A stretch of 64,000 nucleotides of DNA from Candidatus Micrarchaeum acidiphilum ARMAN-2 (lineage in GTDB: Archaea; Micrarchaeota; Micrarchaeia; Micrarchaeales; Micrarchaeaceae), in the NCBI GenBank assembly GCA_009387755.1, contig GG697241.1, positions 124,001 through 188,000 of the forward strand, in the 5' to 3' direction. A program made the position numbers and the translations under genes. Below the pieces are notes generated by a model, which was not told the DNA's origin, ran no database searches, and worked only from the letters and a program-made list of their open reading frames with translations. This document shows, in pieces, positions 1-64,000 of this stretch. Position 1 is the stretch's first letter; each line of letters begins with the position of its first letter.

Positions 1-357
1 GGGCCCTCTACAACCGTGCTTAAGGTGCCTGTCTACAATGTTATGTTGCACACCTATGGAATTTTCGGCAACCCTATCAACGCAACAGTAAATGTGGAGT
101 TTTACAACGGAACGAAGAAAATTTATAATTTAGGTAAAAATGGGACTTTATCAATTGAGAATGTGACTTACGGCTATCTGCACGGGTACGTCAGCTATAG
201 TGGCGTGTCCGAAAGCTTTTCTACGAGGCAGACAGAAAACTACAGCGTGGTGATAGTCTCCTACTCTGACCTTGTAGTCATCGCGATTTTAGTGATTGTA
301 ATCATGGCGACTATTGTGGAATTGGCCATGCACAGGATTAGGAAAATGCGTAAGTGA
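1..357 (+). CDS. C-terminal end of a secreted, membrane-anchored protein (5' truncated)
   Basis: The frame is open from the first base, so this is the tail of a longer gene cut by the window edge. The visible part is an extracellular beta-rich stretch with several N-glycosylation sequons (NAT, NGT, NVT, NYS), one hydrophobic helix near the C-terminus (about residues 85-103 of the visible part) and a basic cytoplasmic tail (HRIRKMRK). That layout suggests a type I surface protein and possible substrate of the AglB oligosaccharyltransferase at 19.8-23.2 kb. No family is recognised. A GTG at 16 is in frame but is probably internal. Confidence 0.6.
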   Translation, partial: GPSTTVLKVPVYNVMLHTYGIFGNPINATVNVEFYNGTKKIYNLGKNGTLSIENVTYGYLHGYVSYSGVSESFSTRQTENYSVVIVSYSDLVVIAILVIVIMATIVELAMHRIRKMRK

Positions 358-367
358 CAGTGATTTG

Positions 368-3127
368 TTGAGCGTGTACGATATATTCCTGAAAAAATAT
401 GGCAGCTACACGCAGATACAGAAAGATGCGATACCGGTAATTAGAAGTGGCAACAATTGCCTCTTGATTGCCCCTACAGGAAGCGGAAAGACAGAAGCGG
501 CGGTCCTTCCGGTTCTTGATTCCATAATTGAATCCAGAGAAAAAATTGGGATAGTGGCGCTTTACATAACCCCGCTTCGGGCGCTAAACAGGGACATGAT
601 AAAAAGGCTTTCGGAGATATGCAGCAGGGTTGGCATAACGATATCTGTTAGGCATGGCGATACGCTAAGGAAGGACAGAAGCGTGCAGGAAAAAGCCCCG
701 CCGCAAATACTAATAACCACTCCGGAAACGCTTCAGAGCATTCTGCCAACAAAAAAGCTCGGGGCCGCGCTGAAAAATGTAAAATTCGTTATAATCGATG
801 AAATACACGAACTATATTACAATAAGAGAGGCGCCCAGCTCTCTGTCGGGCTTGAAAGGCTTAAGGACATGGCAGGAGACTTTCAGAGGATAGGAATAAG
901 CGCCACCGTTGGAAATTCTGATGTGGTGAGTAAATTCTTAGGTGGGGGCAGGAAGTGCGAAATCGTGGCTATAGATGCTAGGAAACAGATGCATCTGGAA
1001 GTTTACCTTCCTGAGAAGCAAAAGGTAAAATTAAAAGATATCGAAGAAAAGTTCGGGCTGGATGAAGAGGCTATGGCAAGACTTGAGACGATTGCGGCGC
1101 TTGTAAAAAAGTCAAAGTCCACTTTGATATTCGCGAATACTAGGCAGATAGTAGAGGCCCTTGGAAGTAGGCTTGTTTATTTAAATTCTGTATATGATTT
1201 CGGGGGGATTTCGGTGCATCACAGCTCCCTGGACAAAGATGAAAGGATAAGGGTTGAAAACGACTTCAAGAGCGGCAAGGTAAAAAGTATAATAGCTACG
1301 AGTTCATTGGAATTGGGAATAGACGTCGGCAAAATAGACCTTGTTGTGCAATACGGATCTCCTAGGCAGGCCCTAAGACTCGTCCAGAGGGTAGGTAGGA
1401 GCGGGCATAGCACCGGAAGGGTTTCCAATGGGGCAATAATAGCCACGAATAATGCAGATGCTTTAGAGGCGCTGTCAATATGTGATAATGTAAATTCGGG
1501 AAAAATAGAGGAGTTCGGCGTTGAGAATAACGCGCTTGACGTTTTGGTTAATCAGTTGGCAGGCATAGCGCTAGAAAAAGGAGAGTGCAGGATAGAAGCT
1601 GCTTATGAGACAGTAGTGAGGGCTTATCCATACAGGAATTTGAAGATGGAAACGTTCATTGAAGCAGTAGAGTTTATGAGCAAAAACCATTTGCTTAGGT
1701 ATTCGGAGGGAGTCATGCGCGGAACGGGAGGCACTAGAATTTATTATTACAAACACCTTAGCGTTCTCCCGGATTCGAAGAGGTTTGTTGTAAAAAGCGT
1801 GGTTAATAATAGGATACTTTCCACACTTGACGAAAATTTTGTAATCAACAATATAGATGAGGGCAGTGTTTTCATAACGAAAGGTTTGCCATGGAAAGTG
1901 ATTAGCATAGATGAGGGCACAATAACAATAGAGCCCTCTACTGACCTTGAGGCTGCGGTTCCGGATTGGGTTGGAGAGGATATACCTGTGAGCAAGCAGG
2001 TGGCGGACGCTTTTATGAGGAACTTGGAAAATTTTAGACAAGCAGAAAACAAAGGGTTTATGGACCCTGCAGCTTTTTCGATGCTGAAGGATTTCGTTTC
2101 AGAGGTCTCTTCAATCTATGAAATAAAAAGCGGGGAGATCAATATAGAAGAATATGACGACTATAAGGTTGCATATACGTTTTTAGGCACGTTGGCGAAC
2201 GAGGCGCTTTCACGCCTGCTAGGATACCTCATAGGCACTGAAGTAGGTGACTCGGTAAATATAAAATCGTCTCCGTACATGATATTTTTCGAGGCAAGAA
2301 AAAACTTTGACCTTGAAAAGGTATTGAGGTCCATATCTAGCCAGAACGTTTATGGGCTCTTGGCAGAGGCAATACGCGACACGGATCTCTTTAGGTATAA
2401 ATTTATTGGGATAGCGAAGCTCTTCGGGATTGTTGAAAAGGATGCAAGCGTTTCTAAGTCCTTGGCCAGGCAGCTTATGCGCATCTTCAGAAATACTTTA
2501 GTTTACAGAGAAACAGAGAGGGAAATATTGGATAACTATCTTGACGTGGGAGGCCTGATAAACTTCTTTGAGCAGATAGAGTCTGGAGCGCTGAAAATAA
2601 AAAGGATTAGGCTTCAAAAGCTTTCCCGCCTAACAAACGCAATATTGAAGTCGGCTTACTATACGAAGGAGCTCATAATGCCGCTGCTGCCCAGCGACGA
2701 GCTGTTAAACTCGTTTGTAAAGTACATAACTTCGAAAAGCATTGGGCTTGTATGCACGTATTGCGGTTTTACCTTCAAACGGGCTGCAAGTGAGCTGGAG
2801 GGGATGAAATTTATAGAATGCCCTTCGTGCAGAAGCACAATGATAGCAACGGACCAGGAAGGCTATTCGGAGCTCTGCTACCTTAAACGTGCAAACAAGA
2901 AACTCAACAGCGCTCAGAAAAAGAAGCTTAGAGAGATGATGGGTGAGGCTGGCCTTATCAATGCGTATGGCTGGCGCGGTGTTGCTGCACTCTCAACCTA
3001 TGGCATAGGTCCGCGTACAGCCGCAAGGGCACTTAGAATGCTAAGGGGCGAAGAGCGCCTTTTTTACATGGATTTGATAGAAGCGCAGAGGCAATTTATA
3101 AAAAATAAGAAGTATTGGACAATTTAA
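368..3127 (+). CDS. lhr: Lhr-type superfamily 2 DNA/RNA helicase
   Basis: ATP-dependent SF2 helicase of the archaeal Lhr group, likely acting in DNA repair or RNA handling. Walker A (APTGSGKT) lies near residue 37, motif II is DEIH near residue 142, and the helicase C domain has the arginine finger region (QRVGRSGH). A C-terminal four-cysteine zinc ribbon (CTYC...CPSC, about residues 795-825) precedes a helical tail. The TTG at 368 is chosen because an AGTG motif lies exactly five bases upstream (359-362). A longer frame from TTG 314 would overlap the upstream gene by 44 bases. Length (about 919 aa) suits the shorter archaeal Lhr2-like forms. The exact subfamily is uncertain. Confidence 0.85.
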   Translation: MSVYDIFLKKYGSYTQIQKDAIPVIRSGNNCLLIAPTGSGKTEAAVLPVLDSIIESREKIGIVALYITPLRALNRDMIKRLSEICSRVGITISVRHGDTLRKDRSVQEKAPPQILITTPETLQSILPTKKLGAALKNVKFVIIDEIHELYYNKRGAQLSVGLERLKDMAGDFQRIGISATVGNSDVVSKFLGGGRKCEIVAIDARKQMHLEVYLPEKQKVKLKDIEEKFGLDEEAMARLETIAALVKKSKSTLIFANTRQIVEALGSRLVYLNSVYDFGGISVHHSSLDKDERIRVENDFKSGKVKSIIATSSLELGIDVGKIDLVVQYGSPRQALRLVQRVGRSGHSTGRVSNGAIIATNNADALEALSICDNVNSGKIEEFGVENNALDVLVNQLAGIALEKGECRIEAAYETVVRAYPYRNLKMETFIEAVEFMSKNHLLRYSEGVMRGTGGTRIYYYKHLSVLPDSKRFVVKSVVNNRILSTLDENFVINNIDEGSVFITKGLPWKVISIDEGTITIEPSTDLEAAVPDWVGEDIPVSKQVADAFMRNLENFRQAENKGFMDPAAFSMLKDFVSEVSSIYEIKSGEINIEEYDDYKVAYTFLGTLANEALSRLLGYLIGTEVGDSVNIKSSPYMIFFEARKNFDLEKVLRSISSQNVYGLLAEAIRDTDLFRYKFIGIAKLFGIVEKDASVSKSLARQLMRIFRNTLVYRETEREILDNYLDVGGLINFFEQIESGALKIKRIRLQKLSRLTNAILKSAYYTKELIMPLLPSDELLNSFVKYITSKSIGLVCTYCGFTFKRAASELEGMKFIECPSCRSTMIATDQEGYSELCYLKRANKKLNSAQKKKLREMMGEAGLINAYGWRGVAALSTYGIGPRTAARALRMLRGEERLFYMDLIEAQRQFIKNKKYWTI

Positions 3128-3159
3128 TATTTGCTTTTCAATCTATAGTGTGAATTTTG

Positions 3160-3921
3160 ATGTTGTACCTTATCGGCACTGGTCTGAACAGATACGGGCT
3201 TACTAAAGAGGCCTTGGAAACAGCCAAAAAGTGCAGAATTCTTTACATTGACAATTACACAAGCATAGTGGATGGGGGTAAAATCGACGAGCTGTCAAAG
3301 GAGATTGGCAAGACCATTAAAATAATAAACAGGGCGGATATGGAAGAAAAGGTGAGGGCACTCATATCAGAGGCAAAAAACGAAGAGGTAGGCATACTTG
3401 TTGGTGGAGATCCACTGATAGCAACAACACATAAGACTATACTGATTGAAGCGCGGAAACTCGGAATCAATTTTGGGCTTGTGCATGGCGCTTCGATACT
3501 GTCAGCGGCGATAGGTGAAAGTGGACTTGATTTTTACAGATTTGGCCAGATATGCACCATACCGAAGTGGACAGAGCACTACAAACCAGTTTCATTTTAC
3601 GAAACAATCTATGAAAATTATAAGAGGGGCCTGCACAGCCTGATACTCCTAGATTACGACAAAGAGCATGAAAGCACGATAGACGTAAGTTATGCAGTAG
3701 AGCTTCTTGAAATGGCGGAAACAGAATACGGAAGAGGTTTAATAAATGATAATGCGCGTATATTGGTACTGCATGACATAGGAATGGTAAGCAGGAGAGT
3801 TCAGTTTTTTAGCATTACGGAGGCGAAAAAGGCAAATTTCGGGCATGGCGTAACGACATTAATTTTTCCTGGCAAGATTACGGAGCTTGAAATGGAAGCG
3901 CTCGAAATTGCAGTTAAGTGA
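3160..3921 (+). CDS. dphB: Diphthine synthase (diphthamide biosynthesis methyltransferase)
   Basis: SAM-dependent methyltransferase that makes diphthine on the conserved histidine of elongation factor aEF2. The N-terminus MLYLIGTGLNRYGLT, the central GGDPLIATTH motif and HGASILSA are hallmarks of the DphB/DPH5 family, and 253 aa is the normal length. ATG 3160 directly follows an in-frame TTG (3157); the AGTG at 3147-3150 could serve either. Its stop lies only four bases before the start of the EndA gene, so the two are probably cotranscribed. Identification is firm. Confidence 0.93.
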   Translation: MLYLIGTGLNRYGLTKEALETAKKCRILYIDNYTSIVDGGKIDELSKEIGKTIKIINRADMEEKVRALISEAKNEEVGILVGGDPLIATTHKTILIEARKLGINFGLVHGASILSAAIGESGLDFYRFGQICTIPKWTEHYKPVSFYETIYENYKRGLHSLILLDYDKEHESTIDVSYAVELLEMAETEYGRGLINDNARILVLHDIGMVSRRVQFFSITEAKKANFGHGVTTLIFPGKITELEMEALEIAVK

Positions 3922-3925
3922 TCTG

Positions 3926-5089
3926 ATGACGCTGTTGTTAAATATAAACACTAAAGCAAAACGCATTTCTGTCAGCGACCAGTCTACAATTGACATACTT
4001 AGAAATGGATATTTTGGCGAGTACAGGGCCGGCAAGCTGATGCTTGAAGTCGAGGAGGGCCTGTATCTAGTAGATGTCAGGAAGGCAGCATGCACTGACG
4101 AGAATTCGAAGCCGGTATCTTTTAATGACATAGCAGGCGTGTTTATAAAAAGAAAGAAGCTTATGGCGAGATATTTCACATTTAAGGATTGGAGGGACAG
4201 GGGGCTTATAATAAAGAGCCCTGGATTGCGATTTGGAGAGGAAGAGCATGTCCAGGCAAAAAGATATCCGTCATCTGCCATAAACCTGAAAAAGTATTCG
4301 GTTACCGGCATTTTCTTCCCAGACGACATGGTAACGGTTATAGACGATGATGAGAGTGGAAAGGATTTGTACGAGAATTTTTGGCTTGGACAATACGGGA
4401 CCTACAAGGTAAGCGAACATGGAAACCTAAACAAACTTGATATCTATGAAACCTTATTTCTGATCGATATGGGCGTCATCTCAATCAAGAATTTTACGCG
4501 TGCGCAGATTGTGAACATTGCGAGTGCGAGAAGGACAGATATCATGAAGCTTTACGACGTGTACAAAGACTGGAGGACGAAGGGATACGTTGTGAAGACA
4601 GGTTTTAAGTTCGGAACCAACTTCAGAATCTATTTTCCTGGTGCGAAGCCCATAAAGGAAAACAATGAATGGATCCATTCAAAGCATGTCTTGCACGTTT
4701 TTCCCAGGGACTCCAAGCTCATAATATCGGAATGGGCGCGGGCCATACGCGTTGCCCACTCAGTTAGAAAAACTTTCATACTTGCAATACCTGGAAAGAC
4801 AAGAAAGAAAAAGCTTGCAATAGACTTCGAACTTTATCACAGGCGTGGTGGAGACATAGAGATTCCCGGAAAAAACTCTCCGAGGTTCGGCATGCTGTCC
4901 TTGAGTGAGAATGAAAGGATAGGCGGAAGCGAGCTTTCCGCAATAATAAACGAGGCGAAATCGAGAAAGCTTGAGCTCGTAATTGCAATAGCCGACAGCG
5001 AAACCTCGGTCACTTACTATAAGGTGCGACGGGTAGACCTGCCAAAGAGTGAATACGAGTATTATGAGATCGACTGGATGCAGCCATAG
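3926..5089 (+). CDS. endA: tRNA-splicing endonuclease, apparent three-unit (epsilon2) type
   Basis: Cuts bulge-helix-bulge introns from pre-tRNA. At about 387 aa it is twice the size of the homotetrameric (alpha4) enzyme, with repeated endonuclease-like units. The N-terminal half carries FTFKDWRDRGLIIKSPG and the C-terminal half the matching VYKDWRTKGYVVKTGFKFG. The catalytic triad is readable in the second half: Tyr in FRIYFPG, His in WIHSKHVLHVFP and Lys in SVRKTFILAI. A third C-terminal segment continues to the end. This matches the published ARMAN-2 epsilon2 architecture (two duplicated catalytic units plus one structural unit on one chain). ATG 3926 is supported by AGTG with a five-base spacer. 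Two intron-containing tRNAs lie in this window. Assignment to EndA is strong; the unit type is inferred from layout. Confidence 0.88.
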   Translation: MTLLLNINTKAKRISVSDQSTIDILRNGYFGEYRAGKLMLEVEEGLYLVDVRKAACTDENSKPVSFNDIAGVFIKRKKLMARYFTFKDWRDRGLIIKSPGLRFGEEEHVQAKRYPSSAINLKKYSVTGIFFPDDMVTVIDDDESGKDLYENFWLGQYGTYKVSEHGNLNKLDIYETLFLIDMGVISIKNFTRAQIVNIASARRTDIMKLYDVYKDWRTKGYVVKTGFKFGTNFRIYFPGAKPIKENNEWIHSKHVLHVFPRDSKLIISEWARAIRVAHSVRKTFILAIPGKTRKKKLAIDFELYHRRGGDIEIPGKNSPRFGMLSLSENERIGGSELSAIINEAKSRKLELVIAIADSETSVTYYKVRRVDLPKSEYEYYEIDWMQP

Positions 5090-5149
5090 CCAATGCCATT
5101 AAGCGTAGTTGGACAAAAACAATAAAAATCTGACATGGATTATTGTATT

Positions 5150-5638
5150 ATGGCGAGCTTCTACTTCAAGACCGGGATGCCCATAGTTTCCGATGCTAAA
5201 AACTCTTTCAGGGTCTTGCCGGTAAAAGTATTGGAAAACAGCAAGTTACGCGATGAACTCTTCATGCTGGACTCTGACTTGAATTTTGCTAAGATGGGCA
5301 TTGCGGGTGGAATAAGTTTTGCCAAGGTTGTCGGCGTCTGCTTTGCTCAGGACGACAGAATAAACAGCAAGATATTTAAGATAAAGGTGAAGGGCAGCGG
5401 AAATGCTGACTCTGGACCGGGCTGGAATAATTTGGGCTTGTTTGAAGTTTTAAAGCCTGAATTTGCCTACGACCTATTTATTCGCAGAAACTTGGACTGT
5501 GCAGAGGCAATTGTAGACACACTAAGAAGCGATAAGGACCTTGTTGGCATACCCTCAGATTTTATGGAAAGCGGTGGTGAGGAGCCAATAGTTTTGCAAG
5601 CAGATCCCACAGTAAAGAGCATAGGCCTAAGAAAGTAG
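5150..5638 (+). CDS. Conserved-looking protein of unknown function
   Basis: A soluble protein of about 162 aa with mixed alpha/beta character and no membrane segment. I recognise no family. It follows endA in the same direction after a 60-base gap with an A/T-rich TATA-like stretch (aataaaaatc, about 5121-5130), which favours the second ATG (5150) as a leaderless start; an ATG at 5135 is also in frame. The end of the gene lies five bases before the tRNA-Lys gene on the other strand. Confidence 0.55.
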   Translation: MASFYFKTGMPIVSDAKNSFRVLPVKVLENSKLRDELFMLDSDLNFAKMGIAGGISFAKVVGVCFAQDDRINSKIFKIKVKGSGNADSGPGWNNLGLFEVLKPEFAYDLFIRRNLDCAEAIVDTLRSDKDLVGIPSDFMESGGEEPIVLQADPTVKSIGLRK

Positions 5639-5642
5639 CCTA

Positions 5643-5716
5643 CGGGTCCGGTGGGATTTGGACCCACGACCTACTGGTTAAGAGCCAGCCGCTCTACCAA
5701 CCTGAGCTACGGACCC
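5643..5716 (-). tRNA. tRNA-Lys (anticodon CTT)
   Basis: On the minus strand the 74-base gene folds as a full cloverleaf. The acceptor GGGTCCG pairs with CGGACCC, the D stem is GCTC/GAGC, the anticodon stem is GCTGG/CCAGT with loop CTCTTAA, and the T stem is GTGGG/CCCAC. The anticodon CTT reads AAG. No intron and no encoded CCA. A TATA-like TTAAATATC lies just upstream (about 5725-5733). Confidence 0.95.
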
Positions 5717-5729
5717 ATAGATTAGATAT

Positions 5730-6860
5730 TTAACCGTATAGCTTTTTAATTGCAGAGTTTGCAATGCCGAACTTTTTTTCTGTGCATGCCACGGCTATTG
5801 CCTTCCGTTCATTTACCAAAGTTGTAAGCACGTTAAATAATTTAGATATTTCACTTAAATTGCCCAATTTCTTTTTTTGGCGGTCTACAACAAGTATATC
5901 GTCGTTTGCGCCTTTAAGATTGTTCTCGAAGACAGTAAACTCGCTAACGTCAAGACCGGCGGCTGAGAGCGCAGAGGCAGCTTCTTCAGACGTTATACCG
6001 TCTTTGTCCTGTGTCTTAATCTCAGCAACAAGCTTGAAAATGCGCCTGTTTAGTATTTTGTTTATCATTTCTGATGAAGACGGTAATTTCTGCAGTTCAT
6101 ACATTGCATAGTCGTCGGTGTACCTTGCTGCATTGTTTGGGTCAATTTCTCCTTTTTCAATGGCCATTTCCAATGCCTTTCTAAACATCGAAGCCGCGAT
6201 TTCTGAGGTTTTGTGAAGATAAACGGATATGTACATGTAATACCGTGCTATGAGCATCGACTCGGCCCCTTCTAGGCCAGAAGCATATATCGCAACATTA
6301 TTTTTTGCAAAGGTGATCTCGTTTTTTATTTTAGTATAGTCTATAACACCGTATGCTACCCCAGTATGGTAAGAATCTCTTATCAGGTAGTCTATTCTGT
6401 CTGATCCTAGGGGCCCGGTAACTATCTGTCCTTTGCCGCTTCCCTGAAAATACCGTCTGATCTTGCTAAAAGACAGTCCGTGGTCGTTTATTATGTCCTT
6501 TATCTCTCCATTGAGAAGGTCATAGCCGATCTGCTCGTGAGTCTTGTGAAGAGTTTTTATAAAAGTTTCTTCGGTCTCGTGCGAAAATGGGGTGTGGCCT
6601 ATGTCGTGCAAAAGCCCGACAATTGCAAGCTCCTCGTTTTCTTTCTCCTTGCTAGGAAATATCCTGCTGGCTATCTCGTCCGTTACTTTCATTGTTCCAA
6701 GCGAATGCTCGAACCTTGTGCCAGTTGCACCCATATTGACTATGTATGAGAACCCCATCTGCTTTATGTATTTGAGCCGCTGGAGTATCCTGGTATCTAT
6801 CAATTTTGACTTTACATCGTCGATCTTTATGTCCTGAAATACTGGGTCTCTTATGTACAT
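5730..6860 (-). CDS. HD-domain phosphohydrolase (SAMHD1/dGTPase-like)
   Basis: Metal-dependent HD superfamily phosphohydrolase of the nucleotide triphosphohydrolase-like branch. It begins MYIRDPVFQDI, contains RFEHSLGTM (first metal His) and LLHDIGHTPFSHETE (HD pair), and later SDRIDYLIRDSYHTG, all typical of the family. Substrate cannot be told from sequence; dNTP hydrolysis is the usual guess. A longer frame from ATG 6896 would overlap the VKOR gene by 32 bases, so ATG 6860, four bases after that gene's stop, is preferred. Likely cotranscribed with the VKOR gene. Confidence 0.85.
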   Translation of the reverse strand: MYIRDPVFQDIKIDDVKSKLIDTRILQRLKYIKQMGFSYIVNMGATGTRFEHSLGTMKVTDEIASRIFPSKEKENEELAIVGLLHDIGHTPFSHETEETFIKTLHKTHEQIGYDLLNGEIKDIINDHGLSFSKIRRYFQGSGKGQIVTGPLGSDRIDYLIRDSYHTGVAYGVIDYTKIKNEITFAKNNVAIYASGLEGAESMLIARYYMYISVYLHKTSEIAASMFRKALEMAIEKGEIDPNNAARYTDDYAMYELQKLPSSSEMINKILNRRIFKLVAEIKTQDKDGITSEEAASALSAAGLDVSEFTVFENNLKGANDDILVVDRQKKKLGNLSEISKLFNVLTTLVNERKAIAVACTEKKFGIANSAIKKLYG

Positions 6861-6864
6861 AGCA

Positions 6865-7302
6865 TCATTTTGTTTGCGCTGGTTGCTTGTCTGCATTCCA
6901 GACTTTTATGGTATTGTAGAATATTATAGCGGAGGACAGTATTAGTATTGCATCCAGGCTCATGCAGTATACGCATATTTTACCTATAAGGTATTGCGAT
7001 GCGAAAGAATAGAGCACACCTGCCGAGCCTATCATGAACCATATTGTAAGCAAATCCTTGTTTGATATTTTTTGCTCGTATACTGAAATCAGCATTGCGA
7101 TTATAAACCAGGCAAGGACGATTATTTCCAGTGGAATTCCGAGTATGATTGAATATTTGCTTGTTAAAACAGTCGCGCAGCTTATTATCCCGGTGTTTGG
7201 GCATATTAGAACAGATGGCTGGAAGTGCTCTATGGTTAAGTATACAGAAACCAACAGGCCCAGAAACAAAAGGATTATAAGTATATTTCTCCATTTAAAC
7301 AT
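6865..7302 (-). CDS. VKOR-family thiol-disulfide membrane oxidoreductase
   Basis: Integral membrane protein of about 145 aa with four predicted helices. It has the two redox elements of the vitamin K epoxide reductase/DsbB-analogue family: a loop cysteine pair (ICPNTGIISCATV) and a helix CXXC (KICVYC). Family members re-oxidise a periplasmic DsbA-like partner using quinone, so here it likely supports disulfide formation in exported proteins. No fused or neighbouring thioredoxin domain is visible. The gene overlaps or abuts the HD hydrolase gene downstream. Confidence 0.85.
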   Translation of the reverse strand: MFKWRNILIILLFLGLLVSVYLTIEHFQPSVLICPNTGIISCATVLTSKYSIILGIPLEIIVLAWFIIAMLISVYEQKISNKDLLTIWFMIGSAGVLYSFASQYLIGKICVYCMSLDAILILSSAIIFYNTIKVWNADKQPAQTK

Positions 7303-7378
7303 GTTAAAGGCCCCGATTGGACTAAATAATGATACCTTATTTTCGGTTTTAAGTAATTAATAACTTTGTGATTTTTGT

Positions 7379-8329
7379 ATGTTAAACATAAACCTGTTTA
7401 ACCCCACTAACGTCGACCTGCTGTCCGCATTAGTAATAGCATTTATCCTCGGCCTCATACACGGAATAACACCAGACGAGCACACTTGGCCGATAACTTT
7501 CTCTTACGCAGTAGGAAGTTATAGCACAAAGGGTGGAATGAAGGCTGGTTTCATATTTTCCAGCGGGTTTACAATACAGAGGGCGATAATGTCTGAGGTT
7601 GCCTTCTTTGCGCTCGAAGGCATTTTTATAACTGCCGGAGCGTTTGGAGTTACGTACATTTTTGTAGGGGTAGCTATGCTGCTTGCAGGGATGTACATAA
7701 AAAACAGGAAGATTTATCCACATTGGCACTTTATAGAGGAAAAAATGGCAGTCTTTACCGGACTGCACAAACACAATAGCAAGTATGAAAAACTGGAGTT
7801 TGAGCACAAGATCAACCCGCTGGAATCAAAAGATGCAGATGCTACACTGAAGGCCGTGCCGCTGCGCTTGGCGTTCTTGCACGGGCTTATTGCAGGTTTT
7901 GGATTCGGTGCCTTTGCGCTCATAATTTATACGGTGCTTTCGCCTGCCATGCCAAACGCACTCTGGGGATGGGTGCCTGGCGCTTTATTCGGCCTTGGCA
8001 CTATGACAATGCAGATAATATTTGGCGGGGTGTTCGGCAGGTGGCTCACCAAAGTAAAAAAGTTAACGAACAAAGGAATAGCGTTTGTATCGCGCACCAT
8101 AAGCTCTGATGTTTTGCTTTACGGGGGAATCGCTTTCGCGGTTGTCGGATCTCTGATACTTGCATTTCCTGGGATTCTCAGTTTTGGAATAATAACTCCG
8201 ATCAAGATACACAACCTTCATAATCTGGGCGTTGGATTTTTTATAGTTATATTTGTAGTCGTAGTAATAAGCATAATCTCGTATTTGAGGGCGGTAAAGA
8301 AAGCCGAAGACCTTGGATATACCCGTTGA
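7379..8329 (+). CDS. Polytopic membrane protein, nickel/cobalt (NicO/HupE-like) transporter
   Basis: About 316 aa with six or more hydrophobic helices. Near the N-terminus is GLIHGITPDEHTWP, resembling the H-x4-D-H metal-binding signature of NiCoT/NicO transporters. A second histidine motif, LHGLIAGFGFGA, follows a His-rich cytoplasmic loop (PHWHFIEEK, HKHNSK, about residues 116-140). Ni2+ or Co2+ transport is the best guess; a TauE/UreH-like exporter is the alternative. Divergent from the VKOR gene and convergent with the radical SAM gene. Confidence 0.65.
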   Translation: MLNINLFNPTNVDLLSALVIAFILGLIHGITPDEHTWPITFSYAVGSYSTKGGMKAGFIFSSGFTIQRAIMSEVAFFALEGIFITAGAFGVTYIFVGVAMLLAGMYIKNRKIYPHWHFIEEKMAVFTGLHKHNSKYEKLEFEHKINPLESKDADATLKAVPLRLAFLHGLIAGFGFGAFALIIYTVLSPAMPNALWGWVPGALFGLGTMTMQIIFGGVFGRWLTKVKKLTNKGIAFVSRTISSDVLLYGGIAFAVVGSLILAFPGILSFGIITPIKIHNLHNLGVGFFIVIFVVVVISIISYLRAVKKAEDLGYTR

Positions 8330-8335
8330 TAGGGT

Positions 8336-9388
8336 TCAGTAAAGTGAAACTGTTTCTTGCCGGGGCTTATTTGCGTATTTGCCGATTATTGGAATTGATG
8401 CGCCGCAGTTTGGGCAGGTGTTTCCAGATGCTAGGGCCCACTTTCTTACGTGCATATAGTCCCTTTCTATGCATTCCGAGCCGCAGTTTGGGCAGTACGT
8501 ATTAGAATACGTAGTGTCAGGCACATTTCCGATATATGCAAAGTTGACACCTTCGTCCTTTGCTATGTCATAATGGCGTTTTAAAGTATCAAAACTTGTT
8601 GCATTGTAATCTGTCATTTTGTAATCAGGGTGGAACCTGTTGAAGTGCATTGGAATGTCCGGACCTAGATTTCTTACGACCCACCTGGCCAGCTTTCTGC
8701 AGGCTTCTTCAGAATCTCCGACTCTAGGTATTATCAGATCTGTTATTTCTACGTGTATACCGGCTGCCTTAAGTTCAAGAAGAGCATCGAATATTGGCTT
8801 TTCATCTGCTATCGCTTCAAATTTGTTCGAGAATATTCTTTCGCCGTTGCCCTTGAAATCAACAACAACCGCATCTATGTTGCCCTTCATCAGCCGTATG
8901 GATTCTTTGGTAAGATAGCCGTTGCTCACAAACATTGTTGAAATTCCGTTTTTATGGGCGATCTTTGCCACATCTATTGCGTATTCTATGAATATTGTGG
9001 GTTCGTTATAGGTAAATGCTATGCCCTCTGCACCGTATTTCATCGCAATAGATACCGCTTCTACTGGCGCAATTTCTACACCGTTGATTTCCCTGTCTTT
9101 TGATATATTGTGGTTTTGGCAAAATAGGCAGCCGAAATTGCAGGAGGAAGTGCCAAGGCCCAACACGCTGCTTCCCGGCATGAAATGATAAAAGGGTTTC
9201 TTTTCAATAGGGTCGACCTGCAGTGCTGATATCATGCCGTAGCTTAATAGATATAACTTTCCGCCGATATTCCTGCGTATGTAGCAGAATCCGCCTGAGC
9301 CCTCGGGTATTTGGCACCTTCTGGCGCATGCGTTGCACACCACTTTAGAGCTTTGTAATTTCTCCCATAATTGCGCAGGTTTTTTCAT
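8336..9388 (-). CDS. amrS: Radical SAM enzyme of the AmrS (AmmeMemoRadiSam) type
   Basis: About 350 aa. An N-terminal cysteine cluster (CNACARRCQIPEGSGGFC) precedes the radical SAM CX3CX2C motif (CNFGCLFCQNHNIS), and a C-terminal zinc-ribbon pair (CPNCGSEC...CPNCGAS) ends the protein. This arrangement is characteristic of AmrS and the older PflA-like archaeal proteins. Its partners (Memo and AMMECR1) are not in the window, so the pathway cannot be confirmed here. ATG 9388 is chosen because the family begins near MKKPAQLWEKL; the longer frame to 9487 would run into the gyrB upstream region. Confidence 0.85.
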   Translation of the reverse strand: MKKPAQLWEKLQSSKVVCNACARRCQIPEGSGGFCYIRRNIGGKLYLLSYGMISALQVDPIEKKPFYHFMPGSSVLGLGTSSCNFGCLFCQNHNISKDREINGVEIAPVEAVSIAMKYGAEGIAFTYNEPTIFIEYAIDVAKIAHKNGISTMFVSNGYLTKESIRLMKGNIDAVVVDFKGNGERIFSNKFEAIADEKPIFDALLELKAAGIHVEITDLIIPRVGDSEEACRKLARWVVRNLGPDIPMHFNRFHPDYKMTDYNATSFDTLKRHYDIAKDEGVNFAYIGNVPDTTYSNTYCPNCGSECIERDYMHVRKWALASGNTCPNCGASIPIIGKYANKPRQETVSLY

Positions 9389-9542
9389 AATATTGCATTG
9401 ACATCCAAAATATTTATCCCTTCTGGATTTGGAGACAGAGACGTGGTTATTTGGAGCATACCAAAAGGGTTTTAAAGATAAAATCACATTATTAAGCGCA
9501 GTAAAAAAGGCGATCTTAAATTCTATAAAATTAGTTGGTAAA

Positions 9543-11450
9543 ATGGATGAAAATAACTATGGTGCCCGAGACATAATTGTGCTCTCCGGCCCCCAGGGCA
9601 TAAGGAAAAGGCCTGCAATGTATATAGGCTCTACAGGCAGCTCTGGCTTCATACACTTGCTATACGAAGTTATTGACAATTCGGTAGACGAAGCCATGGC
9701 AGGATACTGCAAGAACATATTGGTAAAACTGGGTAGGGAAAACGGGGTTGATTACGCTGAGGTCACTGATGATGGCAGAGGAATACCTGTAGATATAATG
9801 CCGAAGGAGGGCAAGCCTGCTGTTGAGGTAATAATGACTTCCATACATGCGGGAGCAAAATTTGAAAACAAGGCGTACAAGGTTTCTGGCGGGCTTCACG
9901 GCGTTGGATTAACTGTAGTAAACGCCCTGTCTTCTCATACGGAGGTTATTGTAAAACGCAATTCAAAAGTTTATAGGATAACCTTCAGTCGCGGAGTTCT
10001 AACTAGTGGGCTTGAAGAGATAGGCACGTGCGGCAACGAAACGGGAACTACGATAAAATTCGTGCCTGACACCGAAATATTTTCTGTAGACAGGTTTGAT
10101 ACCATACAGTTGACAGAGCGCCTAAGGTACCTTTCCTTCCTGAGCCCGGGACTTAAAATAAAGCTTGTAGATTTGCGCGAAGACAGCTCTGAGGAAACCA
10201 ACTTTTATTCTGAAAATGGGATTGTTGATTTTATCAATTACCTCAGGGGTGGAAAATCTGATGTCTCCAAGCCTATAATAATATCCAAAAGTGACAATTC
10301 CATAAAAGTAGACATAGGACTGCAATATGTGGACGGGTACAACGAGGAGCTGCTTTCCTTCGTCAACAAAATAAAAACTCCTGAAGGCGGTACGCATGTT
10401 ACTGGATTCAGAGGAGCACTAACTAGGGCCATTACAAATTACGTTCAGAAGAATTCTAAGAAAAAAACTTCTGTTAATATAGAGGGAGAAGATACCAGAG
10501 AGGGGCTTATAGCAGTGGTTGCGGTAATGATGCAAAACCCAGAATTTGAAGGGCAAACCAAGGAGAAACTTGGAAATGTCAATATAAAGTCAGTTGTGGA
10601 GAACATTGCTTATACTGCGCTTTCCTACTACTTTGAAGAAAATCCCGGAGAAGCCAATAAGGTAATAGAGAAAGTCAGCAGGGCTGCCGAAGCGCGGGAA
10701 GCCGCAAAAAGAGCCAGGGAGCTCACAAGAAAGAAGAGCCTTTTTGAGGGCGCGGTCCTTCCGGGAAAACTTGCGGACTGCACAGAGTCTGATCCGGACA
10801 AGGCCGAAATTTTCATAGTTGAAGGAGAGAGTGCAGCGGGCTCAAGCAAACAGGGCAGGGATAGATTTTATCAGGCGATACTCCCTCTTAGAGGAAAAAT
10901 ATTGAATGTTGAAAAGGCCACGGACGAGAAAATATTCAACAATGCAGAACTGCACCTTATGGTAACTGCTTTCGGCACAGGGATAAAGGAGGGCTTCAAC
11001 ATAGAAAACCTCAGGTATAAAAAGATAATACTGCTTACTGATGCAGATGTTGACGGCAGCCACATAAAGACCCTGCTTCTCACGTTCTTTTACCGGTATC
11101 TCAGGCCGCTCATAGAAAGGGGGTATATTTACATTGCGCAGCCCCCGCTTTACAAGGTCTCGCACGGCCGCGAAGTTAAGTATGCCTATTCTGATTCCGA
11201 ATTGAGCGCCTTGATGAAGGAGAACAACGGCAAAGGCAACGTACAGAGGTACAAAGGACTTGGGGAGATGAATCCGGAGCAGCTTTGGGAGACCACCATG
11301 GACCCGCAAAAACGTATCATTAAGCGCATCAGCATAAAGGACGCCCAGATAGCAGATGCGATATTCAACATATTGATGGGCATGGATGTTGTGCCTAGGA
11401 GGAAATTCCTCGAAGAACACTCGACAGAAGTGTCGTTCCTTGATGTGTGA
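9543..11450 (+). CDS. gyrB: DNA gyrase subunit B
   Basis: ATPase subunit of type IIA topoisomerase. The GHKL ATPase domain is intact ([12 protein letters not shown] near residue 17, [27 protein letters not shown]). The TOPRIM domain has [16 protein letters not shown] near residue 425 and [13 protein letters not shown] near residue 499, and [17 protein letters not shown] closes the protein. The 635-aa length equals short bacterial GyrB. ATG 9543 is used; a longer frame from TTG 9429 adds a non-conserved tail. gyrA begins five bases after the stop, so the pair is one operon. Archaeal gyrase is generally regarded as bacterial in origin. Confidence 0.96.
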
Positions 11451-11455
11451 AACAG

Positions 11456-13870
11456 ATGGCTGAAAACATTGTAGAAAATTCCATTGAGAATGAGATGCAG
11501 TCAAGCTACATAGATTACGCCATGAGCGTGATTGTAGGTAGAGCGCTGCCTGACGCAAGGGATGGGCTCAAACCTGCTCAGAGAAGGATACTTTATGCAA
11601 TGTACAGGCTCAACAATCTGCACGATCAGCAAACCAAAAAAAGCGCAAGAGTAGTGGGAGAAGTAATAGGAAAGTACCATCCTCACGGAGATATGGCAGC
11701 CTACGAAACCCTGGTCAGGATGGCGCAGGACTTTTCCATGAACCACATGCTTGTAGAAGGCCAGGGCAATATGGGATCTGTAGATGGGGATCCGCCCGCC
11801 GCACAGAGGTACACTGAAGTAAGGCTGAGAAAGATAGCCGAGGAGATGCTCGTAGACATGGACAAGGAATCTGTGCCTTTCATGCCGAACTTCGATAACA
11901 CAGAAACCGAGCCTGTGGTGCTGCCTTCGAAGGTGCCAAATCTCATGATAAACGGCTCGTCCGGCATAGCGGTGGGAGTCGCAACAAACATACTGCCGCA
12001 CAATCTCAGAGAAGTTTGCAGTGCAATAGCCGCGTATCTGGATAACATGGAGATAACGCCACAGGAGCTTCTTAATTATGTGAAGGGGCCCGATTTCCCT
12101 ACTGGCGGGATAGTATTTTACGACGGCAGGCTCATAGAATCTTATATAAAAGGCAGAGGGTCGGTAACGATACGCGCCAGGGTTAGCATAGAGAAGGAAA
12201 AGAGGGGAGAAAGGATAGTTATAAACGAGATACCATACACGGTAAACAAGGCCAGTCTGATAGAAAAGATAGGCAATCTTGTAAAGGATAGGGTAATAGA
12301 AGGAATTTCGGATTTGCGCGATGAGAGCGATAAGAAGGGCATACGCATATCCATAGAGCTCAAGGCCAACACAAATCCAGATTATGTGCTAAACGCCCTT
12401 TATAAACACACGCAGCTGCAGATTACAATGCCGGTAATGAATGTTGCGGTGCTTGGGAACAGGCTGCTCAATCTGAACATACGCGACATGATAAAGATTT
12501 TTGTTGAACACAGGTTTGGAGTTGTTATAAACAGGACGAATTATGATCTTAGGATAGCAAACCAAAGAAAACACATTGTTGACGGCCTGATTATTGCCAC
12601 CGGAGACATTGACAATGTGGTGGCAATAATAAGGGGCAGCGCAAACTCTTCCGGAGCTAAAGAGGCTCTCATGGCAAAGTACGGCATAACAGAAGCACAG
12701 GCGGCAGCTATACTAGATATGAAGCTTAGCAAGCTCACCAATTTGGAGGTCAATAATCTCAAGGCCGAAAAGGAAGAACTTGAAAACAGCATAAACTACT
12801 ACAACTCAGTGCTCGGCAGCAAGGAAAAAGTTTACCAGATAATAAAGGATGAGACTAAGGAGATAGCTGAAAAATACGGCATTGATAGGAGGACTGCGAT
12901 AGAGACGTCAGAGCTTGTTGAAATAGAAAACGAGGATCTTATAAAGGACGAGGACTCCATCATAATACTGACCAAAGACGGATACATGAAGCGTCTGCCA
13001 ATGGACGTCTACAAAAACCAAGGGCGTGGAGGCAGGGGTGTAATAAGCATTGACTTGAAAGAAGGCGACTTCGTGAAGCAGGTTGTCAGATGCATGACAA
13101 AAGACTATCTGCTGGTTATAACAAGCGCAGGCAGAGTTTATTGGCTAAAGGGCTATGTCGTTCCAGAAGGCGGAAGATACGCGCAGGGGAAGGCTGCCGT
13201 CAACCTTATAAGCATTGCTGAAGGCGAAAGAATAGAGCAGATAATAAACACCAGGGACTTCTCCGGTAAGAACTTGATATTTGCAACAAGGCGCGGAAGA
13301 ATCAAGAGCACCAAGGCCGAACTTTTTTCGAGGCCCAGAGCGAACGGCATCAGGGCCATAAAGCTCAACGAGGATGATATTGTCGTTGGAGTATGCCTGT
13401 CAACTGGAGGCTCTAACGTATTTTTGGCCACCAGAAACGGAAAGGCCATAAGGTTTATGGAATCGGACCTACGGCACATGGGCAGGGTGGCTTCCGGAGT
13501 AAGGGGCATAAGACTAAAGCCTAATGACGAACTTGTGGACGTCGTAGTTGCTGATCCCAAGAAGAACATAATCACAATTACGGAAAGAGGCTACGGAAAG
13601 GCCACATTGCTTGAAAGGTACAGGCTGCAAAGAAGGGGAGGAGGCGGAGTCATAAATCTGAAGGTAACCGAGAAAACAGGCAAGGTAGTGAGAGTGCTTG
13701 ACGGGGAGCAGGATGACAATGTGATAATATTCAACTCCAAAGGGCTGTCGATCAGGTTCAACGCAAATGCCATAAGAGTAACTGGTAGAAATGCGAGTGG
13801 AGTAAGGCTTATGAAGCTAGAGGCCGATGCAAAAGTCGTAGACGCACAAATTGTAGGCAAGGAAATGTAG
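11456..13870 (+). CDS. gyrA: DNA gyrase subunit A
   Basis: DNA breakage-reunion subunit. The N-terminus carries [20 protein letters not shown] and [13 protein letters not shown], the active-site tyrosine is Tyr119 in [10 protein letters not shown], and the C-terminal beta-pinwheel follows. The GyrA box that allows DNA wrapping and negative supercoiling is QRRGGGG at residues 725-731, differing from the common QRRGGKG only at the Lys. This argues for gyrase rather than topoisomerase IV. About 804 aa. ATG 11456 is preferred to the in-frame GTG 11447, which overlaps gyrB. Confidence 0.96.
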
Positions 13871-13920
13871 AGCTGAGCATCATTAAAATACCGTGCTTGT
13901 GCATAATGGATTGATTAACT

Positions 13921-14430
13921 ATGATAACCGCCATGGCAATAGGTAAATTCAATGAGCAAGAGATTAATGCTATTATTACCTCTTCCAGGGCCTTCGGCGC
14001 ATCAAACCTCATACTTACGCAGGAAAAGGACAAGGGAATAATAGATTTTTGCAGGAAACTCAACTCGAAGTGGGGGGGCAACTTCCATATTGAATTCACA
14101 AAAGACTGGATGTCTGAGATAAAATCCAGAAAGATGTACAAGGTTGTTTACCTGACCCAGTTCGGAATCCAAATTAGCAAGAGGATTAACGTAATACGCA
14201 CATACCGCAACCTTATACTTATAGTGACTAAGAACGACCCGAATAAAGAAATTATGGAGGTTTCCGATTTCAATGTCAGCATAACAGGGCAGCCGCACAC
14301 CTGCTCGGCTGCCATATCAATATTTCTGCATGATTTTTATCAGGGGAGGGAGCTGGCGCTGCATTTTGAAAATGCAAAATATAAAGTGGTGCCGCAGGAA
14401 AGAGGTTTCAGGATAGACAAAACAGTTTAA
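13921..14430 (+). CDS. tRNA (cytidine-56 2'-O)-methyltransferase, aTrm56-like
   Basis: SPOUT-fold protein of 169 aa, the size of archaeal aTrm56, which methylates the ribose of C56 in the T-loop. The C-terminal knot region reads SITGQPHTCSAAISIFLHDF, resembling the GNQPHSEVAAL segment of the family, and a long insertion precedes it. Start ATG 13921; an in-frame ATG at 13933 is possible. It follows gyrA after 50 bases and converges on radA. Identification rests on motif and length. Confidence 0.7.
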   Translation: MITAMAIGKFNEQEINAIITSSRAFGASNLILTQEKDKGIIDFCRKLNSKWGGNFHIEFTKDWMSEIKSRKMYKVVYLTQFGIQISKRINVIRTYRNLILIVTKNDPNKEIMEVSDFNVSITGQPHTCSAAISIFLHDFYQGRELALHFENAKYKVVPQERGFRIDKTV

Positions 14431-14439
14431 AGGTGCGGC

Positions 14440-15390
14440 CTAGTCCTTTATGCCGGCACTGGTTACCCGTATTATGCATTCTCCATCCGGCATATTTGGC
14501 GAGTCAACAAGGCGTATTATGCGCTTGTCCTCTTTGCTTTTCCTTATGTAAAGCCTGAGCGTTGCCGCGTGTGCTATTATGTTACCACCTATTGGTGTGG
14601 TTGGGTCGCCGAATAGTATTCCAGGGTTATCCATCACTTGGTTGGTTACATAAACTGCTACGTCATATTTGTCTGCAAGCTGCTGCAGCTTGTGCATGTG
14701 AGAGTTCAGCTTCTGCTGCCTTTCGCCCAAGGCGCCCCTTCCGAGGAATTCCGCCCTGAACAACGCAGTAAGAGAGTCTATTATTATCAGTTTTATGCCT
14801 TTTTCTCTTATTAGACTGTCGGCCCTTTCGATTGTGAGCATCTGCTTTTCTGACGAAGTTGCCCTTACAACCATTATGTTCTCAAGGGCCGTCTTAGGAT
14901 CTATTCCCTTCGCCTTGGCAATTTCCTCTATCCTTTCAGGCCTGAAAGTCCCTTCTGTATCTATGAAGAGCACCTTGCCGTCTACGCCGCCTTTGTCCTT
15001 TGGCAGCTGCGCGTTGACTGCAAGCTGGAAGGCCAGCTGTGTCTTTCCGCTGGCAAACTTTCCGTATACTTCAGTTATGGCGTTGATTTCTATTCCTCCG
15101 CCTATGAGCTCGTCCAGGTCCTTCGAGTTTGTGCTTATCTTTCCGAGTGCCTGCCTTTTTTCAGCTATGTTTGTGCCTGTTTCGAATTCTATTGTAGTTG
15201 CTTCCTGCGCTGCCTGTATGGCCTTTTTCGCAGCCTCTACGCTTATTCCGCTCTTTTCAGAGAGGTCGTGCGGCTGCGAGGTGGCAACCTTTTCCAGGGT
15301 GTCTATACCTGCAGCCTTTAGCTTTTCAGCGGATGTTTCGCCTATTCCTGGCAAGTCTTCAAGCTTTTTGACAGATTTATCTTTTGCCAT
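14440..15390 (-). CDS. radA: DNA repair and recombination protein RadA
   Basis: Archaeal RecA/Rad51 recombinase. An N-terminal helix-hairpin-helix domain (LEDLPGIGETSAEKL, residues 10-24) leads into the ATPase core with Walker A GKFASGKT at residues 110-117, Walker B LIIIDSL, and the C-terminal PIGGNIIAHAATLRLYIRKS. The 316-aa length is typical. Transcribed from a TATA-rich region at about 15424-15441 on the same strand. Confidence 0.97.
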   Translation of the reverse strand: MAKDKSVKKLEDLPGIGETSAEKLKAAGIDTLEKVATSQPHDLSEKSGISVEAAKKAIQAAQEATTIEFETGTNIAEKRQALGKISTNSKDLDELIGGGIEINAITEVYGKFASGKTQLAFQLAVNAQLPKDKGGVDGKVLFIDTEGTFRPERIEEIAKAKGIDPKTALENIMVVRATSSEKQMLTIERADSLIREKGIKLIIIDSLTALFRAEFLGRGALGERQQKLNSHMHKLQQLADKYDVAVYVTNQVMDNPGILFGDPTTPIGGNIIAHAATLRLYIRKSKEDKRIIRLVDSPNMPDGECIIRVTSAGIKD

Positions 15391-15423
15391 TTGAACATCG
15401 CAAAAATTTAGAGGCTCTGATTA

Positions 15424-15441
15424 GGTTTATATATAAATAGG
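15424..15441 (-). promoter_or_regulatory. TATA-box region upstream of radA
   Basis: An A/T-only stretch (tttatatataaata) lies about 40 bases before the radA ATG, a distance that suits an archaeal TATA box with a short leader. The sequence is nearly symmetric, so it could also serve rightward transcription towards the candidate RNA at 15.5 kb. Confidence 0.5.
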
Positions 15442-15496
15442 AATAAATAGATTATTATGCATTGAATAGGACTATTAAATTTTATCGTGATTTTTA

Positions 15497-15575
15497 GAGA
15501 ATTAGTGCCAGCGTAATTTCTTACGCTGGCAAGGCGACCAGTTCTTCACGACCTTCCTACAGTAGAGAACTCGTA
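15497..15575 (+). ncRNA. Candidate small structured RNA
   Basis: Within a 250-base non-coding gap between radA and the DUF92 gene is a perfect 10-bp hairpin (15507-15516 with 15521-15530, loop TTTC). It is followed by a second 6-bp stem (15540-15545 with 15566-15571) closing a 20-base loop. A TATA-like tattaaatttta lies about 25-30 bases before 15497, which would place a transcript start just ahead of the first hairpin. It is more GC-rich than its flanks. No tRNA, C/D-box or SRP motif is recognised. Strand is inferred only from the putative promoter. Confidence 0.4.
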
Positions 15576-15640
15576 ATAAACTATAAAAGGCAAGATTTAA
15601 AAGTTTTTCTATATTAGCGGAAGCGTATCAGGGGAATGCA

Positions 15641-16333
15641 ATGGAGTTTTTGACACTGAATGGGTACGGATTCGTTGGCGCAGTTGTATTCGGAGCCTTG
15701 ATACTGTTCTTTGGGTTGGGTATGGGTCCATATTTTCTTATTTTGATGCTTTATTTTCTGGCGCTCTCGGCCGTGGTTACCGCCATAGGAAAGAGGTATA
15801 AAAAGAGCATAAACCAGTACGAGAGATTCAGAACGATACGCAATGTAATTGCCAATGGCGCGTGGCCTCTCATAATGAGCATTGCTTTCTATTTTTCAGC
15901 TGGCAGCGGAAGCGTCGTCCTGCAGATTGCAATATTTGTCGGCTTCGTAAGCGCTGTGGCTGGCGTTGCTGCAGACAAGTTCAGCAGCGAAATAGGCATA
16001 ATGGACGGCAAACCCTTGCAACTTGTTTCATTTAAAAGGGTAAAAAAGGGCATTTCAGGGGGCGTGACGGCCCTAGGTCTCGGTGCAGGGCTGTTTGGGG
16101 CATTTTTAATAAGTGCCACGGTGTTTCTTCTGAAATCTGGGCTTGTTTCTAATTCGTCTTTGGCTGTGGTGGCTTTTGCTTGCGCGCTGGTAGGGGGATT
16201 TTTGGGTACAATATTTGATTCTGTTCTTGGATATTATGAAAGCAAGGGGATAGGAAATAAGTTTACATCCAACTTTTTCGGCAGTGCGTTTGGAAGCATT
16301 GCCGCCATGCTGATTTTTGCTGCAGTTATCTGA
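15641..16333 (+). CDS. DUF92 integral membrane protein
   Basis: About 230 aa with six or more hydrophobic helices and the DUF92 signatures AVAGVAADKFSSEIG, VSFKRVKKGISGGVTALG and FLGTIFDSVLGYY. The plant member VTE6 of this family is a phytyl-phosphate kinase, so a polyprenyl-phosphate kinase role in isoprenoid recycling is plausible but not shown. A TATA-like ctataaaagg lies at about 15581-15590. Convergent with the following gene; the two stops are one base apart. Confidence 0.75.
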   Translation: MEFLTLNGYGFVGAVVFGALILFFGLGMGPYFLILMLYFLALSAVVTAIGKRYKKSINQYERFRTIRNVIANGAWPLIMSIAFYFSAGSGSVVLQIAIFVGFVSAVAGVAADKFSSEIGIMDGKPLQLVSFKRVKKGISGGVTALGLGAGLFGAFLISATVFLLKSGLVSNSSLAVVAFACALVGGFLGTIFDSVLGYYESKGIGNKFTSNFFGSAFGSIAAMLIFAAVI

Positions 16334-16334
16334 A

Positions 16335-16970
16335 TCATATGAAGCCGTACCACAAAAGCAGTATGCCTATGAACTCAGAGTAGTAGAGAAATGCAGGTAC
16401 CTGAACTATGTATAGCGTGCCGGCTATGCTGACAACTATCACCCCTAGCACTATGCTGATCATTTTGGGCTTTTTCTGCTTGAAGTAGGTCTTTAGGGCA
16501 AGCGCAATGATTATTATTGCAGCTGGGAACGTAATTATGCTGGACGCTATAACAACCGGCAGCGGCAGTACGCCGTATACTATGTAGTTCACCAATATGT
16601 TACCGATTCTGCTGGTAATAAGTGCGTATGCCAATAGTATTGTGGTTGCTGCGCCGTATGAGTAGTATGCAAGGCTTATCTTTCTCGATTTAAGCATGGA
16701 AACTGATCCGAAAGCCAGGAATTCGACAATGAGTGCAACCAGCAGCAGATAGAGCTTGGCCATAGCCTGCGAGTATACAGAGAATGCGAACAGCACTTCT
16801 ATAGCAACTGAAATCGCAAATATCCATATGCCTGTGCCCCAAAGCAGCAGCGGTTGCTGGCGCGTCCGGAAGTATTTATTTGACATCTTTACAGCAAGGC
16901 CCAGGGTGAGCAGCAGTATGACTATTGTTGAAAATTCGACAAATCCTTGTGATACCAGTATCCCAGATAT
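16335..16970 (-). CDS. Polytopic membrane protein, apparent ATA start
   Basis: Unknown membrane protein with about six helices. The first ATG in frame is 16886, but the open frame continues upstream through a plausible extra helix (SGILVSQGFVEFSTIVILLL) to an ATA at 16970. That ATA lies exactly five bases after a GGTG motif (16976-16979), the same spacing used by confidently identified genes here. From ATA the protein has 211 aa. The upstream codons run back to a TAG-TGA double stop that ends the epimerase gene in the same frame. If ATG 16886 is used instead the protein has 183 aa and loses the first helix. Confidence 0.6.
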   Translation of the reverse strand: MSGILVSQGFVEFSTIVILLLTLGLAVKMSNKYFRTRQQPLLLWGTGIWIFAISVAIEVLFAFSVYSQAMAKLYLLLVALIVEFLAFGSVSMLKSRKISLAYYSYGAATTILLAYALITSRIGNILVNYIVYGVLPLPVVIASSIITFPAAIIIIALALKTYFKQKKPKMISIVLGVIVVSIAGTLYIVQVPAFLYYSEFIGILLLWYGFI

Positions 16971-16975
16971 TTTTA

Positions 16976-16979
16976 CACC
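16976..16979 (-). promoter_or_regulatory. Ribosome binding site (GGTG) supporting an ATA start
   Basis: GGTG complementary to the archaeal 16S 3' end, followed by TAAAA and then ATA (16970-16968) in frame with the membrane protein. Spacing of five bases matches that for S3, L23, L44e, Rpp21 and the DHH gene in this window. Confidence 0.5.
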
Positions 16980-16988
16980 CGCAATTCA

Positions 16989-17864
16989 CTATAATTCAGG
17001 CAGTAGATTTTCCAACTCTGTGAATTTGTATTCCCCTATGGCTTCCCTGAGCTTTCTTGTGTCTGCCCGTGTAAGGCGCTGGTAGCTGGATAGAGGGTTT
17101 GGTACGTGCTCTTTGTTGCCTGGGTCTATTAGTTCTGCAATTTTAAGATAGGAGGTGGCCGTCCCGGTGCCTATGTTATACACCCCACTCTCGGCCTTTT
17201 TTAGGAGTTTTAGCACTATTTCTGCAACGTCTTTGACATATACAAAATCCCTGGATTGAGATCCGTCTCCGTATATTACTAGCTTTTTGCCAGCATCTTT
17301 GTAGGACTTGAATATAGTTATTATGCTGGCGTAGTCACCCTTGTCGTTTTCTCCTGGGCCGTACACGTTGAAGAAGCGCATGCCCACGGTCGGAAGCTTG
17401 TAGATGTCCCTATATGACTCCGCATACATCTCGTTTATGAGCTTGCTCTTGGCGTAGTGGTTTCTCTGCTTTTTTATGTCTATTACGAATTCCTCGCTGA
17501 ATTGACTTTCCTCAGGATAAACAGCGGAGCTAGAAGCGTAAAGGAACTTTTTGCATTTGAACTTTGCCGCGGCATTTATCACATTTAAAAAGCCGTTAAC
17601 GTTGACTTCGTGGGCCATTTCGTAGTCCTTTTCGAATTCTATGTTTGACGTTATTGCGGCCAGGTGTATTACGTAGTCTGCTCTCGAAACGGCATTTTCT
17701 ACTGCCTGCCTGTCGGTTATACTGCCCGTGATAAACTCTACTTCTGGGTTTTTGCAGTCCTTTACATCCATCCCGATTACATGATAACCCTCAGTTAGTG
17801 CATGCTCAGACACATGGCTGCCTATAAATCCGCTGCATCCGGTTACCAGAATGGTTTCTTGCAT
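16989..17864 (-). CDS. NAD-dependent nucleotide-sugar epimerase/dehydratase
   Basis: Extended short-chain dehydrogenase of 291 aa. The NAD-binding motif is GCSGFIGSH near the N-terminus, the catalytic YxxxK is YAKSK, the serine site is ASSSAVYP, and GDGSQSRDFVYVKDVA and YNIGTG follow, as in UDP-glucose 4-epimerase and related enzymes. It probably makes a sugar precursor for surface glycans, which would feed the AglB pathway. ATG 17864 is used because the longer frame (to 17909) overlaps the previous gene. Ends with a TAG-TGA double stop. Confidence 0.85.
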   Translation of the reverse strand: MQETILVTGCSGFIGSHVSEHALTEGYHVIGMDVKDCKNPEVEFITGSITDRQAVENAVSRADYVIHLAAITSNIEFEKDYEMAHEVNVNGFLNVINAAAKFKCKKFLYASSSAVYPEESQFSEEFVIDIKKQRNHYAKSKLINEMYAESYRDIYKLPTVGMRFFNVYGPGENDKGDYASIITIFKSYKDAGKKLVIYGDGSQSRDFVYVKDVAEIVLKLLKKAESGVYNIGTGTATSYLKIAELIDPGNKEHVPNPLSSYQRLTRADTRKLREAIGEYKFTELENLLPEL

Positions 17865-17895
17865 AAATTTGTATTTTATTAAAAGTTTATAAGGT

Positions 17896-18414
17896 TTAGT
17901 AGTTGCCACGTATTACCAGGTCTTCGAAAAGACTTTCTAGCCAGTGCTTCTTTGATATTTCTTCTGAATTAAGCGCCCTGAATGCCGCGCCTACCTGCGA
18001 GTCTGCGTATTCGTTCATGTATATTTCAAACAGGCCTGCATAATCGTCTGCTATTTTTATGGATTTCTGTATTATTATGGCGAGATCCTTTTCTGTGCCT
18101 GACAGACCTTCAGAATCTTGGGTTAGGTGGTCGAATACACCGTGTATAACTTCCTCTCCCTCCTTTTCGCTTTTAAATTCAGGGTTTTCAATTATCTTTT
18201 TTATTAGGGCTTTCTCGCCTTCCTCTTTTCTTTTCAGTATTTCCACCCATGTAAGCACATTTTCAAGGAGTATGCTTTGTTTAATTTGTTCGTATTTGCT
18301 TATGAGCTCATCCTTGCTGCGCAATATTTTGGCGAGGAACTCGTTCCTTAGGTCTACTGGATGTTTGTCTTTGTTTATTTGATTTTCGCTATTATGTTGT
18401 GTTTTATCTGCCAT
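17896..18414 (-). CDS. Helical protein of unknown function
   Basis: About 172 aa, highly charged and mostly helical, with no membrane segment. A C-terminal run (LNSEEISKKHWLES) faintly resembles the E-x-x-H helix of ferritin-like proteins, but other ligands are not evident. ATG 18414 is chosen over 18444 because a TATA box (tttataaattt, 18431-18441) lies between them at leaderless distance. It precedes the epimerase gene by 31 bases and may be cotranscribed. Confidence 0.55.
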   Translation of the reverse strand: MADKTQHNSENQINKDKHPVDLRNEFLAKILRSKDELISKYEQIKQSILLENVLTWVEILKRKEEGEKALIKKIIENPEFKSEKEGEEVIHGVFDHLTQDSEGLSGTEKDLAIIIQKSIKIADDYAGLFEIYMNEYADSQVGAAFRALNSEEISKKHWLESLFEDLVIRGNY

Positions 18415-18430
18415 TTTTAACACTGCTAAT

Positions 18431-18441
18431 TTTATAAATTT
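18431..18441 (-). promoter_or_regulatory. TATA box for the 17.9-18.4 kb gene
   Basis: tttataaattt centred about 22 bases upstream of ATG 18414 on the minus strand, consistent with leaderless initiation and inconsistent with translation from ATG 18444. Confidence 0.5.
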
Positions 18442-18456
18442 CATGCTTTTTAAGTT

Positions 18457-18732
18457 TTATGTACAGTTCTTGGTAGAGGATATGGTATCCGTGATTTGGC
18501 TTTTTATTATGGATAGTTTAAATTGGAAATTCTTCGGGCAGCCTTTTCTTAATTTTTGGTATTCTTCCGTATTTGAATATTTGGCTTTTACGGCGATAAG
18601 TAGCGCCTCCACAAATTTTGGGTTTAGGCTTCGTGCGTTGCTTATCATTTCTACGGTTCCCTTAAAATCTTTGTGGCAAGCGTCATAGCAATTGCACGCT
18701 GCGTTTAGCAGTTCGTATTCTATATCTTCCGT
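18457..18732 (-). CDS. Small acidic-helical protein, apparent ACG start
   Basis: From ATG 18648 the frame would give 63 aa, but it is open further upstream with protein-like sequence (EDIEYELLNAACNCYDACHK) and no ATG, GTG or TTG. An ACG at 18732 sits exactly five bases after GGTG (18738-18741), which itself overlaps the stop of the thioesterase gene. From ACG the product has 91 aa with a cysteine trio (CNCYDAC). No family recognised. A single-base assembly error that hides a normal GTG start at the GTGA overlap is the main alternative. Confidence 0.5.
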   Translation of the reverse strand, partial: TEDIEYELLNAACNCYDACHKDFKGTVEMISNARSLNPKFVEALLIAVKAKYSNTEEYQKLRKGCPKNFQFKLSIIKSQITDTISSTKNCT

Positions 18733-18736
18733 TTGC

Positions 18737-19144
18737 TCACCTGCCCTGATTTATCTTTTTTGCTATATTCTGAGGCACATTTGTTGCCTTCCACGTTCGA
18801 GGGTTTATTGCTACCATCTTCAGATATCCGTATGTTGAAATTTCTCTGGTGGTGAGGTTTTTTATCTCAAATGCATATTTTATTACGCTAGGCGATACAA
18901 GGGCAACGTCGAGTGAAACCTCAAGCGTATCGCCGGCCCGTACCGGCCTATTGTAATGCGCATTGGACTCTCCAACCACGAACCATACGCTACCTTTTGA
19001 AAAGTTGGGCTTTTTTTGGCCTAAAATTTGCTTTTGAAATGCTTCTATACAGTCGGTAAAGAACCTATAGTATGCGGCATAATGGGCTATGCCCTGATAG
19101 TCGGTATCGTATACGTGTACTGTTTCCTTTACTTTAAATTTCAT
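18737..19144 (-). CDS. Hotdog-fold acyl-CoA thioesterase (YbgC/4HBT family)
   Basis: 135 aa. The family signature with the catalytic Asp is VYDTDYQGIAHYAAYYRF at residues 11-28, followed by NRPVRAGDTLEV. These enzymes hydrolyse short or aromatic acyl-CoA thioesters; the substrate is unknown here. The gene is followed without gap by the small ORF at 18457-18732. Confidence 0.85.
   Translation of the reverse strand: MKFKVKETVHVYDTDYQGIAHYAAYYRFFTDCIEAFQKQILGQKKPNFSKGSVWFVVGESNAHYNRPVRAGDTLEVSLDVALVSPSVIKYAFEIKNLTTREISTYGYLKMVAINPRTWKATNVPQNIAKKINQGR
18738..18741 (-). promoter_or_regulatory. Ribosome binding site (GGTG) supporting an ACG start
   Basis: GGTG overlapping the thioesterase TGA stop, then AGCAA and ACG (18732-18730) in frame with the small ORF. 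The five-base spacing equals the local rule. Confidence 0.45.
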
Positions 19145-19180
19145 TTTACCATTTTGCGCTCTTTATTTTTTGAATTAAAG

Positions 19181-19191
19181 TATTTATATAG
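19181..19191 (+). promoter_or_regulatory. TATA box for the 19.2 kb gene
   Basis: tatttatatag about 45 bases upstream of ATG 19232. The intervening leader contains GGTG at 19223-19226 with five-base spacing to the start codon, so this transcript appears to be leadered. Confidence 0.5.
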
Positions 19192-19231
19192 GTAGAGCAC
19201 ATAAAGTATAGGAATGTATTAAGGTGAGCCA

Positions 19232-19642
19232 ATGGCAAGCAGAAACAAGACGCGTTTAGACAACGCAGGAGCGCCAGAAACCTTTAGATTATTAGGTTAC
19301 AAAAGATCGTCCCTAGGCACTCCTTCGGTTTTCTACCTGCCTGCAAAAAAAATAAATTCAGAACAGAATTCGGCAATACGACGAGGACTGCACGAGTTTT
19401 TGCTCAGTGAATTTGGAGGATATACGACAGAGAGAGGAGAAATACACGGGTACTGGATAGATGGGACTGCTATAGAGTACGATGAGAACGTGAAGTACAC
19501 CGTCGCACTTGGCAATACATCAAAAATGAAGGCGCTGGAGCTGTTTGTCGCAAATGTTGGAAAGAAGCTTGGAGAAAAGGCGATATATTTTGAAACCGGA
19601 AAGGATTCCTGGCTAATACACACAGGGATTGCTAATGGATAA
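19232..19642 (+). CDS. Small soluble protein of unknown function
   Basis: 136 aa, mixed alpha/beta, no membrane segment or cysteine motif. The central part (EIHGYWIDGTAIEYDENVKYTV cut around residues 69-90) followed by a helix-strand-helix suggests a compact ferredoxin-like fold, but I do not recognise the family. The start is well supported by its own promoter and by GGTG at five bases. It ends eight bases before a tRNA gene on the other strand. Confidence 0.65.
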   Translation: MASRNKTRLDNAGAPETFRLLGYKRSSLGTPSVFYLPAKKINSEQNSAIRRGLHEFLLSEFGGYTTERGEIHGYWIDGTAIEYDENVKYTVALGNTSKMKALELFVANVGKKLGEKAIYFETGKDSWLIHTGIANG

Positions 19643-19650
19643 GTGCAACA

Positions 19651-19750
19651 TGGGCCTGGAGAGATTTGAACTCTCGACCTACGGCTTTCTTATTATGCAA
19701 TCGTGCATAATTATAAGACCGCCGCTCTGACCAGGCTGAGCTACAAGCCC
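19651..19750 (-). tRNA. tRNA-Ile (anticodon TAT) with a 25-base intron
   Basis: The acceptor GGGCTTG pairs with CAGGCCC (one G-T pair), with D stem GCTC/GAGC and T stem GAGAG/CTCTC. The anticodon stem GCGGT/GCCGT encloses a 7-base loop CTTATA-A interrupted after position 37. The precursor forms a canonical bulge-helix-bulge: a 4-bp central helix CTTA/TAAG, 3-base bulges TAA and AAA, and a 7-bp inner stem. The intron occupies 19687-19711. Cleavage after the second bulge bases gives anticodon TAT, reading ATA. No encoded CCA. Substrate for EndA at 3.9 kb. Confidence 0.9.
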
Positions 19751-19805
19751 ATGCAGATAAGATTTGCATATGAAATATTTAAAGACTTTATTCTGAATCG
19801 AATAA

Positions 19806-22800
19806 TCATGGAACAGTGTAATTGTTGTGTATATAGCTGGGCTTGGGCGGAATTGCTGGAAGCGAGCCTGTAAAGTTATCTAGCGCAAGTATCCTAAGCG
19901 GTATTGTGCCGTTTATCATGTTTATTCCAGAAGTTGTATTTGACGGATATACCTGCCTGAACCCGGTAAGGTTGCCGAAGAAGAATCCTTTGTAGAAGTT
20001 TGATTCATAGAATTCGGTTGGCGCATCGGTTATGTTGTCGTTTGGCCCGTTTGGTATATAGATGTTGAGGAATTCGAGGAAAGGTATACCGCTGACGCTG
20101 ACCTCTCCCATTACGTCAGATACCTGTATCATTGCATTTATCTTTGAGCCGTTTGAATTGTACTCTGGGACTGCACCGGTTGAGGTAGGAACTGATTTTA
20201 TGCATATAGACTGGTTAGACAGCGAACTTCCAGTCACAAGGAATCCGCGGATGTATTGGACGCTGCTGTTGGATATCGGGCAGTAGAATTCGAGGTTCTG
20301 GGTTGTGTTGGAAGACGGTATCAAAGCGGGCAGCGGCAGGAGTACGAACTGGGGGTCGTGCGCTATCTCGCATGGAGAATTGCCTAGCACGAACGGCACT
20401 GGCGGGCTCTGGGATTTGCCTTGCGCTATGGCGTAGGCCTCGGACGTCTCGTTTATGTGCACGCATGCCAAAAAGTCAAGGGCCTGCCACTTTTGTATGA
20501 GACCCTGGTCGAATATTATGTATTTGGTCTGGTTGGTATTCATCATGTTTGCCAGGACCGATGGGGTATAGCCGTCCTTTGGACCAAGGACGTAATTGGC
20601 GGCTACCGCGGTGTCCTCGTTTGGGACTGCGTTGTCGCCCCTTATGACCGCGTTGCTGTTTCCGAACCAGTTTATCCAGTCCCCATAGTCCCACCATGCC
20701 AATAGCCTTGGCCCATACGGGCCCACATTCTCTGACATCCACTGCCCGGCAGCAAGCCAATAGCTAGGAACTATGTTGCAGTAAAGGTCTATTCCTATGC
20801 TGTTGCCATGATTGGACAAGGTGGTGCATGCTGTAGCCGGGCTGGCCGAGTTTACTGCAGATGCTGAGAAAGCGCTTATTATTGAAGAGCTTTCTCCGTA
20901 GATTATGCTTCCCGTGGCAAGCTGCGAACCGAGTTCTATTATTACTATGAGAGCTACCATTGCCCATAATTTAGTGTTGTGCTGGCCGAATTTCTTTGAA
21001 AATATTAGTATTAGAAGCAATATGAGGGCAAGCAGCGGAGACACGAAGAACAGGCCAAGCGAAATCGCGCTTATGTAAATCAGGGTGTGACTTTCATAGG
21101 CTTCGTTGAATACTGCAGCACGGTCCTTTTCTTTCCTCAGCTTCAGCTGGTCGAATACGTTGAAATTTGAATAGGACAGATATATTATCTCTCCAAGCAT
21201 TATCGAAAACAGCATTATGAATGCAACGCCAAAGTGTGGCAGGTATTTTACTTCAGAGAATCCAGCCACCATCAGCGGCAAAGCTATTGCCAGGTAGAAA
21301 ACCCCGCTCTTTTCGTTCCTGAATATTATGTTTATAAGTATAAGGATTATCGCTATCGCAGATATCAGCCACACCATTATTGGCACTCCGGACAGGCTTG
21401 CACCTATGAGGCCGAACCCATTGGCACCGAAATTGTAAAGCAGGCCAGTCGGAATGTACTCTTCGACGGTCATGAACAGCGGCGAAGACGGCGTAGTGAA
21501 TTTTTTGCTCAGGTTTATGTATGCGCGGATTGGGGCGCCGAGCTTCGTGAACGAAACCAGAAGTAGTAGCACTATAAGCAGGAAAAACATCCATTCCAAG
21601 TACTCGGTTGAGTTCAGGCGCTTGAATATCAGCTTTTGTTTGTGCAGGAATTTAGGCACGAAGTCAAATATTGCGATTATGATTAGGGCAAATAACGGGC
21701 CTGATGTGGTTATAGGTATGCCTAGGACCGAGGGTATCCTGCCTGTGAGGGTCGCATGGTATGGATGGTAGAGTATCAGGAATATTGTTATTACAGCTAT
21801 GACTATTATATTCATCTTGTAGAAGTACTTTGTCATGTCGCCTCTCAGCACGTCTATTACTCCCTGTATCAGTATGTAGATTACAAGCACCCCGGTATCC
21901 ACAGTATAGTAGTGGGCGCCGAGGAAAGTTGATGCGAACGCTATGCCGGCAAAGATTGCCAGCCTTGTGCTTTTCATGTTTTTTACCGCGAGTATGTATG
22001 CGGCGAAGAAGAAGAACAGGCTGAATATGCCCCACGGCTCGAGCAATTGCTCGCCGGAGACGAATGTTGTGAACAGCACAGGCATCGTTGCGGTAAGCGC
22101 AGCGCCTATGAGAGCTATTTTCTCGTCGTATTCGTGGTAAAGCAGCATGAATATTACAAAGACCAGCAGTGCAGCAGTTATTGGGGGGTATATTCCGCCG
22201 ACGTAGCTTAGCAGGGAATTGTTCAGCGTGGTGTAGTTCGGGCCGAATGCATTTGCCAGGTCATACCAGTAGGCTTCCAAGTATGGAACCAGGGGCTGGA
22301 TTCTGAATATAGTACCGCTCGGCAGTACGGGCCATGCAGACGGCGAATACAAAATCTGCTGTCCGTAGGTCAGGAGGAACTTTGTGGCCATCATGTCGAA
22401 ATACGGGTCGAATTCAAAGAATTTGGGGGTTATTCCTACACTCATCATCCTCGTCGCGAACGTGAGCAGCATTAGGAAAAGAAGTATGATCCATACCCAT
22501 GTCATCTTAGTTATTTGGAAACTCTGGTGCTGCGCAGGCTTCTGCGCTAGGGCCTTTCCGGATTCGTTTTTTAGCTTGTTAAGCAAAAGCATTTCTTCTT
22601 GCTCGTGATCGTAGAACAGCCTTTCTTCTTCGTCCTTGTGGAGCTTTTCAATCTTTTGGCGCTCTTCCGGCGTGACGCTGATGTTTGAAAGCTCCTTGGA
22701 TTGTTTTTCAAATAGAATTTTTTCCTCTTCTGAGTGCTTCTTTATTATCTCTTTTGCTGCTTCGAAGTCTTCAAGTCTAGCCCTCAGCATGCCAACCCTT

Positions 22801-23171
22801 TTCTTGAAGTCCTTCTCCAGTTTTATTTCCTCTAATTGCGAGTCCTGTTCGAACCTGAGCTTCAGCGACGGCATCTTCAGATTCTTGAAGACGCCCTGCT
22901 GCATGCAAAGCAGAAACCCGATTATAGTGAGGATTGCGGCGTTTATTTCGAACAAGCTCAGTGAAAATGCGAAGAAGTGTATGTATGCTATAAGGTAAGA
23001 TTCAAGCCAGGTGAGTGTTGCCGGGGCTATTAACCCAAATATGAATCCTATCACTATTACTTCGAACATGCTTAGCTTTGTATCCTTCAGCAGCGCAAGC
23101 GCGAGTAGTACGCCTGGGACGAACATTGAGACAAATGCAATTATAGATACCAGCAGGACGTCTACCATCAT
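19806..23171 (-). CDS. aglB: AglB/STT3-type oligosaccharyltransferase with N-terminal extension
   Basis: Membrane enzyme that transfers a lipid-linked glycan to Asn in N-x-S/T sequons. The catalytic WWDYG motif is intact (LLAWWDYGDWINWFG) and the first external loop has FEFDPYFDM, the acidic metal-binding site. About 1120 aa, longer than most archaeal AglB. The first 110 residues form extra membrane helices and residues about 115-215 a charged coiled coil, before the usual STT3 helices start at KMTWVWIILL. The C-terminal extracellular domain is rich in sequons. ATG 23168 is an alternative start. It follows the ribosomal operon on the same strand after 17 bases and may be cotranscribed with it. 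Confidence 0.9.
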   Translation of the reverse strand: MMVDVLLVSIIAFVSMFVPGVLLALALLKDTKLSMFEVIVIGFIFGLIAPATLTWLESYLIAYIHFFAFSLSLFEINAAILTIIGFLLCMQQGVFKNLKMPSLKLRFEQDSQLEEIKLEKDFKKRVGMLRARLEDFEAAKEIIKKHSEEEKILFEKQSKELSNISVTPEERQKIEKLHKDEEERLFYDHEQEEMLLLNKLKNESGKALAQKPAQHQSFQITKMTWVWIILLFLMLLTFATRMMSVGITPKFFEFDPYFDMMATKFLLTYGQQILYSPSAWPVLPSGTIFRIQPLVPYLEAYWYDLANAFGPNYTTLNNSLLSYVGGIYPPITAALLVFVIFMLLYHEYDEKIALIGAALTATMPVLFTTFVSGEQLLEPWGIFSLFFFFAAYILAVKNMKSTRLAIFAGIAFASTFLGAHYYTVDTGVLVIYILIQGVIDVLRGDMTKYFYKMNIIVIAVITIFLILYHPYHATLTGRIPSVLGIPITTSGPLFALIIIAIFDFVPKFLHKQKLIFKRLNSTEYLEWMFFLLIVLLLLVSFTKLGAPIRAYINLSKKFTTPSSPLFMTVEEYIPTGLLYNFGANGFGLIGASLSGVPIMVWLISAIAIILILINIIFRNEKSGVFYLAIALPLMVAGFSEVKYLPHFGVAFIMLFSIMLGEIIYLSYSNFNVFDQLKLRKEKDRAAVFNEAYESHTLIYISAISLGLFFVSPLLALILLLILIFSKKFGQHNTKLWAMVALIVIIELGSQLATGSIIYGESSSIISAFSASAVNSASPATACTTLSNHGNSIGIDLYCNIVPSYWLAAGQWMSENVGPYGPRLLAWWDYGDWINWFGNSNAVIRGDNAVPNEDTAVAANYVLGPKDGYTPSVLANMMNTNQTKYIIFDQGLIQKWQALDFLACVHINETSEAYAIAQGKSQSPPVPFVLGNSPCEIAHDPQFVLLPLPALIPSSNTTQNLEFYCPISNSSVQYIRGFLVTGSSLSNQSICIKSVPTSTGAVPEYNSNGSKINAMIQVSDVMGEVSVSGIPFLEFLNIYIPNGPNDNITDAPTEFYESNFYKGFFFGNLTGFRQVYPSNTTSGINMINGTIPLRILALDNFTGSLPAIPPKPSYIHNNYTVP

Positions 23172-23188
23172 ATCACAGCTTTAGTGGG

Positions 23189-23812
23189 TTACCCATTAAG
23201 TATTGACCTTGGTATCTCCACTTTCTTTATTTCCCTATCTGGGAACACGGTTCCGGGCGGAACTATCCTCACCACAACCCCTATGGCACCGTATTTCGGG
23301 TAAGCTGTCGCGACACCTTTGTTAACCAGGTTTATCACGTCGCCGGCCTTGGGTATGTAGCCTACGCTTTTCCTTATGCTTTTGGCCCTTGCGCCCTTGG
23401 CTGCGAGCTTTCCGCTTATTATTATTTCAGCGCCCAATGCGCCGTTCTCCATTATGCTCTTAAGCGTGAACTGTATTATTTTCCTTGGGTTTATTCCCCT
23501 TTCCAGTTTGAATGCTATGTCCTTGGCTACAAGCAGGGGTTCTATCATCTTGTTCTGGACTTCGACTACGCTTATGCGCGGATTGTTGACGTTAAACCTA
23601 GACTTTATGGTTTCTGTAAGGTCGTCTATGGCCTTTCCGCCGCGGCCTATGACCCTTCCAGGATTAAGCACGTAAACAGTTATTCTGGTTATTATAGGAG
23701 TCTTCTGTATCTCCACCCTTGAGAACCCCGCCTTTGAAAGTTCTGTGCCGAGGAACTTTGAGATGTTAAGCTTGATTATTGCATCGTCTATAAATCTGCG
23801 TTCTATTACCAT
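23189..23812 (-). CDS. rps3: Ribosomal protein S3
   Basis: Small-subunit head protein of 207 aa. It starts MVIERRFIDDAIIKLNI and has the KH-type RNA-binding motif GRVIGRGGKAIDDL followed by the family C-terminal domain with VGYIPKAGDVIN. The ribosome binding site GGTG lies inside the end of the L22 gene, five bases before the ATG. Last ribosomal gene of this cluster. Confidence 0.95.
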   Translation of the reverse strand: MVIERRFIDDAIIKLNISKFLGTELSKAGFSRVEIQKTPIITRITVYVLNPGRVIGRGGKAIDDLTETIKSRFNVNNPRISVVEVQNKMIEPLLVAKDIAFKLERGINPRKIIQFTLKSIMENGALGAEIIISGKLAAKGARAKSIRKSVGYIPKAGDVINLVNKGVATAYPKYGAIGVVVRIVPPGTVFPDREIKKVEIPRSILNG

Positions 23813-24625
23813 TTATTCACCGTCGTTTTTATCATCTTTCTTTGCTTCATCTGGGGATTTCTTGCCCGGATTAGAGTTTTGAGATGCAGTGTTTGCAGCT
23901 TGGCTCTCTACCATTGGCAGATTATTCGACTTCTCTTCAGGTTTTGGGAGGGATTTTTCAGGCTGTTTTTCGGCCTGCACAGGTTTCTCCTGCGGCTTTG
24001 GCTTGTCCTCGACCTTCTTGCTTTCCTGCTTTGGTACTTCCTTGTGCGGCTTTCTCTGCGGGGACTGTTTCTTTCCAGAAGCTTTTTTCTTCAGATATCT
24101 TTCGTTGTTGGCCTTTATCAACCTTATTTTTTCTGGGCCAAGCTCTATTTGGTCAACTTCTGAAAGGCCTATTTCTACCTTAGCGAGCTCTAGGTCGCTC
24201 CTTCTCAGCGATGCGTATCCGTAACCTCCGCTGTGGTACAGTATTCCTTTTGAAGGCGATCTGCTTATTATCTGGGTTTTGTTCGCCGATGCGTGCGATA
24301 TAACCATGCTTTCTGGATCCTTGCCTTTGGCGGTTGCATTCGCCATTGCGGTGGTAAGTATGTTCTTTATCATTCCTGCGCACTTTTTTGGGAACCTGCC
24401 CTTGCGGCCGCCGAGCTCGTGCCTTGATCCCATGTGCTTGTTGTGTCTAAGATAAAGGACCGGCCTGGAACCGCTTTTTATGGCTTCTAGTATTTCCATT
24501 GCCTCTGCTGCGTTCCTGTACCTTATCGAGTCGCAGACTGCTGAGAGATCCTTGAAACTCGCGTTAAGATCTTCCCTGCCCGCAAAAACGACTTTTGACT
24601 TGTCCTTGTTGTATGAGTATCTCAA
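23813..24625 (-). CDS. rpl22: Ribosomal protein L22 with long charged C-terminal tail
   Basis: Large-subunit tunnel protein. The core (about residues 1-155) has the family order RYSYNKDKSKVVFAGREDL, MGSRHELGGRKGRFPKKCA and ISHASANKTQIISRSPSKG. Beyond the core is a tail of roughly 100 residues rich in Lys, Pro, Glu and Gln, apparently disordered. The start is set at TTG 24625 because GGTG lies six bases upstream; GTG 24634 in the same frame is too close to that site. The stop overlaps the S3 leader. Confidence 0.92.
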   Translation of the reverse strand: MRYSYNKDKSKVVFAGREDLNASFKDLSAVCDSIRYRNAAEAMEILEAIKSGSRPVLYLRHNKHMGSRHELGGRKGRFPKKCAGMIKNILTTAMANATAKGKDPESMVISHASANKTQIISRSPSKGILYHSGGYGYASLRRSDLELAKVEIGLSEVDQIELGPEKIRLIKANNERYLKKKASGKKQSPQRKPHKEVPKQESKKVEDKPKPQEKPVQAEKQPEKSLPKPEEKSNNLPMVESQAANTASQNSNPGKKSPDEAKKDDKNDGE

Positions 24626-24637
24626 TTTGTTCACCCA

Positions 24638-25030
24638 TCACTTCTGAGAAAGGAACTTGCTGCCCCTTGTAGCCTTTATTCCTGGGGCGGAGTGCATTAC
24701 CCTCTTTGTAGAGTATACGAACTCGCCAAGCCTGTGGCCAAGCATTGCTGCAGTTATTTCAAGTTTCTGATATTCCTTGCCGTTGTATACCTCGAACTGC
24801 ATGCCTATCCACGAAGGCATTATCAGTGCCGATCTTGACTTTACCTTTATGGATTTATTTATGCCTTTCTGCTTGTATCTTGAAATCTTTTCGGAAAGCT
24901 GCCTGAGCTGTATCGAATTGCGCTTAAGCCACCTTCTCTGCCTTGACTTTATAAGCTTTGCGTATTCCTCATTTGTGAGCTTTTCCAGTTCGCTTGGAAC
25001 CTTCCCTCTGAATGCAACTTTCTCTGCCAT
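24638..25030 (-). CDS. rps19: Ribosomal protein S19
   Basis: 130 aa. The archaeal/eukaryotic S15e-type C-terminal half contains IGMQFEVYNGKEYQKLEI and the conserved LGHRLGEFVYSTKRVMHSAPG, which binds 16S rRNA in the head with S13. The N-terminal extension typical of archaeal S19 is present. Lies between L2 (four-base gap) and L22 (12-base gap). Confidence 0.95.
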   Translation of the reverse strand: MAEKVAFRGKVPSELEKLTNEEYAKLIKSRQRRWLKRNSIQLRQLSEKISRYKQKGINKSIKVKSRSALIMPSWIGMQFEVYNGKEYQKLEITAAMLGHRLGEFVYSTKRVMHSAPGIKATRGSKFLSQK

Positions 25031-25034
25031 GTTT

Positions 25035-25748
25035 TCATCTCTTCTTTCTGCCGATGCGCCTTGCGGCTATATGTCCTACTTTCCTTCCCGGCGAAGCTCC
25101 GCGCTTGGTTTCGCTGCTCTTGCCTTTGTGATGCTGTTTGCCGCCGAATGGGTGGTCGACCGGATTCATCTTAACACCCCTGTTCCTGGGCCAAAGCCTG
25201 TTCAGGGTGTGATTAATATAATGGCTCTTTCCGGCTTTGAGCAGGGGCTGGTCTTTCAGACCGCCGCCGGATATTACGCCGAGTTGTGCACGGCATTCTC
25301 CGCTTAGTGATATTGAGCTTTTTGACGGCATCTGCACAGTTATCCTGCCCTGCTCCCTCGCAGATATCCTTGCGAATGAGCCTGCCGCCCTTATGAGCTT
25401 GCCGCCGTCCCCGGGATTTGATTCTATATTGTAGATTGGTATCCCTTCTGGAACGTCCGAGAGCCTTACAACGCTTCCCAGGGAGTAGTTCGGATTCTGC
25501 GAGCTTACGTATACCTTATCCCCGATTTTTATGCCTTCTGGGGCTATAAGGTAGCCTTTTGAGAAATCTTCGTATATTATTTCCATTAAAGGGGCGCTAT
25601 GGCCCGTATGGTTGAATATCGAGGCGACTTCGCCGACAGCGGCGTTAGGGTTTGAGCCGTAGTTCACCATCGCATCGAACGTGCCTGGAAGCTTCCTGTA
25701 TACGTTGGATCCCTTTCCCCTTCTTTGCTGTCTTAATTTCTTTCCCAT
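25035..25748 (-). CDS. rpl2: Ribosomal protein L2
   Basis: 237 aa, the usual archaeal size. It begins MGKKLRQQRRGKGSNVYR and contains GQNPNYSLG-like, NIESNPGDGGKLIRAAGSFA and the peptidyl-transferase-proximal RGVKMNPVDHPFGG with the conserved His. The C-terminus is highly basic. Essential for subunit association and tRNA binding. Confidence 0.96.
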   Translation of the reverse strand: MGKKLRQQRRGKGSNVYRKLPGTFDAMVNYGSNPNAAVGEVASIFNHTGHSAPLMEIIYEDFSKGYLIAPEGIKIGDKVYVSSQNPNYSLGSVVRLSDVPEGIPIYNIESNPGDGGKLIRAAGSFARISAREQGRITVQMPSKSSISLSGECRAQLGVISGGGLKDQPLLKAGKSHYINHTLNRLWPRNRGVKMNPVDHPFGGKQHHKGKSSETKRGASPGRKVGHIAARRIGRKKR

Positions 25749-25757
25749 TTTTATTCC

Positions 25758-26009
25758 TCATACTAGCTTAAGTTTCATTGCAACGTCGCTGGCGTTGTAG
25801 CCCTTCGCAATGGTTATGAATGCCTTGCGCATGTTTGTAGGCGAATTTATGGTACGGACCTTGCTCACCTTGACCTTGAACAGCGATTCAAACTCTTTTT
25901 TTATTTCCTGCTTTGTTGCGCGCAGGTTTACGATATATGTTATCACGTTGTTCTTCGAGATCAGGTTTACGGCCTTTTCCGTTGCAACAGGATATCTTAA
26001 TACATTCAT
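25758..26009 (-). CDS. rpl23: Ribosomal protein L23
   Basis: 83 aa. NVLRYPVATEKAVNLI at the start and FKVKVSKVRTINSPTNMRKAFI near the end match archaeal L23, the exit-tunnel protein that docks SRP. ATG 26009 is chosen because GGTG lies exactly five bases upstream; the longer frame from 26024 overlaps the L4 stop. Confidence 0.93.
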   Translation of the reverse strand: MNVLRYPVATEKAVNLISKNNVITYIVNLRATKQEIKKEFESLFKVKVSKVRTINSPTNMRKAFITIAKGYNASDVAMKLKLV

Positions 26010-26020
26010 TTGAGCACCTT

Positions 26021-26806
26021 TCATTTGAGCGACAGTTTTGCTATTTCATGGTCTATCGATTTCAGGGCGCTTTCGCTCCATATTGGTACGAGCGGGTGTT
26101 CTCCGCCGGGAACCAAGTCGTTGACCTTGAGGGCGGATAGCTTTACCGCAGTTATGCCAGGTATGTTCCTTGACGCCCTCACTGCACCATCGTCATTAAG
26201 CACGATGATTGCTATCTTCTTTGAAAAAGCTTTGCGCTGCGTGCGCCTTGAGGTTCCCTTTTCCCTCTTGCTTTTGTCGCTTATCAGTTTGTATATATTT
26301 ATGGCCTTTAGCATTTTTATGATATCCTTGGACTTTTTCACTGACTCCAAGGTGTCTGAAAAGACTATCGGAGTTTCTACTCCGGATGCGAGGTTAGAAG
26401 ATGCCGAATACGCTATTGCGGATTTTATCGCTGCCTGGTATTCTTTCTTGTTCATTTTCTCTACCAGCTTCTTTTCTATCATGTGCGGGTGTGCTCGCTT
26501 TCCTTTTACCGAAGACGGAATTCTTTTTACCTTGCCCTGCACTCCGCCCCCGAGCTTTTCTCTCGGTCTTATCGCCCTTCCCATGTGCCTGCCGGTCCTG
26601 TACGACATCATTGCGCCGTAGTATTGCGCTGTGGTCTGCATTCCTGCCAACGGGAAGTGTCCCTGAGGCTGCAGCCCGTACGTGTTCTCCGCTATCGCAG
26701 CTCTTCTGATGAGCCACGGCTCTATTTCTGTATCAAAGACCTCTGCTAAATCTAGTTTGTGGTCTTTCTTGCCATCTATGTTTAATACATCTATGCTCTT
26801 TGCCAT
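26021..26806 (-). CDS. rpl4: Ribosomal protein L4 (L4e)
   Basis: 261 aa. The tunnel loop is visible as YRTGRHMGRAIRPREKLGGGVQG and KRAHPHMIEKKLVEKMNKKE, and the C-terminal part has KAINIYKLISD and NIPGITAVKLSALKVNDLVPGG, all archaeal L4e features. Seven bases separate it from L3 upstream. Confidence 0.95.
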   Translation of the reverse strand: MAKSIDVLNIDGKKDHKLDLAEVFDTEIEPWLIRRAAIAENTYGLQPQGHFPLAGMQTTAQYYGAMMSYRTGRHMGRAIRPREKLGGGVQGKVKRIPSSVKGKRAHPHMIEKKLVEKMNKKEYQAAIKSAIAYSASSNLASGVETPIVFSDTLESVKKSKDIIKMLKAINIYKLISDKSKREKGTSRRTQRKAFSKKIAIIVLNDDGAVRASRNIPGITAVKLSALKVNDLVPGGEHPLVPIWSESALKSIDHEIAKLSLK

Positions 26807-26813
26807 AAAATAA

Positions 26814-27782
26814 TCACACGGCTTTTATATAATTGACTTTAGGTTCCTTTATGCCAGCTGCATTGCGGTTGTTAACCGACTTTTTAAGCCTCACTATCCT
26901 TTTGGCCGGGCCTGGAACTGAACCTTCTATAAGTATGTAGTCGCTTTTTACTAATCCGTAGTTCTTTATGCCTGATTTTATGTTGACCTTTTCCGTGTCT
27001 GAGGCCGCGCCCAGCACCAGTATCCTTTTGTTGTGTTCTGTCCTGTAATTAAATCCGAGCTGGCCAGGTCTTGGCACGGTATACATTATTTTGCCTGGAG
27101 TAAACGCACCTAGTGCACCTATGTGCCTTATTTTCTGGGTTGCTTTGTGGTCAAGCCTCCTGACCCCGTGCCTTTTTATTACGCCTGCCCAGCCTTTGCC
27201 TTTCGTAACAGAGACTACGTCTATGAATTCACCGCCTTTGAACACGTCGGCAGGCTTAACCTCCTTGCCTACCAGCTGGGCTGCAAAGTCGAATCTCTGC
27301 TCTGCGTTTCCTCCTGTTACGGTGCTTTCATATTTTGTAGGATGGTTCTGCTCTGCGCTGATTGTGTCTGCATGCGCAACAAGCAGCACGCCGATCCTTT
27401 TGAAATCTGAAAGTCTTTCTTTGAACTTTGAAATTTTTGACTCGTCGGTCTTTATCTCTTTTATCCCGATTTTGTTTGCTATCGCCTTGTTGTATATTTC
27501 GGCGGTGCATTTTAGATACTTTGTAGTCGGATCTACAGAATATAATCTGATTCCATACGCCTCGGTCTTGGGCACTTCGAGTATCGTGCAGCCTCTTAGC
27601 ACCTCCATGCCCTTGCTTGGAGACTCTGAGTCGTCGATGTAGCTCAGTGATGTCATTCCCGCCTTAAATGCCACGATGTTGGAAAGCGACACAGGATCTT
27701 TTTCCGGATTCGGAACATTCCTTACGCGCGGGAGCCTGCGCTGTGCACGACGTCTATGCCAGTATTGTAGAGAGCCTGCCAT
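26814..27782 (-). CDS. rpl3: Ribosomal protein L3
   Basis: 322 aa. The N-terminus GSLQYWHRRRAQRRLPRVR is archaeal/eukaryotic L3. The core has FKAGMTSLSYID, VTKGKGWAGVIKRHGVRRLDHKATQKIRHIGALG (about residues 193-226) and GQLGFNYRTEHNKRI. First of the classical S10-region genes here, 109 bases downstream of Pcc1. Confidence 0.95.
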   Translation of the reverse strand: MAGSLQYWHRRRAQRRLPRVRNVPNPEKDPVSLSNIVAFKAGMTSLSYIDDSESPSKGMEVLRGCTILEVPKTEAYGIRLYSVDPTTKYLKCTAEIYNKAIANKIGIKEIKTDESKISKFKERLSDFKRIGVLLVAHADTISAEQNHPTKYESTVTGGNAEQRFDFAAQLVGKEVKPADVFKGGEFIDVVSVTKGKGWAGVIKRHGVRRLDHKATQKIRHIGALGAFTPGKIMYTVPRPGQLGFNYRTEHNKRILVLGAASDTEKVNIKSGIKNYGLVKSDYILIEGSVPGPAKRIVRLKKSVNNRNAAGIKEPKVNYIKAV

Positions 27783-27890
27783 TTTTAAACACTTTAACTG
27801 TCAGATTGATACATTAGAATTCTAGAACTTGAAAATCCAGAACCTTCCAGCAATAAAACTCCGATACGGATATATTGAAATGCTTTATAT

Positions 27891-28142
27891 TTATATATTT
27901 TTACTTTTATTTTGGTTTTGTGGAATTGCTGCAACGGCCTCTATTACTTGGAATTCGCGCAACACGGCGTTTGCAGAAGCGCGAAGTGCAGTTATGTCTT
28001 TCGCGTCTATGTAGACGTAAACGCAATTTTTATTCTCGGACATCTTTATCTTGCTGCGCTTGTAGGATTTGCCAATGCCTATTATTTTTTTGTATGTGAT
28101 GCCTTTCTGCTTGTTTATTTTGATCTTTGCGCTGTGGTCCAT
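27891..28142 (-). CDS. KEOPS complex subunit Pcc1-like protein
   Basis: 83 aa. The C-terminal half DITALRASANAVLREFQVIEAV matches the Pcc1/CTAG helix that follows two strands, and the small size fits. KEOPS makes the t6A modification of ANN-reading tRNAs; Pcc1 dimerises and bridges Kae1. It follows the L15e gene by eight bases, a common archaeal arrangement. Identification relies on one motif and context. Confidence 0.7.
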   Translation of the reverse strand: MDHSAKIKINKQKGITYKKIIGIGKSYKRSKIKMSENKNCVYVYIDAKDITALRASANAVLREFQVIEAVAAIPQNQNKSKNI

Positions 28143-28150
28143 TTTATCCG

Positions 28151-28660
28151 TTACTCTAATCCTCTATATTTCTTTCCGGAACTGGTAAGGCCCCTTTCGG
28201 CCCTGCCGCCCTTAGATATTATGCCGCGATATGCCGCATCGCTTTTTATTGATGGCGAGGATTTGTCAAGTAAGATTATTTCATAGAACTTTGTGGTTCC
28301 GGTTTCGCCTACGAAATAGGAATTCAGCACCTCGCAGTTTGAAAACTTCTTTGACGCCCTCTCTTCTGCTATCGATTGCATGGATTTCGCCCTTGAGAAG
28401 AACCTTCCGGTTTTTGACGGCTTTCTGCCTCCCCCCACCGTCGGGCGCTTTCTGTTTCCCTTCTTTACCTTCACTCTTGCTATTATTACTCCCTGCTTGG
28501 CCTTGTAGCCGAGCTCTCTTGCCCTAGCTATGTTGGTTGGCTTTTCGACCCTGCGTATGGCAGGATCGTTGCCCCACGCTGCCAGCCTCTCCTTATAGGC
28601 TTCTGAGCGTCCCTTATATTCTGATTTAAACGTTTGTTTAATGTTTTTATACATGCTCAT
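28151..28660 (-). CDS. rpl15e: Ribosomal protein L15e
   Basis: 169 aa. GYKAKQGVIIARVKVKKGNRKRP and GGGRKPSKTGRFFSRAKS, then NCEVLNSYFVGETGTTKFYEIIL, are diagnostic of L15e, a large-subunit protein absent from bacteria. A second in-frame ATG at 28654 is possible. The ribosomal run on this strand starts here. Confidence 0.95.
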   Translation of the reverse strand: MSMYKNIKQTFKSEYKGRSEAYKERLAAWGNDPAIRRVEKPTNIARARELGYKAKQGVIIARVKVKKGNRKRPTVGGGRKPSKTGRFFSRAKSMQSIAEERASKKFSNCEVLNSYFVGETGTTKFYEIILLDKSSPSIKSDAAYRGIISKGGRAERGLTSSGKKYRGLE

Positions 28661-28912
28661 GCAATCGACCTGTCCTGAAAAGTATATTGTGTTTGGTAGG
28701 TATTATTAAATATTAGAATTAACATAATTAAGCATTGTGTAGTTTTATATTTTATTAGAAAAGGCTTTTAATATTATTTGATTTTGGCATTTGTTTGGGC
28801 CGTGCCACATTTGGCCAGTAATTTGCAAAACATCAAATTATTTCAATAATTTTGAGAAAAAAGGATATCATATAAATATGCATAATGGTAAAATCAATAT
28901 ACAGGTGTTCTG
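28661..28912. promoter_or_regulatory. Divergent intergenic region, L15e and TFE promoters
   Basis: About 250 bases, very A/T-rich. On the plus strand atcatataaata (28867-28878) is a good TATA box about 40 bases before the TFE gene. On the minus strand several TATA-like stretches occur near 28705-28770, upstream of L15e. No ORF or strong hairpin is seen. Confidence 0.5.
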
Positions 28913-29698
28913 ATGATATCAAAAAATAACAAGGCTAGGGGCAGGAACATTAAGCATTCAGGTATAAAGGCTAATGTCAAAAACAGCGTGAAGGTTAAAA
29001 ACAGTAAAGCTTTTGCTAAGATGCATGCGCACGTCAAGGCAAAAAAGCACTCGGCGGCCATTGTTAGGCCTAAAGGCCATGGCAAGAAGGGCAGTACCGT
29101 AGCCATAAAAACGGTCAGAAAAGCCACAATGAAAGAGAAGCGTGAAGACTACGCTAGGGAGGCCGCGGTAAAAAATACTGAAAACGTAAGCAAAATAATA
29201 TCAGAGATTGTGATGGATAATGATATTTCAGAGTACTTGAAGAAAAATGTCAGCAAAAAAGCCATAGAAATAATAGAACTCCTCTCTACGCCGAGGACCG
29301 ACGAGTATATCACAGATGCGCTTGAGATAAAAATAAACGCAGTAAGAAGGATACTGAACATCCTGCAAGGATATGGAATAACTAATTACAACATATCAAA
29401 AAACGTGGACGGGTGGCTTTCTTTTGAATGGTATATAAATGCAGGAAAGGCCGCGCAGTTTTTGGAATTTGTCAAAAATGAGGCAGGCATGAAAAACAAG
29501 ATTGACGATAGTTGCAACGACTACTTTGTGTGCGATAATTGTTATGCGGACAATAGGCTGATATTCACGTTTGACGCAGCCTACGAAGCCGGATTCAGAT
29601 GTGTTTGCAATAAATCACTCAGAAGGATAGACAAAACGGAGGCAGAGTCATTAATAAGCAAAAGCAGGGAAACTAATAAATCAGTTGTTGAATTATAA
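28913..29698 (+). CDS. tfe: Transcription factor E (TFE alpha) with basic N-terminal extension
   Basis: Archaeal homologue of TFIIE alpha, which helps RNA polymerase open promoters. The winged-helix domain runs from about residue 95 to 170 (DALEIKINAVRRILNILQGYG, WLSFEWYIN). A zinc ribbon near residues 203-240 has CDNC and a CVC pair. Unusually, about 70 residues rich in Lys, His and Ala precede it (for example KMHAHVKAKKHSAA), giving 261 aa against about 170-180 in other archaea. An internal ATG at 29129 would produce the ordinary length, but the promoter TATA at 28867-28878 suits the long start. Confidence 0.85.
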   Translation: MISKNNKARGRNIKHSGIKANVKNSVKVKNSKAFAKMHAHVKAKKHSAAIVRPKGHGKKGSTVAIKTVRKATMKEKREDYAREAAVKNTENVSKIISEIVMDNDISEYLKKNVSKKAIEIIELLSTPRTDEYITDALEIKINAVRRILNILQGYGITNYNISKNVDGWLSFEWYINAGKAAQFLEFVKNEAGMKNKIDDSCNDYFVCDNCYADNRLIFTFDAAYEAGFRCVCNKSLRRIDKTEAESLISKSRETNKSVVEL

Positions 29699-29732
29699 AG
29701 AATACTGATTTTGTTTTGAATTTTGAAATTGA

Positions 29733-29807
29733 AGCGAGGTAGGGTAGTCTGGAGTGCCCGCCGGGCTCATAACCCGGAGATCAGTGGTTCAAATCCACTC
29801 CTCGCTA
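29733..29807 (+). tRNA. Initiator tRNA-Met (anticodon CAT)
   Basis: Acceptor AGCGAGG pairs with CCTCGCT; the A1-U72 pair and the three G-C pairs of the anticodon stem (CCGGG/CCCGG around loop CTCATAA) are the marks of archaeal initiators. D stem GGGT/GCCC, T stem AGTGG/CCACT. 75 bases, no intron, no encoded CCA. Confidence 0.93.
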
Positions 29808-29943
29808 AAAAACTAGTGGACAGAGACCCCACACTTCCGCTAATCGTGCGTTTTATATTATATATGTATGTTGATAAAAAGGTTTAATGTATAATTAATA
29901 AAAGCGAAACGGTTAAAAATAATACAGGAAGCGTGGTGGGTGC

Positions 29944-30438
29944 ATGGCCTTGGACGAAATTTATAGCTCTTTGTACATTGCTTATCATAAAGAAAGGCAA
30001 TCTAACGAGCTGCAGGCAATCAGCAAAGATTTTTTTAATGAAGTGCTTAAAGAAGTGAAAAAATTCGATTCTACAAGCAAAAACGAAGAAAACGAAATAC
30101 TAAGAGCAAATATAATGAAAATTCTAGAGGGCATTTACGAAAGGCGGAAAACGAAAATATTATTATACATTGCATACAATAAACAAACGGAATATCTTAC
30201 CACACAGGAAGCCGCGTTTTACGACAAAATCATGTCGATTTTTAAGGAAAACATGCTTAACATCGCAGAAGTAACACAAGAAAAAAACGATATGCTCAAA
30301 TCGCTTCATGAAATGCCGCAGATAATGCTGCCATCTGGCGCTAAGCTCGGGCCGATAAACAAAGAACAGATAATAAAAATAGAAAACGAGGAAGACGCTG
30401 AATTTCTAATTAAGAATTCAATATGCGAACGACTATAA
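29944..30438 (+). CDS. Archaeal GINS-family replication protein (Gins51-like)
   Basis: 164 aa, helical, with the GINS A-domain pattern: SSLYIAYHKERQSNELQAI, then ILEGIYERRKTKILLYIAY and LTTQEAAFYDKI. A short C-terminal beta segment (IKIENEEDAEFL) could be a reduced B domain. GINS bridges MCM helicase and GAN/RecJ. A ribosome binding site GGTG lies five bases before the ATG. It starts the L44e-aIF2alpha-PAC2 operon, a position GINS genes occupy in other archaea. Confidence 0.65.
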   Translation: MALDEIYSSLYIAYHKERQSNELQAISKDFFNEVLKEVKKFDSTSKNEENEILRANIMKILEGIYERRKTKILLYIAYNKQTEYLTTQEAAFYDKIMSIFKENMLNIAEVTQEKNDMLKSLHEMPQIMLPSGAKLGPINKEQIIKIENEEDAEFLIKNSICERL

Positions 30439-30449
30439 AAGGTGCGAAC

Positions 30450-30731
30450 ATGAAAATAACAAGGGAAATGAATGTTTTTTGTCCGAAATGCAACAAGCAT
30501 ACCGACCATAAGGTAAAACTGTATTCCAAAAAGGCGGAAAGCGGACTAAACCTCGGAAAAAGGAGAAGAGCGCGAAAGCTTACTGGATACCACGGAAAGG
30601 TAAAGGGTCAGGCAACTGTAGTCAAAATAGCAAAAAGACAAAAGGTTCTACTCGAATGCAAGATATGCAAGTACAACGTGGAAAGGGTCCTAGGCTCAAG
30701 GACAAAGAAGAAACTTGAGTTCGCGATCTGA
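30450..30731 (+). CDS. rpl44e: Ribosomal protein L44e
   Basis: 93 aa. Zinc-binding pairs CPKC (residues 11-14) and CKIC (near residue 72) and GKRRRARKLTGYHGKVKGQA identify L44e. ATG 30450 is preferred because GGTG lies exactly five bases upstream; the frame opens 27 bases earlier. It would normally be followed by S27e, but that gene is absent here. Confidence 0.94.
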   Translation: MKITREMNVFCPKCNKHTDHKVKLYSKKAESGLNLGKRRRARKLTGYHGKVKGQATVVKIAKRQKVLLECKICKYNVERVLGSRTKKKLEFAI

Positions 30732-30761
30732 AAAGTTGCATCACACGCCTAAAGGTATTTT

Positions 30762-31559
30762 ATGGAAACCAGAAACTTACCAAAAATAAACAGCCTTGCA
30801 ATAGCAGAAGTATCTAAGATAACCCGGTTCGGAGCATACTGCAAGCTTCCCGAATACGGAGGGCTGGAGGTTTTCCTGCCGCTGCGAGAGATATCCTCCG
30901 GATGGATAAAGAACATACACGAATTCCTGCACCAGAACCAGCGCATAGTCTGCAAAATAATATACATAGACAACGAAAAAAAGACAATAGACGTATCACT
31001 AAAAAAGGTAACGCCGAAGGATTCCAAGGAGAAAATAAATACATACAACTTGGAAAGAAGGCTAACGAACCTTTTCAACCAGATTGTCAAAAGGTCAAAG
31101 CTTGAAAGCAGTTTGCCAAAGCTAACCGAATACGTCGCGAACGAATTCGGAAGCTATACGAATCTTTTTTACAGCGCTACCAACGATACAGACCAATTCA
31201 AAAACTCGGCTTTGCCGGAAAGCGTAAAAAGCGAACTGAAGACAATAATAGAATCAAACAGGAAGAAGAAGAGGTACCCAGTCTCATACATACTATCAAT
31301 AAACACGCAAAATTTTACATCAGGAATCACAGAGCTAAACAAAGCACTTTCTGAAGCCCAGGCAAAAAAAGGCGTTACAATAACATACATAAGCGCTCCA
31401 AAATACCGCATGACCGCAGAAGGCACCGACTATGCGGATGCAGAAAAAAAGATATCCGAAACAATAAAACTGCTCCAATCAAAGCTCAAGGACAGCACGG
31501 TCGAAGCCGAGAAGGAGAAACTGAAGAAAGAAAAGGAAGACATAATGAATCTTATATGA
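30762..31559 (+). CDS. eif2a: Translation initiation factor aIF2 alpha subunit
   Basis: 265 aa. The N-terminal S1 domain (GAYCKLPEYGGLEVFLPLRE, residues 24-43, then VSLKKVTPKD) is followed by a helical domain and an alpha/beta C-terminal domain that ends AEGTDYADAEKKISE. aIF2alpha binds the gamma subunit and stabilises initiator tRNA on the ribosome. Starts 30 bases after L44e. Confidence 0.9.
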   Translation: METRNLPKINSLAIAEVSKITRFGAYCKLPEYGGLEVFLPLREISSGWIKNIHEFLHQNQRIVCKIIYIDNEKKTIDVSLKKVTPKDSKEKINTYNLERRLTNLFNQIVKRSKLESSLPKLTEYVANEFGSYTNLFYSATNDTDQFKNSALPESVKSELKTIIESNRKKKRYPVSYILSINTQNFTSGITELNKALSEAQAKKGVTITYISAPKYRMTAEGTDYADAEKKISETIKLLQSKLKDSTVEAEKEKLKKEKEDIMNLI

Positions 31560-31563
31560 ACAG

Positions 31564-32355
31564 ATGAAATCAATGGAAAATACCGTAATACATCTAAAAA
31601 AAGGCGTCAGGCTGAGAAACCCAATACTGGTTGTGGGCCTGCCTGGAGTAGGCAACGTCGGCAAGCTGGTCGCAGAGCAACTAATCAAAGAATTCAACGG
31701 CGAAAGAATAGCAACCCTGCATTCCCCGCACCTACCCCACGAGGCAATCATGCTGAAAAGCGGTGGGATAAGGCTGATAAATAACAGGTTCTACCTGCTC
31801 AAACCAGGCGGAAAGTCGCAAAGACAAAATGATATTGTAGTACTCACTGGAGACTCGCAGGCAATAACCCCAGAGGGCCAGTACGAGATGAATTCTCATA
31901 TAGTAGATTTCTTCAAGAAAAAGATGGGCGGCAAATTCATATATACAATAGGCGGATACAACGCATCAGGCAGCAGTGTTGCAACTCCTAGAGTTTTCGC
32001 AAACGCGTCAAGCAAAAAGGTAATTGAAAGCTTCAAGAACAGCGGAATAACGTTTGGCGTCTCACGCGGAGCGATACTCGGTTCTGCCGGCATGATAGTC
32101 GCATTTTCAAAGATAAAAAAAATCGACGCAATATGCCTTATGGGCGAATCTGCGCTCATAGACTTCGATCCAATGGCTGCAAAGGCCGTCCTAACGGTGC
32201 TGTCAAAACGCCTAAACCTTCCAATAAAGACGGATAACATAGATTCAATGGTGGAAAAAACAGCCAAAGCTCTCAAAGAGCTTGAAAGCCAGCTGTCCGG
32301 ATCTGCAACGCTTCCGCACGACAGCGGGGAGAACAAGACCTCTTACATAAGATAA
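31564..32355 (+). CDS. PAC2-family proteasome assembly chaperone-like protein
   Basis: 263 aa. The N-terminus NPILVVGLPGVGNVGKLVAEQL and the mid-protein TIGGYNASGSSVATPRVFA and GAILGSAGMIVAF are typical of archaeal PAC2/PbaB-type proteins. Its location after aIF2alpha is conserved in archaea. It starts four bases after the aIF2alpha stop; Nop10, usually between them, is missing. Confidence 0.88.
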   Translation: MKSMENTVIHLKKGVRLRNPILVVGLPGVGNVGKLVAEQLIKEFNGERIATLHSPHLPHEAIMLKSGGIRLINNRFYLLKPGGKSQRQNDIVVLTGDSQAITPEGQYEMNSHIVDFFKKKMGGKFIYTIGGYNASGSSVATPRVFANASSKKVIESFKNSGITFGVSRGAILGSAGMIVAFSKIKKIDAICLMGESALIDFDPMAAKAVLTVLSKRLNLPIKTDNIDSMVEKTAKALKELESQLSGSATLPHDSGENKTSYIR

Positions 32356-32386
32356 ATAGCAAAAGTTGCATTTAATTTACTGGCCC

Positions 32387-32476
32387 GCGCCAGTAATCTA
32401 GCCTGGTAGGATATCAGCTTCCCATTTTGATGAAAGGAAAGAGCTGAATGCCCGGGTTCAAATCCCGGCTGGCGCA
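32387..32476 (+). tRNA. tRNA-Gly (anticodon CCC) with a 17-base intron
   Basis: Acceptor GCGCCAG pairs with CTGGCGC, D stem ATCT/GGAT, anticodon stem TCAGC/GCTGA and T stem CCGGG/CCCGG. The intron (32425-32441) interrupts the loop after position 37. The precursor gives a bulge-helix-bulge with central helix TTCC/GGAA, bulges CAT and AGA, and a short 3-bp inner stem closed by GATG. The spliced loop is TTCCCAA, anticodon CCC. No encoded CCA. Confidence 0.9.
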
Positions 32477-32496
32477 CTTCACTGCGTGGCCCAATC

Positions 32497-32829
32497 TCAA
32501 ATAAGGTTCTTTTTAACAAAATCTGTTATTATCGGTATCTCTACATCTACTCCGTTATACGCTTTGAACCCTATGTAGAGCCCGTAAACCCATATCAGCA
32601 AGCCAAGCAGGGCGCTCAGTATGGGCACCGTAAAGCCGAATATTATGCTTACGGCAATTGCGCAAACTCCGAGGACAATGGCCTGCATGGCATGCAGCCT
32701 TTCCCTTTTGTTACCTTCGGCCAGCACGTAAACTATTATTCCAGAAAGCCATTCGAAAAGATATGCAAATATGAAAATGGCGTTCCTAACATTATTTTGC
32801 CCACCATCCTTGCTCTTTTTAGAAGCCAT
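32497..32829 (-). CDS. Small membrane protein, DUF4870/Tic20-like
   Basis: 110 aa with three hydrophobic helices and the pattern FIFAYLFEWLSGIIVYVL, then RLHAMQAIVLG, and a terminal YNGVDVEIPIITDF. The polar HAxQA segment between helices one and two is typical of DUF4870 and Tic20-like proteins. Function unknown. Confidence 0.7.
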   Translation of the reverse strand: MASKKSKDGGQNNVRNAIFIFAYLFEWLSGIIVYVLAEGNKRERLHAMQAIVLGVCAIAVSIIFGFTVPILSALLGLLIWVYGLYIGFKAYNGVDVEIPIITDFVKKNLI

Positions 32830-32931
32830 TCAACCACATTCTGTTAGATAATTGCAATAATCAATTAAAAACCTTTATGATTCCGCACAAAAAGCTATTT
32901 ATAACTAATCCGCAGAAATAAATCTGGGTAG

Positions 32932-33276
32932 ATGTTCAGCCAAGCTGCGCTAGTGGAAAAAAGTAGGCCTGAAGCTGAGGACCTTTTGCCCAAAATTTTC
33001 GGATTTGACAAAAAACCCGAAAACATTTCTGCTTCTGACGTGCATCTTACTGATCACGCGGTCAAGATGATGTTGCGAAGAGAGGTCAATTCAAGGGATC
33101 TCATCGAAGCAATATACAATCCAAGCGAAGTCTGCGCCGGCCGCGGCCCCAACGTAAAAATATGCAGGGCAACGGTAGGATCCAGAAACGTAGAAGTCGT
33201 CTACAGCCCCATAGAAGGCAAGAACAGCAAGTATACAATACGCGTGATAACTGTCCACACACAGGACAAGTTATAA
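32932..33276 (+). CDS. DUF4258-type protein
   Basis: 114 aa. LTDHAVKMMLRREVNSRDLIEAI followed by NPSEVCAGRG and a strand-rich end (NVEVVYSPIEG...TIRVITVHT) matches DUF4258, a compact fold related to RelE-type ribonuclease toxins. No antitoxin partner is adjacent, so a housekeeping or orphan role is equally possible. TATA-like ctatttataacta at about 32892-32904. Confidence 0.65.
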   Translation: MFSQAALVEKSRPEAEDLLPKIFGFDKKPENISASDVHLTDHAVKMMLRREVNSRDLIEAIYNPSEVCAGRGPNVKICRATVGSRNVEVVYSPIEGKNSKYTIRVITVHTQDKL

Positions 33277-33282
33277 CATACC

Positions 33283-34452
33283 CTAAATATCTTTTTGGCC
33301 CCGACCTGCAAGCAGCATTATCGCAGCCGCAGAAATCGCAAGTAGCCCAGCATAAGCATATGCATAGACTGGGCTTATGAAGTACACAAGGCCCATTACT
33401 GCATTCGCAGCGAAGATGCCCAGGCTGCGTGCGGCTCCCAGCGAACCCATACTCCTGCCTATTGTCCTGCTCTTCGATATAAGCGAAATTATGGTCGGTT
33501 CCAATGTCTCTATGACTCCGGCCGATAAACCAAGTACACCAACTCCAATGTACATGAAAAATACTCCTGCGCCAACTGCGTATGAAACCCCAATGACTGC
33601 CGATCCGATTCCGGCTGCGAAATATCCGAGAAGCGCGAGCTTCATAAGCCTGTTTTTGCGTCCGCGCCCTATCACATACCCGATTATGGCCGCCACAAGA
33701 AGAAAAACCACATATGAAGCTATGCCAGCTATTGCGTCAGAACTTTCAGCTATAGTTATAATAGGAAAACCAAGGCTGTAAAAGGCCAGGCCGTAAAGCA
33801 TGGTAGCCGCAAGCATTCCGAAATACGTTTTCCTGTTACGCAGCGCAGTGGATCTCTCTTTAAGTTTCATTGCGCCGGGGCCGCGTGCGTCTCTATACTT
33901 AAGTGCAATCAGGCAAAGAGTAGAAGCCACTATCGGAATCAAAGTCAGGAGAAAAATGTACCTAAGGCTCATTCCATAGCCAAGGAGCACAGCCAAGTAC
34001 GCCACTGCCAGAACCCCTCCACCTACATCGAGCGCGTTCAAGAAGCCAAACGCCTTTCCCCTGTCGGATTTTGAAGACACCTCTGACATTATACCTCTCC
34101 TTGCCGGACTGCGGAAATTCCTTGCCCACCAGCCCGCCGAGAAAAGACCTATGGCTGCCGCCACTCCTGAAACCATGCCGCTAAACGACAGTATGGGTAT
34201 GAGCGAGTTGCCAAGAATTGCAATTTTCCTTTTCCCATACCTGTCTCCAAGCACACCCCCAAAATAAGAGAACAGCGACCCTATCCCGAACGCTATCGCC
34301 ATTGCAAGGCCGTAGTCATATACCGGAGCCCCAAGGTAAAAAACGATGAATATTGGGAACCCTGCAATCAGCGCCTGGTAACCTGCATCTGCAAAAAAGG
34401 CGGACAGGGCTATAAGAAAAACATCTCTTGTCAACCATCTCATAGCGACCAT
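33283..34452 (-). CDS. Major facilitator superfamily transporter
   Basis: About 390 aa with around 12 hydrophobic helices. The loop between helices two and three has the MFS motif GGVLGDRYGKRKIA, and WWARNFRSPARRGIMSEVS and GKAFGFLNALDVGGG are typical of the efflux-type MFS. Substrate unknown. ATG 34452 removes a 32-residue non-conserved leader present in the longest frame. Confidence 0.85.
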   Translation of the reverse strand: MVAMRWLTRDVFLIALSAFFADAGYQALIAGFPIFIVFYLGAPVYDYGLAMAIAFGIGSLFSYFGGVLGDRYGKRKIAILGNSLIPILSFSGMVSGVAAAIGLFSAGWWARNFRSPARRGIMSEVSSKSDRGKAFGFLNALDVGGGVLAVAYLAVLLGYGMSLRYIFLLTLIPIVASTLCLIALKYRDARGPGAMKLKERSTALRNRKTYFGMLAATMLYGLAFYSLGFPIITIAESSDAIAGIASYVVFLLVAAIIGYVIGRGRKNRLMKLALLGYFAAGIGSAVIGVSYAVGAGVFFMYIGVGVLGLSAGVIETLEPTIISLISKSRTIGRSMGSLGAARSLGIFAANAVMGLVYFISPVYAYAYAGLLAISAAAIMLLAGRGQKDI

Positions 34453-34564
34453 TCTGTGTTTGTAATATCTGCAAACGATATACGAGCAGTAAAATATATA
34501 TTGGTACACAGCCATATTTAGTGCGCGCGCCAAAGCCCAGTCAAACATCGAGCAAGATGATAAA

Positions 34565-35557
34565 GTGGCCCAAATACCAGAACTGCTAGAGGCGAAAATG
34601 AAGAAGCAGGGCTACCACTTCGTAGGTAAACACTCTGCGGTAAAGATATGCGAATATACTGCTAACGGGCTCAGGGGAGGAACTCTGTGCTACAAGTATT
34701 CCTTTTACGGCATAAAGAGCTGGCAGTGCATACAGAGCACGCCTGCAATAGGCTGCGACCTTGGCTGCAGATTCTGCTGGAGGCTAATACCAGAAGAAAT
34801 AGGCGTAAACTGGAATGAACTCAATGCCGTAGACAAATGGGACAATCCAGAATACATAATAGACAACATGATAATTGAGCAAAGGAGGATAGTGAGCGGA
34901 TACAAGTCAAACGCAGACACTCCGCTAAGGATGAAAAGGTGGGCAGAGGCAAACAATCCAAAACATGTTGCCATAAGCCTTACTGGGGAACCAACCTTTT
35001 ATCCGAAGCTTTCCAAGCTCATAGAAGGCTTCCACAAGCGCGGAATAAGCACCTTCCTTGTTACCAACGGAACACTGCCGGAAGCTATAGAGCGGCTGAC
35101 CACTCTGCCAACGCAGCTTTACGTTTCAGTAGAGGCACCAGACGAGGAAACTTACAACAAGGTGGTAAGGCCCAAAATAAAGGACACTTGGAACAGGTAC
35201 CTAAAAACACTCGGAATGCTTAAACACCTTGGCACTAGGACTGTTCTAAGGATGACATTGGTAAAAGGGCTAAACATGAACAATCCGGACGGCTACGCCG
35301 ATCTGATAAAACTTGCGATGCCGAACTATGTCGAGGTAAAGGGCTTCTCATATGTTGGCGGGGCAAGGGAAGATGCAAGAGGGCTGTCTCTTTCAAGCAT
35401 GCCCAACCACCAGGAGATCAAGGAGTTTGCAAAGGTGCTCGCAGAAAAGACCTCCTTCATAACAACGGCAGAGCACATGCCGAGCAGGATCGTGCTGCTT
35501 TCCAGGGACCAGGAATCTGCAGCCAACAGAATAATAGACTTCAGCAAGATATGCTAA
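34565..35557 (+). CDS. taw1: 4-demethylwyosine synthase (radical SAM)
   Basis: Forms the tricyclic base imG-14 from m1G37 in tRNA-Phe using pyruvate. The radical SAM motif CDLGCRFCW (CX3CX2C), SLTGEPTFYPKL, LVTNGT and YVSVEAPDEETY are all typical of TYW1/Taw1. The second Fe-S cluster cysteines lie in the N-terminus (ICEYTANGLRGGTLCYK). 330 aa, GTG start. Archaea-eukaryote specific. Confidence 0.95.
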   Translation: MAQIPELLEAKMKKQGYHFVGKHSAVKICEYTANGLRGGTLCYKYSFYGIKSWQCIQSTPAIGCDLGCRFCWRLIPEEIGVNWNELNAVDKWDNPEYIIDNMIIEQRRIVSGYKSNADTPLRMKRWAEANNPKHVAISLTGEPTFYPKLSKLIEGFHKRGISTFLVTNGTLPEAIERLTTLPTQLYVSVEAPDEETYNKVVRPKIKDTWNRYLKTLGMLKHLGTRTVLRMTLVKGLNMNNPDGYADLIKLAMPNYVEVKGFSYVGGAREDARGLSLSSMPNHQEIKEFAKVLAEKTSFITTAEHMPSRIVLLSRDQESAANRIIDFSKIC

Positions 35558-36246
35558 TTCTTGCCTTTGCTGTAGTCTGCAAGCCCTTGCGCATAAAGCT
35601 CGCTTGCCAGCTTAAATCTTGATACCGAATGCGCGACTACCTTGCCCCTTCCCTCAAACTTTGCAAGAAAAAGCCCCACGCCGCCGAACATGGCAGTCCT
35701 TATGTTGTCTACAAATGTTATCTTGTATTTCAGCGAGCTGTCGAAGCCTGCAATATGGCCAGGGTCTATTTCGAGTGGATTGTTGCCATCCAGGTCGTAT
35801 TCGATGATGTCTCCCGTAACATGTATGAACACGGCTCCGGGCCCTACAAACTTCTGGAGCACTAGGCCGGCTCCACCAAAGAACGCAGCTCCGATTCCTA
35901 CTGTTTCTATTGAAAATTTCACTGACTCCTGCGCGGCCACGAAGGCGTAATGTTCCGCAACGAATTCTTCTCCCTCATTAAGGTTAATCATGTAAATCTT
36001 ACCCGGTATTACTCCAGACATGGACGCACTGCCTTCCGCACCATCCGCCTCAAATTCGGTGACCATGGCTGTGGCTCCGGTCATCTTCCTTTCTATTGCG
36101 CCTACCAGCCCGCCTGCAAGCCGTGGAGTCATCTTTATGGTTTTGCTTTTGCTTATGAGCTTGCCAGAATCAGAATAGATCTTCTCGCCAGGCTCCAAAG
36201 TTATCCTCAATGCCTGCATGCTCCCCCCGATTATCTCATAGCGCAT
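35554..36246 (-). CDS. AIM24/TIGR00266-family protein
   Basis: About 230 aa, glycine-rich beta-sheet protein. EPGEKIYSDSGKLISKS, GIGAAFFGGAGLVLQKFVGPG and MFGGVGLFLAKFEGRG are signatures of this family (tryptophan RNA-binding attenuator-like fold). Function unknown. ATG 36246 is supported by AGTG at five bases. It overlaps the taw1 stop by four bases on the opposite strand. Confidence 0.85.
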   Translation of the reverse strand: MRYEIIGGSMQALRITLEPGEKIYSDSGKLISKSKTIKMTPRLAGGLVGAIERKMTGATAMVTEFEADGAEGSASMSGVIPGKIYMINLNEGEEFVAEHYAFVAAQESVKFSIETVGIGAAFFGGAGLVLQKFVGPGAVFIHVTGDIIEYDLDGNNPLEIDPGHIAGFDSSLKYKITFVDNIRTAMFGGVGLFLAKFEGRGKVVAHSVSRFKLASELYAQGLADYSKGKN

Positions 36247-36281
36247 ATTATCACTGAAACAGATTGCGTGCAAAAAAATAA

Positions 36282-36605
36282 CTACTTTTCTTTATTCGTC
36301 GCAATTTCAAAACTTACCAATTTGGCACTCCCGCAGTTCAGGCACTTATATGCAAACGCCCTTTTTTTACCGATTACACGTATAGAAAGCGTTTTGCCAG
36401 GGACTAGGACTGAGTGGCATTTCCTACATATCGAATCGTTAATCCTCTTTGGCAGCCTTATCCTGTGGTGCATGCTGAGCCTCTCAAGATGTGCAACGTA
36501 AGCTGAGGAAAGCTTCCTGTCCTCAAAGTTCTGCATCGCGTAGCCAAAAAGAATCTCTATCCTTTGCGATGCAATGCTTGAAACAAGCGCCCGCGGGTGC
36601 CTCAT
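36282..36605 (-). CDS. rnp4: RNase P protein component 4 (Rpp21/Rpr2)
   Basis: 107 aa. Helical N-terminus (ASQRIEILFGYAMQNF, AHLERLSMHHRIRLPKRI) then a zinc ribbon with CRKC and CLNC, as in archaeal Rpp21, which with Rpp29 promotes catalytic RNA function in 5' tRNA maturation. GGTG at five bases supports the start. It follows the DJ-1-like gene after four bases. Confidence 0.92.
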   Translation of the reverse strand: MRHPRALVSSIASQRIEILFGYAMQNFEDRKLSSAYVAHLERLSMHHRIRLPKRINDSICRKCHSVLVPGKTLSIRVIGKKRAFAYKCLNCGSAKLVSFEIATNKEK

Positions 36606-36609
36606 CCCG

Positions 36610-37131
36610 TCACCTCACTCCAAGGTAAGATACTGCCTTGTCAAGCTTTTCCTCTATGCCCTCTGAACTGCCTATGGTTATCAGGTTGTCAGAGCTCTCG
36701 ACAGGCTCCTTGGACAGCACGCCTCTGAAAAGCTGGACGGCCTTCCTTGCGTCTTCTTCCCTTGGCGCGGATACCTTCTTATCCCTGATTATGTTGGCCC
36801 TTGAAATTATCTTTATGGCGTTGTCTATGCCGATTATGTACTTCTTCTGCGTGTTGAATCCAACAAGCAGGTCCAGCAGAGGCCTGAACTCGTACAGCTT
36901 GTAGTCCTCTATTCCAGGTCCGTCAGCCAGCACTATGCCATCGTAGTTCTCTGGGCTTGCCGAGCTAGTATTCAGGTCCGGCCTGTAGGTTGCGCCGTGC
37001 TTACCGACGCATTCCTTGGAAGTGTAGCTGGACATCGCGCAATCTATATCCCATCTACCGAAAAGCAACTTTATTGCCGACACGGTTTCGTCCCTGAACC
37101 CCTTAGGAGGCATGAACACAAGGAACTTCAT
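36610..37131 (-). CDS. DJ-1/PfpI-like protein lacking the nucleophile cysteine
   Basis: 173 aa, flavodoxin-like alpha/beta fold. It starts KFLVFMPPKGFRDET, has YDGIVLADGPGIEDY where the family has a GGxG-type loop, and IGIDNAIKIISRANIIRDKKVS at the position of the nucleophilic elbow. DJ-1/PfpI proteins usually have Cys (AxCxG) there; here the matching residues are Asp-Asn. It is therefore probably not a glyoxalase or protease, and may be regulatory or structural. Upstream of rnp4. Confidence 0.65.
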   Translation of the reverse strand: MKFLVFMPPKGFRDETVSAIKLLFGRWDIDCAMSSYTSKECVGKHGATYRPDLNTSSASPENYDGIVLADGPGIEDYKLYEFRPLLDLLVGFNTQKKYIIGIDNAIKIISRANIIRDKKVSAPREEDARKAVQLFRGVLSKEPVESSDNLITIGSSEGIEEKLDKAVSYLGVR

Positions 37132-37192
37132 TAGAATCTGTATTATATGCCAGGCAAAATATTTAGATTATTTGATTGCAGGACAATCGCGG

Positions 37193-37609
37193 TCAGCCTA
37201 TCTTCCTTGACATCCTGGCGAGCTTGTGCCCCTTTGCCCTAAGCTCTATCTCATAAAATATGCCGAAAGAAAGCCGGTACACCTCGAATTTCCTGTCCCT
37301 GAGCCTTTCTGCAAGCTTCTCGATCATCTCCGCTCCGAATTGCGGGCTGGAGAGCTCTCCAAAAAGATGCGCGAACGGATTCAGTATTATCGTATGCTCG
37401 TTCAGCTGCGCAGCTATGCTGCCTATCTCGCTTACTGCCCTGTCAAGCACGTCCTCCGCAGAAGATTCATCGCTTTTCTCAAAGCTTATGAAAAGCAGCA
37501 TAGCGCTTTTCTCGATGTCTACCGCTTCTCCCTCCTCTACTACAGTGGACCTTCCTCTGCCTGCCGGCTTTGCCCTGAAATAGTCTACGTGCCAGCACAA
37601 AAACCTCAT
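37193..37609 (-). CDS. Stand-alone threonyl-tRNA synthetase editing domain
   Basis: 138 aa matching the archaeal ThrRS N-terminal editing domain, which has the D-aminoacyl-tRNA deacylase fold and removes Ser from tRNA-Thr. Features are MRFLCWHVDYF at the start, AMLLFISFEKSDE, HTIILNPFAHLFGELSSP and the C-terminal SFGIFYEIELRAKGHKLARMSRKI, in the order of the family. No catalytic ThrRS domain follows, as the frame ends after the editing domain. Trans-editing forms are known in some crenarchaea. It overlaps the upstream MscS stop by four bases (ATGA). Confidence 0.8.
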   Translation of the reverse strand: MRFLCWHVDYFRAKPAGRGRSTVVEEGEAVDIEKSAMLLFISFEKSDESSAEDVLDRAVSEIGSIAAQLNEHTIILNPFAHLFGELSSPQFGAEMIEKLAERLRDRKFEVYRLSFGIFYEIELRAKGHKLARMSRKIG

Positions 37610-38475
37610 TTTCTCATCCTTATAGATTCCACTGCAAGCTGGTTGAGCAGGCCCTTGACGGGCTCCTCACCACCCTGCTTCGTAAGTGCGCTTATGTCAA
37701 CCCCATAACTTGTCGGAGTTATGTCCAAAATCCTCATTTCAAGATTCAAGACGCTGTTCCTGGCTTCGCGGCTGCGCTTAAGCAGTTTGGCGAAATCCGC
37801 CTTAAATTCTGAGAAATCCTTCTTTATTGCTATTTCAACATGCACGGAAACGTTCTTCATCTTGGTACGCCTGTGATTTATGACAAGCGCTCCTATCACA
37901 ACATTGTTGGGCAGATAAATCGGAGTTCCATCCTCTTCTATTATCTCAGTATATATAACGCCGATCTTATTCACCTTGCCGGTAAATGCCGGGAGTATCT
38001 CTCCGTGCTGGTAGGTCGGGCCTATCAAACCATATTGCCAGGTGGATATCGTGACCATGTCTCCTACTGAGAAAGGCCTGCTTGACATAAGTTGCAGCCC
38101 GGCAAGTATGCCGCTGAGGCTGTTCTGTGCTGCAAGGCCTATCACTATGCCAGCGAAGCCCGCTCCGACAAGCAGCCCGGTCACATTGACTTTCAATATG
38201 CCAAGTACCACTATCAGTAGCACTACGTATGCGAACACCCGGAAAAGGTCCTTTATGGCATTTATCTCGTTTCCGAAACGCCTGCCATACATTACTATGA
38301 TGTCGGATATTAGCTTTATGACAAGCACTCCAAATATTGCAGTCAGCGCAGCATCTATGATAAAGACGTCGCCCAGCCCAAAATAATTGTAGTGCCTTGC
38401 AAGAAGAAATACTGCAGAAAATAGCAATAGAACCGCAATAAGTAAAATTACGCTGCCTCCATGCTTACTTTTCAA
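37606..38475 (-). CDS. MscS-family mechanosensitive channel
   Basis: 289 aa. Four or so membrane helices; the pore helix VTGLLVGAGFAGIVIGLAAQNSLSGILAG carries the Gly/Ala packing pattern of MscS TM3, followed by SSRPFSVGDMVTI and YLPNNVVIG of the beta domain. It releases solutes on hypo-osmotic shock. TTG start after a GTGAT motif. Ends with a soluble C-terminal domain. Coupled by stop/start overlap to the editing-domain gene. Confidence 0.9.
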   Translation of the reverse strand: MKSKHGGSVILLIAVLLLFSAVFLLARHYNYFGLGDVFIIDAALTAIFGVLVIKLISDIIVMYGRRFGNEINAIKDLFRVFAYVVLLIVVLGILKVNVTGLLVGAGFAGIVIGLAAQNSLSGILAGLQLMSSRPFSVGDMVTISTWQYGLIGPTYQHGEILPAFTGKVNKIGVIYTEIIEEDGTPIYLPNNVVIGALVINHRRTKMKNVSVHVEIAIKKDFSEFKADFAKLLKRSREARNSVLNLEMRILDITPTSYGVDISALTKQGGEEPVKGLLNQLAVESIRMRK

Positions 38476-38486
38476 ACCGCATCACA

Positions 38487-39230
38487 TCAGCTTTCCATAT
38501 ACGGGGCCAAGTAATAGGCAACCTCGGCGTCTCCTATCTTGTAGTTCACCCGTATCGGCTCTTCGCTTTTAAGCGAAAGCGATATCTGGCTGTTTGAAGG
38601 GCATGCGCTTATTATCCTTTCAAGATAATCAAGGTTGAAAGTTGCCGATGAGGCCTTGGAAACTTCGAGTTTCTTTATCGATTCTGCGTTGCCCAGGTGC
38701 TCTTCCTCAAGCTCCCCCGCGTCGCCCTTTGCCATGACAACGAACGAGTCCTTGTCTGTCTTGAAGCCCACATATGTTGAAAGAAGGTTGGCGTCCTTGA
38801 GTATGTCCTTTAGCGAGTCGCTTCTTACATCCACCAGCGATTCGAACTCTATCTTTGGCTCCTTCTCTGCGCCCTTCCTCGCCTCTATTATTGGCAGCTT
38901 GTAACGCCTCTTGCTGCTCTGGCTTATGAATTCTATAGAAAATTTGTTGTTCTGCTCCTTCATCACGAGCTGCTCTCCCTGCCTTGAGCTGGAAAGTATC
39001 TTGCTCAGATTCTCCAGGTTCAGGCCGATGCTCACAGGCTTTTCGACCTCGTACTTGGAAAATGCCTTGTTGGGTATAAAGAAGGAAATCATGCTAATTC
39101 CGCTGGGATCCATGGCCTTTAAGGATATGCCCTCCTTTGCTATGGAAAACGTGCCCTCATCTACGAGGCTCACAATCGAATCAACGCAATTCTTCCAGTA
39201 TCTAGCATCGTCAATTTTTATCTCGAACAT
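38487..39230 (-). CDS. pcn: DNA polymerase sliding clamp (PCNA)
   Basis: 247 aa, the size of archaeal PCNA. ISLKAMDPSGISMISFFIPN, KILSSSRQGEQLVM and the closing PIRVNYKIGDAEVAYYLAPYMES match the two-domain clamp. Only one PCNA is seen here; homotrimer is likely. Promoter lies in the 39.23-39.48 kb gap (aaatataaaagtt near 39269-39282 on the plus strand). Confidence 0.95.
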   Translation of the reverse strand: MFEIKIDDARYWKNCVDSIVSLVDEGTFSIAKEGISLKAMDPSGISMISFFIPNKAFSKYEVEKPVSIGLNLENLSKILSSSRQGEQLVMKEQNNKFSIEFISQSSKRRYKLPIIEARKGAEKEPKIEFESLVDVRSDSLKDILKDANLLSTYVGFKTDKDSFVVMAKGDAGELEEEHLGNAESIKKLEVSKASSATFNLDYLERIISACPSNSQISLSLKSEEPIRVNYKIGDAEVAYYLAPYMES

Positions 39231-39476
39231 AAAATCAACCCACAGTAATTCAGAATATGCTGCAAATAAATATAAAAGTTATTGCAATTTTATTGTGTAT
39301 GGAGTAGCATCTCAAAATTACGCAGTGCATGGGCGCGAAGGGATCGCAAAACAGCGCAAAACCCACAAAACCGCAAAATAAAAACAAAAACAAAGACTTT
39401 TATATCTTATACCTTCCCAATATATGCATAGAATCGAGCCAATTGCTCTATTTCTAAGTAAAAGGAAGTGAATTGA
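39231..39476. promoter_or_regulatory. Divergent promoter region PCNA / TRAM protein
   Basis: A 246-base gap. acttttatatcttata (about 39397-39412) is a TATA-like element for the TRAM gene, and AGTG six bases before ATG 39477 is its ribosome binding site. The middle carries a short degenerate repeat of CGCAAAA/CCGCAAAA units (39345-39379). No ORF of note. Confidence 0.4.
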
Positions 39477-39752
39477 ATGGACTATGAAGAAGACACAGGT
39501 AGCGGATACGAAGGCCGCGGAAGGTTTGGAGGAAGAGGAGGCAGCAGATACGGAGGCCCGTCAACACCGAAACCGGTAAAGACCGGAGACGAGTTGGAGG
39601 TCAAAGTCGAAGAAGTTGCATCCAAAGGTGACGGAATAGCAAAGAAAGATGGCTTTGTTATATTTGTCAAAGGTGCGAAAAAGGGAGACACTGTAAAAGT
39701 AAGAATTACAGACGTCAAGGAAAGATACGCGCAGGGCGAAATAATAGCGTAA
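39477..39752 (+). CDS. TRAM-domain RNA-binding protein with RGG-like N-terminus
   Basis: 91 aa. The C-terminal 55 residues are a TRAM domain (VEEVASKGDGIAKKDGFVIFV, KKGDTVKVRI). The N-terminal 30 residues are Gly/Arg-rich (GRGRFGGRGGSRYGG), like an RGG box. Archaeal TRAM proteins act as cold-responsive RNA chaperones. Highly likely an abundant small RNA-binding protein. A T-rich stretch after the gene may terminate it. Confidence 0.88.
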   Translation: MDYEEDTGSGYEGRGRFGGRGGSRYGGPSTPKPVKTGDELEVKVEEVASKGDGIAKKDGFVIFVKGAKKGDTVKVRITDVKERYAQGEIIA

Positions 39753-39768
39753 TCTCTCAAACCCAGGA

Positions 39769-39800
39769 TTTCTTATTTTATTTTTCATATTTTCTCTTTA
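39769..39800 (+). terminator. Poly-T terminator after the TRAM gene
   Basis: A run of T-rich blocks (tcttattttatttttcatat and following) begins about 17 bases after the TRAM stop, the usual form of archaeal intrinsic terminators. Confidence 0.5.
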
Positions 39801-39891
39801 CAGTAATAAAAGGCCCAGCGGCGGCTATTCCCACATAATATTAAATTTTTATCTAATCATTATACAACTATCAAACAAAAAGAGTGATGTC

Positions 39892-40554
39892 ATGAAGATA
39901 GCAATAATAGGAACAGGCAACGTGGCCAAGAGCATAGGGGAATCGGTGTCAAAAAACAACGAGGTAGTATACGGTTCAAGAAATCCGGAAGAAGCTAAGC
40001 AGAAGATACCCGGAGCAAACATAACCACGATAGAAGAAGCCGCAAAATCTGCCGATATGATAGTGCTTGCAGTTCCATACCTGGCGGCAAAGGAAGCAAT
40101 CCATGAAATGAAAAAGGCGGAGGAAGGCAAGATACTAATAGACGTTACAAATCCGCTGGGCAAGGATTCCAGATGGGAGAAGGGCTTCAGCGAATCCGGC
40201 GCAGAGGAGATTTCAAAGCACGCCAAGGGCGCGAAAGTGGTAAAGGCATTTAATACGATATTCGCAGAGAATATGAAGTCCGGCCAGCTCGGCAGCAACA
40301 AACTAACAACATTCATAGCCGGGGACGACGAAGATGCAAAGGCCAAGGTAATGGAGCTTGCCAGGTCAATGAACATGGAGCCTGTCGACGTAGGGCCTCT
40401 TGAGAAGGCGAGGTACATAGAGCCTGCCGGCCTTCTGCTCATAGAGCTTGGATACGGAAAGAAGCTCGGCACAGGGATAGGAATAAACCTAGTCGGGGCA
40501 CCGCAGGCCCCTGCGCAGGCAGAAGCGCAGAGCCCGGAGCAACCGCAGCAATAA
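39892..40554 (+). CDS. NADPH-dependent F420 reductase-like protein
   Basis: 220 aa. The NADP Rossmann start KIAIIGTGNVAKSIG, YGSRNPEEAK as the 2'-phosphate contact, and AFNTIFAENM are shared with Fno (F420H2:NADP oxidoreductase) and STEAP-like reductases. Whether this organism has F420 cannot be told from the window. The last 25 residues are an Ala/Pro/Gln-rich tail (PQAPAQAEAQSPEQPQQ) that the family lacks. AGTG at five bases supports the start. Confidence 0.75.
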   Translation: MKIAIIGTGNVAKSIGESVSKNNEVVYGSRNPEEAKQKIPGANITTIEEAAKSADMIVLAVPYLAAKEAIHEMKKAEEGKILIDVTNPLGKDSRWEKGFSESGAEEISKHAKGAKVVKAFNTIFAENMKSGQLGSNKLTTFIAGDDEDAKAKVMELARSMNMEPVDVGPLEKARYIEPAGLLLIELGYGKKLGTGIGINLVGAPQAPAQAEAQSPEQPQQ

Positions 40555-40556
40555 AT

Positions 40557-41429
40557 TCAAACCAAGTAATACAAAATTGCTGTAGCCACTATGATTGCCA
40601 AGCCCAGAATTTCGCTTTTATAGAACCTGTCCTTGAATACCACAACCGAAAGCAGCGGCACTGCCACAACGCTGAAGTTCAGCATCATTGACGACACTAC
40701 CGGGCTTGCAGAAAATGCGAATGAGAAGGATGAAGTTCCTACTCCAAGCGAAACTCCTACAACAGCCGTGGCAACTGCAGTTCTAGGGCTGCCAAAAATC
40801 GCTATTTTCTTGCGCAGCTTTACCATAAAAGCCAACATTATAGGACAAGCGGCAATAAAGGCAAAAGCCGCCAGCCAGAAGAAATCTCCGATGGCACTGC
40901 TACCTACTGGCAGCGTGTAAAAGCCCACCCACATAAACACCCATATGAGAGTGCCTACCACGGCCGCAAAGACGCTTTTGAAATCTCGTTCCTCGGACGT
41001 ATTTTTACCCTTTGGGATAATTAAAAGCAGCCCGATTCCGATAAACGCCGCGGCAACAAATGTCTTTGGCAGCAATCCCCTGGCGAAGAAAAGACTGCTA
41101 AAAAAGGCTATTAGGATACCCTGCGCTGCAACTACTGTGTTTATTATCCCAACACGGCTTTTTAGGCGCGCGTAAGCCCAAAAAACAAAATACGACGCCA
41201 CGCAATACATTATTCCCAAAACTAATAGTTTCGGCATCTGCGTGTAATAAACCGCAACCATCCCGTTCACAAGTATATCAAACAGCCCAGCTCCAAGTAA
41301 AAAGAAGAACAGCATTACAAGCACAAAAGACCTGTAATCCGTCTGGCCAATGAATTTCTTAGACAGCAGCGGATAAAGCACAAATAGGGCAACTGCAACC
41401 ACGATTGCAGTGGAAAAATTGTACATCAT
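40557..41429 (-). CDS. EamA/DMT-type transporter
   Basis: 290 aa with about ten hydrophobic helices in two repeats (FIAAAFIGIGLLLIIPKG region and the final LLSVVVFKDRFYKSEILGLAIIV), the layout of the drug/metabolite transporter superfamily. Substrate unknown. Convergent with the F420-reductase-like gene; the stops lie two bases apart. Confidence 0.8.
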   Translation of the reverse strand: MMYNFSTAIVVAVALFVLYPLLSKKFIGQTDYRSFVLVMLFFFLLGAGLFDILVNGMVAVYYTQMPKLLVLGIMYCVASYFVFWAYARLKSRVGIINTVVAAQGILIAFFSSLFFARGLLPKTFVAAAFIGIGLLLIIPKGKNTSEERDFKSVFAAVVGTLIWVFMWVGFYTLPVGSSAIGDFFWLAAFAFIAACPIMLAFMVKLRKKIAIFGSPRTAVATAVVGVSLGVGTSSFSFAFSASPVVSSMMLNFSVVAVPLLSVVVFKDRFYKSEILGLAIIVATAILYYLV

Positions 41430-41471
41430 ATCTCATATATTAATTTAAACATTTAAAGCATTAATTAGCAT

Positions 41472-42089
41472 ATGCCAGATTACGAAGTCGTAGAGCACAG
41501 GCCAAATCCGTCCGATGCGGGCAAATTCGTGATTGCCTGCATATCATTTCCAGAGCCTCTTTATATCAAGGCGATATCCTCCAAGGACCTGCAGAATGGC
41601 AGCAAAGTTGTCACGGATTCCGGAAAGCTTTTTATCGGCCAAGAAGAGGTGGGCCAGGTAATAAATTCAAAATCAGCAAAAGACGTCTCTGTAAGCTACG
41701 AATACGATATAAAATACGCCGGCGGCTATTCAATAGATGGAAAAAAGATTTACGTTTCAAGGAGCATGCCCAAAAATTTGGATATCGACGGCAAGGAGAT
41801 TGACATGCTGGAATGCATAGGGCTGCACCACGAGCTAGTAGAAAAATGGCTGGTTGATGATGCATACGAATACCAATACGCGCATCTAATTGCAACCAAA
41901 GCCGAGCGCATTTTTATAGAGTCCAAAGGCATAGTCTGGGACCACTACACTGCTGCATCGGACCGGCTACTGCACGAAAACTACACCAAAAAACTACAAC
42001 TAAGTCCAAAGGATATAGATCTGACCCCCTACCTATGCTCAAACGACAACGATGCAATCAAGGAGATAAGGGCAACAATGGAGCCATAA
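41472..42089 (+). CDS. Protein of unknown function with HHELVE motif
   Basis: 205 aa, soluble, no signal or membrane helix. Residues about 117-122 read HHELVE, close to but not the HExxH zincin motif, followed by a helix with a further His (YAHLIATKAE). The N-terminal half is beta-rich. I recognise no family; a metal-binding or hydrolase role is only a possibility. Begins seven bases or so after an A/T-rich promoter stretch shared with the EamA gene. Confidence 0.55.
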   Translation: MPDYEVVEHRPNPSDAGKFVIACISFPEPLYIKAISSKDLQNGSKVVTDSGKLFIGQEEVGQVINSKSAKDVSVSYEYDIKYAGGYSIDGKKIYVSRSMPKNLDIDGKEIDMLECIGLHHELVEKWLVDDAYEYQYAHLIATKAERIFIESKGIVWDHYTAASDRLLHENYTKKLQLSPKDIDLTPYLCSNDNDAIKEIRATMEP

Positions 42090-42107
42090 ATACAAGCCAT
42101 CCAATCT

Positions 42108-42977
42108 TCATTCTACTTCTAACCCGCCCAGCCCCCGTGATTCTATGTCTATGTAGAACTCTGCAAGGCTGGCAATGCGGTCTAGAAGTTGTCCATAAAT
42201 GTATCTTTCCATGCTGTCTATTCTTTTATCTAAAATAGCCTTGCCCAGCCTTTTCCTTGAAGCTGCAACGTCTTCAAGGTCGTCTATGGTCCTAGCATTA
42301 GTCGAAGCCTCAAAGAAATTTTTAAGTGTTGCCACCAAGTCTGTCTTAATACTCCCGGAATGCAGCAACATGAGCTTGTCAGATATGTCTTCCATGAGAT
42401 TCAGCCTGCCCAAATAGGTATAAATCGATTTTGGCTGGACAATGTTCACGCAGTGCATTCCAAGCATGTAGAACCTGTTGACAAGGCGCTCTGTCATGTC
42501 TATTGTGCTGTAGTTCCCTGTAGCCAGCTCTTCAAGCTCTTGCTGCAAAAGCGAGTGCAGCCTGTAAATTATCTTGTCGATATCTATATCGCTTATGCTG
42601 TTGAGGTCTTCGATATCTATCTCTTTTGAAGACTGCTTGGTCATCTCGAAACCAGGGCAATCCTCTGCCAAAGCCTTGTCTATTGTTTTGACCTGCTGCT
42701 CCTCAAAAGCATTCTTGGCGTAAATCTTCAGCTTTCTGAAGCCATTAATATAATACAGGCCTATGGCCCTTGCTATAAAGTCTGGGGTTGAAGTATGTGA
42801 AGTCATAAATTCTCCAGACCTTTCTGTCTTTATCCCAGAATAAACTATAAGCTCTCCACTGTCACCTTCAGATACTGAGACAGCCGATCCTCCAGACAGG
42901 CCGCTTTTTTTAGCCCACTTTTTAGGCACGATGAAGGCGAAGCTGCTGTTGCCAAACTTGAATATATGCCTTTCCAT
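42108..42977 (-). CDS. AbrB-PhoU fusion regulator
   Basis: 289 aa. An N-terminal SpoVT/AbrB-like swapped-hairpin domain (FGNSSFAFIVPKKWAKKSGL, residues 8-27) is joined to two PhoU-like helical repeats. This fused type is common in archaea and may govern phosphate uptake or another metal-binding response. No pst genes are adjacent, so its target is unknown. Divergent from the NAMPT gene. Confidence 0.85.
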   Translation of the reverse strand: MERHIFKFGNSSFAFIVPKKWAKKSGLSGGSAVSVSEGDSGELIVYSGIKTERSGEFMTSHTSTPDFIARAIGLYYINGFRKLKIYAKNAFEEQQVKTIDKALAEDCPGFEMTKQSSKEIDIEDLNSISDIDIDKIIYRLHSLLQQELEELATGNYSTIDMTERLVNRFYMLGMHCVNIVQPKSIYTYLGRLNLMEDISDKLMLLHSGSIKTDLVATLKNFFEASTNARTIDDLEDVAASRKRLGKAILDKRIDSMERYIYGQLLDRIASLAEFYIDIESRGLGGLEVE

Positions 42978-43034
42978 TCAATCACAAAGCAAATTTAACA
43001 AAAACATATATTAACATATACTATTTATCTAAAA

Positions 43035-43045
43035 CTTATATATAC
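43035..43045 (+). promoter_or_regulatory. TATA box for the NAMPT gene
   Basis: cttatatatac about 35 bases upstream of ATG 43078, with an AGTG ribosome binding site at 43069-43072 exactly five bases before the start. Confidence 0.55.
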
Positions 43046-43077
43046 GGCCCCAAGCCATTGCTTCATAAAGTGATTTT

Positions 43078-44544
43078 ATGGAGCAAACCGATATTGGCGC
43101 TACAAACGAAAACCTGATTCTTTTGACGGACAGCTATAAGCTGACCCACTGGAAGCAGTATCCACCCGGAACGCAAAGAATATTCTCATATTTCGAGTCG
43201 CGTGGAGGCAAGTTCGACAGCGTGGTGTTTTTCGGCCTTCAGTATATAATAAAAAAATACCTCGAAGGGCAGGTTATTACAAAGGAAAAGATAGACGAGG
43301 CAGAAGCGATCTCTGCAATGCACTTCGGATCAAACACGATCTTCAACAGGGCAGGCTGGGAGCACATATTAAAAGACCACGGCGGCAGACTCCCAATTAG
43401 CATAAGGGCGGTGCAGGAAGGCACCGAAGTGCCTGCCCACAACGCTCTAATAACTGTAGAAAATACGTGCGACAAGTGCTACTGGCTTACTAACTACATC
43501 GAAACATTGCTTGTGCAGTCTTGGTATCCCACCACCGTAGCAACGATTTCGCACAGGATAAAGGGGCTTATTGGAGAATATCTGGAACGGACCGGCACCC
43601 CGGAGCTCATAGATTTCAAGCTCCACGATTTCGGCTTCAGGGGCGTATCCTCCGTCGAGTCTGCCGGAATCGGAGGCGCCGCCCACCTAATAAATTTCAA
43701 AGGCACCGACACAGTGGCAGGCATAACCACTCTCCGCAGATATTACCATGCAGGAATGCCCGGGTTTTCTATACCTGCAGCTGAGCATTCGACAATAACG
43801 TCATGGGGCAGGGAAAACGAAGCCGAGGCTATGAAAAACATGCTAAGGCAGTTCCCAAGCGGCACGGTTGCAGTAGTTTCTGATTCGTATGACATATTCA
43901 AGGCGTGCGACGAGATCTGGGGGTCCAAGCTCAGGGACATGGTGCTTTCAAGGGACGGTCAGGTGGTAGTAAGGCCGGATTCGGGTTATCCTCCTGAAGT
44001 GGTGGTGAAGGTGCTTGACATTCTCGGAAATAGGTTCGGGTACAAGATAAACTCCAAGGGCTACAAAGTGCTGAACGACAAGATACGCGTAATACAGGGT
44101 GACGGAATAAACCTGGAAATGATCGAAAAAATACTAAGCAACATGGAAGCAAACGGATGGTCAGCGGACAACATCGCATTTGGAATGGGTGGGGCGCTCC
44201 TGCAAAAGATGGACCGAGATACACAGAAATTCGCATTCAAGTGCTCAAGCGCAAGGATAAACGGGATTGATAGAGACGTATTCAAGAAGCCCGTAACGGA
44301 CCCGGGCAAGGATTCGAAGGCAGGTCGGCTCAAGCTCATAGAAGAAAACGGCTCCTACAAGACAGTGATAGAAGATCATCAAGGCCAAAACCTTCTGGTT
44401 GAGGTATTCAGGGACGGCAGGATATTGAGGGAATATACGCTAGATCAAATACGCGACAATGTCGAAACTCAAAAACAAAAGGAAGCCGGAAAGGCCACTT
44501 TACTAAGAGTAAAAGAGAGCAGGGTCAAATCCGTAAATAGATAG
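43078..44544 (+). CDS. nampt: Nicotinamide phosphoribosyltransferase
   Basis: Converts nicotinamide and PRPP to NMN, the first step of NAD salvage. 488 aa, matching animal and bacterial NAMPT/PBEF. The start has LTDSYKLTHWKQYPPGTQRI; the core has HDFGFRGVSSVESAGIGGAA (about residues 182-201) and VVRPDSGYPPEVV; the end has AFGMGGALLQKMDRD. All three are family signatures and no truncation is seen. Downstream NMN adenylyltransferase is not in the window. Rare in archaea, so horizontal origin is likely. Confidence 0.95.
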   Translation: MEQTDIGATNENLILLTDSYKLTHWKQYPPGTQRIFSYFESRGGKFDSVVFFGLQYIIKKYLEGQVITKEKIDEAEAISAMHFGSNTIFNRAGWEHILKDHGGRLPISIRAVQEGTEVPAHNALITVENTCDKCYWLTNYIETLLVQSWYPTTVATISHRIKGLIGEYLERTGTPELIDFKLHDFGFRGVSSVESAGIGGAAHLINFKGTDTVAGITTLRRYYHAGMPGFSIPAAEHSTITSWGRENEAEAMKNMLRQFPSGTVAVVSDSYDIFKACDEIWGSKLRDMVLSRDGQVVVRPDSGYPPEVVVKVLDILGNRFGYKINSKGYKVLNDKIRVIQGDGINLEMIEKILSNMEANGWSADNIAFGMGGALLQKMDRDTQKFAFKCSSARINGIDRDVFKKPVTDPGKDSKAGRLKLIEENGSYKTVIEDHQGQNLLVEVFRDGRILREYTLDQIRDNVETQKQKEAGKATLLRVKESRVKSVNR

Positions 44545-44568
44545 CGCCACTGCCATACTAATGCAAAC

Positions 44569-44578
44569 ATTTATAAAG
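44569..44578 (+). promoter_or_regulatory. TATA box for the DUF981-like gene
   Basis: atttataaag about 23 bases before ATG 44597. It lies inside the longest reading frame (from ATG 44561), arguing that translation begins at 44597 from a leaderless transcript. Confidence 0.5.
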
Positions 44579-44596
44579 TTTCAAAGTTCTAGAAAT

Positions 44597-45250
44597 ATGA
44601 TCAGTATGGTATTTGTAGACCTGTTAACTTCACAGCTTTTTACAACAGGCATAGCCGGGCTGCTGCTGCTTTACGGCACAACAAAGGCATACCTAATATT
44701 TAGAAAAGCGGGAAAGAAGCTCTCTTCATCGGTTCCGGACATAATCTCGGAAATGTCCAACAGCGCAATACCGCTCGGCTTTTTGGGGCTGTACGGCCTC
44801 ATTACTGCGCTCTACGGACAGTTTACATGGCCGCTCCCTGGCAGCTACAACATACTGTACTACGACATATTTGCACTATTCAACGTGCTTATACTGAGCC
44901 TGGCATACGCCCTGCTCAAAAAGAACACGTTCGAACTGGAATACATAAGCCTGTTCGCGCTCATATTTGGATTTGTTGCAATACTGTACGGGGCTAACGC
45001 GTACTCTCTTAGCCTCTCAACAGAACCTCTTGCCGTCCTAGGACTATACACGTCCTTCGGGCTTGCTGGCATATTCAGCTATCCTTTTGCACTCATAGTA
45101 AAGAAAATAACAAGGGCCGGAGGCACCAAAATAACAAATCCACAGCTTCTTCTTATTGCTCTATTCTGGATATTCTTGCTGCTCGGCAGCGCGCTTGCCA
45201 TTTTCATAGGCGGAGCTGCGGTCGGCCCGCATCTGCTAAAAGCGCCCTAA
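44597..45250 (+). CDS. Archaeal membrane protein, DUF981-like
   Basis: About 217 aa with six to seven hydrophobic helices. The pattern FTTGIAGLLLLYGTTKAYLIF at the start and PLGFLGLYGLITALYGQFTWPLPG resemble DUF981, an archaeal membrane family of unknown function. It converges, with a four-base overlap, on the small membrane gene of the respiratory cluster. Confidence 0.65.
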   Translation: MISMVFVDLLTSQLFTTGIAGLLLLYGTTKAYLIFRKAGKKLSSSVPDIISEMSNSAIPLGFLGLYGLITALYGQFTWPLPGSYNILYYDIFALFNVLILSLAYALLKKNTFELEYISLFALIFGFVAILYGANAYSLSLSTEPLAVLGLYTSFGLAGIFSYPFALIVKKITRAGGTKITNPQLLLIALFWIFLLLGSALAIFIGGAAVGPHLLKAP

Positions 45251-45453
45251 ACGTTCTTGCTTGACAGTCCATAAACCAAAAGCAAAAGTCCTACGAATAC
45301 GAGGAACACAGCGAGCCAGCTCGAAATCTGGTGCGGCCCAACCTGCGAATTTATAGAAGGAAACGCACCATAGGAAAGAAATGCGATCGCCCCCAAGACT
45401 ATCAGTATCAGTCCAAGCGGAATCATCATTCCGATATTTTTTTCGAGTTTCAT
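45247..45453 (-). CDS. Small membrane protein, respiratory cluster
   Basis: 68 aa with two hydrophobic helices (MIPLGLILIVLGAIAFLSYG and WLAVFLVFVGLLLLVYGL). No family recognised. It follows the 111-aa membrane protein gene with a four-base overlap (stop/start ATGA), so it is in the same operon as cytochrome b and Rieske. Confidence 0.55.
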   Translation of the reverse strand: MKLEKNIGMMIPLGLILIVLGAIAFLSYGAFPSINSQVGPHQISSWLAVFLVFVGLLLLVYGLSSKNV

Positions 45454-45785
45454 ATGGAACTACCTACAAGAAGCAAATAAGCTAACACATACATGATTAC
45501 AGGCAGCATCACTGTCCGCCTGGAAAGTATAACTCCGTCTCTCCTTGCAAATATTATCGAGACGGCAAAAACAAGCAGCGAAGCGGTGACTATTGCAACC
45601 GAGGATAAGAACAGGTATCCAAGGAAAGCCGAGTAATTGCCTACCACCGGAGAAACCATCTGGGCTATATCTTCGTGGTAGTATCCTGCCACTGGCACCA
45701 CTATAAGCGAATACAGGACAAAGAACACTGCGCCGAAGACGTATATAAGCATCGACAAGTAATAACTCTTTGCGAATCTTCCCAC
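45450..45785 (-). CDS. Small four-helix membrane protein, respiratory cluster
   Basis: 111 aa with three to four hydrophobic helices and few charges. A His-Glu pair (YYHED) sits in the first external loop. GTG start is set by GGTG at exactly five bases. No family recognised; possible accessory subunit of the cytochrome bc complex or oxidase. Confidence 0.6.
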   Translation of the reverse strand: MGRFAKSYYLSMLIYVFGAVFFVLYSLIVVPVAGYYHEDIAQMVSPVVGNYSAFLGYLFLSSVAIVTASLLVFAVSIIFARRDGVILSRRTVMLPVIMYVLAYLLLVGSSI

Positions 45786-45789
45786 TACA

Positions 45790-45972
45790 TCACCTCATAA
45801 ACTGTTTCATTGCCCCGTACAAAATCACCGATACAAGGATTAACTCGGCACCGAACATGGCTGCCCACGCCTGCTGGTATCCTATCGGGTCATCCGCAGA
45901 AATGTACCACATGATAACCGCAATGGCAAGCTGCACCAAGACAATGCTATACAGTTTTGCTTTTAATTTCAT
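45790..45972 (-). CDS. Small two-helix membrane protein, overlaps cytochrome b
   Basis: 60 aa with two hydrophobic helices (YSIVLVQLAIAVIMWYIS, FGAELILVSVILYGAM). Its start lies 26 bases inside the end of the cytochrome b gene, suggesting translational coupling. No family recognised. Confidence 0.5.
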   Translation of the reverse strand: MKLKAKLYSIVLVQLAIAVIMWYISADDPIGYQQAWAAMFGAELILVSVILYGAMKQFMR

Positions 45973-47155
45973 TCTTGATCACGTCATCCCTTGCAAATTT
46001 CATCGCATATGTCGCAGCGAATGCTACAAACGCTATTCCAGCGAACATTATTAGCGTAAAAAGCCTAGTCTGCGAGAGCCCCGGCTGTATATAGCCCCAA
46101 AAAGCCATTATAACAAAAAACAATATTATGAATATGCCAATGGCGGTTATTGCCGGCCTTTCAAGCGGAGTGTCTCCCTTGTATTTGTCTATGAAGGGCA
46201 GCAGCACCATGAAACCGCCCAGCGCTACGAGCAGCGGAACCCCCCCAGTCGAAAGACCTAGCCCACCAACGTCCATAAGCTTGTACATCGGCATCATGTA
46301 CCAATCCGGGAACGGTAGCGAATTGTATCCTACAAATCCGTATTCCTGGACTAGCTGCTGCGGGGCGAGAGCGGATGCGAGCATTACAATCCCTATCAAA
46401 ACAAATGCTAGAAACAGCGTATAAAGCAGGTTGGTGGGAAACCACGGAACGTACTCCTCCTTCGACCTTTTCTTCTTCAACCCGGCGGGCTCGTAAGGGC
46501 CGGAACGCTCGTAAAGATAAAAATGTATCGGGAATACTAGGAAGACAAGTCCGGTGAGTATGGCAACGTGCATGATGAACACGTGCTGGAAGGTCAGTGC
46601 AGTGGTCCCATTTCCGACAAGCGCCGTAATCAGCCAATTTGCCAGGGCCGGGAAAAGTCTTCCTATAACGCTTCTCTGCATCAGCACCTCGCCAACATGA
46701 AGGCCAAGTATCCCGACGTAGGTATACGAAAGCATGTAGCCCAAGGTTGCTATCAAATAAACAAGCCCGAATAGCACAAGACCCAGAAGCCACTGCGCCC
46801 AACGCCACGCGCCGCGGTAAGCCCCTATAAAGTATTGCCTAAACATGTGCACGAACAGCAAGGCAACCATGAAATACGCCATATAAAGGTGCGATGTAAG
46901 GAGCATGAGGCCAAACGGCACATTCGATATTATAAAGATGGTAGAGTTGTACGGGTTTCCGGCCTGGTAATAGAACGCAAGGAATATCCCAGAAATTACC
47001 TGGTACACCAATGCTGCGGCAAGCAAGCCTCCAGTCCAATAGTCTATGCCATATTCCCCTCTTGTTATGGCACGCAATGAGATGTTAAATGAACCTTTCG
47101 GAGCCTGCTCCTGCTCTGCAAGCTTTTTAAGGTCAAAATAATTCTCATCCGCCAT
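45947..47155 (-). CDS. Cytochrome b of a bc-type complex
   Basis: About 402 aa with eight or so helices. Haem ligand histidines are paired in helix B (HLYMAYFMVALLFVH, 14 apart) and helix D (HVAILTGLVFLVFPIH, 15 apart). The quinol-site motif is FPDWY, a variant of PEWY. Together with the upstream Rieske protein it forms the quinol-oxidising core of a respiratory chain. ATG 47155 follows the Rieske stop by eight bases; the frame extends further upstream without support. Confidence 0.92.
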   Translation of the reverse strand: MADENYFDLKKLAEQEQAPKGSFNISLRAITRGEYGIDYWTGGLLAAALVYQVISGIFLAFYYQAGNPYNSTIFIISNVPFGLMLLTSHLYMAYFMVALLFVHMFRQYFIGAYRGAWRWAQWLLGLVLFGLVYLIATLGYMLSYTYVGILGLHVGEVLMQRSVIGRLFPALANWLITALVGNGTTALTFQHVFIMHVAILTGLVFLVFPIHFYLYERSGPYEPAGLKKKRSKEEYVPWFPTNLLYTLFLAFVLIGIVMLASALAPQQLVQEYGFVGYNSLPFPDWYMMPMYKLMDVGGLGLSTGGVPLLVALGGFMVLLPFIDKYKGDTPLERPAITAIGIFIILFFVIMAFWGYIQPGLSQTRLFTLIMFAGIAFVAFAATYAMKFARDDVIKNEIKSKTV

Positions 47156-47163
47156 GCTACTAC

Positions 47164-48003
47164 CTAGTACAGGCCAGGCCATGGCCCGTTCGAGCTTGTT
47201 GCGACAATGCTTTTATAAACCGGTTGCTTTATCTTCGAGGTAATCGAAAGGGGCGTAGTCCCATTGTAAAGCGGCAAGGCTGTTCCATTAGACAAATTTT
47301 CGTCCATGACCTCGGACCCGTGAACCTCTCCGCCCGGTTCGTACAGGTGTGTCCTTATAACAGCACTTTCCGGATTCATTCCCAGGGCGTACACGAAATC
47401 GTCGTCCGGGTCAACGTACAAAGTAACCTGTGGCAAAGAGTGGTTCGCTGGACTGGGTGCAGGACCCGAGTTATAAAGATTCTGCGGTCCGTTCACAGGA
47501 TTATACTGGCTGCCGTGGCACTTGCAAAAAATCAGCCCGTACTCGGGCCAGTTGGATTCGTTATATCCTATGAGTTTGGCTTCGAACGGGATGCTGCTGT
47601 GTGTATGGTAATCTAACAGCGGCACTACGCACCCCAGGTGCTGGCATATGCCGCTAAGTGCCACTATATTGCTTCCGGATCCAACCCCGCCCGGTATTGT
47701 TACTCCGTTTATCTTCATAAGGATGTTGGGTTCGTCCTGCAGTGGATAATTGAAAACCATTATCGGGTAAGAATTGCTGCTCTGGTCGGCTCCGGGGATG
47801 CTGCTTGCGGTTATCGGCGTCCCAGATCCATCGACAAGTACGCTAACAGGGTAAGATTCCATTACCGGCACATTACGGTCTGCAGGAGTAATGTAATTTT
47901 CAAATGAAATTCCACCCAAGGCCATTGCCCCTAAAGAGGCGCCCAAGGCTTTTATGAAAGTCCTCTTTTTAAAATCAATCTCTTCAGAATCCTCATCGCC
48001 CAT
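47164..48003 (-). CDS. Rieske iron-sulfur protein with Tat-like signal
   Basis: 279 aa. Cluster ligands are CQHLGC and CKCHGS, the standard pair C-x-H and C-x-x-H. An N-terminal signal (KKRTFIKALGASLGAMALGG, residues 12-31) looks like a Tat-type leader with Lys-Arg in place of Arg-Arg. The soluble domain has long insertions with N-x-S/T sequons, so it is likely glycosylated outside the cell. TatC and TatA genes directly precede it. Confidence 0.93.
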   Translation of the reverse strand: MGDEDSEEIDFKKRTFIKALGASLGAMALGGISFENYITPADRNVPVMESYPVSVLVDGSGTPITASSIPGADQSSNSYPIMVFNYPLQDEPNILMKINGVTIPGGVGSGSNIVALSGICQHLGCVVPLLDYHTHSSIPFEAKLIGYNESNWPEYGLIFCKCHGSQYNPVNGPQNLYNSGPAPSPANHSLPQVTLYVDPDDDFVYALGMNPESAVIRTHLYEPGGEVHGSEVMDENLSNGTALPLYNGTTPLSITSKIKQPVYKSIVATSSNGPWPGLY

Positions 48004-48034
48004 GAAGCATACTGTTAATTTAATTTATAAAAAT

Positions 48035-48841
48035 CTAATGGTTTCTATCAGCAAACTTTGCAGCAACTAGCCCTATGGCATAGAGTCCTGAGAGCAGCAA
48101 TCCAAGCCCCAATTCTATGAGCCCTCCTGTTGCCCCAGGAGATATAAGCAGCGCTATGAAAAACGCCCCGACAACAGCATATCTCCAATTATCAAAGTAT
48201 ACCCTGCTGTCAACCACCCCTGCATATGAAGTTCCTGCCATGAAGACCGGAAGCTCGAAAGATATTCCAAAGGCGAGCATGAAGGCAAACACTGTATTTA
48301 TAAAAGAACGCACACCCAGATATGGCTCTATATGCATCCCAACCATGAAATTGTAGAAGATGCCAAAAACCAGTGGCAGAAAAACGAAAAATGAGAAAAC
48401 AACGCCCAAAACAAACATAACGAATGCCGGTATTACGAAAATCTTGAGCGCCTTTCGTTCGGATCGCTTGAGAGCAGGTGCGGAAAACATGAACGCCTCA
48501 TAAATAATGAAGGGCATTGTTATGAAAAGCGCAATAAGAAGGCTAGTCATCACCGACGCGCCTACAGCGTCGAAAGCGTTAACATTTATTACGTGCATTC
48601 CGCCTGGGAGTAGATAAGATTCCAAGAAGGCTACCGCCTTTATTCCGAAGCTAGAAAATATGTCGAAATATGGGTAGTAAATCCTAATGCCGAACAGGAC
48701 TCCTGCCTTCGCAGAGAACGCAAAGGCAAAGAAAAAAAGTGCAAGGAACGGAACTAGGACCTTTATTATCCTGCCTCTGGCTTCGTCAAGTATTGCAAGG
48801 TAACGGTATCCTCCGTCATTTCCAATGTCTTTTTTTGCCAT
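48035..48841 (-). CDS. tatC: Twin-arginine translocase subunit TatC
   Basis: About 268 aa with six helices. It contains FITMPFIIYEAFMFSAPALKRSERK and FGISFELPVFMAG, the family signatures around TM2-3 and TM4. It exports folded proteins, most likely the adjacent Rieske protein. ATG 48841 is preceded by an in-frame GTG. Confidence 0.92.
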   Translation of the reverse strand: MAKKDIGNDGGYRYLAILDEARGRIIKVLVPFLALFFFAFAFSAKAGVLFGIRIYYPYFDIFSSFGIKAVAFLESYLLPGGMHVINVNAFDAVGASVMTSLLIALFITMPFIIYEAFMFSAPALKRSERKALKIFVIPAFVMFVLGVVFSFFVFLPLVFGIFYNFMVGMHIEPYLGVRSFINTVFAFMLAFGISFELPVFMAGTSYAGVVDSRVYFDNWRYAVVGAFFIALLISPGATGGLIELGLGLLLSGLYAIGLVAAKFADRNH

Positions 48842-48882
48842 CACAATTTATTGGTGCAATAAAAATAAATAGCCAGAACTGC

Positions 48883-49095
48883 CTATTGCTCGGGAACCTT
48901 CGCAGCCTCAGCTTCGAGTTTAGTCTCTGAAGCAATCTCCTTCTCTATCTCCTTCTGGCCCTTCTTAAACTCGCCCATGGCCCTGCCCAGGCTTCTTGCC
49001 AGTTCTGGTATCTTCTTCGATCCACCGAAGAGTATTATTGCAACCAAGGCAAGCACAACCCAATCGGTTATATTCCCTATCACGAAAACACTCAA
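48883..49095 (-). CDS. tatA: Twin-arginine translocase subunit TatA
   Basis: 70 aa. One N-terminal helix followed by FGGSKKIPELARSLGRAMGEFKKG, the TatA hinge and amphipathic helix, and a charged tail. TTG start fits a leaderless transcript from the TATA box at about 49105-49122. Confidence 0.9.
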   Translation of the reverse strand: MSVFVIGNITDWVVLALVAIILFGGSKKIPELARSLGRAMGEFKKGQKEIEKEIASETKLEAEAAKVPEQ

Positions 49096-49104
49096 TAGCT
49101 AATC

Positions 49105-49122
49105 GTGTATAAAATTTATAAA
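49105..49122 (-). promoter_or_regulatory. TATA box for the tatA-tatC-Rieske-cytb operon
   Basis: On the minus strand TTTATAAATTTTATA lies about 15-25 bases ahead of the tatA start, the only strong promoter seen for the whole respiratory cluster. Confidence 0.5.
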
Positions 49123-49239
49123 CCTATTGATGCATTACACATGATGGGTGCCTGCCCTAGCAAAGCGGCATCACTAAATAATTGCATTCCTAAAATGTAA
49201 AATTGGCCATGCAATCATGTCCAAACTTGCGGTGTTAAG

Positions 49240-50277
49240 ATGCTGACCCAAAACGAACTTTCGGAACTAGTGCATAAGAATGCAGGCAACCTGTTTAGCA
49301 TAACGCATATTGCAGATTTTGACGGCATCTGCAGCGCGGCCATGTTGGTTCACTACTCAAAAATAAGCAAAGAGCACGTAATGTTCGGGAACTACTCTGG
49401 AGAGGAGCTCGCAAGCTTGATGGCAGAGGTTGAAAAGGCATCCCCTAAAAACAGCCTAGTGGTATTCAGCGACCTGGCTCTGAACGACTCAAAAATAGAC
49501 ACAGTAACGGACCTTCTCAAGCAGTTGAAGGCATCAGGCAACCAGATTGCGTGGATAGACCATCATCCATGGAGCGAAGCTGCGATAGCGGCGGCATCAG
49601 AGCACTGCGATTTCATTATTGCCGGCGAAAACAAGGACTTCTGTGCGACGGAGCTTGTTTTCAAGTACCTTTATGAGCCGTTCGGCGAAGACCTGGAATA
49701 CGGAAAAAGGGTTTCTGAAATAGCACATCTTGGAGATTTTAACCTCAAATCGGAAAAATACGATAAACTGCTGCATTCTTTGGCCGGAGCCATAGCCTAT
49801 ATGAACTATTCTAGGGATATTCCTGGCCTGAGAGAAATGGTTGCAATCGCTGCAACAGGTGATCTGGAAAGCGAATTTATATCGAAGAAATATTCCTACT
49901 ATTTAGCAGAATTAGAAAAGAACATGCAGTCCTTTAGGGAAAGCATGCGCCTTTATTATGCAAACGGCATCAAAATAGGCGTTGCATACGGCAAGCGCAT
50001 ACAGAGCACGCACGCATGCGGCATAATATCTGAAACGCTCGACTCTGACATAAGCATATACATAGATACAGAACGGGGCAAGCTGCATTTCAGGAGCAAG
50101 CCTGGAATAGACTGTTCAAAACTGGCTGCGACTCTTGGCGGAGGCGGTCATCCGCAAGCTTCCGGAGCCGAAATAGAAGGTGTGGTATTGGATGAAACGG
50201 AAATCAAAAGAACAGTAGACCGGCTTATTGAATCGGCTAAAGGGATATATGCAAAGCCCTCCGGCCCCTCAGCATAA
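49240..50277 (+). CDS. DHH-family phosphoesterase (RecJ/NrnA-like)
   Basis: 345 aa. The metal-binding motifs are ADFDGICSAAML (DFD variant of DHD) and WIDHHPW (DHH). The C-terminal DHHA1 domain ends GGGGHPQASGAEIEG. Such proteins act as nanoRNases or as the archaeal RecJ-like GINS-associated exonuclease. A GGTG lies exactly five bases before the ATG. A related GINS-like gene lies at 29.9 kb, but no direct link is visible. Confidence 0.85.
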   Translation: MLTQNELSELVHKNAGNLFSITHIADFDGICSAAMLVHYSKISKEHVMFGNYSGEELASLMAEVEKASPKNSLVVFSDLALNDSKIDTVTDLLKQLKASGNQIAWIDHHPWSEAAIAAASEHCDFIIAGENKDFCATELVFKYLYEPFGEDLEYGKRVSEIAHLGDFNLKSEKYDKLLHSLAGAIAYMNYSRDIPGLREMVAIAATGDLESEFISKKYSYYLAELEKNMQSFRESMRLYYANGIKIGVAYGKRIQSTHACGIISETLDSDISIYIDTERGKLHFRSKPGIDCSKLAATLGGGGHPQASGAEIEGVVLDETEIKRTVDRLIESAKGIYAKPSGPSA

Positions 50278-50295
50278 AAATAAAAGATTACGAAA

Positions 50296-50664
50296 CTATG
50301 CGTTTTTGTATGATGCAGATGCAGCTTCAGACAGCATCTTCTTGGCTGTACTTCGTGCATCCTCGTTGAGCTTTTCAAGCCTGTCGTAATAATTGCTCAA
50401 GAATTTCTTATAGGAATCCTTTTCTACACCTTTTACAAGACCAAAGCTGCTACGAAACTCGTCATTAAGCAATTTATATGCCGAATCCATAAGCTGCTTT
50501 TCGGATTCTAGCTTACTTTGAGTTTCTTTTGGTGAATACTCCCTTGAAAACTTTGCAACCTTTCTAATTGCATCATCGAATTTAAGCCTGCTAGCCAGTA
50601 CCTGTTCTCCGAATTCTGCCAAATCTTTATACCTCTTCTCAACAACCTTATCCTTAACTGCCAT
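50296..50664 (-). CDS. Helical protein of unknown function
   Basis: About 122 aa, nearly all helical and rich in Lys, Glu and Ser, with no membrane segment in the preferred reading. ATG 50664 is favoured because TATA-like atatatttatatg lies 30-40 bases upstream (50692-50704); the longest frame would translate through that promoter. No family recognised. Confidence 0.5.
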   Translation of the reverse strand: MAVKDKVVEKRYKDLAEFGEQVLASRLKFDDAIRKVAKFSREYSPKETQSKLESEKQLMDSAYKLLNDEFRSSFGLVKGVEKDSYKKFLSNYYDRLEKLNEDARSTAKKMLSEAASASYKNA

Positions 50665-50730
50665 CACAACACCATATATTAATACGCAGTCCAATATATT
50701 TATATGTTTTGAGGCAGCCAAAAGCAGCAT

Positions 50731-51648
50731 CTATCTCCTCAAAAGCGCCGATTTTATCTTTTTTGAAACATCCATTACTATGGCCCTTATCTCTTCATGG
50801 TAGTCCTCGTGCGGGTAGCAATCAACCCCGATCTCAAGAATGCCCCCGTTGCCTAAAGTGTAGTAGGTCGCTTTTAAAAGATACGGCTTTGCCGAATCCC
50901 TAGCTTCGATGTTGGCATCACTGATCAGCTCCTGCAAGGTGCTGCTGATCTTCTGGTATTCGTTCTCGCGCAGATCTATCCTGCTGTACATGCTGCCGAA
51001 TGTCATGTACTTCAAGTAAAGCTCTGAGCAAACAGATTCCCTGATTTTGGGCATGCGTAGGTCCGCCTGCAATATCATTGTCCGTCTGCCATATTTCTTC
51101 ATCACACCGTCAATAACTTCAAGCTTTTTGGAGTCAAAAAGCATGTCAAGTTGCTCCTCAGAATACAATATCTTGGTACGCATGCCTGAACCTCCATGAT
51201 AGTCATAAATTGCATTATTCACGCGATTTAGAAACTTGCCCTCCTTGATCATCCTTGCTTTTACCCTTTTGGCGAACCAATCCAGCCTCTCTGCAAAATC
51301 CAAAACGTCATTTTGGAGGCCGTTCGCCTTAGTTTCATAATATTCGGCGCGCAAGCTCCTGAGCATGTCCTTGTAGCCTGCGATGTCATCCGCAACGCCT
51401 TTATTAGAGACGAGTTCCCCTATGCCAAGATAGTCCTCTAAAGCATCGCCGTCTATGGCCTTAAGCAATCCTATAATCAAGTTTCTCCTCGCATAAAGCC
51501 TTGAGATATCTTGGCTGGCTTCGTACAGCTTTGCCTTTAAGCGTTTCATCTCAGCGCCGTTTTCGGCATCATTTTGCATTGATCTGTCAACGCTTATAAT
51601 ATCCTTACCAGAAACGCCTTTTCCATCGCCGCTTGTCTTTTTAGGCAT
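50731..51648 (-). CDS. Coiled-coil-rich protein of unknown function
   Basis: About 305 aa. A basic, low-complexity N-terminus leads into a long helical region (EMKRLKAKLYEASQDISRLYARRNL and on), then a mixed C-terminal domain with GNGGILEIGVDCYPHEDYHEE. No family recognised. ATG 51648 fits the TATA-like tttaaatatta (about 51669-51680) better than ATG 51666. Confidence 0.55.
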   Translation of the reverse strand: MPKKTSGDGKGVSGKDIISVDRSMQNDAENGAEMKRLKAKLYEASQDISRLYARRNLIIGLLKAIDGDALEDYLGIGELVSNKGVADDIAGYKDMLRSLRAEYYETKANGLQNDVLDFAERLDWFAKRVKARMIKEGKFLNRVNNAIYDYHGGSGMRTKILYSEEQLDMLFDSKKLEVIDGVMKKYGRRTMILQADLRMPKIRESVCSELYLKYMTFGSMYSRIDLRENEYQKISSTLQELISDANIEARDSAKPYLLKATYYTLGNGGILEIGVDCYPHEDYHEEIRAIVMDVSKKIKSALLRR

Positions 51649-51692
51649 ATTAAAACTCTGACCCATCCTAATATTTAAACATGTCTATGCAC

Positions 51693-52598
51693 TCATTTCC
51701 TGATTCTAGCCTTTTCCAGCCTTTCCATTATGGCCGCCCAGGCTCCTGTGCTCTTGAGTATTTTCTGCGCCACTTCACCTGCCAGCCTAACGTTCTTGTC
51801 TCCTACTGCCTCTCTGATTTTTGCCACATCCACATCTCCAAGTTTCCATCCCGACGCGCCAGCGTCGTCTATAATGTGCGTTTCGTTTTCAGCCTTCGGT
51901 ATTGCGACTACACCCTCCTGCCTTATAAGATAATTAAGGGCTATCTGCGCCACAGTCTTTTTATAAGTTTTTGCCATCTCTTCAACCAACCTGCCAACCA
52001 TGTTTGCCCTGTCGAATACCTCTCCCCTGGCCAGGGGGCTGTACGCTATCACAGTGACATGCTCCTTCTTGCAAAATTCGAGGAGGCCGTCATGCTCTAT
52101 GCTTCTCGACATTATGCTATATTCTACCTGGTTCGAAACTATGGCATAGTGGCTCATTGCAGCCTGCGCTTCAACAAGCTCGTCTACGCTAAAATTGCTG
52201 ACCCCTATATTGTCTATAAGTCCATCAGAGCAAAGCCTTTCCATAGCCTTCATCGTTTCACCTATGTCGACCCTATGGTTGGGCCAGTGAAGTTGATAAA
52301 GATCTATTTTTTTTACCTTAAGGCGCTTTATGCTTTCCTTGCAGGCCCTTATAACATCATCATAATGAAAATGGTGGGGCGAAACCTTTGTAGCTAAAAA
52401 AACGTCGTAGCCGCGTATGGCATTGCCGACTATGTCTTCGTTCTGATACATTTCCGCAGTGTCAACGAATCTCATACCGTGGTCTATGCCTGCACGTATG
52501 GACCTATAAGCGGCTTCCCTATCTGCGCCAAGCTTCCACGTCCCTATGCCAAGTTCTGGTATCTTTATTTTGGTATTTCCGAGCCTCTTGTATTCCAT
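51693..52598 (-). CDS. Aldo/keto reductase
   Basis: About 301 aa TIM-barrel NADPH oxidoreductase. The catalytic tetrad is visible as Asp and Tyr in RFVDTAEMYQNE, Lys in FLATKVSPH and His in YQLHWPN. NIGVSNFSVDEL and IPKAENETHI follow. Reduces aldehydes or ketones; substrate unknown. The start is at ATG 52598, just after an in-frame GTG. Confidence 0.92.
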   Translation of the reverse strand: MEYKRLGNTKIKIPELGIGTWKLGADREAAYRSIRAGIDHGMRFVDTAEMYQNEDIVGNAIRGYDVFLATKVSPHHFHYDDVIRACKESIKRLKVKKIDLYQLHWPNHRVDIGETMKAMERLCSDGLIDNIGVSNFSVDELVEAQAAMSHYAIVSNQVEYSIMSRSIEHDGLLEFCKKEHVTVIAYSPLARGEVFDRANMVGRLVEEMAKTYKKTVAQIALNYLIRQEGVVAIPKAENETHIIDDAGASGWKLGDVDVAKIREAVGDKNVRLAGEVAQKILKSTGAWAAIMERLEKARIRK

Positions 52599-52653
52599 CC
52601 TCACAGCACCACAATTAAAGTATTTGCATCAATAAATTAAAATACCTGATTAA

Positions 52654-53265
52654 ATGGCAGACTACTACCTAAAAGGAGAAGAGAAATTTGGCCCAATAAC
52701 CTCAAGAATATATTCGCTGTTCGCTTCAAGGATACACGACATACTGAAATTCTACGAATTTGTTGTCTCTGACATATCATCATCAAAGGCCAAGGCCCTA
52801 CTAGATATAGGTACAGGCCCAGGCGAAATTCCGATAAGGCTTGCAAGAATGAACCGGTTTGAAGTTTACGCAGTTGATCCGTCGCCTGCCATGTTGTCTA
52901 TAGCAAGGGGCAATTCCACAGGCCTAAAACGCGTGCATTTTGCATTAGGAAGCAGCAGAAGCATTCCATTCAAAATTAAATTTGACATGATAATAAGCTC
53001 TCTATCGATGCATCACTGGAAAGAAAAGGAAGAATCGCTGCGCTACCTATCCAAGTTCCTGTCAAAAAACGGCGAAATAAGAATATACGAATTCGAGCGC
53101 GAAGCGCCAAAGAGTGGTCCAATCGGGGCGATTAAAGGCACTGTAGTTGGTCATCATTCGCTAAGCTTGAAAGAATTCAAACACATAGCCTATGGCTCAG
53201 GGCTAAAGGTGCGTTCGGTTCATAGAGCAAATGGCTTCATACGCGTAACATATGCGCAGTCCTAG
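52654..53265 (+). CDS. Class I SAM-dependent methyltransferase
   Basis: 203 aa. The SAM motif I is ALLDIGTGPGEIPIRLA, followed by VYAVDPSPAMLSIARG and FDMIISSLSMHHWKE, typical of the UbiE/Methyltransf_11 group. Substrate unknown. Leaderless-looking start; overlaps the amidohydrolase stop by four bases in convergent orientation. Confidence 0.85.
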   Translation: MADYYLKGEEKFGPITSRIYSLFASRIHDILKFYEFVVSDISSSKAKALLDIGTGPGEIPIRLARMNRFEVYAVDPSPAMLSIARGNSTGLKRVHFALGSSRSIPFKIKFDMIISSLSMHHWKEKEESLRYLSKFLSKNGEIRIYEFEREAPKSGPIGAIKGTVVGHHSLSLKEFKHIAYGSGLKVRSVHRANGFIRVTYAQS

Positions 53266-54494
53266 GAGATGCCCGCGCCTTTTAAGATCCTTCCGCCGAC
53301 TATTACTGTATTCACGTTTTCCGGGCCTGCAGAATACACTAAATTACCCACAACATTGTCTACTGTCGTCGGGGCCATGTTTGGCATTGTTGCATCAAGC
53401 AGGACAATGTCCGCTTTGCAACCTTCTTCTATCCTTCCAATGTCTTTGCGCTCTAGGGCATTGGCCGCATTGACCGTTGCAGAGTCTAGCAGTGCCTGTG
53501 CGCCCATAAATGTGGGATCCTTAGTTAAGCCTTTTGCAAGAAGCCCGGAAAACTTCATAGATTGAAAAAGGTCCAATGAATTGTTGCTGGAGCTCCCGTC
53601 CGTGCCAAGCGTCAAGTTTATTCCGCTGCGGACGAAGCCCTCTATATCTGCAAATCCGTTGCCCAGCTTGGCATTGCTTATTGCGTTCCAAGAAACGCTG
53701 GCGCCATCGCCTGCAATAGTGTCAATGTCCTTTTTAGAGGCATAAACCAAATGCGCTGCAACAAGATTCCTGCCCAGAAAACCTATCCTATGCAGATGTT
53801 CTACGGGACTATGGCCGTATTTCCTTTTGAAGTTATCCACTTCTGCGGCACTTTCTGCCAGATGCGTATGGAGGAGAGTCCCGTACCTTTCAGAAATCTC
53901 CTTTGCTTTAAGGTATGTTTCGTCTCCTGCCACGTAGACTCCCTGCACTCCTATTGATGGGATGACCATGTCAAGGCCCCTATAGCTTCTTATAAAACGC
54001 TCTGCATTTTTCAGCGGGTCCCCTTTCTGTGTTGTATACATGGAATCCAGGGTGTTCCAGGAAAGAAAGGCTCTAATCCCGATAGATTCTGCCGCGCTTG
54101 CAATTATGTCCTCAGAATAATAAAGATCCAGAAAAGAGGTGGTCCCGGAAGAAATCATCTCCTGCATGCCAAGCTTTGCTGACTCATATATGTCGCTTTT
54201 AGATCTTTCTGCATCGTACTCAGAGGTGCTTTCAAGAAACTTTTCCAAGCCAATATCGTCGAACTTCCCCTTGACCGAAGCCATGGCGACATGGGTGTGG
54301 GTATTGATCAGTCCCGGAATGGCCACATAGCCTTTTGCATCGATAATGCGCTCGGCGCGGAAGGACCCTCTGCCTACTGCCGCAATCTTACCGTCTTCGA
54401 TAAGAATGCCCCCTCTAAAAACCGCTCTGCTGGCATTCTGGGTTACAACTAGTCCTCCGTTTATCGCTATGCTGGCAGGCTCCTTCGCTTTCAT
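53262..54494 (-). CDS. mtaD: Amidohydrolase, MTA/S-adenosylhomocysteine deaminase-like
   Basis: 410 aa TIM-barrel metallohydrolase. Metal ligands are in GLINTHTHVAMA and LHTHLAESAAEVD, then NLVAAHLVYASKKD and LGTDGSSSNNSLDL. These match MtaD/DadD-type deaminases and the related chlorohydrolases, with AHLV replacing the usual AHCV and NAISNAKLGNG replacing PxSN. It would deaminate the adenine of SAM by-products such as those of the many methyltransferases here. Leaderless: TATA-like TTTATAGCTTTTATT about 25 bases upstream. Confidence 0.8.
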   Translation of the reverse strand: MKAKEPASIAINGGLVVTQNASRAVFRGGILIEDGKIAAVGRGSFRAERIIDAKGYVAIPGLINTHTHVAMASVKGKFDDIGLEKFLESTSEYDAERSKSDIYESAKLGMQEMISSGTTSFLDLYYSEDIIASAAESIGIRAFLSWNTLDSMYTTQKGDPLKNAERFIRSYRGLDMVIPSIGVQGVYVAGDETYLKAKEISERYGTLLHTHLAESAAEVDNFKRKYGHSPVEHLHRIGFLGRNLVAAHLVYASKKDIDTIAGDGASVSWNAISNAKLGNGFADIEGFVRSGINLTLGTDGSSSNNSLDLFQSMKFSGLLAKGLTKDPTFMGAQALLDSATVNAANALERKDIGRIEEGCKADIVLLDATMPNMAPTTVDNVVGNLVYSAGPENVNTVIVGGRILKGAGIS

Positions 54495-54522
54495 AATGGG
54501 TTAATGGAATAAAAGCTATAAA

Positions 54523-56076
54523 TCACTTCATTATGAAAGGTTTCTTCAAGCCTGAATACACTCCCCAAGGGAAGAATATTATCCCAGCTACAAGCACTAC
54601 CACTACTGTAGCAACATAGAAGTTTAATATGCTCAGTGCGCCAACATCGCCAATGTACGTCATCAAAAGTATGAAGGCGATGAAGAAAATGTACCACAGC
54701 GAATTGATGAAATGCTCTTTTACCTTAAACGCTATAGCAAATATTATAAGGGCGATTGTAAGTATCAGCACCGCGTACGGTACAGATGGCCACCCGCTCC
54801 AGAAAGCAATCAGCGCAGCCGATATGAAAGCTATTGGAGCTATTATGTTTGCAAACTTGTATCTGTGCTCTACCGAATTCTGCCTTCTTGAAACTATAAG
54901 TGCTACAGGATTTACCGCGAAGCCCAGGTATCCGCCTACTACTGCATCGGTTATGAGCCCATATATTGAAGGCAACGGAGCAGCAATAAAAGCAACTATC
55001 GCACCGACAATTGCGAATATTATTATTGACCAGTAAGGTATTGAATGTCTCGTTATGTCCGTCACTATGTTATTCATGATCTTGGACCTGCCCATTGCAA
55101 AAAGTATCCTGCTTCCGCCTCCTATGTAAACGTATCCTGTGACAAAAGGCCCGATTATTCCGACTATAAGGACTAGGACAAGCAACACGCTGTTGTGCAA
55201 TGCGTTAGAAAGTATTATGAACGGGTTTCCCACAATCTGGCCCACGCCTACCCAGTTGCCTGCGGCCGGCAACCCGTTGACACCCCAGGTTATCCCACCT
55301 ATAAGAGCCATGGAGAACAGTATGTATATAAGGGTCTGGCCCAGGACTGTGTAGCCTATGGCCTTTGGCAATATGTTCTTGTTCTTTACCTCCTCGGCAT
55401 AATCCGGCACCACCCTTATACCTCCGTATGCGAACATTGCAAGCGGTATTGCTAGGAAAAGCCCGGCTGCGCCAAACGGAGCGAATCCGCCACTATATCC
55501 AAAGAAGTTCTTGGCGTTGAAGAATATTGCAATGATACCGAATCCCACCAGGAGATAGAACACAAGTTTTATTATGCCGAATATGCTTGTGGATTTTCCA
55601 AATGCCCTTACGCCGAAATAGTTGAAAGGTATGAAAAACATAAGAAGTATTACGCCAAGCACCGCACCAAGAAGCGTCGGCGCTCCGCTTGCAGCTATCA
55701 AGGTAGGAAAAAGAAAGTTAAGCCCTTCAACAACCGCCAAAGCCTCTACCGGCGGAATAAAAAGATACCATATGAGATCATTGAACGCATTTATGAGGTT
55801 GGTAAATCTGCCGTGAGTGTAAAGGGAATATCTGGTTGGTCCTCCTGCCTCGGGCCAAGTGCGCGACAGTTCAACGTAAGTGTAACCAACGCTTGCATAC
55901 ATAAGCCCTCCTATTATCCATGAAATAACACTGGCAGGTCCGGCATCACCTGCCATTCCGGCTGCGCTGAATAGTACCCCTGTGCCCACTGCGCCGACGA
56001 TTCCGATTATCGTAAGCTGTAAAAGACTAAGCTCCTTTTTCAAACCACTACCAGTCCCATTCTTTTTAGCAGCCAT
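54523..56076 (-). CDS. Amino-acid permease (APC superfamily)
   Basis: About 517 aa with twelve or so helices. ITIIGIVGAVGTGVLFSAAG-type start (LTIIGIVGAVGTGVLFSAAG), WPEAGGPTRYSLYTHGR and VGGGSRILFA-like YIGGGSRILFAMGRSK are hallmarks of APC transporters. Substrate unknown; uptake of amino acids suits a host-dependent lifestyle. ATG 56076 preferred over 56088. Confidence 0.88.
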   Translation of the reverse strand: MAAKKNGTGSGLKKELSLLQLTIIGIVGAVGTGVLFSAAGMAGDAGPASVISWIIGGLMYASVGYTYVELSRTWPEAGGPTRYSLYTHGRFTNLINAFNDLIWYLFIPPVEALAVVEGLNFLFPTLIAASGAPTLLGAVLGVILLMFFIPFNYFGVRAFGKSTSIFGIIKLVFYLLVGFGIIAIFFNAKNFFGYSGGFAPFGAAGLFLAIPLAMFAYGGIRVVPDYAEEVKNKNILPKAIGYTVLGQTLIYILFSMALIGGITWGVNGLPAAGNWVGVGQIVGNPFIILSNALHNSVLLVLVLIVGIIGPFVTGYVYIGGGSRILFAMGRSKIMNNIVTDITRHSIPYWSIIIFAIVGAIVAFIAAPLPSIYGLITDAVVGGYLGFAVNPVALIVSRRQNSVEHRYKFANIIAPIAFISAALIAFWSGWPSVPYAVLILTIALIIFAIAFKVKEHFINSLWYIFFIAFILLMTYIGDVGALSILNFYVATVVVVLVAGIIFFPWGVYSGLKKPFIMK

Positions 56077-56153
56077 CCAACCATCCAAATAATATTAAAT
56101 AGAAATGTCTTTAAATATTACACATAATACAAAAGCTTGTCAAAAAGTCAAAC

Positions 56154-56167
56154 TAAATATATAAAAG
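56154..56167 (+). promoter_or_regulatory. TATA box for the tcuAB operon
   Basis: taaatatataaaag, 90 bases before GTG 56244, implying a leader of roughly 45-60 bases that contains GGTG at 56218-56221. Confidence 0.5.
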
Positions 56168-56217
56168 TAAAAAAACAGAATCAGTAAATCAGTCAAGAAT
56201 TGCGGATTAGTCTAGAA

Positions 56218-56221
56218 GGTG
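56218..56221 (+). promoter_or_regulatory. GGTG ribosome binding site, start codon ambiguous
   Basis: The motif sits 22 bases before GTG 56244, too far for that start, but seven bases before an in-frame ACG at 56229. See the TcuA entry. Confidence 0.35.
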
Positions 56222-56243
56222 CGCTAATACGGACAGTCGCAGA

Positions 56244-57602
56244 GTGGTTATCGTAGGTGGCGGCAATGCGGGGCTGTGCGCCGCAATAGCAGCAATAGAA
56301 TCTGGTTCTGAAGTTACTCTTGTGGAATCTGCAAGCAGATTCTATCGGGGCGGCAATAGCAAGTATACCAGAGACATTCGCTATGCGCATGCAAAGAGCA
56401 AATACGCATCAGGCACGTATTCGAGGGCGGAACTGCTCTCTGACCTAGAATCCGTTTCTGGAGGGAAGGTCAACCGCAAAATGGCAGAGCTTGTTATCGC
56501 GCGCTCAGAAGAAATCCCTGAATGGATGGAGGCGCATGGAATCATATTCAAGAACGAGATAAGGGGAACGCTGAACCTTTCCAGGACAAACGCATTTTTT
56601 CTTGGAGGAGGAAAGGCCCTTGTTAATACCTACTATGACTATCTTTCAAGAAAAGGCGCCAGGGTGCTGTACGGAACACAGGCCATAGGGATATCGCTTA
56701 AAGATGGGGAGTTCGCCGCGCTGAAGGTGGCAAGAAGCGGGAAAAGAACTCTAATAGAAGGAGACGCTTTGGTGGTAGCGTCAGGAGGGTTCGAAGCAAA
56801 CCTTGCATGGCTGAAGAAATACTGGGGCTCAAAGACAAAAAACTTCATAATACGGGGAAGCAGGGAAAACACGGGCATCATGCTGCGCGAGCTGATTCGC
56901 CTAGGCGCCGCAACCGCCGGAGAGAAGACGGGCATGCACGCAATAGCTGTAGATTCAAGGTCTCCGCAGTTCGATGGGGGCATAGTGACGCGCATAGACT
57001 CAATACCGATAGGCGTTGTGGTAAATAGGAATTCAAAAAGATTCTATGACGAGGGTGAAGACATATGGCCCAAGAGGTATGCCATATGGGGCCACCTAAT
57101 CGCGCACCAGCCAGGCCAGATTGCATATTCAATCTTCGATTCTACCATGACGGGCAGTTTTCTCCCTCCAATATATCCCCCCTACTCGGCAGACACTATA
57201 CGAGGACTTGCCGGCAAGCTTGGCCTCGATGCAGACGCGCTGAGCCTTACAATAGAAGCTTACAACAAAGCTGCCATTCCGCTCACAGGCAAGCCCAAAA
57301 GCGACTTTGATCTTCACACTAAAGGAATCCTACCTGCAAAATCTCACTGGGCAAGGCCCATATCCAAAAGCCCTTTTTACGCTATACCTCTCAAGCCAGG
57401 CATAACATTTACTTACATGGGCGTCAAAATAGACAGAGAATGCCATGTCCTAAAAGCAAACGGCGGGAGGTTCGACAGCATATTCGCTGCCGGCGAGATA
57501 GCCTCCGGAAACATACTAGAATCCGGCTATCTTGCTGGATTCGGCCTTACCATAGGCACGGCTACCGGAAGAATAGCCGGAAAGGTGTCCTCAAATGGCT
57601 GA
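56244..57602 (+). CDS. tcuA: FAD-dependent tricarballylate/fumarate-type dehydrogenase
   Basis: 452 aa flavoprotein. The FAD site is VIVGGGNAGLCAAIAAIESG, substrate-side features include RGGNSKYTRDIRYAHA and GGGKALVNTYYDYL, and the C-terminus has FAAGEIASGNILESGYLAGFGL. The match to TcuA, which oxidises tricarballylate to cis-aconitate, is strengthened by TcuB downstream. GTG 56244 gives only one residue before the FAD strand; an in-frame ACG at 56229 lies seven bases after GGTG and is the alternative start. Fumarate reductase or other organic-acid dehydrogenase activity is possible. Confidence 0.85.
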   Translation: MVIVGGGNAGLCAAIAAIESGSEVTLVESASRFYRGGNSKYTRDIRYAHAKSKYASGTYSRAELLSDLESVSGGKVNRKMAELVIARSEEIPEWMEAHGIIFKNEIRGTLNLSRTNAFFLGGGKALVNTYYDYLSRKGARVLYGTQAIGISLKDGEFAALKVARSGKRTLIEGDALVVASGGFEANLAWLKKYWGSKTKNFIIRGSRENTGIMLRELIRLGAATAGEKTGMHAIAVDSRSPQFDGGIVTRIDSIPIGVVVNRNSKRFYDEGEDIWPKRYAIWGHLIAHQPGQIAYSIFDSTMTGSFLPPIYPPYSADTIRGLAGKLGLDADALSLTIEAYNKAAIPLTGKPKSDFDLHTKGILPAKSHWARPISKSPFYAIPLKPGITFTYMGVKIDRECHVLKANGGRFDSIFAAGEIASGNILESGYLAGFGLTIGTATGRIAGKVSSNG

Positions 57603-58644
57603 CAACCACGTAAAGGAAGCTGCCCGGCAGCTTACAATATGCAACGCGTGCAGGTACTGCGAAGGATACTGCGCAGTATGGGATGCAATGGAAAGGAGGA
57701 CAGAATTCTACAAGAAGGACGTCGACTACATGGCCAACCTGTGCCACGACTGCAGGGAATGCCTTTACGTATGCCCATTTACCGAGCCGCACGAATTCAG
57801 CCTTAACATACCAAAAGTCCTTGCCGAGGTCAGATACGACACGTACAAGGAGAACACAAAACCCTCTTTTGCGGCGCTGGCGTTTGACAACAGCTGGGCC
57901 CTGTCGCTGGCCGTTGTATTCGCTTCAGTGCTCGGAATACTTGCAATAGCATACGAGAATGGGGCCATGTCCCTATTGGTCCTGCCAGTCTCGAATTTTT
58001 CAGGAATAATGAGCGCGGCATTTGTAAGATACTCCAGTCTTTTGGTGTACGCGTTTGTGATAATCCTATGGTCTATTGAGGGTCTGTCATATTGGAAATC
58101 AATCGGGGAAAGTTACCACGGTGCATTAAATGTAAGGGCCACATACGCGGCCCTGAAAGACGTTTTTCTGCACAGGTTCTTCAGGGGAGGGGGCGCCGGC
58201 TGCAACTATCCCGGCGAAAAAGCCGGCAGGGCAAGGCTGCTTGCCCATCCTCTAGTGATTTTCGGATTCCTTATAGCACTGTTTTCGTTCCTGCCATATC
58301 CAAACCTAACCACATATATAGAAATAGCCTATGGGACCGGATGCGCCATGCTCTTTGCAGGCACGGCCATGCTGCTGTACATGAAACTGGTTTCAAACAA
58401 GGTTCCGTCTTACAAACGCATGAATTCTCTGGATTACCCTTTTACAATAATGCTGAACCTGACTGGAATTACCGGGGTAGCTATGGTTCTGGACACCGGC
58501 CATCCGTTTGCAGGGCTGATATTCGCAATACATATGGCCATAATATTCACGGTATTCGTTACCGCGCCATATGGTAAGTTTGTGCACCTCGTATTCAGGT
58601 ACGAAGCCTTACTGAAAAACAGAATCGAGGAGCAGATGACGTGA
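57595..58644 (+). CDS. tcuB: TcuB-like membrane iron-sulfur electron-transfer protein
   Basis: 349 aa. Two 4Fe-4S motifs are present (CNACRYCEGYC near residue 17 and CHDCRECLYVC near residue 46), followed by six or so membrane helices with haem-like histidines. TcuB passes electrons from TcuA to the membrane quinone pool. The ATG overlaps the tcuA stop by eight bases, so the two are translationally coupled. The electrons could reach the bc complex at 46-48 kb. Confidence 0.88.
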   Translation: MADNHVKEAARQLTICNACRYCEGYCAVWDAMERRTEFYKKDVDYMANLCHDCRECLYVCPFTEPHEFSLNIPKVLAEVRYDTYKENTKPSFAALAFDNSWALSLAVVFASVLGILAIAYENGAMSLLVLPVSNFSGIMSAAFVRYSSLLVYAFVIILWSIEGLSYWKSIGESYHGALNVRATYAALKDVFLHRFFRGGGAGCNYPGEKAGRARLLAHPLVIFGFLIALFSFLPYPNLTTYIEIAYGTGCAMLFAGTAMLLYMKLVSNKVPSYKRMNSLDYPFTIMLNLTGITGVAMVLDTGHPFAGLIFAIHMAIIFTVFVTAPYGKFVHLVFRYEALLKNRIEEQMT

Positions 58645-58647
58645 TGA

Positions 58648-59667
58648 CTAGTCTACTGCGCTTTCCAGCATCTCTATGGTCCTGTTAACCGAGTTAAGTT
58701 CAACCTTTACCCCAAGCGGAACTGTAGTTATGTGCCTGCCATGGCAGCAGGTAAACTCAAGAAACGAAGGCAGCTTTTCTATCTTCTTTGCCATTATGTC
58801 GTATATTATGTCCTGTATTGCGGACAGCATGTAGTCCTCTATCATAAGGTTCTTGAAAAGGAAAGACGAAGCGTCAAGGCTGTTTGCGAGTTCTTCAAGC
58901 CCCTCGTGTGGAAATCCCCCGAAAACAACACCTGCGCACTTCTGTATGAGCCCCTTTAGTATTATCGAATTGAGGAGGTTGTCCACCATCCACGGCTCAA
59001 CATTCACATCCTCAAGGAAAAGTATCCTGTTCTCTATTTCTGGCATGTATTCTGTCCCGGCTATCAACGTGAACATTGTCATGTTGCCTCCTACAATGCG
59101 GCCCTTGGCGGTTCCTTCGACTATGGTCTTTGAAGTCCTAGCGCCTATCGGGTTTTTTAGCAGTGCCTTGTCGCCACGCTGGACAACCGAAAGAAAGGTC
59201 GACCAGTTATAATTCAGTATGGCATCGTCCTTTTCCGTCATTATGTCTATGAACATCGGCCCCTGGAATGTTACGAGGTTTGCCTTCTTCATGAATGCGA
59301 GCTGCAGAAGCGTAATGTCGCTGCTCCCTACAAAGATTTTGGGATGGTCCTTAATAACGTCGTAGTCTATCATGTTAAGCAGGTCTATTGCTCCGGCGCC
59401 CCCTCTGAATGCCATGATGGCATCCACCTCATCGTTCTTGAAAGCCGCCTCTATCTCATTTTTCCTCAGCCTGTCTCCTGAAGTGTAATAACGTGTTCCG
59501 GCCGCATGCGTCATTCCGGTGGACGTGCTGACCCTGAAACCCTGCTTCTTAAGGAATTCGATGGCGCGGGGCACGTTCGTTTCGTTGCTCACCGCAAAAG
59601 AAGGCGCAATTATCTTTATCAGTGAGCCTGGTTTGAGTGCCGCGGGCTTGACGATCGGTTCATGCAT
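58648..59667 (-). CDS. S66-family peptidase (LD-carboxypeptidase/MccF-like)
   Basis: 339 aa. IIAPSFAVSNETN at the start, AIMAFRGGAGAIDLL and the nucleophile Ser in KIFVGSSDITLLQLA fit the S66 fold, as do GKGRIVGGNMTM-like GRIVGGNMTMF and a catalytic Glu region ILFLEDVNVEPW. As archaea lack murein, the substrate is more likely an isopeptide, antibiotic conjugate or a host/neighbour cell-wall fragment. Divergent from the next gene. Confidence 0.85.
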   Translation of the reverse strand: MHEPIVKPAALKPGSLIKIIAPSFAVSNETNVPRAIEFLKKQGFRVSTSTGMTHAAGTRYYTSGDRLRKNEIEAAFKNDEVDAIMAFRGGAGAIDLLNMIDYDVIKDHPKIFVGSSDITLLQLAFMKKANLVTFQGPMFIDIMTEKDDAILNYNWSTFLSVVQRGDKALLKNPIGARTSKTIVEGTAKGRIVGGNMTMFTLIAGTEYMPEIENRILFLEDVNVEPWMVDNLLNSIILKGLIQKCAGVVFGGFPHEGLEELANSLDASSFLFKNLMIEDYMLSAIQDIIYDIMAKKIEKLPSFLEFTCCHGRHITTVPLGVKVELNSVNRTIEMLESAVD

Positions 59668-59810
59668 ATTTAGGTTTCCAAGCCAAAAAATTTAGAGGTT
59701 TGCAATTTCACTGCGCGAAATAGATGCACGAGCATTTTCGGGTGCTATGCAAAAGCTTCGGGCATTCCGTGCTCTACACTATTTTAATACTTTATTTTAT
59801 AAATTAAAAC

Positions 59811-60386
59811 ATGGCAAAACGGGTCAACACAAACAAAAGCAGTACAGTTCCATACTACACAGCAATTTCAATATTGCTAATAATACTTGTGGTTTTGCTT
59901 GCGTATATTTTTTCCAACTCCAACCAAAAAACTGTGCAAAAAACAGAAATTGTGTACCTTTACCATAATTATTCTGCAGCCATCGCCATATCAATCCACT
60001 ACAGTCCATACATGCACACCGTTGCAGTTGCCAGGCTCTACGGCCCCGGCGCAAATGCGTCCCTACCCCTTGTTCTTGGATACGATGCCTCGTATGTGCA
60101 GCTGCCTGCAAATTCAACGTCCTCGAACCAGACTCTGCCCAGGCTTCCGCTGCTCCAAGCTGTGCCCGCAGATCTGTTTTTTGGAGATCTAAAACCTTTT
60201 TCTAACTACACCTTTACAATATCTGGATCCTCGGCTCCGATATGCCTGCCGGGCGAGGTATGCCCCATGGCCGTAGGGGCGAACTCAACACAATTGCCGT
60301 CCTTTGTGCTAAGAGTATACGAAAACGAAACTATTAAGACCGGTGCGAATGGCACGCAAATAAGTACTTCTATAAACGTGGACTAA
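59811..60386 (+). CDS. Extracellular protein anchored by an N-terminal helix
   Basis: 191 aa. A basic start (MAKRVNTNKSS) is followed by one membrane helix (AISILLIILVVLLAYIF) and a beta-rich outside domain with at least eight N-x-S/T sequons and one cysteine pair (CLPGEVC). No family recognised. It is probably an N-glycosylated surface protein. Confidence 0.6.
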   Translation: MAKRVNTNKSSTVPYYTAISILLIILVVLLAYIFSNSNQKTVQKTEIVYLYHNYSAAIAISIHYSPYMHTVAVARLYGPGANASLPLVLGYDASYVQLPANSTSSNQTLPRLPLLQAVPADLFFGDLKPFSNYTFTISGSSAPICLPGEVCPMAVGANSTQLPSFVLRVYENETIKTGANGTQISTSINVD

Positions 60387-60934
60387 AAGGTTACAGAAAG
60401 CACTACTATGTCCTCAAAAAAATAATGCGCTCTGGCTTCAATCAAAGCGCGCATAGACCTAACCTCGCGCATGTAATCATTGTCCGAGTTCTCCACTAAA
60501 AGCACGGTATTGTCTGGCAGCAGGAACTCCTTTACGCCGCTCAAAAACCTGTCTATGAGCTCGCGGCCAAGTACGCCTCCATCAAGGTCTGCATAACGTA
60601 TTTCCTTTCCCGATTCCAAATATGGCGGGTTAAATATTATTGTATTGAACCTACCCTTAACTTTTGAGAAAAGGTCGCTCCTGAGAAACCGACCATGCAC
60701 GCCGTTCAGCTCAGCATTCTTTTCTGCGCATTGCAATGCGTTTTCCGAGATGTCTGAAAAGTAGACTTCACACCCTGCCTTTGCCGCAACTATCCCCTGG
60801 ATACCTGTACCAGTGCCTAAATCCAATACTTTGCCGAATGCCTTCCTTTCTACAATCTTTGCAAGCATATAAGAATCTTCCGCGGGATAGTAAACGCCTC
60901 GGCAGCCAGTTATCTTCACAGATTCGTAAATCAT
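60383..60934 (-). CDS. HemK/Mtq2-like N5-glutamine methyltransferase
   Basis: About 183 aa. GVYYPAEDSYMLAKI, motif I VLDLGTGTGIQGIVAAKAG and the catalytic FNPPYLESG identify the archaeal HemK-related group (Mtq2-like), which methylates the GGQ glutamine of release factor aRF1. ATG 60934 removes a hydrophobic leader that belongs to no known member. Overlaps the 59.8 kb gene by four bases in convergent orientation. Confidence 0.88.
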   Translation of the reverse strand: MIYESVKITGCRGVYYPAEDSYMLAKIVERKAFGKVLDLGTGTGIQGIVAAKAGCEVYFSDISENALQCAEKNAELNGVHGRFLRSDLFSKVKGRFNTIIFNPPYLESGKEIRYADLDGGVLGRELIDRFLSGVKEFLLPDNTVLLVENSDNDYMREVRSMRALIEARAHYFFEDIVVLSVTF

Positions 60935-61011
60935 AATTTTAATTAAATGCCAAAAAATAAAAACGGACCGCAACAGAGAAAAAAAGAAAAAGGAAAACAA
61001 CACCAGTCGTA

Positions 61012-61308
61012 TTACTTCTGTCCTTGCTGCAGTTCATACTCAAAGGAATCTCCGCCTACCGTTACTGTCATCTGGTACTCTCTTTCCGTAAGCTCGGTTC
61101 CAAGAACATGCTCAGCGAGCTTCTTGTAGCTTACGATATCGTCGATCAGTCTAAGGACCTTGCCCGAAAACACCGTATTTGCCCTATCCTGATTGTCCAT
61201 ATCAGCCACAATATCTCCTATTGCATACGCCCGGTCCGTCTCATTTACCAGATTCATTATGGCATTGCGGAGCCTCTGCTCTGCTCTTTTGCTGCATCTG
61301 CTTTTCAT
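61012..61308 (-). CDS. Small helical protein of unknown function
   Basis: 98 aa, basic N-terminus (KSRCSKRAEQRLR), otherwise acidic and helical, ending in Gln-rich EYELQQGQK. No family recognised. A TATA box (GCTATATAAAC on the minus strand, about 61353-61363) lies some 50 bases upstream. Confidence 0.5.
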   Translation of the reverse strand: MKSRCSKRAEQRLRNAIMNLVNETDRAYAIGDIVADMDNQDRANTVFSGKVLRLIDDIVSYKKLAEHVLGTELTEREYQMTVTVGGDSFEYELQQGQK

Positions 61309-61458
61309 ACACCTACCCCAAAATCAGCGCCTTCACACAAGGCCCAGCCTGTTTATATAGCTTAGGCAAGCTTTCCTTGGTGTTTTTATAACTGTTAAAC
61401 TATTTATACTTTACTAAAATAAATTTACTTTAATATATAAATATATACAAATAGAAAC

Positions 61459-61470
61459 ATTTATATAATT
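61459..61470 (+). promoter_or_regulatory. TATA box ahead of the prenyl synthase leader
   Basis: atttatataatt, centred about 22 bases before ATG 61487 and 120 bases before the prenyl synthase ATG, so the mRNA would have a leader near 95-100 bases. Confidence 0.5.
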
Positions 61471-61515
61471 TGTATTAGATAATAACATGAGCCAGTTTTG
61501 GCTTGCCCCAGAATC

Positions 61516-61538
61516 GGCCTGTGCTTTTTGCACAGGCC
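61516..61538 (+). ncRNA. Leader hairpin upstream of prenyl synthase
   Basis: A perfect inverted repeat ggcctgtgc/gcacaggcc with a five-T loop in the presumed 5' leader. It is followed by a T-rich stretch (tatccttttttatttgtttt, about 61543-61562), the form of an intrinsic terminator or attenuator. Confidence 0.45.
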
Positions 61539-61584
61539 CACATATCCTTTTTTATTTGTTTTCTGAGAATAGCAAAAGATTCGG

Positions 61585-62607
61585 ATGGAATTCAGCGAAT
61601 ACGTTGCAAAGCGCCGCAACGCGATATACAGTAAGATTACGGACTACATACCCTTACAGGAGCCCGAAGAGCACTACAAGATAGTAAGAGAATACATAGA
61701 CCGGCAGGGCAATTACCGAAGACCAATACTGCTAATGCTTACTGGAGAGATGTTCGGTGCCCCAATAGAAAAGCTCGTACAGCTCGCTGCGGCCCAGCAA
61801 CTTTCCGAAGAATGGCTGCTCATTCAGGACGATGCCATGGACGACTCCGAGTTCCGAAGGGGCGGACCCACACTTCATAAAATGTACGGGTGGATACATG
61901 CTATAAACGCAAGCGATACCATAAACGTAACGATGTGGAAGATACTCAAGGACTACATTATGAAATTCGACCCCAAAAACGGTAATGCAATATATGACAA
62001 GTTCTACGATATGATAAAATACACTATAGAGGGCCAGTATATAGAGAACAAGTTTATAAACAACACAAAAGACTTGAGCAAGGCATCCGAAAGCATGTAT
62101 TTTAGGATCGCCGATGGCAAAACGTGCTACTACACAATATACGGACCTATGCAAATAGGGGCGATGGCAGCTGGAGCTCCTGAAAAGGCCATCTCGGCAT
62201 TCAAGGAAATCGGCACCAACACCGGCATCGCGTTCCAAATAATGGACGACATTCTTGACATGGCAGGAGACGAAAAGACCTTCGGAAAGAAGAGGTATGG
62301 AGACCTTTATGAGGGGAAGCTAACCCTAATAGTGCTACACGCGTACGGGAAGGCGTCTCCAGAAGAAAGAAAAAAGATAGACGCCATATACCGCAAGAGT
62401 AGGAGCGACAAAACCGAAGAAGAAATAAACTGGCTAGTCGAAATCATAAAAAAATACGGCGGGATAGAATACGCAATGAAGGTAGCAGACCATTACGGCG
62501 AACTTGCAGAGAAAGCACTTCAGGACAACATGGATCTTTTTCCAGACAACGAATATAAAAATATACTTAAATCGGCGATCCAGGCGCAATACAAGCGCAA
62601 AAGTTAG
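61585..62607 (+). CDS. Polyprenyl diphosphate synthase (GGPP/FPP-type), copy 1
   Basis: 340 aa trans-prenyltransferase making the isoprenoid chains of archaeal lipids. The first aspartate-rich motif is QDDAMDDSEFRRGGPT and the second is FQIMDDILDMAGDEKTFGKK, both intact. The residue before the first motif region (SEEWLLIQDD) has bulky side chains, but product length cannot be read from it. The presumed transcript carries a structured 5' leader. Confidence 0.92.
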   Translation: MEFSEYVAKRRNAIYSKITDYIPLQEPEEHYKIVREYIDRQGNYRRPILLMLTGEMFGAPIEKLVQLAAAQQLSEEWLLIQDDAMDDSEFRRGGPTLHKMYGWIHAINASDTINVTMWKILKDYIMKFDPKNGNAIYDKFYDMIKYTIEGQYIENKFINNTKDLSKASESMYFRIADGKTCYYTIYGPMQIGAMAAGAPEKAISAFKEIGTNTGIAFQIMDDILDMAGDEKTFGKKRYGDLYEGKLTLIVLHAYGKASPEERKKIDAIYRKSRSDKTEEEINWLVEIIKKYGGIEYAMKVADHYGELAEKALQDNMDLFPDNEYKNILKSAIQAQYKRKS

Positions 62608-62656
62608 CAAAATACTCCGGAAACTTCTGCGCCATCCATGGACGGGGTTGTTAAGG

Positions 62657-63751
62657 CTAAACGTTTCTGTTTATCAGCGTGGATGCAAGCATCCTCATCA
62701 TGTTCTTGCCCTTGGAATCCGGGAGCGACTTGTCAAGCAGGCGCAACGCCTCATCAACAATGGATTTGCTTACACTCCTGGCATATTCGATTGAACCGGA
62801 TTTTTCCATTATGGAGATTGCCTCTTTTATCTCAATTTTGCTTTTGGTGTGCGATTTAAGTATCTCTATAAGCCTGTCCCTGTCCTTTTTGCCTGCATGG
62901 TTCAATGCGTGCACGACAATGAGCGTTACCTTGCCTTCCTGTATGTCGTCTCCTATCCCTCCTTTGTTGTCAGAAAGCTCTGATTTTGTTATGTTAAGAA
63001 TATCATCTTCTATCTGGAATGCGACGCCTATCATGGACGCGAATTTCCCAAGCCTCTCCACATCGGCGTCTTCGGCCCCTCCGATTATCGCCCCGAGCTC
63101 AGCTGCAAATCCGAGGAGTACTCCGGTCTTGTCAAAGGCTACACGCATGTAGTTCTCTTCAGTAATTTTGCCTATGTCTGTGAGTGCCCTGTGCCAAGCT
63201 ATGTCTGTGGCCTGGCCCAAACCTATCCGTATCATATGCTTCTCATGCGCTTTCAATATGCGGTACTTTACCGCATCGTCAAGCTTCTTGCTGTCCAGGA
63301 GCACCTTTATCGGGAAGAAAAATAAGAAATCTCCAAGGTTGAGCGCTATGTCCATCCCATATTTTTTGTAAACACTCTGCGCTCCCCTTCTGGTCTCAGA
63401 TCCATCCTCTATGTCGTCATGCATCAACGTGGCAGTGTGCAGTATCTCAGGTATCATGGAAAATTCTATATAGTCCATGGGGTCCTTCCCAAGCGCCTCT
63501 ATCACTAAAAGGGTTATTATCGGCCTTATCCTCTTGCCCCCTTTCTCAACAAGGTACCAAGAAGGCTCTATAATGCTCTTCTGTATAGCTTCAGAATCGT
63601 ATTCAAACCCGCCCCTTCCGAGCAACCTCTTTATATTGCGATCAGAGCGTTCGTTGCTCATATACTCCCAGAGCGCCTTGTTTATACTGGCCGAGACGCT
63701 CCCAATAAAATCTGCAAATTCCTCAGAAGTAACTTCGTTTTTTGCCGCCAT
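62657..63751 (-). CDS. Polyprenyl diphosphate synthase, copy 2
   Basis: 364 aa. First motif LMHDDIEDGSETRRGAQSV, second FQIEDDILNITKSELSDNKGG, both with the expected Asp clusters. It differs clearly from the copy at 61.6 kb in sequence and length, so the two probably make chains of different length (for example geranylgeranyl versus a longer chain for quinones or the lipid glycan carrier). Convergent with copy 1. Confidence 0.92.
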   Translation of the reverse strand: MAAKNEVTSEEFADFIGSVSASINKALWEYMSNERSDRNIKRLLGRGGFEYDSEAIQKSIIEPSWYLVEKGGKRIRPIITLLVIEALGKDPMDYIEFSMIPEILHTATLMHDDIEDGSETRRGAQSVYKKYGMDIALNLGDFLFFFPIKVLLDSKKLDDAVKYRILKAHEKHMIRIGLGQATDIAWHRALTDIGKITEENYMRVAFDKTGVLLGFAAELGAIIGGAEDADVERLGKFASMIGVAFQIEDDILNITKSELSDNKGGIGDDIQEGKVTLIVVHALNHAGKKDRDRLIEILKSHTKSKIEIKEAISIMEKSGSIEYARSVSKSIVDEALRLLDKSLPDSKGKNMMRMLASTLINRNV

Positions 63752-63838
63752 TTTGCATTACCACCAGAATCCACGCAACTTAGACATTTAACTATTAGTA
63801 CAGACAGTTTAAATATATTTTCAGGCAATCAAAAGTGG

Positions 63839-64000
63839 ATGGGAATAGTGTTGTTGGGCAAGAACCCCGAAACAAAAAGGTGTAGCAATCAGGCTGCAGG
63901 GAGTTCAAGCGACGCAAGTGGGTATCTGCGGAACGATGCCGGTTCAAAGCAGTTCAAGGCCGGAAATGCGGTGGAAGACGAAGAAGACGACGGGTCAGAA
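63839..64000 (+). CDS. 5' end of an unidentified gene (truncated by window)
   Basis: An ATG at 63839 opens a frame that stays open to the last base (54 codons). The visible part is polar, starts MGIVLLGKNPETK and ends in an acidic run (VEDEEDDGSE). It has a TATA-like tttaaatatatt (about 63809-63820) about 25 bases ahead, suggesting a leaderless start. No function can be assigned. Confidence 0.5.
   Translation, partial: MGIVLLGKNPETKRCSNQAAGSSSDASGYLRNDAGSKQFKAGNAVEDEEDDGSE

Follow-up and report, generated by a model that had tools for sequence, protein, structure and literature searches.

Comparative evidence for AUA and ACG start codons in Candidatus Micrarchaeum acidiphilum ARMAN-2 and related archaea

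RESULTS

A probable AUA start codon in a membrane protein gene

A gene for a seven-helix membrane protein in Candidatus Micrarchaeum acidiphilum ARMAN-2 very probably starts at AUA-16970, which would be selected by a Shine-Dalgarno (SD) core and read by the ordinary CAU initiator tRNA, with AUA and ACG serving as rare but genuine starts in this lineage. Sequence comparisons demonstrate the start position, its SD, the conservation of the N-terminal extension, and the recurrence of such starts in other genes. Coordinates refer to the window, the whole 64,000-nucleotide stretch analyzed (G000:C8:124001-188000), which belongs to a draft metagenome-type genome of 1.01 Mb in 8 contigs.

The target gene lies on the minus strand with its stop at 16335 and its first in-frame ATG at 16886, as given by the open reading frame (ORF) list and the sequence. 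The initial annotation held that the frame stays open for 28 codons beyond this ATG without ATG, GTG, or TTG, which is correct for the 28-codon stretch at 16970-16887. The frame continues five codons above the ATA (ATT GCG GGT GTA AAA) up to a TGA at 16988-16986, leaving 33 open codons above ATG-16886; because this stretch holds no ATG, GTG, or TTG and is closed by an in-frame TGA, a canonical upstream start is absent. The described placement of the ATA exactly five bases after GGTG was likewise exact (GGTG at 16979-16976, ATA at 16970-16968), and the GTG within this GGTG is out of frame with the target gene. An NAD-dependent epimerase gene lies upstream in the same direction, and a DUF92 gene converges on the target gene from the other side. 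The features are as follows.

16335 to 16970, minus strand: coding sequence from the ATA start, for a predicted 211-residue seven-helix membrane protein without known family (open frame, homologues, structure model)
16968 to 16970, minus strand: putative ATA start codon (alignment with the homologues' ATG, or GTG in one genome)
16976 to 16979, minus strand: GGTG SD core, 5 nt upstream of the ATA (genome-wide enrichment at spacing 5, 16S rRNA 3′ end GATCACCTC, duplex energy)
16887 to 16970, minus strand: 28-codon N-terminal extension, most of helix 1 (invariant residues, third-position bias, model helix 8-36)
16884 to 16886, minus strand: first in-frame ATG, an internal methionine codon (ORF list, weak anti-SD pairing)
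16986 to 16988, minus strand: in-frame TGA closing the frame upstream (sequence, also seen in the locus comparison)
16989 to 17909, minus strand: co-directional upstream NAD-dependent epimerase gene, ending 18 nt before the ATA

Homologues start at or near the ATA codon

The 216-residue open frame, in which the ATA encodes residue 6, was used as the query against 99 related genomes, and homologues were found in 55 of them. Many of the top alignments start at query residues 5 to 8. Relatives in named genomes belong mainly to Candidatus Micrarchaeota, Parvarchaeota, Nanoarchaeota, and Micrarchaeum, and the gene is absent from the sibling genome searched. Start DNA was compared at 29 loci and at 35 loci of named genomes, two overlapping sets. 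In both sets, every locus has its ATG on the ATA codon or within a few codons of it, save that one genome (L010 = L057) uses GTG, and in 15 of the 35 the ATG falls exactly on the ATA codon, often with MSGIF, MSSIF, or MAGIL aligned to ISGIL. In several loci the frame is closed no more than two codons above the homologous ATG, so a longer N terminus is impossible there. The codon at the homologous start of the target gene is thus neither ATG, GTG, nor TTG and has no in-frame canonical start upstream. The initial annotation had proposed initiation at ATA and had named orthologues starting at the ATG-16886 methionine as evidence against it. None of the loci in the two overlapping sets is forced to start there, and in the alignment the extra N-terminal helix is kept while ATG (GTG in one genome) replaces the ATA, which supports the proposed start on comparative grounds.

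Three residues of the extension (S14, I18, and L25) do not vary in an alignment of 31 proteins, and mismatches to the closest relative over codons 2 to 28 number 6, 4, and 20 at codon positions 1, 2, and 3, respectively. This pattern indicates that the residues between the ATA and ATG-16886 are under protein-level selection. An AlphaFold2 model built from the same alignment (pLDDT, 81.9; pTM, 0.79) has seven long helices, and the helix spanning residues 8 to 36 (pLDDT, ∼90) consists mostly of the extension, in agreement with the extra hydrophobic helix noted at first. Fold comparison of the model returned weak seven-helix resemblances and nothing at an E value of ≤0.001, and Pfam holds no family for the protein.

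These data bear on a start at ATG-16886, with the first helix lost in the ARMAN-2 lineage. This ATG is the first canonical start codon, and in some homologues an internal methionine occupies the equivalent position; however, it lacks an SD, the codons above it show invariant residues and mainly third-position changes, and starting there would remove the first helix of the seven-helix model, to which that helix is integral. We regard such a start as very improbable. Initiation at another in-frame near-cognate codon, such as ATT at 16985, ATA at 16961, or CTG at 16958, seems still less probable: the frame is open at those codons and homologue N termini differ by a few residues, but only ATA-16970 stands at the preferred distance from GGTG, and many homologues have their ATG exactly there.

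A well-spaced Shine-Dalgarno core precedes the ATA

Genome-wide, 74 of 614 genes have GGTG 5 nt before their first ATG, 46 times expectation, and GGTGN5ATG occurs 13 times in the window against 5.95 in shuffles. The anti-SD duplex reaches −6.4 kcal/mol upstream of the ATA and −2.4 kcal/mol upstream of ATG-16886. The SD core of the target gene therefore sits at the spacing that the genome prefers, as in SD-led archaeal genes; the presence of an SD and of a co-directional upstream gene ending 18 nt from the ATA would speak against leaderless initiation. The same geometry had been claimed at other genes by the initial annotation; several of the comparison sites are ORF starts (e.g., near 19.2 kb and 49.2 kb). 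Counted without restriction, GGTGN5ATA occurs 16 times in the window and ATA shows no enrichment at spacing 5; at one of these sites, at 61390, a stop follows after 9 codons. Since the motif is this common, it is no proof by itself, and the proof comes from the orthologues.

Near-cognate starts recur in other genes

We counted codons standing 5 nt past GGTG and above any ATG, GTG, or TTG, with larger spacings as the control, in a pool of the ARMAN-2 genome, its sibling species (G001, 437 kb of sequence covered), and a further genome of the same family (G010). ATA was the most enriched of 61 codons in the pool (12 seen versus 1.08 expected, representing 11 distinct genes, as one is shared by both siblings), followed by ACG (5 versus 0.42). 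In the ARMAN-2 genome taken singly, ACG (5 versus 0.33) exceeded ATA (4 versus 0.58), and in G010 ATA led (6 versus 0.33). A few ORFs in this restricted count may be spurious, and we adopted the restriction once a looser count had given no ATA signal, so its P values are indicative and the main weight lies with the orthologue checks. A PSSM-based count gave 7 ACG versus 0.25 and a weaker excess of ATA (10 versus 3.0). Near-cognates at spacing 6 were not taken as proof, since that spacing puts the GTG of GGTG in frame.

Comparison of the ARMAN-2 genome with G010 identified 10 of 567 genes with a homologue in which homology extends at least 8 residues above any canonical start. The longest such extension is that of the target gene. 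Another of the 10, q363, has ACG 5 nt past GGTG at the position where its homologue starts; G010 has TTG there. The gene for an exosome-type RNA-binding protein (q755) keeps its ATA and SD in the sibling, and q925, which encodes NMD3, has ATA 5 nt past GGTG in ARMAN-2 and likewise in G010. Three G010 genes have ATA 5 nt after GGTG where ARMAN-2 has ATG: PheT (L128:12792; ATG in the sibling as well), CysRS (L161:7708), and an unnamed protein (G010_498, L147:18566). At q485 and q640 (arginine deiminase), ACG in ARMAN-2 corresponds to ATG at the same codon in the sibling. The ACG and SD of q427 (diphthamide synthase) and q404 (HhH-GPD) are kept in the sibling, with an in-frame ATG or TTG upstream. 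For q772, MetRS by sequence (L106, minus strand; sibling L206), both siblings have ACG and G010 has ATG; the spacing is 6 and the GTG of the SD is in frame, which leaves this start ambiguous.

In the ARMAN-2 genome, ACG was observed 5 nt past GGTG at eight apparent gene starts (L085:7612, L091:11577, L092:9411, L099:12183, L076:6998, L088:1135, L087:19268, and L100:6994); two of the eight are ATG in the sibling, two are ACG in the sibling, and one is TTG in G010. In G010, sequence marks on the minus strand of L151 (offsets ∼8735 to 16232) repeat four times with a period of 1,974 bases, suggesting a large tandem repeat.

The recurrence bears on the main rival to an AUA start, in which the living population has ATG and the ATA arose from an error in assembly or sequencing, or from an allele of a minority strain that became fixed in the consensus. 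The target ATA is known from one draft metagenome-type assembly of 8 contigs, all homologues have ATG or GTG, and a single transition would be enough. Set against this, ATA and ACG past a well-spaced GGTG are found in several genes and genomes, some of them common to the sibling species, and this repeated occurrence speaks for such starts being real. We consider an error or minority allele at this base improbable.

Near-cognate starts of NMD3 across the family

The NMD3 start was compared at 30 loci.

L115:16961-17611, minus strand: NMD3 locus (further NMD3 loci, L210-L239)

ATG stands at the homologous start in most of the 30. ATA was found at spacing 5 in G000 (ARMAN-2), G010, G033, and G047 and at spacing 6 in G019 and G041; ATC (G008) and ACG (G012) also occur at spacing 5, and ATT occurs at spacing 6 in G057. 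When 85 family genomes were searched by pattern, 13 NMD3 starts of the form AUN or ACN with GGTG 4 to 7 nt upstream came up, comprising 3 ATG, 7 ATA, 2 ATC, and 1 ATT. Near-cognates (ATA, ATC, or ACG) at spacing 5 are present in eight genomes (G000, G010, G033, G047, G112, G116, G008, and G012), and among NMD3 starts preceded by GGTG, near-cognates are more numerous than ATG. With a spacing of 6, translation could instead begin at the internal GTG; in G019 an intervening TGA precludes this. In G107, G111, and G037, ATC or ATT at this position, without GGTG at that distance, is a candidate start.

Editing of the mRNA could also yield AUG, as A-to-I conversion would let AUA be read as AUG and C-to-U conversion would turn ACG into AUG. 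One deamination suffices for each change, and plant organelles are known to edit ACG to AUG; we know of no case of start codon editing in archaeal mRNA, and NMD3 of G116 and G008, where ATC stands 5 nt past GGTG, counts against editing because ATC is not convertible to AUG by deamination. We give this explanation almost no credence.

Initiator tRNA, aIF1, and a proposed mechanism

The window contains an initiator tRNA gene.

29733 to 29807, plus strand: initiator tRNA, anticodon CAT (tRNA detection, anticodon-arm motif)

It has the initiator-type GGG/CCC anticodon stem and was the sole tRNA match to the anticodon-arm motif in a scan that covered intron-containing tRNAs in part; in that same scan, the candidate cause of an altered initiator anticodon was not found. 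The aIF1 (SUI1) gene is present in the ARMAN-2 genome and in 20 of 21 searched, which rules out aIF1 loss as the cause. Neither a changed anticodon nor loss of aIF1 is thus seen. Elsewhere in the window, Rfam identifies a tRNA at 19651-19750 (minus strand) that ARAGORN missed and that probably contains an intron.

For the AUA start, SD-positioned initiation at a mismatched codon is likely the simplest account. The GGUG core would pair with the 16S rRNA 3′ end (GAUCACCUC) and place AUA-16970 in the P site, where the ordinary CAU initiator Met-tRNA would initiate despite the third-position mismatch; methionine would most likely be the first residue. With the stop of the co-directional upstream gene 18 nt from the ATA, ribosomes may also arrive by translational coupling. 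In Escherichia coli AUA supports only weak initiation, which counts against its use here; initiation at the target AUA, like its efficiency, is inferred.

DISCUSSION

AUA and ACG are, as judged from orthologues, rare but genuine starts at several genes per genome in this Micrarchaeota lineage. The initial annotation, which proposed an ATA start for one gene, was an understatement, as starts at ATA and ACG are also found elsewhere in the genome and in further genomes of the family.

Near-cognate starts have been proven in a few bacterial genes. NCBI genetic code table 11 lists ATA, ATT, ATC, and CTG as possible starts and omits ACG, and the listing is no evidence of archaeal use. In the open-access literature that we searched, archaeal starts at AUA or ACG were not reported. 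The target gene resembles the bacterial infC kind in that a near-cognate AUH is the true start and is missed by gene finders in many genomes; it differs in that the infC start serves autoregulation and is read by IF3, whereas the target is archaeal, IF3 is absent, and the codon is AUA. SD-positioned initiation at AUA would be comparable to that of IF3-controlled bacterial genes (PMC5472188). Among these, sigR of Streptomyces has a GTC start that is repressed by IF3, and it too is a start beyond ATG, GTG, and TTG that matters and was found by doubting the annotation; the sigR start is experimentally proven, whereas the evidence for the target ATA is comparative (PMC5472188). The ARMAN-2 system shares its GGTG-type SD with the matching 16S 3′ end, CAU initiator tRNA, and aIF1 with archaeal SD-led initiation, for which passages of a review of archaeal initiation name AUG, GUG, and UUG and leave AUA and ACG unmentioned (PMC7531240).

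A broader reading, to which we attach a rather low probability, is that Micrarchaeota follow a relaxed rule (AUA, ACG, AUC, or AUU behind a well-spaced GGUG) and that the weak start of NMD3, and perhaps those of PheT, CysRS, and MetRS, is retained as a control element sensing initiation stringency, an archaeal counterpart of the infC loop.

AUA and ACG starts in the lineage imply that standard gene finders shorten such proteins. If such starts are genuine family-wide, several genes in each genome would be annotated in truncated or shifted form, including those for NMD3, an exosome-type subunit, and aminoacyl-tRNA synthetases, and these genes would form a natural test set for the stringency with which aIF1, aIF2, and the archaeal ribosome select start codons.
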